From Nocardioides sp. S-1144 (GTDB taxonomy: Bacteria > Actinomycetota > Actinomycetes > Propionibacteriales > Nocardioidaceae), in assembly GCF_005954645.2 (NCBI RefSeq), contig NZ_CP040695.2, positions 1,860,001 to 1,924,000 of the forward strand: 64,000 nt of DNA, written 5' to 3'. Position numbers and translations under genes: made by a program. This document shows, in pieces, positions 1 through 64,000 of the stretch. Within the stretch, counting starts at the first letter, position 1. The number at the start of each line of letters is the position of its first letter. The notes beneath the pieces were generated by a model that worked only from the letters and a program-made list of their open reading frames with translations, had not been told where the DNA came from and made no database searches.

Positions 1-944
1 ATCTCGATCACGAGCCGCAGGCCGTTGTCGCGGTCGGTGAGGTCCTTCATGTCGGCGATGCCCTGCAGCTTCTTGCCCTGCACGAGCGTCTTGATCCGCT
101 CGACGACCTTCTCGGTGCCGACGCCGTAGGGCAGCTCGGTCACCACGATGCCCTTGCGCCGGCCGATGGTCTCGATCCGGGCGGTGGCCCGCATCCGGAA
201 GGTGCCGCGGCCGGTCTCGTAGGCGTCGCGGACGCCGTCGAGCCCGACGATCTTGCCGCCGGTGGGCAGGTCGGGGCCGGGGATGAACCGCATCAGGTCG
301 TCGACGGTCGCCCTCGGGTGCTTGATGAGGTGTCGCAGCGCCTGGACGACCTCGACGAGGTTGTGGGGCGCGCAGTTGGTGGCCATGCCGACCGCGATGC
401 CGGTGGTGCCGTTGACCACGAGGTTGGGGATCGCGGCGGGGAGCACCGACGGCTCGGTCTCGCGGCCGTCGTAGTTGGGCCGGAAGTCGACGGTGTCCTC
501 GTCGATGTCGGCGGTCATCGCGACGGCGGGGCGGTCCATGCGGCACTCGGTGTAGCGCATCGCCGCCGGCGGGTCGTCGGGGGAGCCGAAGTTGCCGTGC
601 CCGTCGATCATCGGCAGCCGCAGCGACCACGACTGGGCCTGGCGGACCAGGGCGTCGTAGATCGCGCCGTCGCCGTGCGGGTGCAGCCGGCCCATGACCT
701 CGCCGACCACGCGGGCGCTCTTCACGTGCCCGCGGTCGGGGCGCAGGCCCATGTCGTTCATCGTGTAGAGGATCCGGCGCTGGACCGGCTTGAGCCCGTC
801 GCGGGCGTCGGGCAGCGCCCGGGAGTAGATGACCGAGTAGGCGTACTCCAGGAACGAGTTGCGCATCTCCTCCCCGACGTCGATGTCGAGGATGTGCTCC
901 TCGAAGTCGTCGGGGAGGTCCTGCTTCGTGGTGCGACGTGCCAT
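1..944 (-). CDS. parC: DNA topoisomerase IV / gyrase subunit A, 5' part only
   Basis: This is the N-terminal 314 or so residues of a type IIA topoisomerase A subunit; the rest lies beyond the left edge. It forms the DNA-breakage half of the enzyme with a ParE/GyrB partner. The winged-helix region reads [13 protein letters not shown] and the catalytic tyrosine is Y131 in AAMRYTE. The [14 protein letters not shown] stretch resembles Streptomyces ParC more than GyrA, which usually has GSIDGD before AAMRYTE, so ParC is my choice. The residue matching E. coli GyrA Ser83 is Gly93. The ATG at 944 lies 6 bases after a GAGAAT that could be a -10 box, suggesting a leaderless transcript. Family certain; ParC versus GyrA is an inference. 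Confidence 0.9.
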
Positions 945-1005
945 GGGCCCATTCTCGGGGGTCGCGGCCCACGGAACGCGACGGCCACGCCGGTGGGCGC
1001 ACCGG

Positions 1006-1011
1006 TAGCCT
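1006..1011 (+). promoter_or_regulatory. -10 box of a probable leaderless transcript
   Basis: TAGCCT fits the actinobacterial TANNNT -10 consensus and ends exactly 6 bases before the GTG at 1018. Transcription would start at the start codon. No Shine-Dalgarno sequence is present. Confidence 0.55.
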
Positions 1012-1017
1012 GTCCAC

Positions 1018-3723
<2,706 letters not shown>

Positions 3724-3781
3724 CCGGGCTGGTCGCACAATCCGGGCGCGCGAGGTGCCCGTCGGGTGCCACACTCCTCCC

Positions 3782-4414
3782 GTGCCCAGCTCGAGCCAGT
3801 GGATCGCGTTCCTGGTCGCCTCGATCCTCTTCATCCAGGTCCCCGGCCCCAGCCTGCTGTTCACGCTCGGGCGCGCCCTCACCGTCGGGCGGCGCGACGC
3901 CCTGCTCTCGGTGGTCGGCAACGCGCTCGGCGTCGTGGTGCAGGTGCTGCTCGTCGCGGTCGGCCTCGGCGCCGTGGTGGCGGCCAGCGCGACGGCCTAC
4001 ACGGTGCTCAAGCTGGTCGGCGCGGCCTACGTCGTCCACCTCGGCGTGCAGGCGATCCGGCACCGCGGTGACGCACGGGCGGCGCTGCTGAGCGACCACG
4101 CACCGGCTCCTGAGCAGGGCCGCCGGTCCGTGCGCACCGGGTTCGTCGTCGGCGTCACCAACCCGAAGACTATCGTCTTCTTCGTGGCGTTCCTGCCACA
4201 GTTCACCGCCGACGGCTCGGCCGCCGGCCCCCAGCTGGCCGTGCTCGGCCTGGTCTTCGGCGTGCTGTGCGTGCTGTCCGACGGCGCCTGGGCACTGGTC
4301 GCGGGCTCCGCGCGCACCTGGTTCTCGAGGCGGCCGGAGCGGCTCGACGGTCTCGGCGTCGCCGGCGGCACGATGATGATCGCCCTCGGCGCGGGGATGG
4401 CCGCGCAGCAGTAG
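3782..4414 (+). CDS. LysE/RhtB family exporter
   Basis: A 210-residue membrane protein of the LysE superfamily, which exports amino acids or other small metabolites. It begins with a hydrophobic helix carrying the family signature PGPSLLFTLGRAL, followed by about five more membrane segments. VGVTNPKTIVFFVAFLPQF near residue 130 is the second conserved block. A reading frame opens earlier at 3755, but the GTG at 3782 gives the normal family N-terminus and lies 6 bases after CACACT, a plausible -10 box. The substrate cannot be told from sequence. The next gene is in the same direction 23 bases on but has its own possible -10. Confidence 0.85.
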   Translation: MPSSSQWIAFLVASILFIQVPGPSLLFTLGRALTVGRRDALLSVVGNALGVVVQVLLVAVGLGAVVAASATAYTVLKLVGAAYVVHLGVQAIRHRGDARAALLSDHAPAPEQGRRSVRTGFVVGVTNPKTIVFFVAFLPQFTADGSAAGPQLAVLGLVFGVLCVLSDGAWALVAGSARTWFSRRPERLDGLGVAGGTMMIALGAGMAAQQ

Positions 4415-4437
4415 GCCGGCAGTGACAGACTGCCGCC

Positions 4438-5043
4438 ATGCGTCCCGCCCGTCCCGCCACCCCGGTGGACCCCCACGACCCCGTCGACCACTCGCGCGGC
4501 CTCCGCAAGGCCATCGACCGCACGGGCTACTACCCGGAGGTCGTCACCGACGCCGTCACCGGGGCGGTGGCCGGTGAGCAGGTCGTCTCGTTCTACGTGC
4601 ACCACGAGCCGACGTTCGAGAACGACGAGGTCCGCCGGCACCAGAGCGTCGTGGTGCTGACCCCGACCCGGCTGATCCTGGCCCACACCGACGAGCACGC
4701 CGGCGACGACCTGCTCCCGGAGCCCTACACCTCGACCTCGACCGAGGCCGTCAGCCTCACCTCGGTGAAGTCGGTGGTCGTCACCCGGATGACCGCCAAC
4801 CCGACCAAGGGCCCCAACCCGCCGGCCGAGGCCGTGATGACGATCGGGTGGGGCGGCGTCAGCCGGCTCGACCTCGAGCCCGCCGGATGCAGCGACCCCG
4901 ACTGCGACGCCGACCACGGCTACACCGGCGTCCTGGCCTCCGACGACTTCTCGCTGCGCGTCTCCGCGGCCGCCGACGGCCGCGACGCCGTGGGCGGGCT
5001 GCTCTCCTTCGCGGCGTCGCTCTCGGCCCGCACCCAGCACTGA
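4438..5043 (+). CDS. DUF5998-type conserved actinobacterial protein
   Basis: A 201-residue soluble protein with no signal peptide or membrane segment. It matches from memory the DUF5998 family, found in actinobacteria just upstream of an alkaline-phosphatase-superfamily phosphodiesterase, exactly as here. The start HSRGLRKAIDRTGYYPEVV and the middle VVVLTPTRLILAHTDEH look like a PH-like or lipid-binding beta fold (inference). A Cys/Asp cluster CSDPDCDADHGY near residue 152 could bind metal. CAGACT ending 6 bases before the ATG may be a leaderless -10. Its function is unknown; the partner suggests a shared role with the gene at 5058. Confidence 0.8.
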   Translation: MRPARPATPVDPHDPVDHSRGLRKAIDRTGYYPEVVTDAVTGAVAGEQVVSFYVHHEPTFENDEVRRHQSVVVLTPTRLILAHTDEHAGDDLLPEPYTSTSTEAVSLTSVKSVVVTRMTANPTKGPNPPAEAVMTIGWGGVSRLDLEPAGCSDPDCDADHGYTGVLASDDFSLRVSAAADGRDAVGGLLSFAASLSARTQH

Positions 5044-5057
5044 GCGCCGCGCCCCCG

Positions 5058-6182
5058 ATGACCGCCGAGTTCGTCGAGCCCGCCTACGGACGACGCTCGC
5101 TCGCCGACGTCGTCCCCGCCGTCGCGCAGGCGCTCGGCGTCGCGACCACGCCACCGCCGAGCGGGCTGGCGCTGCCACCGGCGGCGGCCTACGTCGTGCT
5201 CCTCGTCGACGGCCTCGGCGCCCGGCTCCTCGAGCGCTACGCCCACGCCGCGCCGTACCTCTCGGGCCTGCTGGGCGACAGCGGGGGAGCCGGCACGGCC
5301 GGCGTCCCGTCGACCACGGCCACCAGCCTGACCTCGCTCGGCACCGGTCTGGCGCCGGGAGCGCACGGGCTGGTCGGCTTCACCGCCCGGGTGCCGGGCA
5401 CCGGCCGGCTGCTCAACCACCTGGCCTGGGACGCCGACGTCGACCCGCTCGAGTGGCAGCCGCACCCCACGGCGTTCGGCACCCTCGCCGCGGCCGGGGT
5501 GTTCGTCACCGTCGTCAACAAGCGCGAGTTCCGCACCTCCGGGCTGAGCGTGGCCTCCATGCGCGGCGCCGAGTACGTCGGCGCCGACCGGACCGGTGAG
5601 CGGATCGCCGCCGCCGTCACGGCCTCGGCCCAGCGGCCCTCGCTCACCTACCTCTACGACAGCGACCTCGACTGGACCGGCCACAAGCTCGGGGTCGCCT
5701 CGAGCGCCTGGCTCCAGCAGCTCGCGATGATCGACGCCGAGGCCGAGCAGCTGCGCGAGGCGCTGCCCGCGGACCGGCGCCTCGTGGTGGTCGCCGACCA
5801 CGGGATGGTCGACTCGCCCGAGGCGAGCCGCGTCGACGTCGACCGGCACGACGAGCTGCTCGACGGCGTCGCGCTCCTCGGCGGCGAGGCCCGCTTCCGG
5901 CACCTCTACTGCCGCACCGGCGCGGTCGACGACGTCCTCGCGACCTGGCGCGACGTCCTCGGCGAGCGGGCCGACGTGCTGAGCCGCGACGAGGCGATCC
6001 GGCGCGGCTGGTTCGGGCCGGTCGACGCCGCCGTCGTGCCCCGCCTGGGCGACGTCCTGGTGGCGGCGCGCGGCGACGCCGGCATCTTCTCCTCGGAGCG
6101 GTTCGCCTACGAGACCACCCTGGTCGGCCTGCACGGCTCCCTCACCGCCGACGAGATGCTGATCCCGATCCTCGTCGACTGA
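5058..6182 (+). CDS. Alkaline-phosphatase-superfamily nucleotide pyrophosphatase/phosphodiesterase
   Basis: A 374-residue metal-dependent phosphodiesterase of the type I NPP branch. Visible ligands: Asp in VVLLVDGLGARLL, the nucleophile Thr region in PSTTATSLTSLGTG, D and H in SDLDWTGHK, DH in VVADHGMVD, and the final His in LVGLHGSLT. All metal positions appear intact, so the enzyme should be active. No signal peptide is seen, so it is cytoplasmic or its export is cryptic. The start ATG lies 14 bases after the DUF5998 stop, making the two genes a likely operon. The substrate (nucleotide diester or phospholipid-derived) is unknown. Confidence 0.88.
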   Translation: MTAEFVEPAYGRRSLADVVPAVAQALGVATTPPPSGLALPPAAAYVVLLVDGLGARLLERYAHAAPYLSGLLGDSGGAGTAGVPSTTATSLTSLGTGLAPGAHGLVGFTARVPGTGRLLNHLAWDADVDPLEWQPHPTAFGTLAAAGVFVTVVNKREFRTSGLSVASMRGAEYVGADRTGERIAAAVTASAQRPSLTYLYDSDLDWTGHKLGVASSAWLQQLAMIDAEAEQLREALPADRRLVVVADHGMVDSPEASRVDVDRHDELLDGVALLGGEARFRHLYCRTGAVDDVLATWRDVLGERADVLSRDEAIRRGWFGPVDAAVVPRLGDVLVAARGDAGIFSSERFAYETTLVGLHGSLTADEMLIPILVD

Positions 6183-6189
6183 GTCGGGC

Positions 6190-6207
6190 CCGGCCGGGCC
6201 CGGCCGG
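6190..6207. terminator. GC palindrome between convergent genes, possible bidirectional terminator
   Basis: An 18-base perfect palindrome centred on GGGCCC fills the gap between two convergent stop codons (6182 and 6208). It has no T-tract, so a terminator role is only inferred from its place. Confidence 0.35.
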
Positions 6208-7440
6208 CTACCTCAGCTGCATCCGCGGCTCACCGTTGACGAGCCCGGTGCCGGAGATCGTGCACGAGCCGCCGCGCGGCGCGCCCCCGTTCCAGACCTG
6301 GCGCACGCACGAGCGGGCCGCCAGCTGGCCCCAGTAGTTCGGGTGGATCGACTCCTGGATGTAGTAGGGGCTGCTGGCGCAGCAGGTGGAAACGGTGCGG
6401 ATCTGGTTGACCCACTCGGTCTGGTCGACCGCGCCGGCCGTGCGCCAGCTCGCGATGCCGCGCTCCTCGTAGAGGCCGACGCCGCTCTCGCACAGGCGAC
6501 GTCCGTTGAACGCCGCGGCCAGGTCGAGCACCGTGCCGCCGGCGACGCCGGACTGGGTCAGCGCGGCGCGCACGGTGTTGTTGATCGTCGGCAGGGCGAC
6601 GTCGTTGGCCCACGTGGCGTCGGCGTTCCAGAAGCCGCAGCCCCCGACGGACTGGCGGGTGTAGCCGCCCTGGGCGTAGCGGAAGCCGTCGCCGCGGGGG
6701 ATCGGGGAGGGGTAGGTCTGCGCGACCAGGGTCCAGGTGCCGTCGGCGTACCCGGCGTTGCGCATGGCGGTCCGCACGTTCTGGAAGGCGCCGGCGATCC
6801 GGTCGCGGACGGCGGCGACGTTGGCGGGGGTGAAGTTCGCGGTCACCGACCGGTCGTCGTTGCAGTAGTTCTTCCACCAGCTGGGGGAGGTGAGGAAGTT
6901 GGTGACGCAGCTGGTGACGACGTCGGCGAAGCCGAAGTCGTTGCCGCCGATGGAGACGACGACCATCTCCACGTTCCGGGTGGACGCCGCCTGCTGCAGC
7001 GCCCGGGCCTGCCCGACCCGGCCCGCGCCGTCGTCGTAGAAGTCGATGCCGGGCTTGAAGGTGCTGCCGGCGCTGGTGGCCGTCGTCGCGCCGGAGCACG
7101 CGAGGTTGAGCCCGTTGACGCCACCGCCGACGTAGGCCTCGGCGGACCTGCTGCGGTGGCACCGGGGGATCTGCTCGCCGGTGCCGGCGGCGTTGTCGAA
7201 GTAGGCGGTGGGGCCGAGCGCGTCGGCGCGGCTGCTCGAGGCGTTGCTGCTGCCGGCCCACCGGCCGGCCTCGCCGCTGATGTAGGAGTCGCCGAGGGTG
7301 ACCACCCACGGCGCGCCGACGCCCGGCCCGTCGGCCGCGGCCGGCGGGGCGGTGCCGGCGACGACCGCCAGCAGCGGGGCGGCCAGGGTGAGCAGGACGG
7401 CCGGGAGCCAGGAGCGGCGCTGGGTGCGGGATCGGGTCAC
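6208..7440 (-). CDS. Secreted SGNH/GDSL-family esterase or lipase
   Basis: A 410-residue exported hydrolase. A Sec signal peptide (TRSRTQRRSWLP, hydrophobic core, APPAAADG cleavage region) precedes block I GDSYISGE with the catalytic Ser near residue 52. The Gly of block II lies in NLACSGATT, the Asn of block III in SIGGNDFGF, and the catalytic His in ESIHPNYWGQ. The residue three before the His is Glu rather than the textbook Asp; related actinobacterial sequences also seem to vary here. Several Cys pairs fit disulfides in an extracellular enzyme. Likely substrates are lipids or esters. GTG start follows TAGGTT by 6 bases (leaderless), and a CRP-like palindrome overlaps the promoter. Confidence 0.88.
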   Translation of the reverse strand: MTRSRTQRRSWLPAVLLTLAAPLLAVVAGTAPPAAADGPGVGAPWVVTLGDSYISGEAGRWAGSSNASSSRADALGPTAYFDNAAGTGEQIPRCHRSRSAEAYVGGGVNGLNLACSGATTATSAGSTFKPGIDFYDDGAGRVGQARALQQAASTRNVEMVVVSIGGNDFGFADVVTSCVTNFLTSPSWWKNYCNDDRSVTANFTPANVAAVRDRIAGAFQNVRTAMRNAGYADGTWTLVAQTYPSPIPRGDGFRYAQGGYTRQSVGGCGFWNADATWANDVALPTINNTVRAALTQSGVAGGTVLDLAAAFNGRRLCESGVGLYEERGIASWRTAGAVDQTEWVNQIRTVSTCCASSPYYIQESIHPNYWGQLAARSCVRQVWNGGAPRGGSCTISGTGLVNGEPRMQLR

Positions 7441-7446
7441 GTCCCG

Positions 7447-7470
7447 AACCTAGGGGTGACCGGGGTCACA
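7447..7470 (-). promoter_or_regulatory. Promoter of the SGNH esterase with CRP-like operator
   Basis: On the minus strand TAGGTT (7452-7447) ends 6 bases before the GTG at 7440. Just upstream, 7455-7470 reads GGTGA-N6-TCACA, matching 9 of 10 defined positions of the CRP consensus TGTGA-N6-TCACA. Its centre would be near -23, so a bound factor would overlap polymerase and probably repress. Confidence 0.4.
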
Positions 7471-7486
7471 GCGGAAGGGGTCGCGC

Positions 7487-8158
7487 TCAGCCGAACGGCA
7501 GCGGCTCCGGTGCCAGGCTGACCGCCTGGGCGCGGGCGGCGGTGAGCCGCCGGCGGTGGTGCTGGCGGCACAGCACCTCGTAGGCGACCTCGGCGGGTGG
7601 GCCGGCCGGGCCGCCCGGCGTGCCGGTGTCCTCGACGTCGCCGACGACGATCACCTCGCCCTCGACGACCATCGCGCCGTCCTCGGTGCGGGCGTTGTGG
7701 GTGGCCCGCTTGCCGCACCAGCACAGCGCCTCGACCTGCAGCACGTGCATCCGGTCGGCGAGCTCGACCAGCCGCTGGCTGCCGGGGAACAGGTCGGTGC
7801 GGAAGTCCGTCAGGATGCCGAAGGCGAAGACGTCGACCTGGAGCTCGTCGACGACCTTGGCGAGTTGGTCGACCTGGGCGCGGGTGTAGAACTGGGCCTC
7901 GTCGCAGATGAGGTAGTCGATCCGGGCGCCGTGGGTGAGCGAGTCGACGACGTAGTGCCAGAAGTCGAAGTCGCCGGCCACCTCGATCGCCTCGTGGGTC
8001 AGCCCCAGACGGCTGGAGAGCGTCGCCTCGCCGGCGCGGTCGTGGGTGGTGAAGATCCGCCCGCTGCGGTGCCGGGCCGCGTGGTTGTGGTTGGTCTGCA
8101 GCGCCAGGGTGCTCTTGCCGGAGTCCATGGTGCCGGTGAAGAACTGGAGCTCGGCCAC
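7487..8158 (-). CDS. tdk: Thymidine kinase (TK1-like, class II)
   Basis: A 223-residue cytoplasmic enzyme that phosphorylates thymidine with ATP in the salvage pathway. The P-loop is GTMDSGKST at residues 8-16, Walker B is YLICDEAQF near 85, and a zinc site is made of CWCGKRATHN and YEVLCRQHH, as in TK1-type enzymes. A proline/glycine insertion (DTGTPGGPAGPP) sits between the lasso region and the last zinc ligands. The GTG start follows GATGAT by 6 bases, consistent with a leaderless transcript. It is encoded alone between a secreted esterase and DUF6104. Confidence 0.93.
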   Translation of the reverse strand: MAELQFFTGTMDSGKSTLALQTNHNHAARHRSGRIFTTHDRAGEATLSSRLGLTHEAIEVAGDFDFWHYVVDSLTHGARIDYLICDEAQFYTRAQVDQLAKVVDELQVDVFAFGILTDFRTDLFPGSQRLVELADRMHVLQVEALCWCGKRATHNARTEDGAMVVEGEVIVVGDVEDTGTPGGPAGPPAEVAYEVLCRQHHRRRLTAARAQAVSLAPEPLPFG

Positions 8159-8231
8159 GGCGAGATCATCCCACGCCGCCCCGGTCCGCTGTGCAGGAGA
8201 GGGTCGGCCGGCCGGGTCGCTCGGCCCGGTT

Positions 8232-8408
8232 TCAGTCCTCCGGGTCGTCGAGCCTGGCCAACCAGGTCGCGAACCGCTCGACGGCCGTCTCGAACTCCGG
8301 GTGGGCGTCGGTGAAGGCCTGCAGCTGCTCGGCGACCCAGGCGAGCGTGACCTCCTCGTCGCCGCGTCGCTTGTCCAGCTCCTCGATGCCCCGGTCGGTG
8401 AAGTACAT
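8232..8408 (-). CDS. Small DUF6104-type protein
   Basis: A 58-residue acidic protein beginning MYFTDRGIEELDKRRGDEE and continuing VTLAWVAEQLQAFTDAHPEF. From memory it belongs to DUF6104, a short family common in actinobacteria. It is predicted helical, with no Cys, signal peptide or membrane segment. The ATG is preceded at 6 bases by TAGGCT, a strong leaderless arrangement, which supports expression despite the small size. Function unknown. Confidence 0.8.
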   Translation of the reverse strand: MYFTDRGIEELDKRRGDEEVTLAWVAEQLQAFTDAHPEFETAVERFATWLARLDDPED

Positions 8409-8414
8409 GGTCCG

Positions 8415-8420
8415 AGCCTA
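8415..8420 (-). promoter_or_regulatory. -10 box for DUF6104 gene
   Basis: TAGGCT on the minus strand, ending 6 bases upstream of the ATG at 8408; transcription would begin at the start codon. Confidence 0.5.
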
Positions 8421-8515
8421 GGTCCGCGGCCGCGGCGGAGGGCACGCGACCCACGGGGGCCGGACGCACCCGTGGCCGCCCTCGCCCGGGGGCGACGACG
8501 GCCACGGCCGGGTGA

Positions 8516-8545
8516 CTCACCCGTCAGTGATCACCGACGGGTGAG
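8516..8545. repeat. Copy of a dispersed palindrome after the kgd stop codon
   Basis: A 30-base palindrome centred on TGATCA with one mismatched pair. Its left half, CCCGTCAGTGATCA, is identical to that of the two palindromes at 50469-50537. It lies 4 bases from the kgd stop codon, on the downstream side, and may act as a transcript end or a REP-like element. Confidence 0.65.
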
Positions 8546-8549
8546 CGGG

Positions 8550-12341
<3,792 letters not shown>

Positions 12342-12392
12342 GACTGGGTTCGCCTCTTCCAAGGTGAGATGACTGCATGATGGGTGCTGTCA

Positions 12393-12398
12393 AGGCTA
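12393..12398 (-). promoter_or_regulatory. Candidate -10 box for kgd
   Basis: TAGCCT on the minus strand, giving a leader of roughly 45 bases before the GTG at 12341. No convincing -35 was seen. The gap 12342-12514 is shared with the divergent lipoprotein gene and contains a GTTACC at 12448. Confidence 0.4.
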
Positions 12399-12514
12399 GA
12401 CCCACACGCCAGCAAATGCGCGTCAGGTAGTGGTCTTTCGTGCACCCTGTTACCGGAGCCACAGCACGAGGGCTCGTCCGCCCACCGCCGACCCACCCCG
12501 GGAGCCGCTCCACC

Positions 12515-13120
12515 ATGACCGAACACCGCCGCCGCCGCCGAGCGCGGCTCGCCGCCCTGGCCGCGACCGGACTCCTGGCGGGCTCGGTCCTGGCCGGTTG
12601 CTCGGGCGACGACGAGCCCGGGCCGGCGCCCGCCTCGTCGTCGGCAGCGCCCTCGGAGGAGGCCGCGCCGCTCACCACGAAGGCCTCGCTGGGCACCGTG
12701 ACCGGCAAGCTCCCGCCGGCCGCGCGCCGGTCGCTCCGCACCGACGTCGGCGCGGCCGTCGACGCCTGGATCGACGGCGCCTACGGCGGCGACTACCCGC
12801 GCACCGACTTCGACGGCGCGTTCACCACGTTCACCGCCGGGGCGCGCCAGCGCGCCGAGGCCGACCGCCGGCTGATGACCAACTCCGGGGTGGGCGACTC
12901 GGTCGACGCCGTCGAGCTGACGGCGCGGCGCGTGCGGGTCGACGCGCTGGCGCGCGGTGGCCGCGCGGCCGCCGCGACGGCCCACGTGCACGTCGGGCTC
13001 CGGGTCACCGGGACCGACGGCGAGGTGCGCCGCGACCGGGTGGTCGGCTCGCTCTTCCTCACCCGGGAGCGCGGGGGCTGGAAGGTCTTCGGCTACGACG
13101 TCAAGAGAGGACGCGTCTGA
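12515..13120 (+). CDS. Putative lipoprotein
   Basis: A 201-residue protein with an Arg-rich n-region (TEHRRRRRARLAAL), a hydrophobic core and a lipobox LAGC placing the lipidated Cys near residue 29, followed by a Ser/Pro/Ala linker. The remainder resembles the compact NTF2-like fold seen in small actinobacterial lipoproteins, ending with FLTRERGGWKVFGYDV; that fold is an inference. The ATG has GGGAG about 9 bases upstream. A longer frame from 12440 would hide the signal peptide, so I reject it. The stop overlaps the start of the LCP gene by one base, so the two are probably translated together and share a cell-envelope role. Confidence 0.75.
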   Translation: MTEHRRRRRARLAALAATGLLAGSVLAGCSGDDEPGPAPASSSAAPSEEAAPLTTKASLGTVTGKLPPAARRSLRTDVGAAVDAWIDGAYGGDYPRTDFDGAFTTFTAGARQRAEADRRLMTNSGVGDSVDAVELTARRVRVDALARGGRAAAATAHVHVGLRVTGTDGEVRRDRVVGSLFLTRERGGWKVFGYDVKRGRV

Positions 13121-14016
13121 TGCGCCGTGCCAGGAGGTGGGCCTCGTTGCTCGCCGTGCTGCTCACCGTGGGGCTGGTCGTCCCCGACTCCCAGGTCGCG
13201 GTCGCCCAGGCCTCGCTGGTGAAGTTCGAGCACGCCGAGGGGGTGGCGCTCGAGGACGACATGGTCTGGATCCTGGCGGTCGGCTCGGACGCGCGGGTCG
13301 GGGAGGACATGACCCGCGTCCGCGGCGACGCGCTGCAGCTGGTCGGGATGAACACCCGCACCGGCGCGGCGACGTCGATCGGCATCCCGCGCGACTCCTA
13401 CGTCTCGATCCCGGGACGCGGCTCCGACCGGATCAACGCCGCCCTCTACCACGGCGGTCCGCAGCTCCTCGGCGAGACCGTCGGCGAGCTGGTCGGCATC
13501 GAGCCCGACTACGTCTTCGTGACCCGCTTCGAGTTCATGGCCGCGATGGTCGACGACATCGGCGGCATCACCGTCGACAACCCGCGCCAGTTCTCCGACC
13601 CCTACATCCGGCCGAAGGGTTTCGAGGAGGGACGCCTCGAGCTGAACGGCCAGGGCGCGACCGCCTTCTCCCGGGTCCGCAAGGCGCTGCCCGGGGGCGA
13701 CTTCGACCGCTCCGCCAACCAGCAGCGGGTGTTGAAGGGCATCCAGGCCAGGATCGCCGAGCGGGCCGCCCGCCCCGGCTTCATCGAGGGCGGCGTGCTG
13801 TCGGTCATGAAGCACACCAGCACCGACCTCGGCCCCGGGGAGCTGTTCCGCATCGCCCACGCGGTGGCCCAGGTGGACCCCCGGAAGATCACCGGGTGCG
13901 TCGTCCTCGGCGGCTTCGCGACCATCGGCGGGGCCAGCGTCGTCACGCCCGACACGGCAGCGGCGCGACGCTACGGCGACGACGCGCGCAAGGACGCCAC
14001 GATCGAGCGGTGCTGA
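13120..14016 (+). CDS. LCP (LytR-CpsA-Psr) family cell-wall glycopolymer ligase
   Basis: A 298-residue protein with an N-terminal signal/anchor (RRARRWASLLAVLLTVGLVV) and one LCP domain. LCP enzymes transfer lipid-linked glycopolymers onto peptidoglycan at the outer membrane face. Conserved features are GSDARVGE, a basic/acidic pocket around TRVRGDALQLV (near 65-72), SIGIPRDSYVSIPG, the DIGGI turn and FSRVRKALPGGDFDRSANQQ. A C-terminal LytR_C domain is absent, so this is a short LCP. It overlaps the lipoprotein stop by one base and has AGAGAGGA just upstream for ribosome binding. The WecA-type transferase at 26324 could supply substrates of this class elsewhere in the same genome. Confidence 0.85.
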   Translation: MRRARRWASLLAVLLTVGLVVPDSQVAVAQASLVKFEHAEGVALEDDMVWILAVGSDARVGEDMTRVRGDALQLVGMNTRTGAATSIGIPRDSYVSIPGRGSDRINAALYHGGPQLLGETVGELVGIEPDYVFVTRFEFMAAMVDDIGGITVDNPRQFSDPYIRPKGFEEGRLELNGQGATAFSRVRKALPGGDFDRSANQQRVLKGIQARIAERAARPGFIEGGVLSVMKHTSTDLGPGELFRIAHAVAQVDPRKITGCVVLGGFATIGGASVVTPDTAAARRYGDDARKDATIERC

Positions 14017-14021
14017 GGGAT

Positions 14022-14055
14022 CGGGCCGCGGGCCGGGGACCCGGCGTGCGGCCCG
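14022..14055. terminator. Hairpin between LCP gene and convergent tRNA
   Basis: An 8-base inverted repeat CGGGCCGC/GCGGCCCG encloses a second GC stem. It lies between the LCP stop and the 3' end of the convergent tRNA gene and could end both transcripts. No T-tract follows. Confidence 0.45.
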
Positions 14056-14065
14056 ACCGCGGTGG

Positions 14066-14141
14066 TGGCGCCTCCGGCAGGATTCGAACCTGCGACACCT
14101 GGTACCGGAAACCAGTGCTCTATCCCCTGAGCTACGGAGGC
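14066..14141 (-). tRNA. tRNA-Arg (anticodon CCG)
   Basis: Cloverleaf with 7-bp acceptor GCCTCCG/CGGAGGC, D-arm GCTCAGGGGATAGAGC, anticodon stem-loop CTGGT-TTCCGGT-ACCAG with anticodon CCG, and T-arm with GTTCGAATC. Discriminator is G, and the CCA end is encoded (14068-14066). It reads CGG codons. It is divergent from argS, whose product charges it. Confidence 0.96.
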
Positions 14142-14209
14142 CTGCGTCTCGCGACGCCCAGCGGACACTACCGGGCCCCGCTGGTGAGAAGGAAACCGGC
14201 CTGCGCCGA

Positions 14210-14215
14210 TACCCT
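14210..14215 (+). promoter_or_regulatory. -10 box of leaderless argS transcript
   Basis: TACCCT ends 6 bases before the GTG at 14222; no Shine-Dalgarno sequence is present. Confidence 0.5.
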
Positions 14216-14221
14216 TCAGGG

Positions 14222-15889
14222 GTGAATCCCGCTCAGCTCTCCGCCACTGTCGTCGACGCCCTGGCGTCGCTCGTCGACCAGGGTGCGCTCACCCTGCCCG
14301 ACGGCGTCCCGGCCGAGGTGACGGTGGAGCGACCGCGCGACAAGTCGCACGGCGACTACGCCACGAACGTGGCGCTCCAGCTGGCCAAGAGGGCCGGGAC
14401 GAACCCGCGCGCCCTCGCCGAGCTGGTGGCCGAGCGGCTGCGCGCCTCCGACGGCGTCGCGCAGGTCGACATCGCCGGACCGGGGTTCCTCAACATCACC
14501 GTCGAGGCCGGGGCCCAGGGACGGATCGCGGCCGACATCGTCGCCGCCGGTGCGTCCTACGGCCACACCGAGACACTGGCCGGGCAGCGGATCAACGTCG
14601 AGTTCATCTCCGCCAACCCGACCGGCCCGCTGCACCTGGGCCACACCCGGTGGGCGGTGCTGGGCGACGCGATCGGACGCGTGCTGAGCGCGGCCGGGGC
14701 CACGGTGACCCGCGAGTTCTACATCAACGACCGCGGCAACCAGATGAACCTCTTCGGTGCCTCGATCCAGGCCGTGGCCCTCGGCGAGCCGGTGCCCGAC
14801 GACGGCTACCACGGCGCCTACGTCGCCGACCTCGCCCAGCAGGTTCTCGCCGCCCACCCCGGCATCCTCGACCTGCCCGCCGACGAGCGGCTGGTGGCCT
14901 TCCGGGAGGCCGGCTACGCGCTCCAGCTCGCCGAGCAGCAGGCCCAGCTCGAGGGCTTCCAGACCCACTTCGACGTCTGGTTCTCCGAGCGCAGCCTGCA
15001 CGACGCCGACGACGTCACCGCCCAGCTGGAGAAGCTGCGCGCGCAGGGCCACCTCTTCGACGCCGACGGAGCGCTGTGGATGCGCACCACCGACTTCGAC
15101 GACGACAAGGACCGGGTGCTGATCCGGTCCAACGGCGAGCTGACCTACTTCGCCAGCGACACCGCCTACTACGTCAACAAGCGCGAGCGCGGCTTCGACC
15201 GTTGCATCTACCTGCTCGGTGCCGACCACCACGGCTACGTCAACCGGCTGCGGGCGATGGCCGCGTGCGCCGGCGACGACCCCGACAACAACATCGAGGT
15301 CCTCATCGGCCAGCTGGTCAAGATCCTCCAGGACGGCGAGGAGCTGCGGCTCTCCAAGCGGGCCGGCAACATCGTCGCGCTCCAGGAGCTCGTCGACGTG
15401 ATCGGCGTCGACGCCCTGCGCTACTCCCTGGCGCGCTACCCGGCCGACTCGCCGCTCGTCCTCGACGTCGCGGAGATCACCCGGGCCTCGAACGACAACC
15501 CGGTCCACTACGTGCAGTACGCCCACGCCCGCACCTGCCGGATGATGGCGAACGCCGCCGACCTCGGCATGGCCCTGCCGGACGACTTCGACCCCGCGCT
15601 GCTGGCCCACGAGCGCGACCGCGACCTGCTGCGGGCCCTCGCGGAGTTCCCCCGCGTGGTCGCGAGCGCCGCGGAGCTGCGCGAGCCGCACCGGGTCGCG
15701 CGCTACCTGGAGGACACCGCCGCGACGTTCAACCGGTGGTACGACACCAAGGAGTGCCGGATGCTGCCGCAGGGCGACGAGCCGGTGACGCCGGCCAACG
15801 AGGCCCGGCTGGTGCTCGTGGTGGCGAGCCGGACGGTCCTGGCCAACGGCCTCGGCCTGCTCGGCGTCTCGGCCCCGGAGCGGATGTAG
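14222..15889 (+). CDS. argS: Arginyl-tRNA synthetase
   Basis: A 555-residue class I synthetase charging tRNA-Arg. The N-terminal additional domain is present (HGDYATNVALQLAK near 43). The HIGH motif appears as HLGH in NPTGPLHLGHTR (near 131-142). The KMSKS loop is replaced by RLSKRAGN near 376, the usual relaxed form in ArgRS. The DALR anticodon-binding domain contains DALRYSLARYP and the end NGLGLLGVSAPERM, typical of the family. It starts the cluster argS-lysA-hom-thrC-thrB; lysA begins 3 bases after its stop. Confidence 0.96.
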   Translation: MNPAQLSATVVDALASLVDQGALTLPDGVPAEVTVERPRDKSHGDYATNVALQLAKRAGTNPRALAELVAERLRASDGVAQVDIAGPGFLNITVEAGAQGRIAADIVAAGASYGHTETLAGQRINVEFISANPTGPLHLGHTRWAVLGDAIGRVLSAAGATVTREFYINDRGNQMNLFGASIQAVALGEPVPDDGYHGAYVADLAQQVLAAHPGILDLPADERLVAFREAGYALQLAEQQAQLEGFQTHFDVWFSERSLHDADDVTAQLEKLRAQGHLFDADGALWMRTTDFDDDKDRVLIRSNGELTYFASDTAYYVNKRERGFDRCIYLLGADHHGYVNRLRAMAACAGDDPDNNIEVLIGQLVKILQDGEELRLSKRAGNIVALQELVDVIGVDALRYSLARYPADSPLVLDVAEITRASNDNPVHYVQYAHARTCRMMANAADLGMALPDDFDPALLAHERDRDLLRALAEFPRVVASAAELREPHRVARYLEDTAATFNRWYDTKECRMLPQGDEPVTPANEARLVLVVASRTVLANGLGLLGVSAPERM

Positions 15890-15892
15890 TCG

Positions 15893-17302
15893 ATGAGCAC
15901 GACCCACGAAGCAGGGTGGGCGCACGCGCCCGGAGCACTGCGCGGTCCCGCCTGGCTGGAGCCGCCCGCCGACCCCAACGCGCTGGTGCCGTCGCTGTGG
16001 AGCAGCACCGCCCACAAGCGCGACGGCGACCTGGTCGTCGGCGGCGTCGCGGTCGCCGACCTCGTCGCCGAGCACAACACGCCGGCCTACGTCCTCGACG
16101 AGGACGACTTCCGGGCCCGGGCCCGTGCGTTCCGGGACGGGTTCGCCGACTACGACGTCTACTACGCCGCCAAGGCGTTCCTGTGCACCGCGGTGGCCGG
16201 CTGGGTCGCCGAGGAGGGCCTGCACCTCGACGTGTGCTCCGACGGCGAGCTGACCGTCGCGCTGCGCGCCGGGGTCGACCCGTCGCGGATCGGCTACCAC
16301 GGCAACAACAAGTCGCACCCCGAGCTGCGCCGTGCGGTCGCCGCCGGCGTCGGCCGGATCGTCGTCGACTCCTTCGCCGAGATCGAGCGCCTCGCGCAGG
16401 TCAGCGCCGACCTCGGCACCACCCAGGCCGTGATGGTCCGCGTGACCGCCGGGGTCGAGGCGCACACCCACGAGTACATCGCCACGGCCCACGAGGACCA
16501 GAAGTTCGGGTTCTCGATCACCAGCGGCGACGCCCTCGAGGCCGTGCGCCGGGTGCTGGCCGCCCCGGGGCTGGACCTGCGCGGGCTGCACTCCCACATC
16601 GGGAGCCAGATCTTCGACTCCTCCGGCTTCGAGGTCGCCGCGCGCCGCGTGCTGCGCCTGCACGCCCAGGTCGCCGACCCCGAGGCCGGGCCGGGCGTCA
16701 CCATGCCCGAGATGGACCTCGGCGGCGGCTTCGGCATCGCCTACACCACCCAGGACGACCCCACCGAGCCCGCCCAGCTGGCCGCCGAGATGACCTCGAT
16801 CGTCGCCCACGAGTGCCGCGCGCTCGGGCTCGAGGCGCCGCGGCTCTCGATCGAGCCCGGCCGCGCGATCGTCGGCCCGTCGATGTGCACCGTCTACACC
16901 GTCGGCACCGTCAAGGCCGTCGCCCTCGACGGCGGCGCCGTGCGCACCTACGTCTCGGTCGACGGCGGGATGAGCGACAACATCCGCACCGCCCTGTACG
17001 ACGCCGACTACTCCTGCACCATCGCGGCGCGCGCCTCGAGCGCGCCGCCGGTGCTGGCCCGCGTGGTCGGCAAGCACTGCGAGGCCGGTGACATCGTCGT
17101 CCGCGACGAGTTCCTCCCCGGCGACGTCGCCCCCGGCGACCTCCTGGCGGTCCCGGCCACCGGGGCCTACTGCCGCTCGATGGCCTCCAACTACAACCAC
17201 GCCCTGCGCCCGCCCGTGATCGCGGTGCGGGACGGGGCCGCGCGGACCCTCCTGAGGCGCGAGACTGTGGACGACTTGCTGGCGACGGACGTGGGTGTGT
17301 GA
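15893..17302 (+). CDS. lysA: Diaminopimelate decarboxylase
   Basis: A 469-residue PLP enzyme of the alanine-racemase fold that makes lysine from meso-diaminopimelate. The PLP lysine is in YYAAKAFLC near residue 91. LHSHIGSQI, the phosphate-binding GGGFGIAY, EPGRAIVG and the active-site Cys in KHCEAGDI (near 395) are all present. It carries an N-terminal extension of about 40 residues ahead of the barrel, which other actinobacterial LysA proteins share. The start ATG is 3 bases after argS and the stop overlaps hom by one base, so the cluster is translationally coupled. Confidence 0.96.
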   Translation: MSTTHEAGWAHAPGALRGPAWLEPPADPNALVPSLWSSTAHKRDGDLVVGGVAVADLVAEHNTPAYVLDEDDFRARARAFRDGFADYDVYYAAKAFLCTAVAGWVAEEGLHLDVCSDGELTVALRAGVDPSRIGYHGNNKSHPELRRAVAAGVGRIVVDSFAEIERLAQVSADLGTTQAVMVRVTAGVEAHTHEYIATAHEDQKFGFSITSGDALEAVRRVLAAPGLDLRGLHSHIGSQIFDSSGFEVAARRVLRLHAQVADPEAGPGVTMPEMDLGGGFGIAYTTQDDPTEPAQLAAEMTSIVAHECRALGLEAPRLSIEPGRAIVGPSMCTVYTVGTVKAVALDGGAVRTYVSVDGGMSDNIRTALYDADYSCTIAARASSAPPVLARVVGKHCEAGDIVVRDEFLPGDVAPGDLLAVPATGAYCRSMASNYNHALRPPVIAVRDGAARTLLRRETVDDLLATDVGV

Positions 17303-18624
17303 TGGGCGACAGGCCGCTGAAGGTGGCGATCCTCGGGTGCGGTGTCGTGGGCTCGCAGGTGGTGCGGCTGCTCGAGGAGCAGGCCGACGACCTGGCCGCC
17401 CGGGTGGGTCGACCGGTCGAGCTGGCTGGGGTGGCCGTGCGCCGCATCGACGCACCCCGTGACGTCGAGCTGCCCGCGGGGCTGCTGACCACCGACGCCG
17501 AGGCGCTGGTCGCGCGCGACGACGTCGACCTGGTGGTCGAGGTGATCGGCGGCATCGAGCCGGCCCGCACCCTCATCCTCTCCGCGCTCGAGCACGGCGC
17601 CAGCGTCGTCACCGCCAACAAGGCGCTGCTGGCCGAGGACGGCCCGACCCTGTTCGAGGCCGCCGAGAAGGCCGGGCGCGACCTCTACTACGAGGCCGCC
17701 GTGGCCGGCGCGATCCCGATCCTGCGCCCGCTGCGCGAGTCGCTCGCCGGCGACCGGGTGACCCGGGTGCTCGGCATCGTCAACGGCACCACCAACTTCA
17801 TCCTCGACAAGATGGACACCTCGGGGGCCGGCTTCGCCGAGGCGCTCGAGGAGGCCCAGGACCTCGGGTACGCCGAGGCCGACCCGACCGCCGACGTCGA
17901 GGGCTTCGACGCCGCCGCGAAGGCCGCCATCCTCGCCTCGCTCGCCTTCCACTCCCGGGTGACCGCGGCCGACGTGCACCGCGAGGGCATCAGCGACGTC
18001 ACCGCCGCCGACATCGCCTCGGCGCGCGAGATGGGCTGCGTCGTCAAGCTGCTCGCGATCTGCGAGCTCCGGCCCGGCACCGACGGCCCCGGCGGCGGCG
18101 ACGAGACCGTCGCGGTCCGCGTCCACCCCGCGATGATCCCGCGCAGCCACCCGCTGGCCAGCGTCCGCGAGGCCTACAACGCCGTGTTCGTCGAGTCCGA
18201 CGCCGCCGGCCAGCTGATGTTCTACGGGCCCGGGGCCGGCGGCGCGCCGACCGCGAGCGCCGTCATGGGCGACCTCGTCACCGTGGCGCGCAACCTGGTC
18301 GCCGGCACCCGCGGCGTCGGCGAGTCGGCCTACGCCGACCGGGCCGTGCTGCCGATGGGGGAGACCCGCACCCGCTACCACGTCGGCATCGACGTCGACG
18401 ACCGCGCCGGCGTCCTGGCCGCCATCGCGCAGGCCTTCGCCGAGCACGACGTGTCGATCCAGACCATGCGCCAGGACGGCCGCGGCGACGACGCCCAGCT
18501 CGTGCTGGTCTCGCACGGCGCGACCGACGCCCAGCTCAGCGCCACCGTGGAGCACCTGCGGGGCATGGACATCGTCCGCGACGTCACCTCGGTGATGCGC
18601 GTCGAAGGAGCCGACGACCAGTGA
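17302..18624 (+). CDS. hom: Homoserine dehydrogenase
   Basis: A 440-residue NAD(P)-dependent enzyme reducing aspartate semialdehyde to homoserine. It has the Rossmann motif [12 protein letters not shown], the block [10 protein letters not shown], the homoserine-binding motif [11 protein letters not shown] near 160, and a C-terminal ACT domain (residues about 355-435, starting [16 protein letters not shown]) that normally mediates threonine feedback inhibition. The ATG at 17302 overlaps the lysA stop by one base; a GTG one codon earlier is possible. Its stop overlaps the thrC GTG by four bases. Confidence 0.96.
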
Positions 18625-19694
18625 GCACCCGAACCCACCAGTGGCGCGGCGTCGTCGAGGAGTACCGCGACCTCCTCGACATCCCGGCCGACACCCCGGC
18701 GGTCACCCTGCGCGAGGGCGGCACCCCGCTGGTGCACTCCGAGTGGCTCTCGGGGCTCACGGGCGCCACGGTGCACCTCAAGGTCGAGGGCAACAACCCG
18801 ACCGGCTCGTTCAAGGACCGCGGGATGACCGCGGCGATCTCGGTCGCCAAGGCAGGAGGTGCCGAGGCCGTCGTCTGCGCCTCCACCGGCAACACCTCCG
18901 CCTCGATGGCCGCCTACGCCGCCAAGGCCGGCCTCAAGCCGCTCGTGCTGGTGCCGGAGGGCAAGATCGCGGCCGGCAAGATGGCCCAGGCGATCGTGCA
19001 CGGCGCCCAGGTGATCATGGTGCGCGGCAACTTCGACGACTGCCTCGCGATGGCCCGCGGCCTGGCCGCCGAGTACCCGGTGGCGCTGGTCAACTCGGTC
19101 AACCCGGTGCGCCTCGAGGGTCAGAAGACCGCCGCGTTCGAGATCGTCGACTTCCTCGGCGACGCCCCCGACTACCACCTGCTGCCGGTCGGCAACGCCG
19201 GCAACATCTCCGCCTACTGGCTCGGCTACACCCAGTACGCCGAGCTCGGTCTCGCGTCGCGTCGTCCGGTGATGCGCGGCTTCCAGGCCGCCGGCGCCGC
19301 GCCGCTGGTCACCGGCGAGCCGTTCCCCGACCCGGAGACCAAGGCCACCGCGATCCGGATCGGCAACCCGGCGTCCTGGCACCTCGCCGAGCAGGCCGCG
19401 AAGGAGTCGGAGGGCCGCTTCGCCTCCGTCACCGACGAGCAGATCCTCGCCGCCCAGCGCGAGCTGGCCTCGCGCGACGGCGTCTTCGTCGAGCCGGCCT
19501 CGGCCGCCGGCATCGCCGGCATGCTGCAGGAGCTCGCCCACGGCGACACCTACGCCGGCAGCACCGTGGTGGTCACCGTGACCGGTCACGGGCTCAAGGA
19601 CACCGCGACGGCGCTCGAGGGGGTCGGTGCGCTCGTCGACACCGTCGTCGACGCCGACGTGACGGCGGCCGCGGCGGCCGCCGGCCTCGCGTGA
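18621..19694 (+). CDS. thrC: Threonine synthase
   Basis: A 357-residue fold-type II PLP enzyme converting O-phosphohomoserine to threonine. The PLP lysine is in [10 protein letters not shown] near residue 64. [10 protein letters not shown] is the Asn/Ser loop, [12 protein letters not shown] binds the cofactor phosphate, and [12 protein letters not shown] is the C-terminal signature. This is the short class lacking the SAM-regulated extension of plants. The GTG start overlaps hom and its own stop overlaps thrB, both by four bases (GTGA), so hom, thrC and thrB form one operon. Confidence 0.96.
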
Positions 19695-20626
19695 GCGGGT
19701 CCCTCCGGCCCCTGCGCTTCGTCGACGGCCCCGTGCGGGTCTCGGTGCCGGCGACCTCGGCCAACCTCGGGCCCGGCTTCGACGCGCTCGGCCTGGCCCT
19801 CGACCTGCGGGACCGGCTCGAGGCCGAGGTGCTGCCCGAGGGCCGCGCCGGGGTGGAGATCACCGTCGAGGGCGAGGGGGAGTCCTCGGTCCCGCTCGAC
19901 GAGACCCACCTCGTCGTCCGCGCGATGCACGCGGCGTTCGACCTGCTCGGCGCCCGGCCGGCCGGGCTCCGGCTGCACTGCCGCAACGTCGTCCCGCACG
20001 CCCGCGGACTGGGGTCGTCGTCGGCGGCGATCGTCGGCGGCGTGGTCCTGGCCCGGGCACTCGTGGTCGACGGGGTCGCCCTCCTCGACGACGACGCGGT
20101 CTTCGCCCTGGTCGCCCGGATCGAGGGTCACCCCGACAATGTCGCCCCGGCCCTGTTCGGGGGCCTGACGATCTCCGGGCGCGACGACGACTTCTGGAGC
20201 GCCTCGGCGCCCGTCGACCCCCGGGTCGGCGTCGTCGTCCTCGTGCCGCCCACCGGGCTCTCGACCGAGCTGGCCCGCGGCCTGCTCCCGGACCGGGTCC
20301 CGCACGGCGACGCCGCCGCCAACGGTGCCCGGACGGCCCTGGTGGTCGCCGCGCTCGCCGGGCAGCCGCGGTGGCTGGCGACGGCGACCCGCGACTACCT
20401 GCACCAGGACTACCGGGAGCCGGCGATGCCCCACTCGCTGGCGCTGGTCCGTGCGCTGCGCGCCGACGGCGTCGCCGCGGTCGTCTCCGGCGCCGGACCG
20501 ACGGTGCTGGCCTTCACGCTCGACGGCCCGGACGGCGAGGACACCCGGTCCCTGCTCGCCCGGTGTCCCGAGGGTTGGGCCGGTCGCCACCTCGCCGTCT
20601 CGACCGACGGCGCCGTCGTCGGATGA
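19691..20626 (+). CDS. thrB: Homoserine kinase
   Basis: A 311-residue GHMP-family kinase that phosphorylates homoserine for ThrC. It has the N-terminal substrate motif [16 protein letters not shown], the ATP-binding loop [14 protein letters not shown] near residue 105 and the C-terminal [11 protein letters not shown] loop. The GTG at 19691 overlaps the thrC stop. It ends the threonine operon; a new promoter follows for rho. Confidence 0.95.
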
Positions 20627-20652
20627 GCCACCGGACCGGGTCCGCGTGGTGC

Positions 20653-20808
20653 TAGCCTGGCCGCGCGCCGGGTCCCGGCGCTCGACCGCGGTCCACCCCA
20701 CCGCGGCACCCACCACTCATCCTCGGAGCCGGTGCGGGCACCGCCCGTGATCCGACCGCTGCCGGCGGGCCACCCGGCCCGCGGCACGTGAACGTGCGAA
20801 GGACCCCC
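20653..20808 (+). promoter_or_regulatory. rho promoter and long structured 5' leader
   Basis: TGCTAGCCT (20650-20658) is an extended -10 box. Transcription would start near 20665, leaving a leader of about 144 bases. The leader holds an inverted repeat CCGCGGT/ACCGCGG (20686-20706) and a later GC-rich repeat around GGTGCGGGCACC. Rho autoregulation through its leader is known in other bacteria; the same here is an inference. Confidence 0.45.
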
Positions 20809-22839
20809 GTGACCGAAACGCCCGACACCGCCCCGACCGCCTCGGCCAAGAAGCGGACCGGCGGACTCAGCGCGATGCTGCTCGCCGACCTCAAGTCGAT
20901 GGCGGGCGGGATGGGCATCGCCGGCGCCGGCTCGATGAAGAAGGCGCAGCTGATCGACGCCATCAAGGGCGCCCAGGCCTCGGCCGTGCCCGGTGGGTCC
21001 GGTGGGTCCGGCGACGGGGGAGCGGCACCCGCCGCCGCCCGGCGCCGCAAGCCGGCCGCGCAGGCGGAGGCCCAGGCCGAGCTCCCGGTGACCCCGTCGG
21101 AGGAGACCGCCGCGCCCGCCCGGGAGCGGCAGCCGCGGCGCCGCCGCGAGCAGGACCCGGCCGCCGGGGCGGCGTCGACGGAGCCGCAGCGACCCGGTTC
21201 GGCGCCCGCCGAGGCCCAGCCGGCCGAGCAGCGGCAGCCCGAGCAGGACCAGGCCGGGTCGAGGCGGTCCGAGCGCCAGGCCGAGCGCCAGGCCGACCGC
21301 GAGGCCGACCGCCAGGACGACCGCCCGGACGACCGTCAGTCGGACCGGCAGGGCGAGAAGAAGCAGGGCAAGCAGAACCAGGTCGAGAAGCCGGAGCAGA
21401 AGCCGGCCCAGAAGAGCGAGCCGAGGCCCGACCAGCAGTCCGACCAGGGCGACGGCGACGGCGACGGCGAGGGCCGCACCGGCCGCAACCGGCGTCGTCG
21501 CGGCCGTGACCGCAACCGCGTCGCCGGCGACGCGGGCGGCCAGGGCGGTGGCCAGGGCGGCCAGGGTGGAGCACCCGCGAGCCAGGGCCCGAAGCAGAAC
21601 GCCGGCAACCAGGGCAACCAGGGCAACCAGGGCAAGGACGGCGGCGGCCAGGGCGGCGGGCACCGGCACGAGCCGGACACCACGATCCTCGAGGACGACG
21701 TCGTCGTCCCGGCGGCCGGCATCCTCGACGTCCTCGACAACTACGCCTTCGTCCGCACCAGCGGCTACCTGCCGGGCGCCGACGACGTCTACCTGTCGCT
21801 GTCGATGGTCCGGAAGTTCGGGCTGCGCCGCGGCGACGCGATCGTCGGCCAGGTGCGCCAGCCGCGCGAGGGCGAGCGCCGCGAGAAGTTCAACCCGATG
21901 GTGCGCATCGACAGCGTCAACGGCCACGACCCCGAGCAGTCGAGGTCGCGGGCCGACTTCGACCGGCTCACCGCGCTCTACCCGTCCGAGCGGCTGCGCC
22001 TCGAGACCGAGTCGGCCAACCTCGTCGGCCGGGTCGTCGACGTCGTGGCGCCGATCGGCAAGGGCCAGCGCGGCCTGGTCGTCGCGCCGGCGCGCTCGGG
22101 CCGCACGACGGTGCTGCAGTCGATCGCCCAGTCGGTCAGCGTCAACAACCCGGAGTGCCACCTGATGGTCGTCCTCGTCGACGAGCGGCCCGAGGAGGTC
22201 ACCGACTACGAGCGCTCGGTCAAGGGCGAGGTGATCTCCTCGACCTTCGACCGCCCGGCCGGTGACCACACCGTCGTCGCCGAGCTCGCGATCGAGCGCG
22301 CCAAGCGCCTCGTCGAGCTCGGCCACGACGTCGTCGTCCTGCTCGACGGCCTGACCCGGCTGGCCCGTGCCTACCACCACTCCACCCCCGCGTCCGGGCG
22401 GCTGCTCGCCGGCGGCGTCGACGCCGCGGCGCTGCACCCGACGAAGAAGTTCTTCGGGGCGGCCCGCAACATCGAGAACGGCGGCTCGCTGACCATCATC
22501 GCCACCGCCGTCGTGGAGAGCGGCTCGGTGATGGACGAGGTGATCTTCGAGGAGTTCGCCGGCACCGGCAACATGGAGCTGCGGCTGCGCCGCGACCTCG
22601 CCGACAAGCGGGTCTTCCCGGCCATCGACCCCGTGCAGTCGGGCACCCGGCGCGAGGAGCTGCTGATGAGCGAGGAGGAGCTGGCGATCGTCTGGAAGCT
22701 GCGCCGGGTCCTGTCCAACCTCGACGGCCAGCAGGCGCTCGAGCTGCTGCTGGAGCGGCTGCGGCGGGCCGGCACCAACATCGAGTTCCTGATGAACGTG
22801 CAGAAGGCCACCCCGAAGAACGGGCAGGCGGCGATCTGA
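20809..22839 (+). CDS. rho: Transcription termination factor Rho with atypical P-loop
   Basis: A hexameric RNA-dependent ATPase that ends transcription; 676 residues against about 420 in E. coli. A Rho_N helical domain (about 15-60) is followed by a disordered Gln/Glu/Arg/Asp then Gly/Gln-rich stretch (about 65-285), an RNA-binding cold-shock domain (about 290-370) and the ATPase core. The catalytic Glu in DERPEEVT and the core motif [16 protein letters not shown] are kept. The Walker A lysines of the usual PPKAGKT are both Arg (PARSGRT, R429 and R432), and LLDSITR reads LLDGLTR (G514). GTG 20809 was chosen because GAAGGA lies 5 bases upstream; a GTG at 20788 is also in frame. Its stop overlaps the next gene by one base. 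Confidence 0.95.
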
Positions 22840-23204
22840 TGGCACGGATCGTGGTCGCGGACGACGACGTCGACATCCGCGAGCTCGTGGAGTTCAAGCT
22901 CTCCACGATGGGGCACGAGATCGTGGCCGTCGGCGACGGCGGCGCCGCCCTCGCGGCCTGCCGCGCCCAGCGCCCCGACCTGTGCGTGCTCGACGTGATG
23001 ATGCCCGGCGTCTCGGGCCTCGACGCGATCGCGATGATCCGCGCCGACCCCGACCTGGTCGGCCTGCCGGTGATCCTGCTGACCGCGCGCGCCCAGGAGG
23101 CCGACGTGGAGAGCGGCTTCGACTCCGGCGCCGACGACTACATCACCAAGCCGTTCAGCCCGCGCGAGCTGGCCTCGCGCGTCGAGGCGCTGCTGAGCCG
23201 CTGA
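22839..23204 (+). CDS. Receiver-only response regulator, coupled to rho
   Basis: A 121-residue stand-alone CheY-like receiver domain with no output domain. Acidic pocket residues D8 and D9, phosphoacceptor D52 ([10 protein letters not shown]), switch T82 and conserved K104 (YITKPFSP) are all present, so it should be phosphorylated by a histidine kinase. No kinase gene is nearby. The ATG overlaps the rho stop by one base, implying coupled translation. Its role is unknown; the coupling hints at a partner or input linked to termination or to an orphan kinase. Confidence 0.9.
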
Positions 23205-23206
23205 GC

Positions 23207-23242
23207 GGGAATGTGCGTGAACCCCCACGGGTTCACTACAGT
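23207..23242 (+). promoter_or_regulatory. SigR-type (thiol-stress sigma) promoter of rpmE, plus overlapping -10 and inverted repeat
   Basis: GGGAAT (23207-23212) is followed 18 bases later by GTT (23231-23233), preceded by G. This fits the SigR consensus GGAAT-N18-GTT of Streptomyces and Mycobacterium SigH. The spacer and GTT also hold an 8-base inverted repeat GTGAACCC/GGGTTCAC (23217-23236). TACAGT (23237-23242) directly after it could be a vegetative -10. In S. coelicolor rpmE is an established SigR target. Confidence 0.65.
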
Positions 23243-23305
23243 GCACCCGGTTCCGGTTCACGTCGCGCGCCGTGCGACGACCCGGAGCACCTGAGAGGAC
23301 ATGCC

Positions 23306-23530
23306 ATGAAGAAGGACACGCACCCCGACTACGTCGCCACGCAGGTCACCTGCACGTGCGGCGCGTCGTTCGAGACCCGCAGCACTGTCGCGTCGGGCAC
23401 CATCCGCTCCGACGTCTGCTCGCAGTGCCACCCGTTCTACACCGGCAAGCAGAAGATCCTCGACACCGGCGGCCGCGTCGCCCGGTTCCAGGCCCGCTAC
23501 GCCAAGAAGGCCGCTGACTCCTCGAAGTAG
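23306..23530 (+). CDS. rpmE: 50S ribosomal protein L31 (zinc-binding C+ form)
   Basis: A 74-residue ribosomal protein. Four zinc-ligand cysteines C16, C18, C38 and C41 (CTC and CSQC) mark the C+ type, as opposed to the Cys-free paralogue induced under zinc starvation. GAGAGGAC lies 5 bases before the ATG. A SigR-like promoter and an inverted repeat precede it, and a classic hairpin-plus-T terminator follows. The thiol-rich zinc site fits control by a thiol-stress sigma factor. Confidence 0.97.
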
Positions 23531-23541
23531 CGACGCCGCCG

Positions 23542-23584
23542 ACACCGACCTCCGCCCTCGAGCGGGGGTCGGTGTTCGCTTTTT
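23542..23584 (+). terminator. Intrinsic terminator of rpmE
   Basis: A 9-base stem ACACCGACC/GGTCGGTGT with a 16-base GC-rich loop is followed by TCGCTTTTT. This is the clearest factor-independent terminator in the window. Confidence 0.85.
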
Positions 23585-23635
23585 CGTCGATCCGTCGCCC
23601 ACGCCCCACCCGGTCGCAGCAGCCAGGAGCAGCCC

Positions 23636-24709
23636 ATGTTCGAAGCAGTCGAGGGGCTCGTCGACGAGCACCGCGAGATCGAGGGTCGGCTCGGCGAGCC
23701 CGAGACCCACGCCGACGCCCGCCTGGCCAAGCGGCTGAACCGCCGCTACGCCGAGCTGAACGCCGTCATCGGCGCCTGGCGCGACTGGACCGCGCTGGGC
23801 GAGGACCTCGAGGCCGCCCGCGAGCTGGCGGGGGAGGACCCGGCCTTCGCCGAGGAGGCCGACGACATCGCGCGCCGCCTGCCGGTCGCCGAGGAGCGGC
23901 TGCGGCGCCTGCTGGTGCCGCGCGACCCCGCCGACGCCAACGACACGCTGCTCGAGGTGAAGTCCGGCGAGGGCGGGGAGGAGTCGGCGCTGTTCGCCGG
24001 CGACCTGCTCCGCATGTACACCCGGTACGCCGAGCGCCGCGGCTGGTCGGTCGAGGTGCTCGACGCGACCGAGTCCGACCTCGGCGGCTACAAGTCCGTG
24101 ACCGTCGCGGTCAAGGCCAAGGGCACGCCCGAGCCGGGCGGGGCGCCGTTCGGCCTGCTCAAGTACGAGGGCGGGGTGCACCGCGTCCAGCGCGTCCCCG
24201 TCACCGAGTCGCAGGGGCGGGTGCACACCAGCGCCGCCGGCGTCCTGGTGCTGCCGGAGGCCGAGCAGGTCGACGTCCAGGTCGACGACAACGACCTGCG
24301 CATCGACGTCTACCGCAGCAGCGGGCCGGGCGGGCAGAGCGTCAACACCACCGACTCTGCCGTCCGGATCACCCACGTGCCGACCGGCATCGTCGCGAGC
24401 TGCCAGAACGAGAAGAGCCAGCTGCAGAACAAGGATCAGGCGATGCGGATCCTGCGGGCCCGGCTGCTGGCCGCCGCCCAGGAGGAGGCCGACGCCGAGG
24501 CCAGCGAGGCCCGGCGCAGCCAGGTGCGCACCGTCGACCGCTCCGAGCGGATCCGCACCTACAACTACCCCGAGAACCGGATCTCCGACCACCGCACCGG
24601 CTACAAGGCCTACAACCTCGACGCCGTCCTCGACGGCGACCTGCAGCCGGTCGTCGACTCGTGCGTCGAGGCCGACCTGGCCGCGCGCCTCGACGCGCTC
24701 GAGCAGTGA
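23636..24709 (+). CDS. prfA: Peptide chain release factor 1
   Basis: A 357-residue factor that releases peptides at UAA and UAG. The GGQ motif lies in [15 protein letters not shown] near residue 235. The PxT anticodon-like motif region appears as [12 protein letters not shown] in the preceding domain. CAGGAGC sits 5 bases before the ATG. The prmC start overlaps its stop by four bases, which fits function, since PrmC methylates the GGQ glutamine. Conserved order prfA-prmC-sua5-wecA-atp also occurs in mycobacteria. Confidence 0.97.
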
Positions 24710-25569
24710 CCCCGGCGCCGCGGAGCGCCCGTCGCGACGTGCTCGCCGGCGCCGTCGCGCGCCTGCGCGAGGGCGGCGTGGGCAGCCCGGAGCACGATGC
24801 CGCCGAGCTGCTGGCGCACGTGCTCGGCACCAGCCGGGGTGCGCTGGCCCTGGTCGACGACGTCGCCGCCGACGACCTGGCCGCGTACGGCGACTTCGTG
24901 GCCCGGCGCGCCGCGCGCGAGCCGCTGCAGCACCTCACCGGCGTGGCCGGGTTCCGCCACGTCGAGCTCGCCGTCGGTCCGGGGGTGTTCGTGCCGCGGC
25001 CCGAGACCGAGCTGCTGGCCGGCTGGGCGATCGAGCAGGCCCGGCTCGTGACCGGTCGGCGGCCCGTCGTCGTCGACCTGTGCACCGGCTCGGGCGCGAT
25101 CGCCCGCTCGGTCGCCGACGAGGTGCCCCAGGCCGTCGTCCACGCCGTGGAGCTCGACGAGGCGGCCCTGGTGTGGGCGGCCCGCAACCTGGCCGGCACC
25201 GGGGTCGACCTGCGGGCCGGCTCGATGGCCGACGCCTTCGACGACCTGCTGGGCACCGTCGACGTCGTGGTGTGCAACCCGCCCTACATCCCGCTCGAGG
25301 CGTGGGAGTCGGTGGCGCCCGAGGCTCGCGACCACGACCCCCACCTCGCGCTCTTCTCCGGCGACGACGGTCTCGACGCGCTGCGCGTGCTGGAGCGGCG
25401 GGCGAGGGTCCTGCTGCACCCCGGCGGGGTCGTCGGCGCGGAGCACGCCGACGCCCAGGGCGCCTCCGCGCCGGCGGTGTTCGTCGACGCCGGCGGGTGG
25501 CTCGACGTCCGCGACCACCGCGACCTGGCCGACCGTCCGCGGTTCCTGACGGCGCGGCTGGCAGGATGA
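24706..25569 (+). CDS. prmC: Release-factor glutamine methyltransferase
   Basis: A 287-residue SAM-dependent enzyme methylating the Gln of the release-factor GGQ motif. It has the helical N-terminal domain ([38 protein letters not shown]), SAM motif [13 protein letters not shown] near residue 120, and catalytic [11 protein letters not shown] near 190. The GTG at 24706 overlaps the prfA stop; a longer open frame upstream is only read-through. Its stop overlaps the next ATG by four bases. Confidence 0.95.
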
Positions 25570-26324
25570 GTCGGGTGCGCTACCCCACGAAGACCGACGA
25601 GGAACGCGAGACGGCGGTCGAGGCCGCCACCGTCGCTATCCAGCGCGGCGACCTGGTGGTGCTCCCGACCGACACGGTCTACGGGATCGCCGCCGATGCC
25701 TTCGACGCCGACGCCGTCGCCGACCTGCTCGCCGCCAAGGGCCGGGGCCGCGAGATGCCGCCCCCGGTGCTGGTCGGCAACGCGACCACCATCGACGCGC
25801 TGGCCCGCGACGTCCCCGCGTGGGTCCGGGCCCTGGTCGAGGAGTTCTGGCCGGGGCCGCTCACCATCGTGTGCCACCAGCAGAGCTCGCTGATGTGGGA
25901 CCTCGGGGAGACCCGCGGCACCGTCGCGGTGCGGATGCCCGACCACGCGATCACCCGCGCCGTCCTCGACCGCACCGGACCGCTCGCGGTCAGCTCGGCC
26001 AACGTCACCGGCGAGCCCGCGGCGACCGACGCCGACCGGGCCGAGTCGATGCTCGGCGACAGCGTCGCGGTCGTCGTCGACGCGGGGGAGTCACCGGTCG
26101 GGGAGGCCTCCACGATCGTCGACGCCACCAGGGCCCGCGGGCGCGTGCTGCGCCGGGGCGCACTGTCGCTCGCCCGGCTCAACGCCGTGCTCGAGCCGCT
26201 CGGCACGTCGCTGCTCGACGTCGGCGCCGACGAGACCTCCGCACCGTCGCTGGGGAAGAGCCCCGACCCGACCCCCGACCCGACTCCCGACCCGACCTCC
26301 GACGCGGGCACCGACGAGGGCTGA
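25566..26324 (+). CDS. L-threonylcarbamoyladenylate synthase (Sua5/YrdC family)
   Basis: A 252-residue protein making threonylcarbamoyl-AMP for the t6A37 tRNA modification. YrdC core motifs are VVLPTDTVYGIAADAF, KGRGREMPPPVLVG, FWPGPLTIV, VAVRMPDH and AVSSANVTGEPA. The second half of full-length Sua5 is missing, so this is the short TsaC-like form. The last 25 or so residues are a low-complexity tail of repeated PDPT units, encoded by 12-base tandem repeats, and are probably disordered. It is translationally coupled to prmC and to wecA by overlapping start and stop codons. Confidence 0.92.
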   Translation: MSRVRYPTKTDEERETAVEAATVAIQRGDLVVLPTDTVYGIAADAFDADAVADLLAAKGRGREMPPPVLVGNATTIDALARDVPAWVRALVEEFWPGPLTIVCHQQSSLMWDLGETRGTVAVRMPDHAITRAVLDRTGPLAVSSANVTGEPAATDADRAESMLGDSVAVVVDAGESPVGEASTIVDATRARGRVLRRGALSLARLNAVLEPLGTSLLDVGADETSAPSLGKSPDPTPDPTPDPTSDAGTDEG

Positions 26325-27565
26325 TGCGCGAGTACCTCGTCGTCTTCCTGGTCGCGGCCTCGGTCACCTACCTGCTGACCGTCGTGGCCCGCGAGATCGC
26401 GCTGCGCACCGGAGCCGTCGCCGCGGTCCGTGACCGCGACGTGCACGCCGAGCCGATCCCGTACCTCGGTGGCATCGCGATGCTCGGGGGACTGGTCGCC
26501 GCCTACCTGGTGGCGCGCGAGCTTCCGTTCCTCGCGACCAGCCAGACCTTCGTCTTCGAGGACGCCGGCGCCGTGGTCGTCGCGGGCGCCCTCATCTGCG
26601 GGGTCGGGGTGCTCGACGACATCTTCGACCTCGACGCGCTCACCAAGTTCGGCGGCCAGGTGCTGGCCGTCGGGCTGCTCATCTACTCCGGCATCCAGTT
26701 CCGCTTCTTCTACCAGCCCGACGGCGTCCAGTTCGCGCTCGACGCCGGGCAGGGGGCGCTGCTGACGGCGCTCATCGTGCTCACCAGCGTCAACGCGGTG
26801 AACTTCGTCGACGGCCTCGACGGGCTCGCCGCCGGGGTCGTCGGCATCACCGCGATCGCGCTGTTCGTCTTCTGCTACCAGCTGAGCGTCTCGAACGGCG
26901 CGACCCGGGCCACCACCGGCGCCCTGCTCTCGGCGGCGCTCGCCGGCATCTGCGTGGGGTTCCTGGTGCACAACTTCCACCCGGCCCGCCTGTTCATGGG
27001 CGACAGCGGCTCGATGCTGCTGGGCCTGGTGCTGTCGGCCTCCGCCATCTCGGTGACCACCCAGTTCTCCAGCGACGACGTCGCGTTCGGCGCCGACGGC
27101 ACCCGCGCCAGCCTGCTGCCGATGCTGCTGCCGGTCGCGCTGCCGATCCTGATCCTCGTCGTGCCCCTGGCCGACCTGGTGCTGGCCGTGGTCCGGCGCA
27201 CCCGTGCCGGGCGCTCGCCGTTCGCCCCCGACAAGCAGCACCTGCACCACCGACTGCTGGAGATCGGCCACTCCCACCGCCGCGCGGTCCTCATCATGTG
27301 GGCCTGGGCGGGCCTGATCGCCTTCGGCACCGTCTACGCGAGCCTGCAGACCGGCACCGTGGTCTACGCGACCATCGCGGCGGCGTTCGCGGTGACGCTG
27401 GGGCTCACCTTCGTGCTGCCGGTGGTGCGGGCGCCCCGGCTGCTCGACGACCTCCCCGACGAGCCCCGCGAGGAGGCCCGGGACGAGCCCCGCGACGACG
27501 CCGTGGACGGCGCGTCCCCGGCGGTTGGCGGGGCCCCCGGCGCGGCACCGGGGACGACTTTGTGA
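26324..27565 (+). CDS. wecA: Undecaprenyl-phosphate sugar-1-phosphate transferase (WecA/MraY family)
   Basis: A 413-residue polytopic enzyme moving a sugar phosphate (GlcNAc-1-P in WecA) from UDP-sugar to a polyprenyl phosphate, the first step of wall glycopolymer or arabinogalactan linker synthesis. It has about 11 membrane helices. The Mg2+ motif GVLDDIFDLD lies near residue 95, NAVNFVDGLDGLAAG near 160, LFMGDSGSMLLG near 224 and the cytoplasmic HLHHRLLEIGH loop near 305. The last 45 residues are a charged, disordered tail. The ATG overlaps the upstream stop. The same neighbours occur in mycobacteria (Rv1302). A CRP-like site overlaps its stop codon. Confidence 0.92.
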   Translation: MREYLVVFLVAASVTYLLTVVAREIALRTGAVAAVRDRDVHAEPIPYLGGIAMLGGLVAAYLVARELPFLATSQTFVFEDAGAVVVAGALICGVGVLDDIFDLDALTKFGGQVLAVGLLIYSGIQFRFFYQPDGVQFALDAGQGALLTALIVLTSVNAVNFVDGLDGLAAGVVGITAIALFVFCYQLSVSNGATRATTGALLSAALAGICVGFLVHNFHPARLFMGDSGSMLLGLVLSASAISVTTQFSSDDVAFGADGTRASLLPMLLPVALPILILVVPLADLVLAVVRRTRAGRSPFAPDKQHLHHRLLEIGHSHRRAVLIMWAWAGLIAFGTVYASLQTGTVVYATIAAAFAVTLGLTFVLPVVRAPRLLDDLPDEPREEARDEPRDDAVDGASPAVGGAPGAAPGTTL

Positions 27566-27576
27566 TAGTTTTCACG
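27561..27576 (+). promoter_or_regulatory. CRP/GlxR-like operator upstream of the atp operon
   Basis: TGTGATAGTTTTCACG matches TGTGA-N6-TCACA at 9 of 10 defined positions. It is AT-rich in an otherwise GC-rich region and lies 57 bases before the first gene of the atp cluster, overlapping the wecA stop. CRP-family control of atp is reported in Corynebacterium (GlxR); the link here is inferred. Confidence 0.5.
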
Positions 27577-27632
27577 AGCACCTGACGGGCACCTGAGACA
27601 GTCCCACCGACGAGCAGAAACGGCCGCCGACG

Positions 27633-28124
27633 ATGACGACCGCCACGACCCCCCCGCACCGGGAGGCACGCCCCCACGGCGTCGCCGCCCTCGGCATCGC
27701 GGTGCTCGCGGGCTCGGTCTGCGGTGCCGCCGCGGCGCTCCTGGGCCTCGCGCTCGACGGGTCCGCCGGGGCGCTCGGCGCCCTGGTCGGCGCGGGCGTG
27801 ACCCTGCTCGTGCTCGCCACCGGCTTCGCGGTCGTCGACCTGGTCGCCGGGCTCATGCCGGCGGCGTCGCTCATGGTCGCCGTCCTCACCTACACCCTGC
27901 AGCTCGGCCTCCTGGCCCTGCTGCTGGTCGCCCTCGGTCGCGCCGAGAACCTCGAGGCCACGATGTCGCCTCCGTGGTTCGCGGTCGGTGTGATCGCGGT
28001 CGCCCTGGCGTGGACGGTGTGCCTGGTGGTGCACGCGACGCGCGCCCGCATCCCGCTCTACGACGAGCCCGCGCCGGCGAGGCCCGCGACGCGGGCCGTG
28101 ACGCCCGAGGGGAGTGAGCGATGA
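27633..28124 (+). CDS. Small membrane protein, ATP synthase subunit I-like
   Basis: A 163-residue protein with four predicted membrane helices (AALGIAVLAGSVCGAAAALL, GALGALVGAGVTLLVLATGF, SLMVAVLTYTLQLGLLALLL, WFAVGVIAVALAWTVCLVV) and a charged C-tail. Its position before atpB and topology match the AtpI/Rv1303-type proteins thought to help assemble the c-ring or handle Mg2+. Sequence conservation of this family is low, so the call rests on place and topology. It is first in the atp transcript. Confidence 0.75.
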   Translation: MTTATTPPHREARPHGVAALGIAVLAGSVCGAAAALLGLALDGSAGALGALVGAGVTLLVLATGFAVVDLVAGLMPAASLMVAVLTYTLQLGLLALLLVALGRAENLEATMSPPWFAVGVIAVALAWTVCLVVHATRARIPLYDEPAPARPATRAVTPEGSER

Positions 28125-28154
28125 GCAGCGCGCACTGCTATCGTCACGACCGCG

Positions 28155-28409
28155 ATGAGGCAGTCAGACGACACACCTCGAGGCGATCCGTGGAATGCCT
28201 TCGGATACCTCGTGGCCGGTGTCCTTCTCTACGGAGTGATCGGGTGGCTGCTCGATCGCTGGTGGGGGACGGGCTTCATGGTGGCCGTCGGGATCCTCGT
28301 CGGGGCCTGTCTCGGGTTGTACATGACCTGGGCACGGTTCGGCAGCTTCGGCTCACCGGCCCCCGACGACGAGCCGGACGGATCCGGCAGCAACAGCACG
28401 AGTACATGA
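28155..28409 (+). CDS. AtpZ/AtpI family protein
   Basis: An 84-residue protein with two membrane helices (FGYLVAGVLLYGVIGWLLD and GFMVAVGILVGACLGLYMTW), the typical AtpZ/AtpI hairpin with Trp-Asp-Arg (LLDRWWGT) at the turn. AtpZ/AtpI proteins in Bacillus form a Ca2+/Mg2+ channel and aid F1Fo assembly. The hydrophilic C-tail ends in a Gly/Ser run. It lies between the subunit I-like gene and atpB in the same direction. Confidence 0.85.
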   Translation: MRQSDDTPRGDPWNAFGYLVAGVLLYGVIGWLLDRWWGTGFMVAVGILVGACLGLYMTWARFGSFGSPAPDDEPDGSGSNSTST

Positions 28410-28434
28410 CAGCGACCAACGTTCAGGAGACACG

Positions 28435-29250
28435 GTGAGCCGACTCATCACCGAAGACCCCTTCGTCCCACCGGGCCCTGGGGACTTCAACCTGCCGCCG
28501 ATCGGGGGCGACTTCGGGACGTTCCACCTCTTCGGCCAGGAGTGGGTGCTCGGCGTCACCAAGCCGATGCTCCAGATCGTGCTCGCGGGCATCCTGGTCT
28601 TCGTCGTCTTCTACCTCGCCTCGCGCAAGCGGGCGATGGTGCCGGGCAAGTTCCAGTACGTCGGCGAGCAGGGCTACGGCTTCGTGCGCAACTCGCTGGG
28701 CCGCGACATCATCGGCAGCCACGACTTCCAGCGCTTCGTGCCCTACCTGTTCGCGCTGTTCTTCTTCGTGCTGTTCAACAACTTCATGGCCTCGATCCCG
28801 TTCCTGCAGTTCCCGACGTTCTCGCGCTCGGGGATGGTCTACTCCCTGGCGATCATGAGCTGGGTCGTCTACAACCTGGTCGGCATCCGCAAGCACGGGT
28901 TCGCGGGCTACTTCAAGCTCCAGTCGGTGCCCTCGGGCGTCGGCGGACCGATCCTGCTGCTGCTGATCCCGCTCGAGTTCATGTCGAACATCCTGGTGCG
29001 GCCGGTCACGCTGGCCCTGCGTCTGTTCGCCAACATGTTCGCCGGCCACCTGCTGCTCATCCTGTTCGCCCTCGGCGGTGAGTACATCCTGGTCCACCAG
29101 CCCCTGGGGTACGCCCCGGTCGGCATCCTGGCCTGGCTGATGTTCATCGCCGTGGCCATCCTCGAGGTGCTGATCCAGTTCCTCCAGGCCTACGTCTTCG
29201 TCCTCCTGAACGCCATGTACATCCAGGGCGCGCTCGCGGACGAGCACTGA
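28435..29250 (+). CDS. atpB: ATP synthase Fo subunit a
   Basis: A 271-residue membrane subunit forming the two proton half-channels against the c-ring. The essential Arg is in RPVTLALRLFANMFAGH near residue 190, and the last helices carry the conserved EVLIQFLQAYVFVLL. AGGAG lies 5 bases upstream of the GTG. First of the eight canonical subunit genes in the order a, c, b, delta, alpha, gamma, beta, epsilon. Confidence 0.97.
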   Translation: MSRLITEDPFVPPGPGDFNLPPIGGDFGTFHLFGQEWVLGVTKPMLQIVLAGILVFVVFYLASRKRAMVPGKFQYVGEQGYGFVRNSLGRDIIGSHDFQRFVPYLFALFFFVLFNNFMASIPFLQFPTFSRSGMVYSLAIMSWVVYNLVGIRKHGFAGYFKLQSVPSGVGGPILLLLIPLEFMSNILVRPVTLALRLFANMFAGHLLLILFALGGEYILVHQPLGYAPVGILAWLMFIAVAILEVLIQFLQAYVFVLLNAMYIQGALADEH

Positions 29251-29299
29251 TCCACCCCACTGACCTGCACTGAGTAGTACCAACCGAAAGGAAATCGCC

Positions 29300-29503
29300 G
29301 TGGACGGCAACCTCAACATGATCGGCTACGGCCTGGCCGCCATCGGGCCGGGCATCGGCATCGGCCTGATCTTCGCCGCCTACATCAGCGGTGTCGCTCG
29401 TCAGCCGGAGGCCCAGGGCCGCCTGCAGTCGATCGCCATCCTGGGCTTCGCGCTCGCCGAGGCGCTCGCCATCATCGGTATCGCCCTCGCCTTCGTGCTC
29501 TGA
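29300..29503 (+). CDS. atpE: ATP synthase Fo subunit c
   Basis: A 67-residue helical hairpin, the proton-carrying rotor subunit. Helix 1 is glycine-rich ([13 protein letters not shown]), the loop has RQPE, and helix 2 has the ion-binding Glu54 in [16 protein letters not shown] lies upstream of the GTG. Shorter than mycobacterial AtpE by the termini only. Confidence 0.97.
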
Positions 29504-29530
29504 CCGAGCTCTGACGACGCCACGCCGTAG

Positions 29531-30108
<578 letters not shown>

Positions 30109-30109
<1 letters not shown>

Positions 30110-30921
30110 TGATGGACCTGCGCGGAGCATCGGCGGATTCCGCCGCCGTCCTCACCGACGAGCTCGGGGGCAACCTCGGCGACTCGACCTCGGCCGCGAC
30201 CGTGGCCGACGGGCTGTTCACCATCGCCTCGACGCTGCGGTCCGAGGCCGCGCTGCGGCGCTTCGTCACCGACGCGTCGATCCCCGCCGAGGCCAAGAAG
30301 GGTCTCGTCGGGGAGGTCTTCGGCTCCCGGGTGGCCGCGGGCGCGCTCACGGTGCTCACCTCGGCCGTCGGCCGCCGGTGGACCGCACCGCGCGACCTGG
30401 CCGACACGCTCGAGCACCTGAGCGTGGTCGCCCTCGTCAAGGCGGCCGGCACCGACTCGGGTCGGCTGGCCGACGAGCTGTTCGCCTTCGCCCAGGCGGT
30501 CAAGGACAACCCGGAGCTGCGCGACGCGCTCTCCGACCCGGCGCGCTCGGCCGGCGACAAGGGCGGCCTGATCGCCGCCCTGCTCGGCGGCAAGGCGCTC
30601 CCGTCCACGATCACCCTGGCCCAGCAGGCGCTCTCGGGCAGCTACCGCACCGTCTCGGTCGCGCTCGCCGCCTACCAGCGCACGGCGGCCGAGGTCCACG
30701 GTGAGGGTGTGGCGACCGTCCGGGTCGCGCGCGAGCTCACCGACGCCGAGACGCGTCGCCTCGCCGACGTCCTGTCGGCGCAGTACGGCCGGCCGGTGCA
30801 CCTGAACCTGCTGGTCGACCCCACCGTCCTCGGCGGGATCCGTGTCGAGATCGGTGACGACGTCATCGACGGCACGGTCGCCAGCCGCCTCGACGACGCC
30901 CGCCGCAAGATCTCCGGCTGA
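30109..30921 (+). CDS. atpH: ATP synthase F1 subunit delta
   Basis: A 270-residue subunit joining the stalk to the F1 head. It is longer than E. coli delta (177), with the N-terminal extension usual for actinobacteria. In Mycobacterium that region is a fused b-like segment; here no membrane helix is visible. The C-terminal signature [20 protein letters not shown] is intact. The start is ATG 30109, overlapping the atpF stop; the next codon is also ATG. Confidence 0.95.
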
Positions 30922-31001
30922 CCCAGCCACCTGCCCCACTGGCCGCCACGTCCCTGGTCCGGCCCACACACGACGTACGAACCAAGAGAGAAGGAACCAC
31001 G

Positions 31002-32639
31002 ATGACGGAGCTCTCCATCCGTCCGGAGGAGATCCGCGACGCGCTGCAGAAGTACGTCGCCGACTACCAGCCGGACGCGGCCAGCAAGGAAGAGGTCGGC
31101 ACGGTCGCCTCCGCCGGTGACGGCATCGCCCGGGTCGCCGGTCTGCCGTCGTGCATGGCCAACGAGCTGCTCGAGTTCGAGGACGGCACCCGTGGCCTGG
31201 CCCTCAACCTCGACACCCGCGAGATCGGCGTCGTCATCCTCGGTGACTTCGACGGCATCGAGGAGGGCCAGACGGTCCGCCGCACCGGCGAGATCCTCTC
31301 CGTCCCCGTGGGCGACAAGTTCCTCGGTCGCGTCGTCGACCCGCTCGGCAACCCGATCGACGGCCTCGGCGACATCGAGGCCGAGGCGCGTCGCGCCCTC
31401 GAGCTCCAGGCCCCGACCGTCATGCAGCGCAAGTCGGTCCACGAGCCCCTCGCCACGGGCATCAAGGCGATCGACTCGATGACCCCGATCGGCCGCGGCC
31501 AGCGCCAGCTCATCATCGGCGACCGCGCCACCGGCAAGACCACGATCTGCATCGACACGATCATCAACCAGAAGCAGAACTGGGAGACCGGCGACCCGAC
31601 GAAGCAGGTCCGCTGCATCTACGTCGCCATCGGCCAGAAGGGCTCGACCATCGCCTCCGTGCGTGGTGCCCTCGAGGAGGCCGGCGCGCTGGAGTACACG
31701 ACCATCGTCGCGTCCCCGGCCTCCGACAGCGCGGGCTTCAAGTACCTCGCCCCCTACACCGGCTCGGCCATCGGCCAGCAGTGGATGTACGACGGCAAGC
31801 ACGTCCTCATCGTGTTCGACGACCTCACCAAGCAGGCCGAGGCCTACCGCGCGGTGTCGCTGCTGCTGCGTCGCCCGCCGGGCCGCGAGGCCTACCCGGG
31901 TGACGTCTTCTACCTGCACAGCCGGCTGCTCGAGCGCTGCGCGAAGCTCTCCGACGACCTCGGTGCCGGCTCGATGACGGGCCTGCCGATCATCGAGACC
32001 AAGGCCAACGACGTCTCGGCGTTCATCCCGACCAACGTCATCTCGATCACCGACGGCCAGATCTTCCTGCAGTCGGACCTGTTCGCGTCCAACCAGCGCC
32101 CGGCCATCGACGTCGGCGTCTCGGTCTCCCGCGTGGGTGGCTCGGCGATGACCAAGGCCATGAAGGCCGTCACCGGCTCGCTCAAGGTCGACCTGGCGCA
32201 GTTCCGCGCCATGGAGGCCTTCGCCATGTTCGCCTCCGACCTCGACGCGGCCTCGCGCCAGCAGCTCGAGCGCGGTCAGCGACTGATGGCCCTGCTCAAG
32301 CAGCCGGCCTACTCGCCGTACCCGCTCGAGGAGATGACCGTCTCGCTGTGGATCGGCACCACCGGTCGCCTCGACCGCGTGCCCACCGGCGACGTGCTGC
32401 GCTTCGAGCAGGAGTTCCTCGACTACCTGCGTCGCAGCCACGAGGGCATCCTCGCCGCGATCCGCGAGTCGCAGAAGTTCGAGGACGAGGCCGGGCTCGA
32501 GGACGCCTACAACTCGTTCCTCGACCAGTTCGAGACCTCCGAGGGAGGCTCGATCAAGGTCGGCCACGAGGCTGCCGCCGAGGCGCTCGAGGACGACGAG
32601 CTCGAGCAGGAGCAGATCGTCAAGCAGAAGCGGGGCTGA
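31002..32639 (+). CDS. atpA: ATP synthase F1 subunit alpha
   Basis: A 545-residue non-catalytic nucleotide-binding subunit. The P-loop is GDRATGKT near residue 170, the family signature [16 protein letters not shown] is near 367, and the arginine finger lies in that segment. A charged C-tail ([16 protein letters not shown]) extends beyond the E. coli protein, as in other actinobacteria. GAGAAGGAA precedes the ATG. The gamma gene starts 1 base after its stop. Confidence 0.98.
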
Positions 32640-32640
32640 C

Positions 32641-35017
<2,377 letters not shown>

Positions 35018-35018
35018 C

Positions 35019-35414
35019 ATGGCTGCTGACACCCTGCAGGTCGAGCTGGTCGCCGCCGACCGGACCGTGTGGTCCGGCACGGCGACGATGGTCATCGCCC
35101 GCACCGTCGAGGGCGACGTCGGTGTGCTGCGCGGACACGCGCCGCTGCTGTCGTTGCTCACCGACGCCGTCGTGGAGATCACCGGCGACGAGGGCGACGT
35201 GGTCGTCGCCGCCGTCGACGGTGGCTTCCTCTCGGTCGCCGGTGACCGGGTCTCCATCCTCTCCGAGCACGCCGTCCTGGCCGAGGACATCAACGTCGAC
35301 CAGGCTCGCGCCGACCTCGACGAGGCCCGCGGCGGCGACGCCGCCCCGGACGAGACCGAGCGGCGGATCCGCCGTGCGGAGGCTCGGATCAGGGCGGTCG
35401 AGAAGGCCCGCTAG
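35019..35414 (+). CDS. atpC: ATP synthase F1 subunit epsilon
   Basis: A 131-residue central-stalk subunit. The beta-barrel domain is recognisable by GDVGVLRGHAPLLSLL, and it ends in a short two-helix region (DQARADLDEARGG, RRIRRAEARIRAVEKAR). This subunit usually restrains ATP hydrolysis. Last gene of the atp operon proper. Confidence 0.96.
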   Translation: MAADTLQVELVAADRTVWSGTATMVIARTVEGDVGVLRGHAPLLSLLTDAVVEITGDEGDVVVAAVDGGFLSVAGDRVSILSEHAVLAEDINVDQARADLDEARGGDAAPDETERRIRRAEARIRAVEKAR

Positions 35415-35462
35415 CCCACCGCTAGGCTGAGCGCTCCGAGGCAGAGGGAGCGGCTCAGCGAC

Positions 35463-35903
35463 ATGGCGTGGTGGCAGTGGGTGGTCGACGTCGCCGGCGC
35501 GATCCTGATCCTGATCCTGCTCTACGGCCTCGCCCTCGTCATCCGGCGCCGCGTCATCACGCGCAACCACGGCACCATCGAGCTCTCACACCGCGTCCGT
35601 CCCTCCGGGGACGGGCGCGGTTGGGTTCTCGGGGTCGGTCGCTACTCCGGGGAGCGCCTGGAGTGGTTCCGGCTCTTCTCGCTCTCGCCCCGCCCGAAGA
35701 AGGTCTGGGCGCGTGAGGCCCTCAGCTACGACGGCCGCCGGGCTCCGCTCGGGGTCGAGCAGATGTCGCTGTACCCCGACCACGTCGTCATCGTGTGCCA
35801 GTCGGCCGACGGTGAGGTCGAGCTCGCCCTCGGGGCCGCCTCCCTGACCGGCTTCCAGTCCTGGCTGGAGGCCAGCCCGCCCGGCACCGACTGGGACCGG
35901 TGA
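35463..35903 (+). CDS. DUF2550 family membrane-anchored protein
   Basis: A 146-residue protein with one N-terminal membrane helix (VVDVAGAILILILLYGLALV) and a soluble domain starting RRRVITRNHGTIELS. The WVLGVGRYSGERLEWFRLFSLSPRPKKVW block is, from memory, the DUF2550 signature. The gene follows atpC in mycobacteria too (Rv1312), suggesting a link to the ATP synthase or membrane, but no function is known. TAGGCT at 35423 could be its own -10 box, with a 35-base leader. Confidence 0.85.
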   Translation: MAWWQWVVDVAGAILILILLYGLALVIRRRVITRNHGTIELSHRVRPSGDGRGWVLGVGRYSGERLEWFRLFSLSPRPKKVWAREALSYDGRRAPLGVEQMSLYPDHVVIVCQSADGEVELALGAASLTGFQSWLEASPPGTDWDR

Positions 35904-37072
35904 GCAGCACGGTGTCCGCGCCGGCGTCGCTGCTGCGCGCCCGGACCGCGGTCGGGCTCGCCTTCGGGCTCAACGGGGCCCTGTTCTCCACCTTCGTCTC
36001 CCGCGTCCCCGATCTGCGCTCCGGTCTCGACCTCGGCAACGGCGGCCTCGGGGTGCTGCTGCTGATGATCGCCGTCGGCTCGCTGGTGGCGCTGCCCACG
36101 AGCGGCGCCCTGGTCGCGCGGTTCGGGGCGGCCGCCGTCGTCCGATCCGCAGCGGTGCTCAGCGTGTCCGGGATGGCGCTGGCCGCCGTGGCCGCCGACG
36201 TCGTCGGCTCGGTGCCCGTCGCCGCGGTCGGCCTGGTCGCCCAGGGGGCCGGCATCGGCGCCTGGGACGTCGCGATGAACCTGGAGGGTGCCGAGGTCGA
36301 GCGGCGGCTGGGCCGCACAATCATGCCCCGCTTCCACGCCGGGTTCAGTCTCGGCACGGTGCTCGGGGCGTTGCTCGGCGTCGCCGTGGTCGCGCTGGGG
36401 GTGAGCATGGCGCCGCACCTGGTGGTGCTGGGCGCGGCCGTGCTCGGCGCGGTGCTGCTGGCCACCCGGACGTTCCTCCCGGTCGAGCCCGAGCCGGCGC
36501 CGTCGGGCAGCGCGGCGGCGTGGCGCGAGCCCCGCACGCTCGCCGTCGGGGTGATGGTGCTGGCCTTCGCCGTGGCCGAGGGGTCGGCCAACGACTGGCT
36601 GACCCTGGCGCTGGTCGACGGCTACGACGTCGAGCACTGGGTCGGCGTCGGGGGCTTCGCGCTCTTCGTGTCGGCGATGACCCTCGGCCGGCTGCTCGGC
36701 CCGGTGGTGCTCGACCGCTGGGGGCGCGCTCCCTGCCTGTGGGCGACCGCGGCGCTGTCGGCGGTGGGGCTGCTGCTCGTCGTGCACGGCCAGGTCTGGC
36801 CGGTGGTCGTGGTCGGGATCGTCGCGTGGGGGATGGGCGCCTCGCTGGGGTTCCCGGTGGGGATGAGCGCGGCCGCCGACGACCCCGCGCGGGCCGCCGC
36901 CCGCGTCAGCGTGGTCTCGACGATCGGGTACGCGGCCTTCCTCGGCGGGCCGCCGCTGCTGGGCTCCCTCGGCGACCGGGTCGGGACCCTGCCGGCGCTC
37001 CAGGTCGTGGCGGTGCTGATGGTGCCGGCCGCGGTCGCCGTCCTGGCGACGCGTCCGGTCCGGGCCTCCTAG
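35900..37072 (+). CDS. MFS transporter
   Basis: A 390-residue 12-helix permease. The N-half has GLAFGLNGALFSTFVSRVPDLRSGLDL, and the cytoplasmic loop 2-3 motif is weak (GALVARFGAAAV). This resembles the YbjJ-like branch of MFS transporters, often annotated as sugar or fucose-permease-like; the substrate is unknown. The GTG start overlaps the DUF2550 stop by four bases. Its stop overlaps the convergent next gene by four bases. Confidence 0.85.
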   Translation: MSSTVSAPASLLRARTAVGLAFGLNGALFSTFVSRVPDLRSGLDLGNGGLGVLLLMIAVGSLVALPTSGALVARFGAAAVVRSAAVLSVSGMALAAVAADVVGSVPVAAVGLVAQGAGIGAWDVAMNLEGAEVERRLGRTIMPRFHAGFSLGTVLGALLGVAVVALGVSMAPHLVVLGAAVLGAVLLATRTFLPVEPEPAPSGSAAAWREPRTLAVGVMVLAFAVAEGSANDWLTLALVDGYDVEHWVGVGGFALFVSAMTLGRLLGPVVLDRWGRAPCLWATAALSAVGLLLVVHGQVWPVVVVGIVAWGMGASLGFPVGMSAAADDPARAAARVSVVSTIGYAAFLGGPPLLGSLGDRVGTLPALQVVAVLMVPAAVAVLATRPVRAS

Positions 37073-37854
37073 GCGGCGCTCGCGCCGTCGCGCGCGGTGG
37101 CCCGGTCGTCGTGGTCGCCCCGCCCGCCGCCCCCGGTGGCGGACGGCGTCCGGCGACCGAGGACCCAGGGCAGGGTCAGCAGCGCCCAGACCCCGGCGAT
37201 CACCACGACCTCGATCGCGACGTAGCCCGGCCACGGACCGAGCAGGTCGAGCGGGGAGCTGACCGACGGCTTGCGGTTGAGGTAGCCGTAGTTGGCGCCC
37301 GAGATCGCGTTGAACCCCATCATGGTGAGCACCCAGCCGAACGTCACCGCCACCGCGACGCGGTAGCCGCGCCAGGTGGGCCGCTCGCCGAGCGCGACGA
37401 GCAGGACCATCGCCCAGACGCTGGCCAGGTGCATCCCCCAGAACATCCACCACCGCGGGTCGGGGAACGCCTCCTGCAGCGACGGCGTCACGATCGCCTG
37501 GGTGACGAGCGTGGTGGCCCAGAAGTAGAGCAGCGCGCAGGCGCCGGGGTGCCGGGTCCACAGCGCGAAGGCCGCCAGCATCCAGCTGAGGTCGCAGACC
37601 TGGAGCGGGAGCGACGTGCCGAGGTCGAAGTCACCCGGGAGCAGCTGGAGGACCTGCAGCGGGATCGTGAAGGCGAGGATCGCCAGCGCGAGCCCCCGGC
37701 GCACGCGGGTCTCCGTGCCGGCTCCACCGCGGGCGAGGTGGCGCCCGAGGGCCATCGCGGCGACACAGCCGAGGACCGCGAGCCCCATCAGGAGGAGGTG
37801 CTCGGTGCTGAAGGACTGGAAGCGGTCGGCGGCCAGCGGCGCGATCATGGGCAT
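37069..37854 (-). CDS. TIGR02206 family membrane protein
   Basis: A 261-residue protein with seven or so membrane helices. The sequence FSTEHLLLMGLAVLG at the start, LPLQVCDLSWMLAAFALW, SLQEAFPDPRWWMFWGMHLAS and the ending Gly/His/Asp-rich tail match, from memory, the TIGR02206 (YwaF/TMEM164-like) family. Conserved His and Glu residues in the helices suggest an enzyme or transporter; function unknown. Two ATGs two codons apart could start it; I use the outer one. Confidence 0.8.
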   Translation of the reverse strand: MPMIAPLAADRFQSFSTEHLLLMGLAVLGCVAAMALGRHLARGGAGTETRVRRGLALAILAFTIPLQVLQLLPGDFDLGTSLPLQVCDLSWMLAAFALWTRHPGACALLYFWATTLVTQAIVTPSLQEAFPDPRWWMFWGMHLASVWAMVLLVALGERPTWRGYRVAVAVTFGWVLTMMGFNAISGANYGYLNRKPSVSSPLDLLGPWPGYVAIEVVVIAGVWALLTLPWVLGRRTPSATGGGGRGDHDDRATARDGASAA

Positions 37855-37937
37855 GGACCTACCCTCGCCGGACCGGGCCGACACCGCCTGAGTACGCGGG
37901 CCCGGATCGCCCCGGGAGCCCGCCGTCGGGGCCGGAC

Positions 37938-41153
<3,216 letters not shown>

Positions 41154-41219
41154 GCTGCCACCCGACGCCGACAGGGCGGGCTGCTCGTCCCCAGGGACGC
41201 CGGGTCCGGCGCCCCGGGC

Positions 41220-41798
41220 TCAGCCGCGCTCGCCGCCCGGCACCCACAGCACGTCGCCGTTCTCGCGGTTGGCGTGGCGGGCGAGGATGAAGACCAGGTC
41301 GGAGAGCCGGTTGAGGTAGGTGATGGCGAGCTTGTTCATCGTCGCCTCGCCGTGGACCTCGTAGGCGGCCCAGGCCGAGCGCTCGGCCCGCCGGACGACC
41401 GTGCGGCACACGTGCAGGTGGGCGGCGCCGGGGGTGCCCCCGCTGAGGATGAACGAGCGCAGCTTCTCCAGGGGCTCGTTGTACTGGTCGCACCAGGCCT
41501 CGAGCCGGTCGACGTAGTCCTGGGTGATCCGCAGCGGCGGGAACTCCGGGTCGGGCACCACGGGGGTGCAGAAGTCGGCGCCGACGTCGAAGAGGTCGTT
41601 CTGCACGTGCACGAGGATCCGCACCACGTCGTCCTCGAGCCCGCCCTGCGCGACGGCCAGGCCGAGGTTCGCGTTGGCCTCGTCGACGTCGGCGTAGGCG
41701 TGCAGCCGCAGGTCGTTCTTCGTCGTCAGGCTCATGTCGCCCAGGCGGGTCTCGCCGCCGTCGCCGGTCCGGGTGTAGATGCGGGTGAGGTTGACCAT
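41220..41798 (-). CDS. Cob(I)alamin adenosyltransferase, PduO type
   Basis: A 192-residue trimeric enzyme that adenosylates cob(I)alamin to make coenzyme B12. Motifs: TRTGDGGETRLGD at the ATP site (residues 8-20), DVDEANANLGLA, RSFILSGG and the C-terminal CRTVVRRAER, all PduO-like rather than CobA-like. The ATG follows TACCTT by 6 bases, so it is probably leaderless. A longer frame upstream is not needed. It lies 0.5 kb from the B12-dependent mutase MeaA, whose cofactor it makes, and the two genes are divergent. Confidence 0.92.
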   Translation of the reverse strand: MVNLTRIYTRTGDGGETRLGDMSLTTKNDLRLHAYADVDEANANLGLAVAQGGLEDDVVRILVHVQNDLFDVGADFCTPVVPDPEFPPLRITQDYVDRLEAWCDQYNEPLEKLRSFILSGGTPGAAHLHVCRTVVRRAERSAWAAYEVHGEATMNKLAITYLNRLSDLVFILARHANRENGDVLWVPGGERG

Positions 41799-41804
41799 GG
41801 GGTG

Positions 41805-41810
41805 AAGGTA
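41805..41810 (-). promoter_or_regulatory. -10 box of the adenosyltransferase gene
   Basis: TACCTT on the minus strand ends 6 bases before the ATG at 41798, a leaderless layout. I found no cobalamin riboswitch in the 145-base gap to the STAS gene. Confidence 0.45.
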
Positions 41811-41943
41811 GCGGGCGGTGCCGCGGCCGGGGCGGGGCGGCGACGAAACTCGCTGGCACCACGGTGCAACCTCTGGGACGTTCGGAGCGTCATAGTGGGT
41901 GACAGGACGACGTGTGACCTGCGCTACACCGGGAGGCCCAGCG

Positions 41944-42249
41944 ATGGACATCGTGAGCGACGGACCCGCGCTCGTGCTGAGCGGCGACTTCGACGTGCGC
42001 AGCACCTGGGAGGTCCGGATCGCCGTCTACGACCACCTCGCCGCCCACGACCACGTGGTCGTCGACCTGACCGACGTCGACTCGGTCGACGTCACCGCGC
42101 TCCGGGTGCTCGCGGCCGCCTCGCGGCACGCGGTCCACGAGGGTCGGCACCTCACGCTGCGCGGGTGCAACGGCGCCGTGCGCCGGCTGCTGCACCTGAC
42201 CCACCTCTACCGGCTGGTCGAGGTCGAGCGCGCCGCCGTCCCCGCCTAG
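41944..42249 (+). CDS. STAS-domain protein (anti-sigma factor antagonist-like)
   Basis: A 101-residue single STAS domain, the fold of SpoIIAA-type anti-anti-sigma factors. VVVDLTDVDSVDVTALRVLAAASRHA is the core motif. The usual phosphoacceptor Ser (DSSGL in SpoIIAA) corresponds to Thr51 in DVTAL, so phosphorylation control is possible but not certain. GGGAGG is 7 bases before ATG 41944, which decides this start over a GTG at 41899. No anti-sigma kinase or sigma factor gene is adjacent, so its partners are elsewhere. Confidence 0.85.
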   Translation: MDIVSDGPALVLSGDFDVRSTWEVRIAVYDHLAAHDHVVVDLTDVDSVDVTALRVLAAASRHAVHEGRHLTLRGCNGAVRRLLHLTHLYRLVEVERAAVPA

Positions 42250-42296
42250 GTGCGCTGGCAAGGCCCCGGGGTGTCGGATATGCCACTCCGGACGTA

Positions 42297-42326
42297 GTTA
42301 CCAGCGAGTTAACTTCCGCCTACCCT
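42297..42326 (+). promoter_or_regulatory. meaA promoter with GTTACC-type operator candidate
   Basis: TACCCT (42321-42326) ends 6 bases before the ATG at 42333. Overlapping the -35 area, 42297-42313 reads GTTACC-N5-GTTAAC, an imperfect palindrome (5 of 6 pairs). The same GTTACC element recurs at the hydroxyacyl-CoA dehydrogenase, ccr and thiolase promoters. Confidence 0.45.
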
Positions 42327-42332
42327 CGGTCC

Positions 42333-44390
42333 ATGACCGAGACGGACAGCGCGGGACGCCGGCCGAGGGACACGCCGTGGGTGATGCGGACCTACGCCGG
42401 GCACTCGACGGCGACGGCGTCGAACGCCCTCTACCGGACCAACCTCGCCAAGGGGCAGACCGGGCTCTCGGTCGCCTTCGACCTGCCGACGCAGACCGGC
42501 TACGACCCCGACTCGCCCCTGGCGCGCGGCGAGGTCGGCAAGGTCGGCGTGCCGGTGCCGCACCTCGGTGAGATGCGGCGGCTCTTCGACGACATCCCGC
42601 TGACCGGGATGAACACCTCGATGACCATCAACGCCACCGCGATGTGGATGCTCGCGCTGTACCAGGTGGCCGCCGAGGAGCAGAACCCCGGCCTGGAGCC
42701 CTCCGAGGTCGCCCACCAGCTCGCCGGCACCACCCAGAACGACATCATCAAGGAGTACCTCTCGCGCGGGACCTACGTCTTCCCGCCGCAGCACTCGCTG
42801 CGCCTGATCAGCGACATGATCGCCTACACCGTGCACGAGATCCCGAGGTGGAACCCGATCAACATCTGCAGCTACCACCTGCAGGAGGCCGGCGCGACGC
42901 CGACGCAGGAGATCGCCTACGCGCTGTGCACCGCGATCGCCGTCCTCGACCAGGTCAAGGGGTCGGGCCAGGTCTCCGAGGCCGACTTCGGCAGGGTCGT
43001 CGGGCGGATCTCGTTCTTCGTCAACGCCGGCGTCCGCTTCGTCGAGGAGATGTGCAAGATGCGCGCCTTCGTGCGGATGTGGGAGGAGATCACCCGCGAC
43101 CGCTACGGCGTCGAGGACCCGAAGATGCGCCGGTTCCGCTACGGCGTGCAGGTCAACTCCCTCGGCCTGACCGAGGCCCAGCCCGAGAACAACGTGCAGC
43201 GGATCGTGCTCGAGATGCTCGGCGTGACGCTGTCGAAGGACGCCCGCGCCCGCGCCGTCCAGCTGCCGGCGTGGAACGAGGCCCTCGGCCTGCCGCGCCC
43301 GTGGGACCAGCAGTGGTCGCTGCGCCTCCAGCAGGTGCTGGCCTTCGAGTCCGACCTCCTCGAGCACGAGGACATCTTCGACGGCTCCCACGTGGTCGAG
43401 GCCAAGGTCGCCGAGCTCGTCGAGGGCGCGACGGCCGAGATGGACCGGGTCCAGGCCCTCGGCGGCGCGATCGTCGCGGTCGAGTCCGGCTACATGAAGC
43501 AGGAGCTGGTCTCCGCGCACGCCGCCCGCCGGGCCCGGATCGAGAACGGCGAGGAGGTGATCGTCGGCGTCAACCGCTTCGAGACCACCGAGCCGTCCCC
43601 GCTGACCGCCGACCTCGACGGCGCCATCATGGCCGCCGACCCGCTGGCCGAGCGGGCGGCGCTCGACTCGGTGGCGGCCTGGAAGGAGCAGCGCGACGAG
43701 GACGGCGTCCGCGCGGCCCTGCAGCGGCTCGCCGAGGACGCCAGGACCGACACGAACCTCATGGTCGCCACCCTCGCCGCGGCCCGCGCCGGCGCGACGA
43801 CGGGGGAGTGGGCCGGCACCCTGCGCGAGGTCTTCGGCGAGTTCCGCGCGCCGACCGGCGTCGGCGGCGCCGTCGGGGTCGCCGAGGCCGGGGCCGAGCT
43901 CACCGACGTCCGGGAGCGGGTGCGCGCCACCGGCGAGGAGCTCGGCGGACGGCTGCGGCTGCTCGTCGGCAAGCCGGGTCTCGACGGGCACTCGAACGGC
44001 GCCGAGCAGGTCGCCGTCCGAGCCCGCGACGCCGGTTTCGAGGTCATCTACCAAGGGATCCGGCTCACGCCCGAGCAGATCGTCAGCGCCGCCGTGGCCG
44101 AGGACGTGCACTGCGTCGGCCTCTCGATCCTGTCCGGCAGCCACATGGAGCTGGTGCCGTCGGTGCTGGAGGGCCTGCGCGCGGCCGGGCTCGACGACGT
44201 CCCGGTGATCGTCGGCGGGATCATCCCGGACTCCGACGGCCGGCTGCTGAGGGAGGCGGGGGTCGCCGCGGTCTACACGCCGAAGGACTTCGGCCTCACC
44301 GCCATCATGGGCGGCATCGTCGAGGTCATCCGGGCCGCCCACGGCCTCGACCCCCTCGCCTCCGACGCTGGGCTCGCAGCCCGGGGGTGA
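42333..44390 (+). CDS. meaA: MeaA, ethylmalonyl-CoA mutase-type B12-dependent mutase
   Basis: A 685-residue fused mutase. The TIM-barrel substrate domain (WVMRTYAGHSTATASN near residue 16, AFDLPTQTGYDPDS, GMNTSMTINATA, LQEAGATP) is followed by a linker and a C-terminal cobalamin-binding domain with the base-off motif D551-x-H553-x-x-G556. Length, fusion and sequence match from memory Streptomyces MeaA, now assigned as ethylmalonyl-CoA mutase, which isomerises (2R)-ethylmalonyl-CoA to methylsuccinyl-CoA. Ccr, the epimerase and MeaB in this window fit that pathway. The true start ATG 42333 follows a -10 box by 6 bases; the reading frame stays open for 4 kb upstream only by GC bias. Confidence 0.93.
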   Translation: MTETDSAGRRPRDTPWVMRTYAGHSTATASNALYRTNLAKGQTGLSVAFDLPTQTGYDPDSPLARGEVGKVGVPVPHLGEMRRLFDDIPLTGMNTSMTINATAMWMLALYQVAAEEQNPGLEPSEVAHQLAGTTQNDIIKEYLSRGTYVFPPQHSLRLISDMIAYTVHEIPRWNPINICSYHLQEAGATPTQEIAYALCTAIAVLDQVKGSGQVSEADFGRVVGRISFFVNAGVRFVEEMCKMRAFVRMWEEITRDRYGVEDPKMRRFRYGVQVNSLGLTEAQPENNVQRIVLEMLGVTLSKDARARAVQLPAWNEALGLPRPWDQQWSLRLQQVLAFESDLLEHEDIFDGSHVVEAKVAELVEGATAEMDRVQALGGAIVAVESGYMKQELVSAHAARRARIENGEEVIVGVNRFETTEPSPLTADLDGAIMAADPLAERAALDSVAAWKEQRDEDGVRAALQRLAEDARTDTNLMVATLAAARAGATTGEWAGTLREVFGEFRAPTGVGGAVGVAEAGAELTDVRERVRATGEELGGRLRLLVGKPGLDGHSNGAEQVAVRARDAGFEVIYQGIRLTPEQIVSAAVAEDVHCVGLSILSGSHMELVPSVLEGLRAAGLDDVPVIVGGIIPDSDGRLLREAGVAAVYTPKDFGLTAIMGGIVEVIRAAHGLDPLASDAGLAARG

Positions 44391-44398
44391 GGCGCAGG

Positions 44399-44429
44399 AG
44401 AGGGTAGCCTCACCTCATTCTGCTAGCCT
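44399..44429 (+). promoter_or_regulatory. Promoter with DtxR/IdeR-type iron box
   Basis: Positions 44399-44417 match the iron-box consensus TTAGGTTAGGCTCACCTAA at 14 of 19 bases, with the core 44401-44415 at 13 of 15. TAGCCT (44424-44429) is the -10 box, 7 bases before the GTG at 44437. The box covers the -35 region. Confidence 0.6.
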
Positions 44430-44436
44430 GGTCGAC

Positions 44437-44625
44437 GTGGGCAAGGGCAACGTCGCGAAGCTTCCGAAGATGAAGTGCTGCGAGTCGAGGAAGAAGTGCG
44501 GTCGGTGCCCGCTGCGCATGCTCAAGGAGGGCACGCTGCCCCCGGGGTATACCGTGAAGCGTCGCCATCTGGTCCGTCTCGACGGCAAGAAGGTCACCAA
44601 GAAGAAGCTCACGAAGGCGGCCTGA
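44437..44625 (+). CDS. Small Cys- and Lys-rich protein upstream of ferritin
   Basis: A 62-residue, strongly basic protein with four clustered cysteines C14, C15, C21 and C24 (CCESRKKCGRC) and a Lys-rich C-terminus (KKVTKKKLTK). I recall similar unnamed short proteins in other actinobacteria. The cysteines could bind zinc or iron; the charge suits RNA or protein binding. It is first behind an iron-box promoter with ferritin 26 bases downstream, so a role in iron storage or release is a reasonable hypothesis, comparable in size and position to Bfd of E. coli but with different Cys spacing. The leaderless GTG start is set by the -10 box. Confidence 0.8.
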   Translation: MGKGNVAKLPKMKCCESRKKCGRCPLRMLKEGTLPPGYTVKRRHLVRLDGKKVTKKKLTKAA

Positions 44626-44651
44626 CAGCCTTCTCTGACCCGGAGGCTCCC

Positions 44652-45176
44652 GTGCCCGCACCCCGTTTCGTCGACCTGCTCAACGCCCAGATCGGCAACG
44701 AGCTGTCTGCCCACAACCAGTACCTCTCGGTCGCGGTCCACTACGACGCGCTGACCATGCCGCAGATGGCCGCCCTCTTCTACGGGCAGGCGCTCGAGGA
44801 GCGCGACCACGCGATGATGATGGTGCAGTACCTCCTCGACACCGACGCCGACGTCGTGATCCCGGGCGTCGAGGCACCGGTGCCGACCTTCGTGGGCGTC
44901 GTCGCCCCGGTCGAGCTCGCGCTGGCCCAGGAGAAGAAGGTCACCGAGCAGATCAACCAGCTGCTGCGGGTCGCGCGCGAGGAGGGCGACTTCGCCTCCG
45001 AGCAGTTCATGCAGTGGTTCATCAAGGAACAGGTCGAGGAGGTCGCCACCATGAGCGACCTGCTGGCCGTGGTCAACCGCAACGCCGACGACATCGACGA
45101 CATCGAGGACTACGTGGCCCGCGAGCAGGGTGGCGAGGGCGCCGACGCCACCGCCCCGAGGATCGCCGGCGCGTAG
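44652..45176 (+). CDS. Ferritin (non-haem, BfrB/FtnA type)
   Basis: A 174-residue four-helix iron-storage protein forming a 24-subunit cage. Ferroxidase-site residues E17 (GNELSAHNQYL), E50 and H53 (ALEERDHAMMM), and further Glu in LALAQEKKVTEQI and KEQVEEVATM are present. The haem-ligand Met of bacterioferritin at mid-helix is not evident, so it is a ferritin proper, like mycobacterial BfrB. CGGAGG is 5 bases before the GTG. Probably co-transcribed with the Cys-rich gene upstream and iron-regulated. The C-tail beyond the last helix is Gly/Ala rich. Confidence 0.93.
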   Translation: MPAPRFVDLLNAQIGNELSAHNQYLSVAVHYDALTMPQMAALFYGQALEERDHAMMMVQYLLDTDADVVIPGVEAPVPTFVGVVAPVELALAQEKKVTEQINQLLRVAREEGDFASEQFMQWFIKEQVEEVATMSDLLAVVNRNADDIDDIEDYVAREQGGEGADATAPRIAGA

Positions 45177-45187
45177 GCGCCAGCCCG

Positions 45188-46051
45188 ATGAGGGTCATCG
45201 TCGTCGGGGCCGGCGTGGTCGGCCTGACCTGCGCCGTGCGGCTGCTCGAGGCGGGCCACCGCGTCGACGTCGTCGCCCGCGACCTGCCGCTGGAGACGAC
45301 GTCCGCGGTCGCGGCCGGGCTCGTGCACCCGCACCGGGCCGGGCCTCCCGACCTCGTCGAGGCGTGGACGGCGCGGTCGGTCGCGGCCTACGAGGCCCTG
45401 AGCCGGGTCGGGACCGGCGTGCCGCACGGCGTCGTGCTGATGGAGGGCACCGACGTCGAGCACGGCGTCCGGGTCGCCCCGGTCGTGGACCTCCCGGTCC
45501 ACCTGCGCTGGCTGGTCGCGCGGGTCGAGTCGCTCGGCGGCACGCTGACCCGGCTCAACCTGTCGGCCCTGGCGCACCTGGGCGGTGCCGACCGGGCCGA
45601 GCGCGGCGACGTGGTGGTCAACTGCTCGGGCCTGGGCGCCCGGCTGCTCGGCGCCGACCCGACGGTGGTGCCGGCCGCCGGCCAGGTGGTCGTCCTCGAG
45701 CAGGTCGGCCTCGACCGGTGGTGGCTCGATGCCCGGGGGCCGACCTACGTCGTGCCGCGCGAGCGGGAGATCGTGGTCGGCGGCACCGACGACGTCGGCG
45801 AGTGGAGCCGGACGCCGTCACCCGCGACGGCCGACGACATCGTCGCGCGCGCCGCGCGGCTGGTGCCGGCCCTGGCCCACGCGCGGGTGCTGCGGCACAA
45901 GGTCGGCCTGCGCCCCACGCGGCCCGAGGTGCGCCTGGAGCGGGTCGGCGGGATCGTGCACTGCTACGGCCACGGCGGCGCCGGGGTGACGCTCTCGTGG
46001 GGGTGCGCCGACGACGTCGTCGCGCTGGTCGGGCCGGTCAGCGCCGACTGA
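45188..46051 (+). CDS. FAD-dependent oxidoreductase, D-amino-acid oxidase-like
   Basis: A 287-residue flavoenzyme of the DAAO branch. The N-terminal dinucleotide motif VVGAGVVGLTCAVRLLEAG, the substrate-side strand ending PTYVVPRE and the C-terminal FAD motif CYGHGGAGVTLSWGCA are present. It is somewhat shorter than typical DAAO (about 310-350). The gene starts 11 bases after ferritin, so co-transcription is possible, though no functional link is obvious. Substrate unknown: D-amino acids are likely; glycine-like substrates are possible. Confidence 0.85.
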   Translation: MRVIVVGAGVVGLTCAVRLLEAGHRVDVVARDLPLETTSAVAAGLVHPHRAGPPDLVEAWTARSVAAYEALSRVGTGVPHGVVLMEGTDVEHGVRVAPVVDLPVHLRWLVARVESLGGTLTRLNLSALAHLGGADRAERGDVVVNCSGLGARLLGADPTVVPAAGQVVVLEQVGLDRWWLDARGPTYVVPREREIVVGGTDDVGEWSRTPSPATADDIVARAARLVPALAHARVLRHKVGLRPTRPEVRLERVGGIVHCYGHGGAGVTLSWGCADDVVALVGPVSAD

Positions 46052-46081
46052 GCGCGCACGCCGGGGCGCTCCCGGCGGGGC

Positions 46082-46489
46082 TCACGGTGCCGAGGCGTCG
46101 CCGCCGGCGACGGCGCGGTCGGCGAAGTACTGCTCGCAGGTGTCGGTCATGTACGAGATGAACGCGTCGCCGTCGGCGACGTCGTCCCTCGGGACGGCCA
46201 GGGTGTTGCGCGCCTCGTCGTAGGCCTCGTCGCCCTTGTCGTCGAGGGCGTCGACGTAGATCTCGAACCCGTCTCGGACCTGCTCGCTCACGCCGGCCGG
46301 CGTCCCGGTCTCGGCCAGCCCGGCGGCGAAGTCGCCGGCGGTGCGGTCGATGGCCGCGCTCGCGGTGCAGAAGCCCTCGAGGGAGGCGTCGGTGGGGGAG
46401 TCCGCGGCGATGCTGCCGCAGGCCGTGAGGGCCAGCAGCGTCGTGGTCGCCACGCCGGTCGTCACGGCGAGGCGGGAGCGCGGGGTCAC
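46082..46489 (-). CDS. Small putative lipoprotein
   Basis: A 135-residue protein with a signal peptide and lipobox LTAC (Cys24), then about 110 soluble residues with two further Cys (FCTAS and DTCEQYF) likely forming a disulfide. The GTG start follows TAGGTT (46501-46496) by 6 bases, a leaderless layout. It resembles its upstream neighbour at 46565 in size and general plan, so the two may be distant paralogues. Function unknown. Confidence 0.75.
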   Translation of the reverse strand: MTPRSRLAVTTGVATTTLLALTACGSIAADSPTDASLEGFCTASAAIDRTAGDFAAGLAETGTPAGVSEQVRDGFEIYVDALDDKGDEAYDEARNTLAVPRDDVADGDAFISYMTDTCEQYFADRAVAGGDASAP

Positions 46490-46513
46490 GCCCCGAACCT
46501 ACCGGGACGACGA

Positions 46514-46545
46514 CGGCCCGCCCCGACCGAGGTCGGGGCGGGCCG
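46514..46545. terminator. Perfect hairpin between two lipoprotein genes
   Basis: A 15-base inverted repeat (CGGCCCGCCCCGACC and its complement) with a 2-base centre. It lies downstream of the lipoprotein at 46565 and upstream of the one at 46082. No T-tract, but the stem is strong enough to act as a transcript end. Confidence 0.6.
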
Positions 46546-46564
46546 TGCGCGGTGGATCTGGTCG

Positions 46565-46909
46565 TCAGTTGCCGAACTCGGTGTCCTTCAGCTTGGTGCC
46601 GTCGTCCTCGCCCTCGCAGATCGTGCCGACGAACGCGTCCTGGTACGGGCCGCGCTGGTCGTCGGGCAGGGCCTCGAGACCGTCGACGAGCTCCTTGGCG
46701 TCGTCGGAGCCGTCGTCCTCGGCGGCGTCCTTCATGAAGTCGAAGAACTCGTCGGTCGACATGTCCTTGATCTCGCCACAGGTGGCGTTGTCGAGGTCGT
46801 TGCCGCCGCAGGCGGTGAGCGTCGTGCCGAGGACGACGGTCATCGCGGCCAGGCCGAGGAACCGGGTGCGCTTGCGGTTGCGGGTACGGGGGAGGGTCGA
46901 TGTAGTCAC
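46565..46909 (-). CDS. Small putative lipoprotein
   Basis: A 114-residue acidic protein. A basic n-region (PRTRNRKRTRF), hydrophobic core and lipobox LTAC are followed by GGNDLDNATCGEIKDMS and a Cys near the C-terminus (GTICEGEDD). Start GTG 46909 is 6 bases after TATGTT (46921-46916), again leaderless. The reading frame continues far upstream without a stop, but the signal peptide fixes this start. Function unknown. Confidence 0.75.
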   Translation of the reverse strand: MTTSTLPRTRNRKRTRFLGLAAMTVVLGTTLTACGGNDLDNATCGEIKDMSTDEFFDFMKDAAEDDGSDDAKELVDGLEALPDDQRGPYQDAFVGTICEGEDDGTKLKDTEFGN

Positions 46910-46965
46910 GAGCGGAACATATCCAGGCAGGTGACCGAGGAAACCTCCCGGCCCCGCCGGTCTGG

Positions 46966-47565
46966 TCAGGATCCTCGGCGGGCCGCGACCCGGCGGGCCA
47001 CCAGCACGCCGACGACCAGCCCGAGCACGGCTCCGGTGACCGGGCCCCAGTCGTCGTCCAGGGCCTTGCCGGTGAGGGTGGCGGCCACCACGAGGGCCAG
47101 GACGAGGCTGGCCACCAGCAGGTTGCGGAACAGCTCCTCGAAGTAGATCCGGCTGAAGGACGGCTCGGGGACGGCGTCCGTGACCGGGGCGGCGTCCGTG
47201 ACCGCGGCGGGGACGGCGGGGGCCGGGTCCGGCGCGGGGGCCGGCGTCAGCGGGATCGTGCGGACGACGGCGTCCGGGGTGATCGCGCCGTACACGTGGG
47301 GGAACGTCTCGCTGCCGGGGGGCGCCCCCTCGACGGTCTCCTCGACCACCGGCGAAATGAGTAGGTCGGTGTCGAGCACGAGGAGCAGGAGCGGCTCGGT
47401 CACGCCGGCGTAGAACCGGTCGAGCACGCCCTGCCACTGGTCGCCGCGGCTGGCGTGGATGAAGCCCTCCTCGGCGAGGGTGCGCCCGAGGGTCGACGTC
47501 GTGTAGCGCCCCGAGAGCAGGGCGGCCTCCCAGTCGGCGACGGTGGCGATGTGGAAGATCCGCAC
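46966..47565 (-). CDS. DUF952 domain fused to a membrane tail
   Basis: A 199-residue protein. Residues 1-110 are a DUF952 domain (RIFHIATVADWEAAL, EGFIHASRGDQWQGVLDRFY, LLLLVLDTDLL, FPHVYGAI). DUF952 is distantly related to ADP-ribosyltransferase-like folds and is usually a free-standing 110-residue protein. Here a Pro/Ala/Val linker leads to two C-terminal membrane helices (LLVASLVLALVVAATL and VTGAVLGLVVGVLVA), so the domain would be tethered to the membrane. Start GTG 47565 is 6 bases after the nucS stop, suggesting one transcript. Function unknown. Confidence 0.82.
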   Translation of the reverse strand: MRIFHIATVADWEAALLSGRYTTSTLGRTLAEEGFIHASRGDQWQGVLDRFYAGVTEPLLLLVLDTDLLISPVVEETVEGAPPGSETFPHVYGAITPDAVVRTIPLTPAPAPDPAPAVPAAVTDAAPVTDAVPEPSFSRIYFEELFRNLLVASLVLALVVAATLTGKALDDDWGPVTGAVLGLVVGVLVARRVAARRGS

Positions 47566-47571
47566 GGGGGC

Positions 47572-48270
47572 CTAGAAGAGCCGGTGCTCGGAGTCGTCGA
47601 TGCCGCGCAGGGCGTCGTAGTCGACCACGGCGCAGGCGATGCCCCGGTCGGTGGCCAGCACCCGCGCCTGCGGCTTGATCTCCTGGGCCGCGAAGATGCC
47701 GCGGACCGCGCCCCTGCGGGTCAGCGCGGGGTCGCGGTTGAGCAGCTCGAGGTAGCGGGTCAGCTGCTCGACGCCGTCGATCTCGCCGCGACGCTTGATC
47801 TCGACGGCGACGCTGAGGCCGCCGGCGTCGCGACACATCAGGTCGACCGGGCCGATCGCCGTCGGGAACTCGCGCCGTACCAGGCTCAGGCCCTCGGCGA
47901 GGGTCGCGGGGTGCTCGGCCAGCAGCTCCTGGAGGTGCTTCTCGACGCCGTCCTTCTGCAGGCCGGGGTCGACCCCGAGGTGGTGGGTCGTCTCGTGGAG
48001 GATCTCCTCGATCAGGATCCGCAGGGTGTCCTCGGGCCCCTTCGCGGTGCTGCGCGCGGTGACGGTCCACTCGACCTGGCCGTCGTCGGTGGTGCCCTCG
48101 CGCAGGGTGCACGGCGGGCTCATCCAGTTCAGCGGCTTGTAGGAGCCGCCGTCGGAGTGCACCAGCACCGAGCCGTCGGCCTTGATCATCAGCACCCGCG
48201 TCGCCATCGGCAGGTGGGCGGTGAGCCGACCCGCGTAGTCGACCTGGCAACGGGCAACGACGAGTCTCAC
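47572..48270 (-). CDS. nucS: Mismatch-specific endonuclease NucS (EndoMS)
   Basis: A 232-residue nuclease cutting both strands at mismatches; it replaces MutS/MutL in most actinobacteria. The N-terminal beta-domain (residues 1-95) is followed by the RecB-like catalytic domain with D143 (GPVDLM), E157 and K159 (VAVEIKRRG) and Q169/Y173. The C-terminal end DSEHRLF looks like the beta-clamp-binding tail known for NucS. The GTG 48270 start gives the normal N-terminus [14 protein letters not shown] lies 8 bases upstream. A longer frame upstream is not supported. Confidence 0.95.
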
Positions 48271-48355
48271 GGGAACCGAATGTAGCGGTCGTGGATCCAG
48301 GGGTGTCGACCCGACCGCTTGCGGGAGTGGCGCGTCTGGGGTTGAGTGACGGGGC

Positions 48356-48508
48356 ATGACAGCACCTGGGCCGCTCGCGACGCAATCACCCGGCTGGTTG
48401 GCCGACACGTAGAAGGCGATCAACGACGCCTTCGAGCCGGTCGCCACCGCGGTCAGCGACGTCATCTTCTACGCCCCGGAGATCGGCGGCGTCACGATCC
48501 CGCTGATC
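48356..48508 (+). other. Interrupted 5' end of the AGCS symporter gene (in-frame amber codon)
   Basis: From ATG 48356 the symporter frame runs [18 protein letters not shown], then TAG at 48410-48412, then [20 protein letters not shown] and on into the main gene without a shift. The post-stop residues look like genuine symporter N-terminus, so this is a nonsense change, a sequencing error or an old start region now lost. No ATG or GTG lies between the TAG and 48509. Confidence 0.7.
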
Positions 48509-49897
48509 GTGCTGTGGCTCGTCGTCGCGGCCGCCGTCTTCACCGTCTACTTCCGCGGCATCCAGCTCACCGGGGTCAGGACCTCGATCGCGCTGGTGCG
48601 CGGCAGGTACAGCCGCGACTCCGACCCGGGCGAGGTCACCCACTTCCAGGCGCTCTCCTCGGCCGTCTCCGGAACCGTCGGCCTCGGCAACATCGCCGGC
48701 GTCGGCGCCGCCGTGGTGATCGGTGGGCCGGGCGCGACCTTCTGGATGATCCTGGCCGGCCTGCTGGGCATGTGCACCAAGTTCGTCGAGTGCACGCTCG
48801 GGGTGAAGTACCGCGAGATCCACGAGGACGGGTCGGTCACCGGTGGTCCGTTCCGCTACCTGCCGATCGCCTTCGAGAGGTTCGGGGCGCTCACCACCAG
48901 GGTGCTCACCACGATCTTCGCCGTCGCGCTGCTGCTCTTCGGCGCGATCGGCGGCAACATGTTCCAGGCCAACCAGACCTTCGCCCAGGCCCAGGAGGTC
49001 ACCGGCGGCGAGGACGGCCTGCTGAGCTCGGCCGGGTCGGCGCTCGTCTTCGGCATCGTCCTGGCTGCGCTCGTCGGCTCGGTCATCCTCGGCGGCATCT
49101 CCTCGATCGCCAAGGTGACCTCGCGGCTGGTGCCCACGATGGCGGTCATCTACCTCGTCGCCTGTCTCCTCGTGATCGGCGGGAACGCCGTCCAGATCCC
49201 CGACGCCATCGGCGCGATCGTCTCCGGCGCCTTCAACCCGACCGGCGTCGCCGGCGGGGCGGTCGGCGTGCTGATCGTCGGCTTCCAGCGCGCTGCCTTC
49301 TCGAACGAGGCCGGGGTCGGTTCGGCCCCGATCACGCACTCGGCGGTCAAGACGAGGCACCCGGTCAGCGAGGGCTTCGTCGCCCTGCTCGAGCCGTTCA
49401 TCGACACCGTCGTGATCTGCACGATGACCGCCCTGACCATCGTCATCGCCGACACCGCCTACTACAGCGAGGCCCGGGAGACGGTCGCGGCGGGAGGCGA
49501 CGCGCCCGACGGGGTCGTCGTCACCTCCCGCGCCTTCGAGACGTTCCTGCCGTCGTTCCCGGTCGTCCTGGCCATCGCGGTGGCCCTCTTCGCGTTCTCG
49601 ACCCTCATCACCTGGAGCTACTACTCGATGAAGGCGTGGACGACGCTGTTCGGGCGCTCGGCCCGCAGCGAGCTGCTCTTCAAGTTCCTGTTCTGCCTCT
49701 TCACCGTCGTCGGCTCGGTCATCACCTTCACCTCGGTGATCGCGTTCGCCGACGCCGTGCTCTTCGTCTGTGCGATCGTCAACCTCCTCGCCTGCTACCT
49801 GCTGCTCCCGAAGGTGCGCGACGAGCTCCGCAGCTTCCGCGAGGGACTGCGCAGCGGCGCGATCGCCGAGGTGCCGGAGGACGAGCGCGCCTCCTGA
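48509..49897 (+). CDS. AGCS-family sodium:alanine/glycine symporter, 5' end disrupted
   Basis: The readable frame codes for 462 residues of an amino-acid:sodium symporter. Family motifs include SGTVGLGNIAGVGAAV, GGPGATFWMILAGLLGM, KFVECTLGVKYRE, NEAGVGSAPITHSAVKT and FAFSTLITWSYY. About 10 membrane helices remain. The first helix (IPLIVLWLVVAAAVFTVYF) is cut if translation begins at GTG 48509, its fourth codon or so inside the helix. The upstream amber codon at 48410 blocks the likely original start at 48356. The rest of the gene has no frameshift or stop and normal codon use, so it has been recently active or is still made from an unseen start. Confidence 0.75.
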   Translation: MLWLVVAAAVFTVYFRGIQLTGVRTSIALVRGRYSRDSDPGEVTHFQALSSAVSGTVGLGNIAGVGAAVVIGGPGATFWMILAGLLGMCTKFVECTLGVKYREIHEDGSVTGGPFRYLPIAFERFGALTTRVLTTIFAVALLLFGAIGGNMFQANQTFAQAQEVTGGEDGLLSSAGSALVFGIVLAALVGSVILGGISSIAKVTSRLVPTMAVIYLVACLLVIGGNAVQIPDAIGAIVSGAFNPTGVAGGAVGVLIVGFQRAAFSNEAGVGSAPITHSAVKTRHPVSEGFVALLEPFIDTVVICTMTALTIVIADTAYYSEARETVAAGGDAPDGVVVTSRAFETFLPSFPVVLAIAVALFAFSTLITWSYYSMKAWTTLFGRSARSELLFKFLFCLFTVVGSVITFTSVIAFADAVLFVCAIVNLLACYLLLPKVRDELRSFREGLRSGAIAEVPEDERAS

Positions 49898-49939
49898 CCG
49901 GGTGCACCCCCTCTCGTCCCGCTCCCTACAGTGGCGCTC

Positions 49940-50488
49940 GTGGACATCTCGATCCGGCGGGCCCGACCCTCCGACCTGCGCCGGATCGCGGCGGTCGAGG
50001 ACGCCGGCGTCGCGCTCTTCGAGCAGCACCTCGGCGCCGCCGTGCTGGCCAGCGTGCCCGCGCTGAGCGCCGGCGCGACGAGCGGGGCCGAGCGCGACGG
50101 CGTCGGCACCCTGCTGGTGGCCGTCGACGACCGGCGGCTCGTGGGGTTCGCGCACGTCGTCCCGCACGACCTGCACGCCCACCTCGAGCAGGTCTCGGTC
50201 CTGCCGGCGTACGGGCGGCGGGGGATCGGGGCCCGGCTGGTGCGCGAGGCGATGGAGGAGGCCCGGTGGGCCGGCTACGGCGTGATGTCGCTGTGCACCT
50301 ACCGCGACGTCCCCTGGAACGGCCCGTTCTACGCCGCGCTCGGCTTCACCGAGGTGAGCGACCTGGAGCCGTTCCAGCGCGACCTGCGCGCCCACGAGCA
50401 GGCGCTGGGACTCGACGACGCCGGCGTCCGCGTGGTCATGCAGGCCACCCTGTCCCGCCCCACGCGCCGACCCGTCAGTGATCACTGA
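49940..50488 (+). CDS. GNAT family N-acetyltransferase
   Basis: A 182-residue acetyltransferase. The acetyl-CoA loop is LPAYGRRGIGARLVREAM near residue 92, and the later NGPFYAALGFTEV block is the substrate side. It resembles RimI/YjaB-type small-molecule or peptide acetyltransferases; the acceptor is unknown. TACAGT (49927-49932) ends 7 bases before GTG 49940, favouring this start over GTG 49931. The stop codon TGA lies inside the first of two tandem palindromes. Confidence 0.85.
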   Translation: MDISIRRARPSDLRRIAAVEDAGVALFEQHLGAAVLASVPALSAGATSGAERDGVGTLLVAVDDRRLVGFAHVVPHDLHAHLEQVSVLPAYGRRGIGARLVREAMEEARWAGYGVMSLCTYRDVPWNGPFYAALGFTEVSDLEPFQRDLRAHEQALGLDDAGVRVVMQATLSRPTRRPVSDH

Positions 50489-50537
50489 CGGGTCAGCGTG
50501 CCCGACGCGCCGACCCGTCAGTGATCACTGACGGGTC
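50469..50537. repeat. Two tandem copies of a 26-base perfect palindrome
   Basis: Palindromes at 50469-50494 and 50512-50537, both with core CCGTCAGTGATCACTGACGG, are spaced 43 bases centre to centre. The first overlaps the stop codon of the acetyltransferase. A near-identical palindrome lies 42 kb away at 8516-8545. They could fold as strong hairpins at transcript ends. Confidence 0.8.
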
Positions 50538-50553
50538 AGCGGGGTGGGCCGAA

Positions 50554-50570
50554 GTTACCGACGGGTGAAC
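50554..50570 (+). promoter_or_regulatory. GTTACC-type operator candidate upstream of the hydroxyacyl-CoA dehydrogenase
   Basis: GTTACC-N5-GTGAAC, sharing 11 defined positions with the element at meaA (42297-42313). CATGAT at 50599-50604 is the likely -10, 8 bases before the ATG, so this element would lie just upstream of the -35. Confidence 0.4.
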
Positions 50571-50612
50571 ATCGGGTCCGGTGCCCGTGACACCGTGTCA
50601 TGATGCGGTGCC

Positions 50613-52433
50613 ATGACCTCGATGAGCCCGGCAGCGCCCGCAGCAGGTAGTCAGTCCCGCACGTTCACCACGATCGGGGTCGTCGGCCTCGGCACCATGG
50701 GCGCCGGGATCGCCGAGGTCTTCGCCCGCAACGGCCACGCCGTGGTCGGCGTCGAGCTGAACGACGAGGCCGTCGAGCGCGGCCGCCAGCACCTCGAGCA
50801 CTCGACCGGCCGCGCGGTGCGGCGCGAGAAGATGACCGAGGCCGAGCAGGCCGAGCTGTTGGGCCGGATCACGTTCACCACCGCGCTGGCCGACCTCGCC
50901 GACGCCGGCCTGGTGGTGGAGGCGGTCGTGGAGTCGATGGAGGTCAAGAAGGCGATCTTCCGCGAGCTCGACGGCATCGTCTCGCCGGACGCCGTGCTGG
51001 CGACGAACACCTCGTCGCTGTCGGTCACCGAGCTGTCCTCGGCGACGTCCGGGCCGGGCCGGGTGGTCGGCGTGCACTTCTTCAACCCCGCGCCGGTGCA
51101 GGACCTGGTGGAGGTGGTGCGGACCGTCGTCACCGAGCCCGACGTCCTCACCGACGTCCAGGCGCTGCTGGCCTCGCTCGGCAAGAGCCCGGTGGTCTGC
51201 GGCGACAAGGCGGGGTTCATCGCCAACACCCTGCTCTTCGGCTACCTCAACCACGCCGCGTCGATGTACGAGGGGCGCTACGCCAGCCGCGAGGACATCG
51301 ACGCCGCCATGCGCTTCGGCTGCGGCTACCCGATGGGCCCGCTCGCCCTGCTCGACCTGATCGGCCTCGACACCGCCTACGAGATCCTCGAGACGATGTA
51401 CCGCCAGGGCCGCGACCGGCTGCACGCGCCCACCCCGGTCCTCAAGCAGATGGTCACCGCCGGGCTGCTCGGTCGCAAGACCGGTCGGGGCTTCTACACC
51501 TACGAGGGACCCGACAGCCCCGTCGTGGTCCCCGACGACCGGACGCCCTCCGACGACGACGCCCCGCAGCTGCGCCACGACGTCCGGCTGGTCGGGGTCG
51601 TCGGGACCGGCACGATGGCGGCGGGGATCGTCGAGGTCTTCGCCCGCGCCGGGTACGACGTCCGCTGCGTCGGGCGCAGCGCCGACAAGGTCGCCGGGGT
51701 GGTGGCCACGATCACCCGGAGCCTCGACAAGCAGGTCCAGCGCGGCCGGGCCACCGAGGAGACCAAGGCCGAGGTGCTCGCCCGGGTCGCAGGCACCACG
51801 TCGCTGGAGGACCTGGCCGACGTCGACCTGGTCGTCGAGGCGATCGCGGAGGACCTCGCGATCAAGACGACGCTGTTCGAGAACCTCGACGAGATCTGCA
51901 AGGAGGGGGCCATCCTGGCGACCACGACGTCCTCGCTGCCGATCATCGCGCTTGCCTCGGCCACCCGCCGCGCGCAGGACGTCGTCGGCATGCACTTCTT
52001 CAACCCGGCCACGGTGATGCGACTCGTGGAGGTGGTCTCCACGGTGTCCACCGACGACGACGTCACCGAGACCACCCGGGCGCTGTGCGCGCGGGTGGGC
52101 AAGGTGGCGGTCTCCTGCGGTGACCGGGCCGGCTTCATCGTCAACGCGCTGCTGTTCCCCTACCTCAACGACGCCGTCAAGATGCTGGAGGCGCACTACG
52201 CCACCGCCGACGACATCGACCTGGCGATGAAGCAGGGCTGCGCGCTGCCGATGGGGCCCTTCGAGCTGCTCGACGTCGTCGGCAACGACGTGTCGCTGGC
52301 CATCCAGCGCGAGCTCTACCAGGAGTTCCGCGAGCCGGGCTTCGCGCCGGCGCCGCTGCTCGAGCACCTGGTCACGGCCGGCTACCTGGGCCGCAAGACC
52401 AGGCGTGGCTTCCGCGACCACTCGCGGCGCTGA
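50613..52433 (+). CDS. 3-hydroxyacyl-CoA dehydrogenase with two tandem copies of the enzyme
   Basis: A 606-residue NAD(P)-dependent dehydrogenase made of two complete units. Unit 1 (about 18-300) has VVGLGTMGAGIAEVFARNG and the catalytic His motif GVHFFNPAPVQDLVEVV. Unit 2 (about 320-605) has VVGTGTMAAGIVEVFARAG and GMHFFNPATVMRLVEVV. Each has its own C-terminal 3HCDH helical domain (GYPMGPLALLDLIGLD, GCALPMGPFELLDVVGND). Both catalytic His remain, so both halves may be active. In the cell it would interconvert 3-hydroxybutyryl-CoA and acetoacetyl-CoA, joining thiolase to the Ccr step. The next gene overlaps its stop by one base. Confidence 0.92.
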   Translation: MTSMSPAAPAAGSQSRTFTTIGVVGLGTMGAGIAEVFARNGHAVVGVELNDEAVERGRQHLEHSTGRAVRREKMTEAEQAELLGRITFTTALADLADAGLVVEAVVESMEVKKAIFRELDGIVSPDAVLATNTSSLSVTELSSATSGPGRVVGVHFFNPAPVQDLVEVVRTVVTEPDVLTDVQALLASLGKSPVVCGDKAGFIANTLLFGYLNHAASMYEGRYASREDIDAAMRFGCGYPMGPLALLDLIGLDTAYEILETMYRQGRDRLHAPTPVLKQMVTAGLLGRKTGRGFYTYEGPDSPVVVPDDRTPSDDDAPQLRHDVRLVGVVGTGTMAAGIVEVFARAGYDVRCVGRSADKVAGVVATITRSLDKQVQRGRATEETKAEVLARVAGTTSLEDLADVDLVVEAIAEDLAIKTTLFENLDEICKEGAILATTTSSLPIIALASATRRAQDVVGMHFFNPATVMRLVEVVSTVSTDDDVTETTRALCARVGKVAVSCGDRAGFIVNALLFPYLNDAVKMLEAHYATADDIDLAMKQGCALPMGPFELLDVVGNDVSLAIQRELYQEFREPGFAPAPLLEHLVTAGYLGRKTRRGFRDHSRR

Positions 52434-53110
52434 TGGACCACGATCCCGCGGGGCACCCGGGGCACCCGGGGCTGGGCGACCTCGTCGACGCCTGGCTCGA
52501 CGGTTACGCCGTCGCGCGGCAGCTGCCGGTGCTGCGGCACGACGGGGTCGCGGAGATCGAGATCGCCAGCGGGGGACGGCGCCTCGAGGTCGTGGTCGCC
52601 GAGCCGGCTCCGGCCCTGCTCGAGGCGACGCTGCGCCGTCTCGTCGGGACCACCGACGTCTGGGTCACGGTCCTGACCGCCGGGCAGTGGGCGCCCGACC
52701 CGCCGGACGGCGTCCGGGTGCAGGTCGACGACGAGGTGCTGATGACGCTCGACCTGGCCCCGGCCGCACCGTCGGGGAGCGGCAGCCGCGTCGTCGTCGA
52801 GGAGCACGGGGACCGGGCCCGGGCCGTCGTCCTTGAGCACGAGGCGGTGACGGCGGTCGGCTGGGTCGCGCTGACCGGACCGCCGGCGACGCCGACCGCG
52901 GTGGCCGACCGGGTGTGGACGGCCGAGACCCACCGCCGCCGCGGGCTCGGCGGCGCGGTGATGGGGGCGCTGCAGGGCTGGGCGCACGCCCACGGGGCCC
53001 GTCGTGCCGTGCTCGCGGCCTCCGTCGAGGGACAGGCGCTCTACGCCGCCCTCGGCTGGCGGGTCGCGGCGCGGATGACCTCCTTCGCCGGCGCGGACGG
53101 ACCTCCGTAG
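52433..53110 (+). CDS. GNAT family N-acetyltransferase
   Basis: A 225-residue protein. The last 80 residues are a GNAT core (VWTAETHRRRGLGGAVMGALQGWA, then VEGQALYAALGWRV). The first 140 residues have no recognisable motif but are predicted alpha/beta, perhaps a degenerate first GNAT unit. It starts at ATG 52433, overlapping the dehydrogenase stop, so the two are co-translated. Acceptor unknown. Confidence 0.8.
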   Translation: MDHDPAGHPGHPGLGDLVDAWLDGYAVARQLPVLRHDGVAEIEIASGGRRLEVVVAEPAPALLEATLRRLVGTTDVWVTVLTAGQWAPDPPDGVRVQVDDEVLMTLDLAPAAPSGSGSRVVVEEHGDRARAVVLEHEAVTAVGWVALTGPPATPTAVADRVWTAETHRRRGLGGAVMGALQGWAHAHGARRAVLAASVEGQALYAALGWRVAARMTSFAGADGPP

Positions 53111-53119
53111 GCTTCGCGG

Positions 53120-53896
53120 GTGCACCGTCCCCTCCTCGCCCTGACCGCCGCCGTCCTCGGCCTCGTGCTCGGGCTCACGGCCCTGCCGGCCCACGCCGCC
53201 GACGTCACGCCGCTGCCGACCGGCACCGACGTCGACTACCAGCTCGGCGGCCCGGTCGACCGGCCGGCGCACGTCGGCATCGTCGTCCGCGACCGCACCG
53301 CCGCGGCCGACCCCGACCGCTACAACGTCTGCTACGTCAACGGCTTCCAGACCCAGCCCGACGCGAAGCGGTTCTGGCGCCAGCGGTGGAACCTGGTGCT
53401 GAAGCAGGACGGTCGCCCGGTCGTCGACGAGAACTGGGGGGAGTGGCTGCTCGACATCGCCACGCCCGCCAAGCGGCGTCGGCTCGCCGCGATCGTGGGC
53501 CGCTGGGTCGACGGCTGCGCGCGCGACGGCTTCCAGGCCGTCGAGTTCGACAACCTGGACTCCTTCACCCGCAGCCGCGGTGAGCTGTCGCGACGCGACG
53601 CCACGGCGTTCGCCAGGCTGCTGGTGCGCCGCACGCACGCCGCCGGCCTCGCGGCCGGGCAGAAGAACCTCGCCGGGTACGACGGCACCCGGATCGGCTT
53701 CGACTTCGCCGTCAGCGAGTCGTGCGCGCAGTACCGGGAGTGCGGTCGCTACGTCGAGGACTTCGGCACGCAGGTGCTGATGGTGGAGTACCGGCGCGTC
53801 GACTTCCGTCGCGCGTGCGCCGACCACGGCGCCACCCACGCGATCGTGCTGCGCGACCTGGCGCTGCGCCCGGGCCACCGGGCGCGCTACTGCTGA
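53120..53896 (+). CDS. Secreted glycoside hydrolase-like protein (GH114 TIM barrel)
   Basis: A 258-residue exported protein: signal peptide with cleavage near AHAADV, then a small TIM-barrel domain. DYQLGGPVDRPAHVGIVVRD, YNVCYVNGFQTQP, LDIATPAKRRRLAAIVGRW and AVEFDNLDSFTRS match from memory GH114 (endo-alpha-1,4-polygalactosaminidase) proteins. The Asp/Glu in AVEFDNLDSF would be catalytic. The target is probably a galactosaminogalactan-like or wall polymer. GTG start follows TAGGCT (53108-53113) by 6 bases (leaderless). Two C-terminal Cys pairs fit secretion. Confidence 0.82.
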   Translation: MHRPLLALTAAVLGLVLGLTALPAHAADVTPLPTGTDVDYQLGGPVDRPAHVGIVVRDRTAAADPDRYNVCYVNGFQTQPDAKRFWRQRWNLVLKQDGRPVVDENWGEWLLDIATPAKRRRLAAIVGRWVDGCARDGFQAVEFDNLDSFTRSRGELSRRDATAFARLLVRRTHAAGLAAGQKNLAGYDGTRIGFDFAVSESCAQYRECGRYVEDFGTQVLMVEYRRVDFRRACADHGATHAIVLRDLALRPGHRARYC

Positions 53897-53900
53897 TCGC

Positions 53901-54194
53901 TCAGGAGTAGCGGTGGCTCTTCGCCGCGTGGCCCTGCTCGCGGGTGCAGGTGCGCCCGCCCATGTTGCGGTGTCCGCACAGCGCCTCGTCGGCGGCGGCC
54001 CCGGTGTCGGCGCCGGTGTCGGGGGCGGCAGCGAGAGCAGCCGCGGCCTTGGCCGCCTTGGCGGCCGGGGGCGCGACCGGGGCCTTGGCGGCCGGGGTCG
54101 TGGGGGAGGGCGTCGCCCTCGTGGCGCCGCGGGCGGCGGCCGATCGTGCGTACTTGGCCTCGCGCATCGCGCGCAGCTCGTCGGTCTTGCTCAT
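53901..54194 (-). CDS. Small Ala/Lys-rich protein with a C-terminal Cys/His motif
   Basis: A 97-residue basic protein. The first 70 residues are low-complexity Ala, Pro, Lys and Thr. The last 25 carry CGHRNMGGRTCTREQGH, a compact set of two Cys and two His that could bind zinc. I recall the same motif at the ends of other actinobacterial unnamed proteins. ATG at 54194; no clear -10 box. It is convergent with the GH114 gene, 4 bases between stop codons. Function unknown. Confidence 0.6.
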   Translation of the reverse strand: MSKTDELRAMREAKYARSAAARGATRATPSPTTPAAKAPVAPPAAKAAKAAAALAAAPDTGADTGAAADEALCGHRNMGGRTCTREQGHAAKSHRYS

Positions 54195-54283
54195 CGTCGG
54201 ATCACGGGTCCGACCCTACGGGGCGCCACCGACACCCCGGTGCTGACACTCCCGCCCCGGCCCGTGAGGTAGGTCCCTCCGGC

Positions 54284-54820
54284 TCAGGCGCCGGCCTGCC
54301 GCGCCCGGTAGGCGGCGACGGCGTTGCGGTTGCCGCACGTCGTCGAGCAGAACCGTCGCGACCGGTTGCGGGACAGGTCGAGGACGACGCCCTCGCACTC
54401 GTCGTCGCCGCAGACGCCGAGCCGCGACATCTCGTCGCCGCGGATGACGTCGATCATCGCCATCGCGAGCTCGACCCGGAACCGGGTCGCCCACGGGGCG
54501 TCGGGCGACACCGCGTGCAGGTGCCAGTCGAACTCGTCGTGCCGCATCAGCTGGGGCAGCGCCTGCTCCTCGGCGAGCATCCGGTTCACGAGCCCGACGG
54601 CGTCCTCGCGGCTGGCGGTGAGCAGGGTGCGGAACTCCGCGCGCAGCGCCAGGACGGCGTCCCGCTCGGCGGCGTCCCGGTCGTGGCGACCGCTGAAGTG
54701 GTGCTTGCGGTAGAAGTCGCTCAGCTCCTCGACCGTGGAGATGGTGACGGGGTCGAGCGCGCTGTTGGCGAGGACGACCGCGGACTGCAGCGACAGCTCG
54801 ACGTCATGAGCGAAAACCAT
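54284..54820 (-). CDS. ABATE/CGNR zinc-finger transcription regulator
   Basis: A 178-residue regulator. An ABATE domain (residues 1-125) is followed by a CGNR zinc finger with ligands in VCGDDECEG and RFCSTTCGNRNA. Such proteins are typically small-molecule-responsive DNA binders. The ATG follows TAATCT (54832-54827) by 6 bases. Its promoter overlaps, in opposite direction, that of the EamA transporter at 54860, suggesting it controls that gene and itself. Confidence 0.88.
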   Translation of the reverse strand: MVFAHDVELSLQSAVVLANSALDPVTISTVEELSDFYRKHHFSGRHDRDAAERDAVLALRAEFRTLLTASREDAVGLVNRMLAEEQALPQLMRHDEFDWHLHAVSPDAPWATRFRVELAMAMIDVIRGDEMSRLGVCGDDECEGVVLDLSRNRSRRFCSTTCGNRNAVAAYRARQAGA

Positions 54821-54821
54821 G

Positions 54822-54851
54822 TTGACAGATTACCAAACGGGTCCCTACTGT
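54822..54851 (+). promoter_or_regulatory. EamA promoter overlapping the CGNR promoter
   Basis: TTGACA (54822-54827), an 18-base spacer and TACTGT (54846-54851) form a near-consensus promoter reading right, 8 bases from the ATG at 54860. TAATCT on the opposite strand (54832-54827) overlaps it and serves the CGNR gene. The whole divergent gap is 39 bases. Confidence 0.65.
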
Positions 54852-54859
54852 CATGAGTC

Positions 54860-55897
54860 ATGAGCACCTTGGCCAATGACACCACCGCTCCGACCCGCCG
54901 GGTGGCCACCCCCGCCGGCTTCGTGCTGGCGCTGACCTCGGCCGTGGCGTTCGGACTCTCCGGGGCGCTCGCGCGTCCGCTGCTCGACGCCGGGTGGACG
55001 CCGGGGTCGGTGGTGCTGGTCCGGATCGCGGTGGGTGCGCTGGTGGTGGTGCCGTTCGGCGTGCGCGCCCTGCAGGGACGGTGGTCGCTGGTGCGCCGCA
55101 ACGCCCGCCTCATCGCGCTGTACGGCGTCCTGGCCGTCGCCGGCGCGCAGTTCTGCTACTTCGCGGCGGTCCAGCACATGGAGGTCGGCCCGGCCCTGCT
55201 CATCGAGTACACCGCGCCCGCGGCGGTCGTGGTCTGGTTCTGGCTGCGTCACGGTGAGCGGCCCGGCCCGGTGACCCTCGGCGGCGCCGCGGTCTGCGCG
55301 CTGGGGCTGGTGCTCGTGCTCGACCTGTTCTCGGGCGCCGGGCTGAGCGCCGTCGGCGTCCTGTGGGCGCTCGGCGCGATGGTCGGGTGCGCGACCTACT
55401 TCATCGTCAACGGCGACGACTCCACCGGGCTGCCGCCGCTCTCGCTCGCGGCCGGTGGCCTGGTCGTCGGCGCGGCCGCCCTCGGCCTGCTCGGCCTCGT
55501 CGGGCTGATGCCGGTGCGCGCCGAGACCGCCGACGTCTCCTACGCCGGCACCACGGTCGCCTGGTGGGTGCCGCTGGTGCTGCTCGGCCTCGTGACCGCC
55601 GCCGTCGCCTACGTCACCGGCATCGCGGCCAGCCGGGTGCTCGGGTCGAGGCTCGCGTCGTTCGTCGCCCTCAGCGAGGTCGTCGCCGGCGTGCTGTGGG
55701 CCTGGCTGCTGCTCGACCAGCTCCCGGCCCTGGTGCAGCTGCTCGGCGGCGCGCTGATCCTGCTCGGCGTCCTCGGGGTCAAGCTGGGCGAGCGCGGGAT
55801 GCCGGTCGGCGACGCGGTCCCGGAGCCGCTGCCCGCCCCGCTGCCGGACCCGACCGTTACCGCGTGTCCTGCCGCTTCACGACGACCTCGCGCATGA
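54860..55897 (+). CDS. EamA/DMT family transporter
   Basis: A 345-residue protein of 10 membrane helices in two EamA repeats (AFGLSGALARPLLDAGW and YFAAVQHMEVGPALLIEYTAP in the first; VLGSRLASFVALSEVVAGVLWAWLLLDQ in the second). Substrates of this family range from amino acids to metabolites and toxins and cannot be read from sequence. A Pro-rich tail follows. It is divergent from the CGNR regulator. Its 3' end overlaps the convergent AI-2E gene by 41 bases. Confidence 0.87.
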   Translation: MSTLANDTTAPTRRVATPAGFVLALTSAVAFGLSGALARPLLDAGWTPGSVVLVRIAVGALVVVPFGVRALQGRWSLVRRNARLIALYGVLAVAGAQFCYFAAVQHMEVGPALLIEYTAPAAVVVWFWLRHGERPGPVTLGGAAVCALGLVLVLDLFSGAGLSAVGVLWALGAMVGCATYFIVNGDDSTGLPPLSLAAGGLVVGAAALGLLGLVGLMPVRAETADVSYAGTTVAWWVPLVLLGLVTAAVAYVTGIAASRVLGSRLASFVALSEVVAGVLWAWLLLDQLPALVQLLGGALILLGVLGVKLGERGMPVGDAVPEPLPAPLPDPTVTACPAASRRPRA

Positions 55898-57047
55898 TGA
55901 GCAGGAGGGCGGCCGCCGTCGGGATCGCCAGCAGCGCGCCGACGACGCCGAGCAGCGCGGCGCCCACGAGGGCGGCGATCACGGTGACCGCGCCCGGCAC
56001 GTCGACCGACTTCTTCATCACCCGCGGGTAGATCACGTAGTTCTCGACCTGCTGGTAGACCACGTAGAAGACGATGCAGACGATGCCGGTGTTCACGTCG
56101 GTCGCGAACGCGATCGCGACCACGACGACGGCGCCGATCGTGGCGCCGATCATCGGGATGACGTCGAGCAGCGCGACCACGAAGGCGAGCGCCACGGCGT
56201 ACTCACCGAGGCCGACGACGAACAGGAACACCAGCGAGGACAGCCCGGCGCACAGCGCCACGATGAACGCGCCCGAGACGTAGCCGCCGATGTTGCGGAT
56301 CACCCGGTCGCCGAGCCGGGTCACCCGGTCGCGGCGCGAGGCCGGCGCGAGGCGGTACATCGCGTTCTTGGTGGTCTCGAGGGAGGCCAGGAAGTAGAGC
56401 GTGAGCACGACGACGATGAAGGCGTTGAACAGCGCCGAGAGGATGCGCAGCCCGAAGCCGAGCGCGCCGCCGAAGAGCCCGCTGACGAAGTCGCCGTTGG
56501 CGACGTAGTCCTGGATCTTCGAGATGATGTCGTACTCGTCGTCGAGCTCCTGGATCTTCCTGTTCGCCTGCAGCTGGTCGAGCCAGCCGGGCACGTTGTC
56601 GGTGAGCTTGGTGACCTGGTCGGTGATGACCGGGACGATCGCCACGACGAAGAGGGCCACGGCGCCGAGCGCGGCGACGATGACGGCCGTGCACGCCCAC
56701 GAGCGGCGCAGGCCGCGGCGCTCGAGCAGCTCCACCGACGGGTTCAGGCCGGCGGCGAGGAAGAGGGCGACCACGACGAGCATGAGCACCGAGCCGATGC
56801 CGACGATCGCCTCGAACAGGAACCAGGCCAGCAGCGCGCCGAGCGCGCCGACGAAGCCCAGGTAGAACGGGTTGCGCTTCTCGAACGGCTCGCCGGACTG
56901 ACCGAAGTCGTCGTCGTCGACGACGGCGACCACGGCAGCCGCGACGTCCTCGGCCTGGGTGGCGGAGGCCTCAGCGCGCTCCGCCGCGTCCTCGGCCCGG
57001 TCGGCCGCCTCGGCGGCGGCCTCCGGATCGGGGTCGCGTGGCGTCAA
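55857..57047 (-). CDS. AI-2E family transporter
   Basis: A 396-residue membrane protein of the AI-2 exporter (TqsA/YdiK) family. An acidic, Ala-rich N-tail of about 60 residues precedes 7-8 helices (ALGALLAWFLFEAIVGIGSV, DVIPMIGATIGAVVVVAIAF, QQVENYVIYPRVMKKSVDVP is the family signature). The substrate is unproven; sodium or solutes other than AI-2 are possible. TTG start 57047 overlaps the stop of the coiled-coil gene upstream by four bases, so the two are coupled. The C-terminus ends in RQDTR. Confidence 0.88.
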   Translation of the reverse strand: MTPRDPDPEAAAEAADRAEDAAERAEASATQAEDVAAAVVAVVDDDDFGQSGEPFEKRNPFYLGFVGALGALLAWFLFEAIVGIGSVLMLVVVALFLAAGLNPSVELLERRGLRRSWACTAVIVAALGAVALFVVAIVPVITDQVTKLTDNVPGWLDQLQANRKIQELDDEYDIISKIQDYVANGDFVSGLFGGALGFGLRILSALFNAFIVVVLTLYFLASLETTKNAMYRLAPASRRDRVTRLGDRVIRNIGGYVSGAFIVALCAGLSSLVFLFVVGLGEYAVALAFVVALLDVIPMIGATIGAVVVVAIAFATDVNTGIVCIVFYVVYQQVENYVIYPRVMKKSVDVPGAVTVIAALVGAALLGVVGALLAIPTAAALLLIMREVVVKRQDTR

Positions 57048-58324
57048 CGGCCGTCCCCGCCGGCGTCGCCCGCGTCGGCCGAGTCGTCGGCGAAGCCCGC
57101 GACGACGTCGCGCAGCGAGGCCAGCTGGGCGGTGATCGAGTCGCGGCGCTTGACCAGGCGGCCGAGCTCGGCGCGGGTGGCGGCGATCTCGCGCTGGGCG
57201 GCGTCGTCGCTGCTGGTCTGGATCGACTCGGCCTTCTGGCGTGCGGCGGCCACGATCTGCTCGGCCTCGCGGCGGGCCCGCTGCAGGGCGCCCTCGGCCT
57301 CGGCCGCGGCGGCGGTGCGGTGCTCGCTGGCCTGCTTGGTGGCCTCGGCGGCCCGCAGCTCGGCGGCGTCCGCGCGCTGCTCGGCCTCGGCGACCAGCCG
57401 CTTGGTCTCGGCGACCGCGGTGTTGTGGTGGTCGGTGGCCTCGCGGGCCAGCCGCTCCTTCTCCACCGCCAGCGTGCGACGGGCCTCCTGGACCTCGCGG
57501 TCGGCCGCGGCGCGGGCCTGCTCGACCTCGCGGGTGGCGCCGGTGCGCATCTCGCTGGTCTCCTGCTGGGCAGCCAGGCGGACCTGGTCGGCCTCGCGCC
57601 TGGCGGAGGCGAGGATGTCGGCAGCCTCGGCCCGGGCCAGGGTGCGCTCCTGCTCGGCGTCGGCGGCCAGGCGGGCGCGGGTCTCGTCGAGCTCGCGCAG
57701 CTGGACGACCTTCATGTCCTCGATCTCGCGCAGGGCGTCGGACCGGATGGCCTTCGCGTCGCGGTCGGCCTGGGCGCGGATGTCGCCGGCGTCGCGCTGG
57801 GCGACCTCGCGGATCTCGTCGGCCTCCTCCTCGGCCAGGCGCAGCATCGTGCTGGCGCGGCCGCCGAGGCCGGCGTAGGACGGCGACTTCTGCTCGTCGA
57901 GCTCCTGCTGGGCGGCGTCGAGCTGCTCCTGCAGGGCGGCGACGCGCTGCTCGGTGTCGGAGAGGGTGGCGCTGAGCCCGGCCTTCTCGCTGCTGAGCTG
58001 GCGGACCCGCGCGTCGACGACGGCGCGGTCGTAGCCGTTGCGGCGCACCACCGGGAACGGGTCGGTGCCCGAGGCCGACGCCGCCGCGGGTGCCGCGGCC
58101 GGGGGCAGCACGGGGCGCGACGGCGCGGGCTGGGGCGCCCGGGCCGGCGGCGTCCGCGGGTTCGACGGCGGCTTCGGGGTCGAGCCGGCCGTCGGGATCA
58201 CCTGGGTGCGCTGCCCGTCGGGATCGGCCGGGGTCGACTTCGCCCGCGGCGCACCGGTGGTCGCCTGGGGGGTGTCGTTGTCCTCGGGCTCCTCGTCGAA
58301 GATGGACAGGCCCTGGTCGTTCAT
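57044..58324 (-). CDS. DivIVA-domain coiled-coil protein, Scy/FilP-like
   Basis: A 426-residue protein: acidic and Pro/Ala-rich N-region (1-115), a DivIVA-like motif FPVVRRNGYDRAVVDARVRQL near residue 120, then a continuous heptad-rich coiled coil of Ala, Glu, Arg and Gln to the C-terminus. It resembles the Streptomyces filament proteins Scy and FilP, which organise polar growth, and the neighbours epi, thiolase and meaB fit the Streptomyces order as I recall it. Here it is shorter than Scy, and the cells may not grow by tips, so its function in this organism is unproven. ATG 58324; GAGG lies 9 bases upstream. Confidence 0.82.
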   Translation of the reverse strand: MNDQGLSIFDEEPEDNDTPQATTGAPRAKSTPADPDGQRTQVIPTAGSTPKPPSNPRTPPARAPQPAPSRPVLPPAAAPAAASASGTDPFPVVRRNGYDRAVVDARVRQLSSEKAGLSATLSDTEQRVAALQEQLDAAQQELDEQKSPSYAGLGGRASTMLRLAEEEADEIREVAQRDAGDIRAQADRDAKAIRSDALREIEDMKVVQLRELDETRARLAADAEQERTLARAEAADILASARREADQVRLAAQQETSEMRTGATREVEQARAAADREVQEARRTLAVEKERLAREATDHHNTAVAETKRLVAEAEQRADAAELRAAEATKQASEHRTAAAAEAEGALQRARREAEQIVAAARQKAESIQTSSDDAAQREIAATRAELGRLVKRRDSITAQLASLRDVVAGFADDSADAGDAGGDGR

Positions 58325-58490
58325 GAAGTGTGACCTCGCTCGCGTCGGGGTGGGATGGGGGGAAGGCGTCCCGGACCCATGATCGCTGATCGGGCGCCCC
58401 GATCCCACCCCGCCCGCGCGCGTCGGACGATGAACTTTCGGCTCCGGCGCCGCACGGCCCCGAGCGGTGCCGCGCGTGGCCGCGCGGTGG

Positions 58491-59840
58491 CTACACGCCG
58501 CGGAACCGGTTGATCGCGGTGAGGTGCTTCTCACGCAGCTCGTGGTCGCGGACGCCGAGCCCCTCCTCGGGGGCCAGGCACAGGACGCCGACCTTGCCCT
58601 GGTGGAGGTTGTGGTGGACGTCGAGCGCGGCCTGGCCGACGTCGGCCAGCGCGTAGGTCCTCGAGAGCGTCGGGTGGATCATGCCCTTGGCGATGAGCCG
58701 GTTGGCCTCCCACGACTCGCGGTAGTTGGCGAAGTGGCTGGAGATGATCCGCTTGAGGTTCATCCACAGGTAGCGGTTGTCGTACTCGTGCATGTAGCCC
58801 GACGTCGACGCGCAGGTGGTGATGGTGCCGCCCTTGCGGGTCACGTAGACCGAGGCGCCGAAGGTCTCGCGGCCCGGGTGCTCGAAGACGATGTCGATGT
58901 CCTCGCCGCCGGTCAGCTCGCGGATCCGGGCGCCGAAGCGCTTCCACTCGCGCGGGTCCTGGGCGGTGCCCTCGTCGTTCCAGAACCGGTAACCCTCCTC
59001 GGAGCGGTTGATGATCAGCTCCGCGCCCATCGAGCGGGCGATGGCGGCCTTCTCCTCGTTCGAGACCACGCAGACCGGGACGGCACCGCCGTTGAGCGCG
59101 TACTGCGTCGCGAAGCCGCCCAGTCCGCCGGACGCGCCCCAGACCAGGACGTTGTCGCCCTGCTTCATGTTGCCGCCGTTCCTGGACACGAGCTGGCGGT
59201 AGGCGGTGGAGTTGACCAGGCCGGGGGAGGCGGCCTCCTCCCAGGTGAGGTGCGCGGGCTTGGGCATCAGCTGGTTGGACTTGACCAGCGCGATCGTCGC
59301 CAGCCCGCCGAAGTTGGTCTCGAAACCCCAGATCCGCTGCTGCGGGTCGAGCATCGTGTCGTCGTGGCCGTCGGAGTCCTCGAGCTCGACCGACAGGCAG
59401 TGGGCGACGACCTCGGTGCCGGGCCTCCACCGGGTCACGCCGGGCCCGGTGCGCAGCACGACGCCGGCCAGGTCGGAGCCGACCACGTGGTAGGGCAGGT
59501 CGTGGCGGCGGGTCAGCTCCGAGAGCCGCCCGTAGCGCTCGAGGAAGCCGAACGTCGAGACCGGCTCGAAGATCGAGGTCCACACGGTGTTGTAGTTGAT
59601 CGCCGAGGCCATCACCGCGACGTAGGCCTCGCCCGGGCCGAGCTCCGGCAGGGCGACGTCCTCGACGTGGAGCGACTTGCGGGGGTCCTTGTCGCGGGCC
59701 TCGAGGCCCTCGAACATGTCGACGTCGTCCTTGTGGACGGTGACCGCGCGGTAGGCCTCCGGGAGCGGGAGGCTCGCGAAGTCCTCGCTGGTGGCGTCTC
59801 CGGCCTGCCCGGCCGTGATGGCGTCGAGGATCTGCTGCAT
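58491..59840 (-). CDS. ccr: Crotonyl-CoA carboxylase/reductase
   Basis: A 449-residue MDR-fold enzyme that reductively carboxylates crotonyl-CoA to (2S)-ethylmalonyl-CoA using NADPH and CO2, the key step of the ethylmalonyl-CoA pathway and a source of extender units. CO2-site residues recognised from the family lie in ASAINYNTVW (Asn), WGFETNFGGLA (Phe-Glu, near 172) and FEHPGRETFG (His, near 318). The NADPH loop is WGASGGLGGFATQYA. ATG 59840 was chosen for the normal N-terminus MQQILDAITAGQ and GGAGA 9 bases upstream; earlier in-frame codons are not needed. The epimerase gene lies upstream in the same direction. Confidence 0.95.
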   Translation of the reverse strand: MQQILDAITAGQAGDATSEDFASLPLPEAYRAVTVHKDDVDMFEGLEARDKDPRKSLHVEDVALPELGPGEAYVAVMASAINYNTVWTSIFEPVSTFGFLERYGRLSELTRRHDLPYHVVGSDLAGVVLRTGPGVTRWRPGTEVVAHCLSVELEDSDGHDDTMLDPQQRIWGFETNFGGLATIALVKSNQLMPKPAHLTWEEAASPGLVNSTAYRQLVSRNGGNMKQGDNVLVWGASGGLGGFATQYALNGGAVPVCVVSNEEKAAIARSMGAELIINRSEEGYRFWNDEGTAQDPREWKRFGARIRELTGGEDIDIVFEHPGRETFGASVYVTRKGGTITTCASTSGYMHEYDNRYLWMNLKRIISSHFANYRESWEANRLIAKGMIHPTLSRTYALADVGQAALDVHHNLHQGKVGVLCLAPEEGLGVRDHELREKHLTAINRFRGV

Positions 59841-59874
59841 GAGGTGGGTCTCCTGCCGTCGAGGGGTTCCGCGC

Positions 59875-59892
59875 AAGATACCGGTGGGTAAC
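59875..59892 (-). promoter_or_regulatory. Candidate ccr promoter with GTTACC element
   Basis: TATCTT (minus strand, 59880-59875) is a possible -10, giving a leader of about 28 bases. GTTACC starts at 59892 and the 17-base element reads GTTACC-N5-GTATCT; its right arm matches poorly. Confidence 0.3.
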
Positions 59893-59936
59893 CGGTCGGG
59901 CGGCGGCATGTGCCGGACGTCACGCCGCCGCGTTCC

Positions 59937-60383
59937 TCACGGGGCGGCGGGCTCCACCAGCTCGACCAGGACGCCGCCGGCGTCCTTGGGGTGCACGAAG
60001 TTGATGCGCGAGTCGCTGGTCCCGCGCCGCGGGGCGTCGTAGAGCAGGCGCAGGCCGCGCTCGCGCAGGACGGCGCTGACCTGCTCGACGTCGGTGACCC
60101 GGTAGGCGACCTGCTGGCAGCCCGGGCCGTTGCGCCCGATGAACGTGGCGATCGTCGACGTCTCGTCGATCGGGGCCAGCAGCTGCACGTGGGAGCCGGA
60201 GTCGCCGACGGCCATCATCGCCTCCCGCACGCCCTGCTCCTCGTTGGTCTCCTGGTGGGCCAGGCGCATGCCGAGGGTGTCGCGGTAGAACGCGATCGCC
60301 TCGTCGAGGTCGGGGACGGCCATCCCGACGTGGTCGATGGCGGTGAAGAGGTGGTCGGGGATCTGGAGCGTCATGGCCGTCAT
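59937..60383 (-). CDS. mce: Methylmalonyl/ethylmalonyl-CoA epimerase
   Basis: A 148-residue glyoxalase-fold epimerase. Metal ligands appear as His in AIDHVGMAV, His in SHVQLLAP and Glu in GVLVELVEP, with the usual RINFVHPKDAGG block. The same enzyme serves methylmalonyl- and ethylmalonyl-CoA. It would turn the (2S) Ccr product into the (2R) form used by MeaA. ATG 60383 is the outer start; ATG 60374 is possible. The ccr gene follows 96 bases downstream. Confidence 0.92.
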   Translation of the reverse strand: MTAMTLQIPDHLFTAIDHVGMAVPDLDEAIAFYRDTLGMRLAHQETNEEQGVREAMMAVGDSGSHVQLLAPIDETSTIATFIGRNGPGCQQVAYRVTDVEQVSAVLRERGLRLLYDAPRRGTSDSRINFVHPKDAGGVLVELVEPAAP

Positions 60384-60455
60384 TGTGCTGCCCCGCGGCC
60401 CGGGGTCGGTGTGATCCTCGCCTCACGGAGGGCGACGGACACCCGTGGCTGGTCA

Positions 60456-60474
60456 GGTGAATGATCGGTAACCT
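60456..60474 (+). promoter_or_regulatory. Thiolase promoter with GTTACC element on the minus strand
   Basis: TAACCT (60469-60474) is the candidate -10 box. Read on the minus strand, 60472-60456 is GTTACC-N5-TTCACC. Leader of about 31 bases; GGAGG precedes the ATG at 60512. Confidence 0.35.
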
Positions 60475-60511
60475 GGGCGGGACCATCCACCAGTACTGCG
60501 GAGGCACACCC

Positions 60512-61702
60512 ATGTCCGGATCCGTCATCGTCGCCGGTGCGCGTACGCCGATCGGCCGCCTGCTCGGCGGCCTGAAGTCCCTCAAGGCGACCGACCTCGG
60601 TGGCGTGGCCATCGCGGGCGCGCTCGAGAAGGCCGGTGTCTCCGGCGACCAGGTCGACTACGTGGTCATGGGCCAGGTCATCCTCGCCGGTGCCGGGCAG
60701 AACCCGGCGCGCGAGGCCGCCGTCGCGGGCGGCGTGCCGATGGGCGTCCCGTCGATCACCATCAACAAGGTGTGCCTGTCGGGCCTCAACGCGATCGCGA
60801 TGGCCGACCAGCTCATCCGCGCCGGCGAGTGCGAGATCGTCGTCGCCGGCGGCATGGAGTCGATGACCAACGCGCCGCACCTCCTCATGGGCTCGCGCGA
60901 GGGCACCAAGTTCGGCGACACCAAGCTCGTGGACTCGATGGCCTACGACGCGCTCTTCGACCAGGTCACCCAGCAGGCGATGGGCCTGCTGACCGAGGAG
61001 GTCAACGCCGCCGGCGCCAACCTGACCCGCGAGGAGCAGGACCACTTCGCGGCGCTGTCGCACCAGAAGGCCGCGGCCGCCTGGAAGAACGGCGTCTTCG
61101 ACGACGAGGTCGTCCCGGTGTCGATCCCGCAGCGCAGGGGCGAGCCGGTCGTCGTCAGCCAGGACGAGGGCGTGCGCGGCGACACGACCGCCGAGTCGCT
61201 GGCCGGCCTGCGCCCGGCGTTCTCCAAGAGCGGCACCGTCACGGCCGGCTCGTCCTCGCAGATCTCCGACGGCGCCGCCGCGGTGGTCGTGATGAGCCGG
61301 GCCAAGGCCGAGGAGCTCGGGCTCGAGTGGCTGGCCGAGATCGGCGCCCACGGCATGGTCGCCGGCCCCGACTCCTCCCTGCAGCTGCAGCCGGCCAACG
61401 CCACGGCGCTGGCCTGCCGCAAGGAGGGCATCGAGCCCACCGACCTCGACCTCGTCGAGTTCAACGAGGCCTTCGCCGCCGTCGGCATCTCCTCGGCCCG
61501 CGAGCTCGGCCTGCCCGACGAGAAGGTCAACGTCAACGGCGGGGCGATCGCCCTGGGCCACCCGGTCGGCATGTCCGGCGCCCGCGTGGTCCTGCACCTG
61601 GCGCTGGAGCTCAAGCGCCGCGGTGGCGGCGTCGGTGCCGCGGCGCTCTGCGGTGGTGGCGGCCAGGGCGACGCCCTGATCGTCCGTGTCCCGAAGGGCT
61701 GA
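60512..61702 (+). CDS. Acetyl-CoA C-acetyltransferase (thiolase)
   Basis: A 396-residue thiolase II condensing two acetyl-CoA to acetoacetyl-CoA, or the reverse. Nucleophile Cys in [15 protein letters not shown] near residue 89, ENEAF-equivalent NEAFAAV, His in [16 protein letters not shown] and the second Cys in [12 protein letters not shown] are intact. GGAGG lies 7 bases before ATG 60512; an earlier ATG at 60461 is rejected. It is divergent from epi and starts the ethylmalonyl-CoA route. Confidence 0.95.
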
Positions 61703-62666
61703 GGGTCGTGGAGGTCGGGGACCCGACGTCCCCGACCTCGTCGCGCGGGCCCGCGCCGGTGAGGCCCGGGCGGTCGCGCGGCTGATCTCCCTCGTCGAGG
61801 ACGGCTCGCCGAGCCTGCGCGAGGTGACCGCGGCCCTGGCCCCGCACACCGGCCGGGCCCAGGTCGTCGGCGTCACCGGAGCGCCCGGCGTCGGCAAGTC
61901 GACGTCGACCAACGCCCTGGTCCGCGCGCTGCGGGACGACGACCGGAGTGTCGGCGTGCTCGCCGTCGACCCGTCCTCGCCGTTCTCCGGCGGCGCGCTG
62001 CTGGGCGACCGGATCCGGATGGGCGACCACGCCCTCGACCCGGGCGTCTTCATCCGCTCGATGGCCGCGCGTGGCCACCTGGGCGGGCTGTCGTGGTCGA
62101 CCCCGCAGGCGATCCGGGTGCTCGACGCGGCCGGCTTCGACGTCGTCCTGGTGGAGACGGTCGGGGTCGGGCAGAGCGAGGTCGAGGTGGCCGGGCTCGC
62201 CGACACCACGCTCGTGCTGCTCGCGCCCGGGATGGGCGACGGCATCCAGGCCGCCAAGGCCGGGATCCTCGAGGTCGGTGACGTCTACGTCGTGAACAAG
62301 GCCGACCGCGACGGCGCGGCCCAGGTCGCCCGCGACCTGCGCTCGACGCTGAGGCTCGCGGACCGGCGGGACGACGCCTGGGCGCCGCCGGTCCTGACGA
62401 CCGTCGCCCAGACCGGCGAGGGCGTCGGAGGGGTCGTGGAGGCACTCGCCGAGCACCGGGCGTGGTCGCTGGCTTCCGGCGAGCTCACCCGCCGCCGCGA
62501 GCGCCGGGCCCGCGCGGAGGTCGAGGCGATCGCCGTGGCCGCGCTGCGCCGGAGGTGGGCCGACGTCGGCGGGCACGCCGAGCTCGGCCGGCTGGCGGCC
62601 GCGGTGGCCGCCGGGGAGTCCGACCCCTACGCCGCCGCCGACCGGCTGCTCCAGCCCGAGCCCTGA
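61686..62666 (+). CDS. meaB: MeaB-type G-protein chaperone of B12 mutase
   Basis: A 326-residue GTPase of the SIMIBI class. P-loop GAPGVGKST near residue 64, [15 protein letters not shown], the switch-region [15 protein letters not shown] and NKAD (VVNKADRDG) are present. MeaB loads and protects the cobalamin of acyl-CoA mutases, here presumably MeaA. The GTG start overlaps the thiolase by 17 bases, so the two are co-transcribed; I found no better in-frame start. The first 25 residues are poorly conserved. Confidence 0.93.
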
Positions 62667-62690
62667 CCCGCCCCCCGACGACCTGGGGCC

Positions 62691-63968
62691 TCAGCGCACC
62701 CGCAGGTCCACCCACACCGCGCGGTGGTCCGACGACGGGAACGGGTACTCGCCGGTGAGCCGCGACAGCGGGTCCGACGGCGTCGGCCAGAAGACGCCGG
62801 CGCCACGGACCCGCAGGTCGCGCGAGGGCAGCACGTAGTCGGCGCGCAGGTTGCCCGGGGCGGGGGAGTCGCTGAAGTCAGCGGTGTCGAGCGCCGGGTC
62901 GCCGCGGTGGGTCGTGTTGGCCCCGCCCTGCCGGGCGGCCGCCTCGGGGCCGCCGGCCGAGGTCGGCAGCGGGTCGCGGACGGCGCGGTGGTCGAGCAGC
63001 TGGTCGATGGCGGCCGCGACGGAGTCACCGTCGAGCGGGTCGGCGTTCTGGTCGCCGGCGATCACGAACGACGCGCCGCGGGCCAGGCCGCCGCGACGCC
63101 CGCGGTCGTCGTAGACGTAGCGGGCGCCCGAGACGTAGTCGGCCCAGAACCGGATCTCGTCGTGGTTGCGCCGGCCGTTGCGGTCCTCGGGGCCGTCGAA
63201 GGTCGGCGGCGTCGGGTGCGAGGTCAGGAAGTGCGCCGTGTCGCCACCGATCCTGATCGGCACGTCCCAGTGCGACTTGCTCGACAGCCGCAGGACGGCC
63301 TGCTCCTCGGGGGAGTAGAAGTCGGTCGGGATCAGGTTGCCGGGCATGTCCTGCCAGCGGAACTCCTGGAAGGTCCGCACCCGGCGCTGGTCGATCGGGT
63401 ACCTGCTGAGCACGACCATGCCGTACTGGCCCTCGAAGTCGCCGAAGCCGAACGCGTCGTTGCCGCCGCCGACGGTGCCGTTGCCGTCGAGGTCGAAGCC
63501 GCTCGGCACCCCGGTGTTGGACGGCGCGAGGTAGGAGTAGCGGTAGTGGATCGGGCGGGCGCCCTGCTGGCCGACCTCCAGGTAGTTGCGGCGGAACAGG
63601 TCGACCGCCGAGCCGTCGGCGACGTGGTCGAACTCGTTGAGCAGCAGCACGTCGGGGCGGGTGCGCTGCACGACCTCGGCCACCGTCGCCGCCTGGACGT
63701 CGTCGCGGGTCGACAGGTCGCGCACGAGCTCGCCCGCGGTGGCGCGGTTGAGGGAGGCGTTGAACGTCTGGAACCGCACGGTCCTCCCCGCGTGCCCGTG
63801 CGGGCCGCCGCCGTGGTGCCCGCCGGGCCCGCCGTGGTGCCCGCCGTGGTGCCCGCCGTGGTGCCCGGGACCGGCGGTGGCCGGCGGGGTGGCGGTGGCC
63901 ACGAGGCCGGAGGTGAGGAGGAGCAGGGAGGGCAGGGCGATCAGTCGCGCCCGAGAAAGCGTCGTCAT
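62691..63968 (-). CDS. Secreted endonuclease/exonuclease/phosphatase-family hydrolase
   Basis: A 425-residue exported protein. A signal peptide (TLSRARLIALPSLLLLTSG, cleavage near ATAGPG) is followed by a His/Gly repeat tract of about 25 residues (HHGG units). The EEP fold then runs from RFQTFNASLNRATAGE to the end. Catalytic residues: Asn in TFNASL, Glu in LLLNEFDHV, Asp-x-Asn in IAGDQNADP and the final SSDHRAVWV. Likely substrates are extracellular nucleic acids or phosphoesters. The His-rich tract could bind metal. A GTG at 63977 is also in frame; I use ATG 63968. Only 32 bases follow to the window edge. Confidence 0.88.
   Translation of the reverse strand: MTTLSRARLIALPSLLLLTSGLVATATPPATAGPGHHGGHHGGHHGGPGGHHGGGPHGHAGRTVRFQTFNASLNRATAGELVRDLSTRDDVQAATVAEVVQRTRPDVLLLNEFDHVADGSAVDLFRRNYLEVGQQGARPIHYRYSYLAPSNTGVPSGFDLDGNGTVGGGNDAFGFGDFEGQYGMVVLSRYPIDQRRVRTFQEFRWQDMPGNLIPTDFYSPEEQAVLRLSSKSHWDVPIRIGGDTAHFLTSHPTPPTFDGPEDRNGRRNHDEIRFWADYVSGARYVYDDRGRRGGLARGASFVIAGDQNADPLDGDSVAAAIDQLLDHRAVRDPLPTSAGGPEAAARQGGANTTHRGDPALDTADFSDSPAPGNLRADYVLPSRDLRVRGAGVFWPTPSDPLSRLTGEYPFPSSDHRAVWVDLRVR
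63811..63867 (-). repeat. 12-base tandem repeat coding the His/Gly tract
   Basis: CCGTGGTGCCCG occurs at 63811 and in three tandem copies at 63832, 63844 and 63856 (plus strand), encoding HHGG-type units in the EEP protein. Such repeats can vary in length by slippage. Confidence 0.7.
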
Positions 63969-64000
63969 GCCGGTCACCCTGCCACGGCGGCAGCCGCCGA

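Follow-up and report, generated by a model that had tools for sequence, protein, structure and literature searches.

We report that rpmE, which encodes the zinc-type, four-cysteine ribosomal protein L31 in a soil actinobacterium of the genus Nocardioides, is probably driven by two nearly superimposed promoters, one recognized by the thiol-stress sigma factor SigR and the other of SigA type, and that both would feed an L31-responsive feedback leader. We put this reading at about three chances in four.

Layout of the rpmE locus

The gene lies in a 64-kb window, the whole stretch of DNA analyzed here (G000:C1:1860001-1924000), within a 4.43-Mb single-contig genome. An earlier sequence-only reading had noted GGGAAT-N18-GTT, an 8-base inverted repeat and TACAGT upstream of rpmE, and all three are in place (Table 1). 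Its remark that the L31 keeps all four cysteines also holds: they are Cys16, Cys18, Cys38 and Cys41 as counted in the translation, and the protein matches the L31 family. This is the sole L31 gene found in the genome (PF01197), so the species seems to have no second-L31 backup; many of the 58 genus genomes with L31 carry a second, longer L31 (PF01197). The upstream response-regulator gene is matched jointly with rpmE in 23 listed genus genomes and lies apart from it elsewhere, for instance by ~2 kb in G179.

Table 1. Features of the rpmE locus, in window positions
Feature	Position	Strand	Remarks
Single-domain response regulator (PF00072)	22839..23204	+	Gene upstream of rpmE
SigR promoter (predicted)	23207..23233	+	GGGAAT (-35, 23207-23212), N18, GTT (-10, 23231-23233)
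8-bp inverted repeat GTGAACCC-CCAC-GGGTTCAC	23217..23236	.	Probably incidental; right arm overlaps GTT
TACAGT, probable SigA-type -10	23237..23242	+	3 bases past GTT, 6 bases before leader stem
L31-Actinobacteria ribosomal protein leader RF03158	23247..23291	+	Rfam match
GAGAGGA, probable ribosome-binding site	23293..23299	+	1 base past leader; inferred from sequence
rpmE, ribosomal protein L31, 74 aa, four Cys	23306..23530	+	ATG at 23306; L31 family matches
Terminator-like hairpin, 15 pairs, with T run	23541..23576	+	3' of rpmE; terminator scan

A SigR box before rpmE

An exact GGAAT-N18-GTT occupies positions 23208-23233 and fits the SigR consensus GGAAY-N18/19-GTT, as quoted in the part of PMC5430705 that we consulted. 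The longer form GGGAAT-N18-GTT occurs once in the 64-kb window, where 0.06 occurrences are expected; when up to one mismatch is tolerated, GGAAT-N18-GTT turns up five times where 7.9 would be expected, and it is therefore the exact box alone that is unusual.

The box is kept before the orthologous gene: 48 of 57 genus genomes have GGAAY-N17/18-GTT 12-48 bases before the leader motif described below, while 5 of 1140 shuffles contain it anywhere. These 57 genomes, which include the studied one, come from 59 drawn evenly from the genus, G048 (without L31) and G027/L095 (missed by the start pattern) having been dropped. Searched as a single pattern, box plus leader is found in 148 of 215 genus genomes and the reversed pattern in none; this pattern is restricted to N18 and misses N17 boxes, and for two or more of the 148 (G187 and G210 among them) the sole listed match looks off target. 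In a sample of the phylum the pattern is found in 17 of 396 genomes (the reversed pattern in 2), a lower bound because the exact leader motif was demanded and a count that includes three matches that look off target (G539, G462, G221). The 17 take in all but one of the 11 genomes coded g4. By this comparison, SigR boxes ahead of zinc-type L31 are widespread in Nocardioides and are placed so that stress mRNA would carry the leader.

An L31 leader RNA between promoter and gene

The sequence-only reading overlooked an L31 leader RNA upstream of rpmE. The Rfam model RF03158 scores 45.8 bits there (E 6.1e-8), above its gathering threshold of 35, and the match begins 4 bases past TACAGT. Within it, a 43-nt hairpin (23249-23291) folds at -24 kcal/mol with a z-score of -3.1 against shuffles; the longer 5' stretch 23243-23308 is no more stable than shuffles (z -0.9). 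All 57 genus genomes carry the leader sequence pattern. A single base separates the end of the match from the probable ribosome-binding site, which would fit translational feedback. The L31-Actinobacteria leader has been described as a prediction, and the rpmE leader here is like it, with no difference found as far as that description was available; SigR has 0 occurrences in the portion of its text that was examined (PMC7247131).

A candidate SigA-type promoter at TACAGT

All 54 genus genomes with a leader anchor (the 57 above less L014, L021 and L023) have an A2/T6 hexamer ending 5-11 bases upstream of the leader, compared with 636 of 2700 shuffles, and in 45 of the 54 it ends exactly 8 bases upstream. 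Fifty of the 54 combine the hexamer with TT at -25 or -24, against 31 of 2700 shuffles. This TT is sharply positioned (34/54 at -25, 22/54 at -24, at most 1/54 at each position from -40 to -26). The studied genome is among the four without it, reading TGTGCG at -25, and a sigma-70 consensus scan requiring 9 of 12 matches finds no promoter in 23100-23700. The locus thus has a -10 hexamer at the conserved place and lacks a recognizable -35 and an overall sigma-70 consensus, so the SigA promoter may be weak or absent here.

These same observations would favor another account, in which the SigR promoter alone is real, TACAGT is spacer or start-region sequence, and rpmE RNA during growth comes by read-through from upstream; 3 bases separate the response-regulator gene from the GGAAT of the SigR box, and no terminator-like site is listed between them. 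Conservation argues against it: the hexamer position is kept in 54/54 genus genomes, including the nine that have no SigR box within range, and at that place G148, the closest relative returned by the genus search, reads TACGAT. We regard this account as improbable, though it fares best among the alternatives. On balance, we interpret TACAGT as the probable -10 hexamer of a SigA-type promoter just upstream of the leader. The sequence-only reading had offered a second regulator or a second promoter; the promoter half stands in part, carried by the hexamer in 54/54 genomes with the strict sigma-70 scan finding none, and the regulator half is not supported (see below).

The sigR-rsrA pair and other SigR boxes

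One protein of the genome exceeds the SigR/SigH cut-off (TIGR02947, 358.7 bits), and its gene is directly followed by that for the redox anti-sigma factor RsrA (TIGR03988, 96.1 bits, cut-off 62.5). The same box lies 116 bases before the sigR ATG. The search for a SigR-RsrA pair that had been suggested as a check on SigR control therefore came out in its favor.

Similar -35 boxes can serve related ECF factors, and the GGAAT-N18-GTT before rpmE might be read by an ECF sigma factor of this genome other than SigR: the SigR/SigH model has 19 matching places at E <= 0.001, the second best at 118 bits. However, a single place passes the SigR cut-off, RsrA follows it, and GGAAY-N18/19-GTT is the consensus quoted for the orthologue (PMC5430705, consulted in part), which together make this substitution quite unlikely.

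A SigR promoter for rpmE is accordingly a well-supported prediction, based on the exact box, its conservation, the sigR-rsrA pair and published control by SigH, and the sequence-only reading was right to propose one for a four-cysteine L31. Paget et al. in 2001 reportedly linked SigR to rpmE in S. coelicolor. In M. tuberculosis, SigH binds rpmE and drives its expression, and S. coelicolor SigR is cited alongside this control in the passages of PMC4803200 that we saw. Going by those passages, the present promoter is like these in sigma factor type, target gene and consensus box; it differs in being known from sequence alone.

Across the genome, GGAAT-N18/19-GTT has 31 matches against 4 for the reversed pattern, with an 18-base spacer in 24 of the 31. 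Other genes bearing a box include mshA, uvrA, those for DUF3107, DUF4193 and DUF7455 proteins, a sigma-70 family factor, a MarR regulator and three luciferase-like oxidoreductases. Several of the 31 are probably chance matches, lying inside likely genes or without a near downstream gene.

Some of these sites have features of their own. The sigR frame (L047:1985-2724; G000:C1:1653384-1654123) has a possible alternative GTG start 27 codons before the ATG and 35 bases past the start of its SigR box, which recalls the longer sigma-R' form of Streptomyces (PMC4921905, seen in part). Seven box genes (L043, L044, L047, L063, L064, L065, L066) have their start codon 32-37 bases past the first base of GGAAT, near the expected transcription start, and these may possibly give leaderless SigR transcripts. 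Another box (L059; G000:C1:2458648-2458673) lies 352 bases before a reading frame for IF3, and in Streptomyces this factor reportedly represses translation of sigR (PMC5472188, partial text).

The inverted repeat

The repeat consists of GTGAACCC (23217-23224), a CCAC loop and GGGTTCAC (23229-23236). When 60-bp upstream regions are shuffled, 0.8% of them contain a perfect arm of at least 8 bases with a loop of 3-8. The window holds 37 such repeats, overlapping ones counted separately; the repeat is real and only mildly surprising. Presumably it is none of the LexA, Rex, Zur or similar palindromes, from which it differs in spacing or sequence. The exact repeat has a single copy in the studied genome. 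Copies with up to one mismatch occur in 21 of 214 other genus genomes, one of them exact (G103), and none of the 214 has a copy beside rpmE. G148 (87% identity) reads GGAATTGTGGCGACCCGGGTGGTGTTCACTACGATGC, with box and hexamer kept and the left arm lost. Before the leader, the longest perfect arm has a mean length of 4.5 bp across the 57 genomes, compared with 4.2 bp for shuffles, and arms of at least 8 occur in two of the 57, the studied genome included.

The repeat is thus neither conserved in orthologous promoters nor recurrent in the genome, and with no rpmE-side copies in relatives, the left arm lost in G148 and no enrichment, we rejected it as a conserved operator. The scan of relatives, which the sequence-only reading had proposed as a check, speaks against a second regulator acting there. 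That the repeat functions in the studied species only, as an operator or as a hairpin acting on read-through RNA, is very unlikely given these same losses, even with its perfect arms over the SigR -10, an RNA hairpin of -15.8 kcal/mol (z -2.5) and a left arm that, read from the sequence, has a second potential partner in the GGUUCAC of the leader. We consider the repeat probably incidental. As an intrinsic terminator it was discarded as well, having no T run and no terminator listed at the site. A SigR box elsewhere whose spacer resembles the repeat (G000:1486405) was dropped, its nearest listed downstream frame being 312 bases away.

SigR boxes occupy three registers relative to the hexamer

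The gap from GTT to the hexamer in the 54 genus genomes is 11 bases in 26, 2-4 in 16 and 23 in three; nine have no SigR box within range. Among 76 named loci from several genera (80 at the outset; L145, L150, L172 and L175, without a leader anchor, were dropped), it is 23 in 52, 22 in one, 11-12 in five and 2-3 in four, and 14 have no box in range. A further set of 85 box-plus-leader rows, which takes in every listed short-span and long-span row and some of those with a mid span, contains 42 short-span sites (gaps 1-3), 39 mid-span sites (9-12, one unassigned) and 4 long-span sites (23); four matches that looked off target were left out of it (G066:C9, G164:C2:830874, G187, G210). The box thus takes three registers from GTT to the -10: 23, mainly in Streptomyces; ~11, in most Nocardioides; and ~3, in the studied genome. 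The locus studied here, with its box ~3 bases before the SigA-type -10, differs in this from the Streptomyces loci examined, where the gap is mostly 23. In some Streptomyces (L188, L189, L204, L206), a GGAAT-N18-GTT lies farther upstream of rpmE than the 23 register, perhaps as a further arrangement.

The short and mid registers also differ in sequence. GATT lies within the SigR spacer in 39/39 mid-span and 0/42 short-span sites, and a T follows GGAAY in 38/42 short-span sites, 1/39 mid-span sites and 1/31 boxes of the studied genome; Fisher tests on this T ignore relatedness, and related rows are not independent. The simplest reading of these patterns is that the TT of the SigA -35 is fixed and would be fused with the SigR -35 where the register is short, and with GTT where it is 23 (as in GGTTTTGGG, found in many Streptomyces). 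The studied genome, with a G after GGAAT, is an exception to the short-register fusion.

On a PrfA tree, eight register changes are needed among rows with a box. Uniting the short-register rows in one clade is compatible with the data (p-AU 0.46, on 71 rows with the long-branch L109 left out and L129, gap 3, placed in the short register), and we therefore do not claim repeated independent switching. One register analysis used 94 of 126 rows, with part of the 23-register rows left out and L133, whose spacer is 19, entered as "none".

A model for rpmE control

We propose that thiol stress would oxidize RsrA and release SigR, whose polymerase would then use GGAAT/GTT and start near 23241-23243. 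In growing cells, TACAGT would serve SigA polymerase, with a start at about 23248-23250. Since both expected starts fall at the beginning of the L31 leader, the leader should be part of either transcript and keep it under L31 feedback: surplus free L31 would bind the hairpin beside the ribosome-binding site and lower translation. Cells under stress could in this way renew cysteine-damaged L31 without making too much of it. For M. smegmatis, a thiol redox table lists Cys16 of L31 with values that appear to rise under hypochlorite, from 20.2 to 39.6 and from 14.5 to 32.9 (PMC5430705, available part), and this suggests a purpose for SigR control of L31.

Because the promoters overlap, the two forms of polymerase should exclude each other. 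A similar arrangement is known from S. coelicolor, where sites of the ECF factor sigma-E overlap promoters of the principal sigma factor HrdB and blocking has been proposed. At some of these sites sigma-E reportedly represses, whereas both rpmE promoters would be expected to make mRNA (PMC10771440, as far as consulted).

Apart from the registers, rpmE control here is a fresh instance of known parts. The register pattern is the sole element for which we found no description within the literature searched, some of it seen in part. Neither the registers nor the rpmE promoter pair is described there; the S. coelicolor SigR regulon and most subscription literature lie outside that search, which makes this weak evidence of absence. 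With the odds about evenly balanced, we suggest that in these actinobacteria the rpmE promoter is a composite: the SigA promoter keeps a constant place relative to the L31 leader, and the SigR box takes one of three discrete registers beside them. Two of these registers have bases common to the SigR element and the SigA -35, through GTT/TT in the 23 register and GGAATT in the short one. SigR would then replace the housekeeping polymerase rather than add to it, and its RNA would always carry the feedback leader. If true, this composite would provide a natural series for tests of sigma-factor competition at one gene. The discrete registers allow the interplay of stress and housekeeping polymerases at that gene to be tested directly in laboratory actinobacteria.

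Follow-up and report, generated by a model that had tools for sequence, protein, structure and literature searches.

A probable recent nonsense allele of a single-copy AGCS-family symporter gene in Nocardioides sp. S-1144

Introduction

The AGCS family (TC 2.A.25) consists of sodium:alanine/glycine symporters. A gene in Nocardioides sp. S-1144 differs from these in that a TAG (amber) codon interrupts the 5' end of its frame; the part past the amber resembles the family, including its structurally solved member AgcS (6CSE/6CSF), over nearly its full length. Stop-bearing genes of two described kinds are relevant to this locus. Strain-specific nonsense alleles and young bacterial pseudogenes are typified by a lone in-frame stop in an otherwise intact gene of a dispensable family, the stop being private to the strain, and the symporter gene shares all of these traits with no notable difference. 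In-frame stops have also been reported in bacterial genes with low dN/dS and interpreted as readthrough (Belinky et al. 2021, PMC7918605). In those genes, as here, the remainder looks conserved, but the stops were required to be common to two or more species, whereas the symporter amber is found in one only. We conclude that a dispensable, single-copy AGCS symporter gene has probably acquired a nonsense codon very recently, 18 codons past its true start.

Results and Discussion

The Interrupted Gene and Its Family

Translation of the window, the whole 64,000-nucleotide stretch of DNA analysed, bears out the preliminary description in that the frame opened by ATG 48356 is broken by TAG 48410-48412 alone and ends at TGA 49895-49897. 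No other lesion was seen in the gene. The parts of the locus are as follows.

48319..48324, + strand: predicted -35 element TTGCGG, 17 bp 5' of the -10 element; TTGCGG or TTGCGC with the same spacing in L021, L022, L004 and L034-L036
48342..48347, + strand: predicted -10 element TTGAGT, 8 bp 5' of the ATG; predicted leaderless transcript
48356..48358, + strand: probable ancestral start codon ATG, aligning with orthologue starts, mostly 16-28 codons before a conserved acidic residue
48356..48412, + strand: 5' fragment of 18 codons, closed by the amber
48410..48412, + strand: in-frame TAG (amber)
48413..49897, + strand: remainder of an AGCS-family sodium:alanine/amino-acid symporter, 494 aa, intact (PF01235, TIGR00835 and AgcS 6CSE matches)
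48509..48511, + strand: earliest in-frame GTG past the amber, within the first transmembrane helix (TM1)

In profile searches the remainder matched PF01235 (Na_Ala_symp) with 386.6 bits against a cut-off of 24 (E 2e-115) and TIGR00835 with 346.8 against a cut-off of 272.65, the latter match beginning at residue 32; the match to AgcS 6CSE (E 1.3e-66) begins at residue 35. Judged by these matches, the post-amber frame is an AGCS-family sodium:alanine symporter, with Na+-coupled alanine/glycine transport as its predicted function. It is single-copy, no paralogue being found elsewhere in the genome (4,427,648 bases in one contig). The adjoining divergent gene, at 47572-48270 on the - strand of the window, is nucS, encoding the EndoMS mismatch endonuclease. 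Many orthologues of the genus likewise have nucS beside them, which argues that the symporter occupies the orthologous, ancestral locus.

The residues after the TAG had been read as the N-terminus of the symporter, and this is upheld by their gapless protein-level alignment to orthologues and by codon usage. The 32 codons between the TAG and GTG 48509 score +20.8, the highest value among 214 coding-like open segments (next highest +3.8), under a model trained on the same genome. It is also true, as first described, that the frame offers no start codon before GTG 48509, inside TM1: ATG, GTG and TTG are all absent from the interval, and its near-start codons are ATC, ACG and CTG.

A Sense Codon in 117 Relatives

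Relatives were drawn from genus genomes at E<=1e-80 together with 80 further loci from GTDB species, and each locus was oriented by tblastn before its residue at the amber position was recorded. A comparison of codon 19 with close relatives, suggested in the preliminary description, gave a sense codon in all 117 (66 Glu and 47 Asp, making 113 acidic, with 4 Ala and no stops). The named GTDB-species records with the symporter include Nocardioides, Arthrobacter, Kocuria, Saccharothrix and Brevibacterium, and the N-terminal segment around the amber is conserved well outside the genus. One of the added loci, L052 (Nocardioides sp. IC4_145), is identical in its reading to genus locus L022 across the amber region.

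At this point the window reads WLADT*KAIN, the asterisk standing for the stop, as against the usual genus motif [W/F][L/I]xx[V/I/L]E-[E/D/K]AIN. Because orthologues carry GAG, GAA, GAC or GAT here, the simplest origin of the amber would be a change of GAG to TAG at the first codon base, 48410. The preliminary description, which advised inspecting reads at 48411, is thus slightly corrected as to the base. The codon preceding the amber is likewise out of the ordinary, being ACG (Thr) where relatives have a hydrophobic residue, and a small multi-base event may therefore have occurred instead of a single substitution; the nearest orthologues, which share no more than 82% protein identity, have diverged too far to tell the two apart.

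The Probable Ancestral Start and Its Predicted Promoter

Most orthologues have an ATG 16-28 codons 5' of the residue at the amber position. Of 39 orthologues, 23 have an upstream ATG preceded at 5-9 bp by a -10-like T[T/A]GNNT hexamer, whereas 4 of 891 control ATGs taken from these loci do. The orthologues are related, so that the 23 are not independent events. In the window the arrangement is TTGCGG-17 bp-TTGAGT-8 bp-ATG. The pattern TTGCG[GC]-N17-TTG[AG]GT-N8-ATG, kept 5' of six genus loci (L004, L021, L022 and L034-L036), predicts leaderless transcription of the symporter across the genus. Such mRNAs are common in actinobacteria, accounting in M. tuberculosis for 26% of genes with a primary start site (PMC3898074). 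Given the spacing of the -35 and -10 elements, the first transcribed base is predicted to lie at or near the A of ATG 48356, giving a leaderless mRNA. Since most orthologues start 5' of the amber and the promoter pair is conserved, ATG 48356 is, on comparative grounds, the ancestral start.

Translation could alternatively begin past the amber, at GTG 48509 or a near-cognate AUC or CUG, giving a shortened but working transporter, most of whose fold would be kept because the 6CSE and TIGR00835 matches begin at about GTG 48509. Against this, the GTG encodes a Val that 38 of 39 sequences share and so is no evolved start, no Shine-Dalgarno sequence lies at a usable distance, and the shortened protein would lack part of TM1 and an N-terminal segment conserved far beyond the genus. 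The predicted leaderless mRNA would moreover direct ribosomes to 48356, which argues that no Shine-Dalgarno-led start past the amber was in use. Nor do the relatives point to a start 3' of the amber, since the Nocardioides orthologues aligned through it carry sense codons there and most have an ATG 16-28 codons upstream. We therefore consider a start past the amber highly improbable, and the unusual start entertained in the preliminary description is not borne out: the orthologues start upstream, the promoter spacing fits ATG 48356, and neither a start codon nor a plausible ribosome-binding site lies between the TAG and 48509.

Recoding and Readthrough

The codon-usage scan covered the window plus 20 stretches of 20 kb placed at even intervals, 464 kb in total or approximately 10% of the genome, and addressed nonsense changes only. 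Within it no other strong case of a start-free, coding-like stretch directly after a stop was found, and the symporter, as the sole strong outlier, points to one lesion rather than a genome-wide habit or an assembly that is generally poor for nonsense changes. Genome-wide recoding and a high nonsense error rate were rejected on the basis of these 464 kb. A further scan looked for stops flanked on either side by coding signal and returned four sites, each with a start 1-3 codons past the stop, as adjacent genes give. Separately, L131 (1601-2800) has a coding-like frame whose first 18 codons contain no ATG, GTG or TTG and score mildly positive, perhaps reflecting a rare start codon.

No amber-reading (CUA-anticodon) tRNA is present among the 45 tRNA genes, which were found with RF00005 and typed with ARAGORN, and an amber suppressor tRNA is rejected on this ground. 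Together with the uniqueness of the symporter in the 464 kb, this gives no indication of recoding; programmed recoding or amber reassignment is likewise contradicted by the absence of the stop from all relatives. A functional gene, its amber overcome by readthrough or suppression at a useful level, would accord with the constrained appearance of the downstream protein and has a precedent in the in-frame stops of low-dN/dS genes (PMC7918605). We nevertheless regard it as very unlikely, given the tRNA complement, a stop which, occurring in no relative, is no conserved recoding site, and the lack of any Rfam RNA element near the amber. Useful readthrough and a downstream start are thus unlikely even when taken jointly. 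Also very improbable is a reading in which the amber is real and tolerated: low-level readthrough of the leaderless mRNA would still make the symporter, an accessory transporter whose expression the stop would throttle.

Age of the Putative Lesion and Probable Dispensability of the Gene

Decay was measured by leave-one-out invariants and by relative-rate comparison. Of 225 columns otherwise invariant among 38 Nocardioides orthologues, the window protein differs at 2 (0-4 in the other orthologues), and its relative rate, compared against five orthologues with three outgroups, showed no significant excess (largest chi-square 3.63). Because the downstream protein shows no decay, the lesion, if real, would be recent; for a nonsense pseudogene, the lack of any sign of relaxed selection fits a very recent event only. 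The absence of decay fits little or no unconstrained time, a gene that is still functional, or a wrong base. Loss of the symporter appears to be tolerated in the genus, since at E<=1e-80 it occurs in 44 of 215 genomes, including that of the window, and 171 are without a close homologue. A second broken orthologue was observed in Nocardioides (L129, G100:C12:54366-56240), interrupted by a frameshift at about residue 238 of 494.

The main rival is a base-call or assembly error, the former already raised in the preliminary description; the true genome would then have a sense codon here and the symporter would work. Such an error would account for the undecayed remainder and intact promoter, and for two odd codons running, ACG TAG, at positions occupied in relatives by a hydrophobic and then an acidic residue. 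The sequence, however, is a complete single-contig genome, and no other gene in the 464 kb shows a like pattern, indicating that false nonsense changes are not a general feature of the assembly. We give such an error a lesser but real chance.

The recent nonsense allele remains the best fit, combining sense codons in relatives, an intact promoter and start, and no downstream decay. The counterpoint is that it is known from one assembled genome and that absent decay is equally expected from an error or a functional gene. Of the recent single-base nonsense change first proposed, the recent nonsense change is retained, whereas the odd ACG leaves its single-base nature less certain. We propose that the stop was acquired very recently, 18 codons after ATG 48356, and that the conserved promoter would still yield a leaderless mRNA from that ATG. 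Ribosomes would then make an 18-residue peptide and halt at the UAG, with little or no transporter product apart from background readthrough.

Implications

Apart from its stop, the amber-interrupted symporter is ordinary, and if the TAG is an error, so is the gene. If the stop is real, an automatic gene caller would pick GTG 48509, so that neither the lesion nor the absence of the N-terminal segment would show, and the strain would have lost its only AGCS symporter, with a predicted function in alanine/glycine uptake by Na+-coupled transport.
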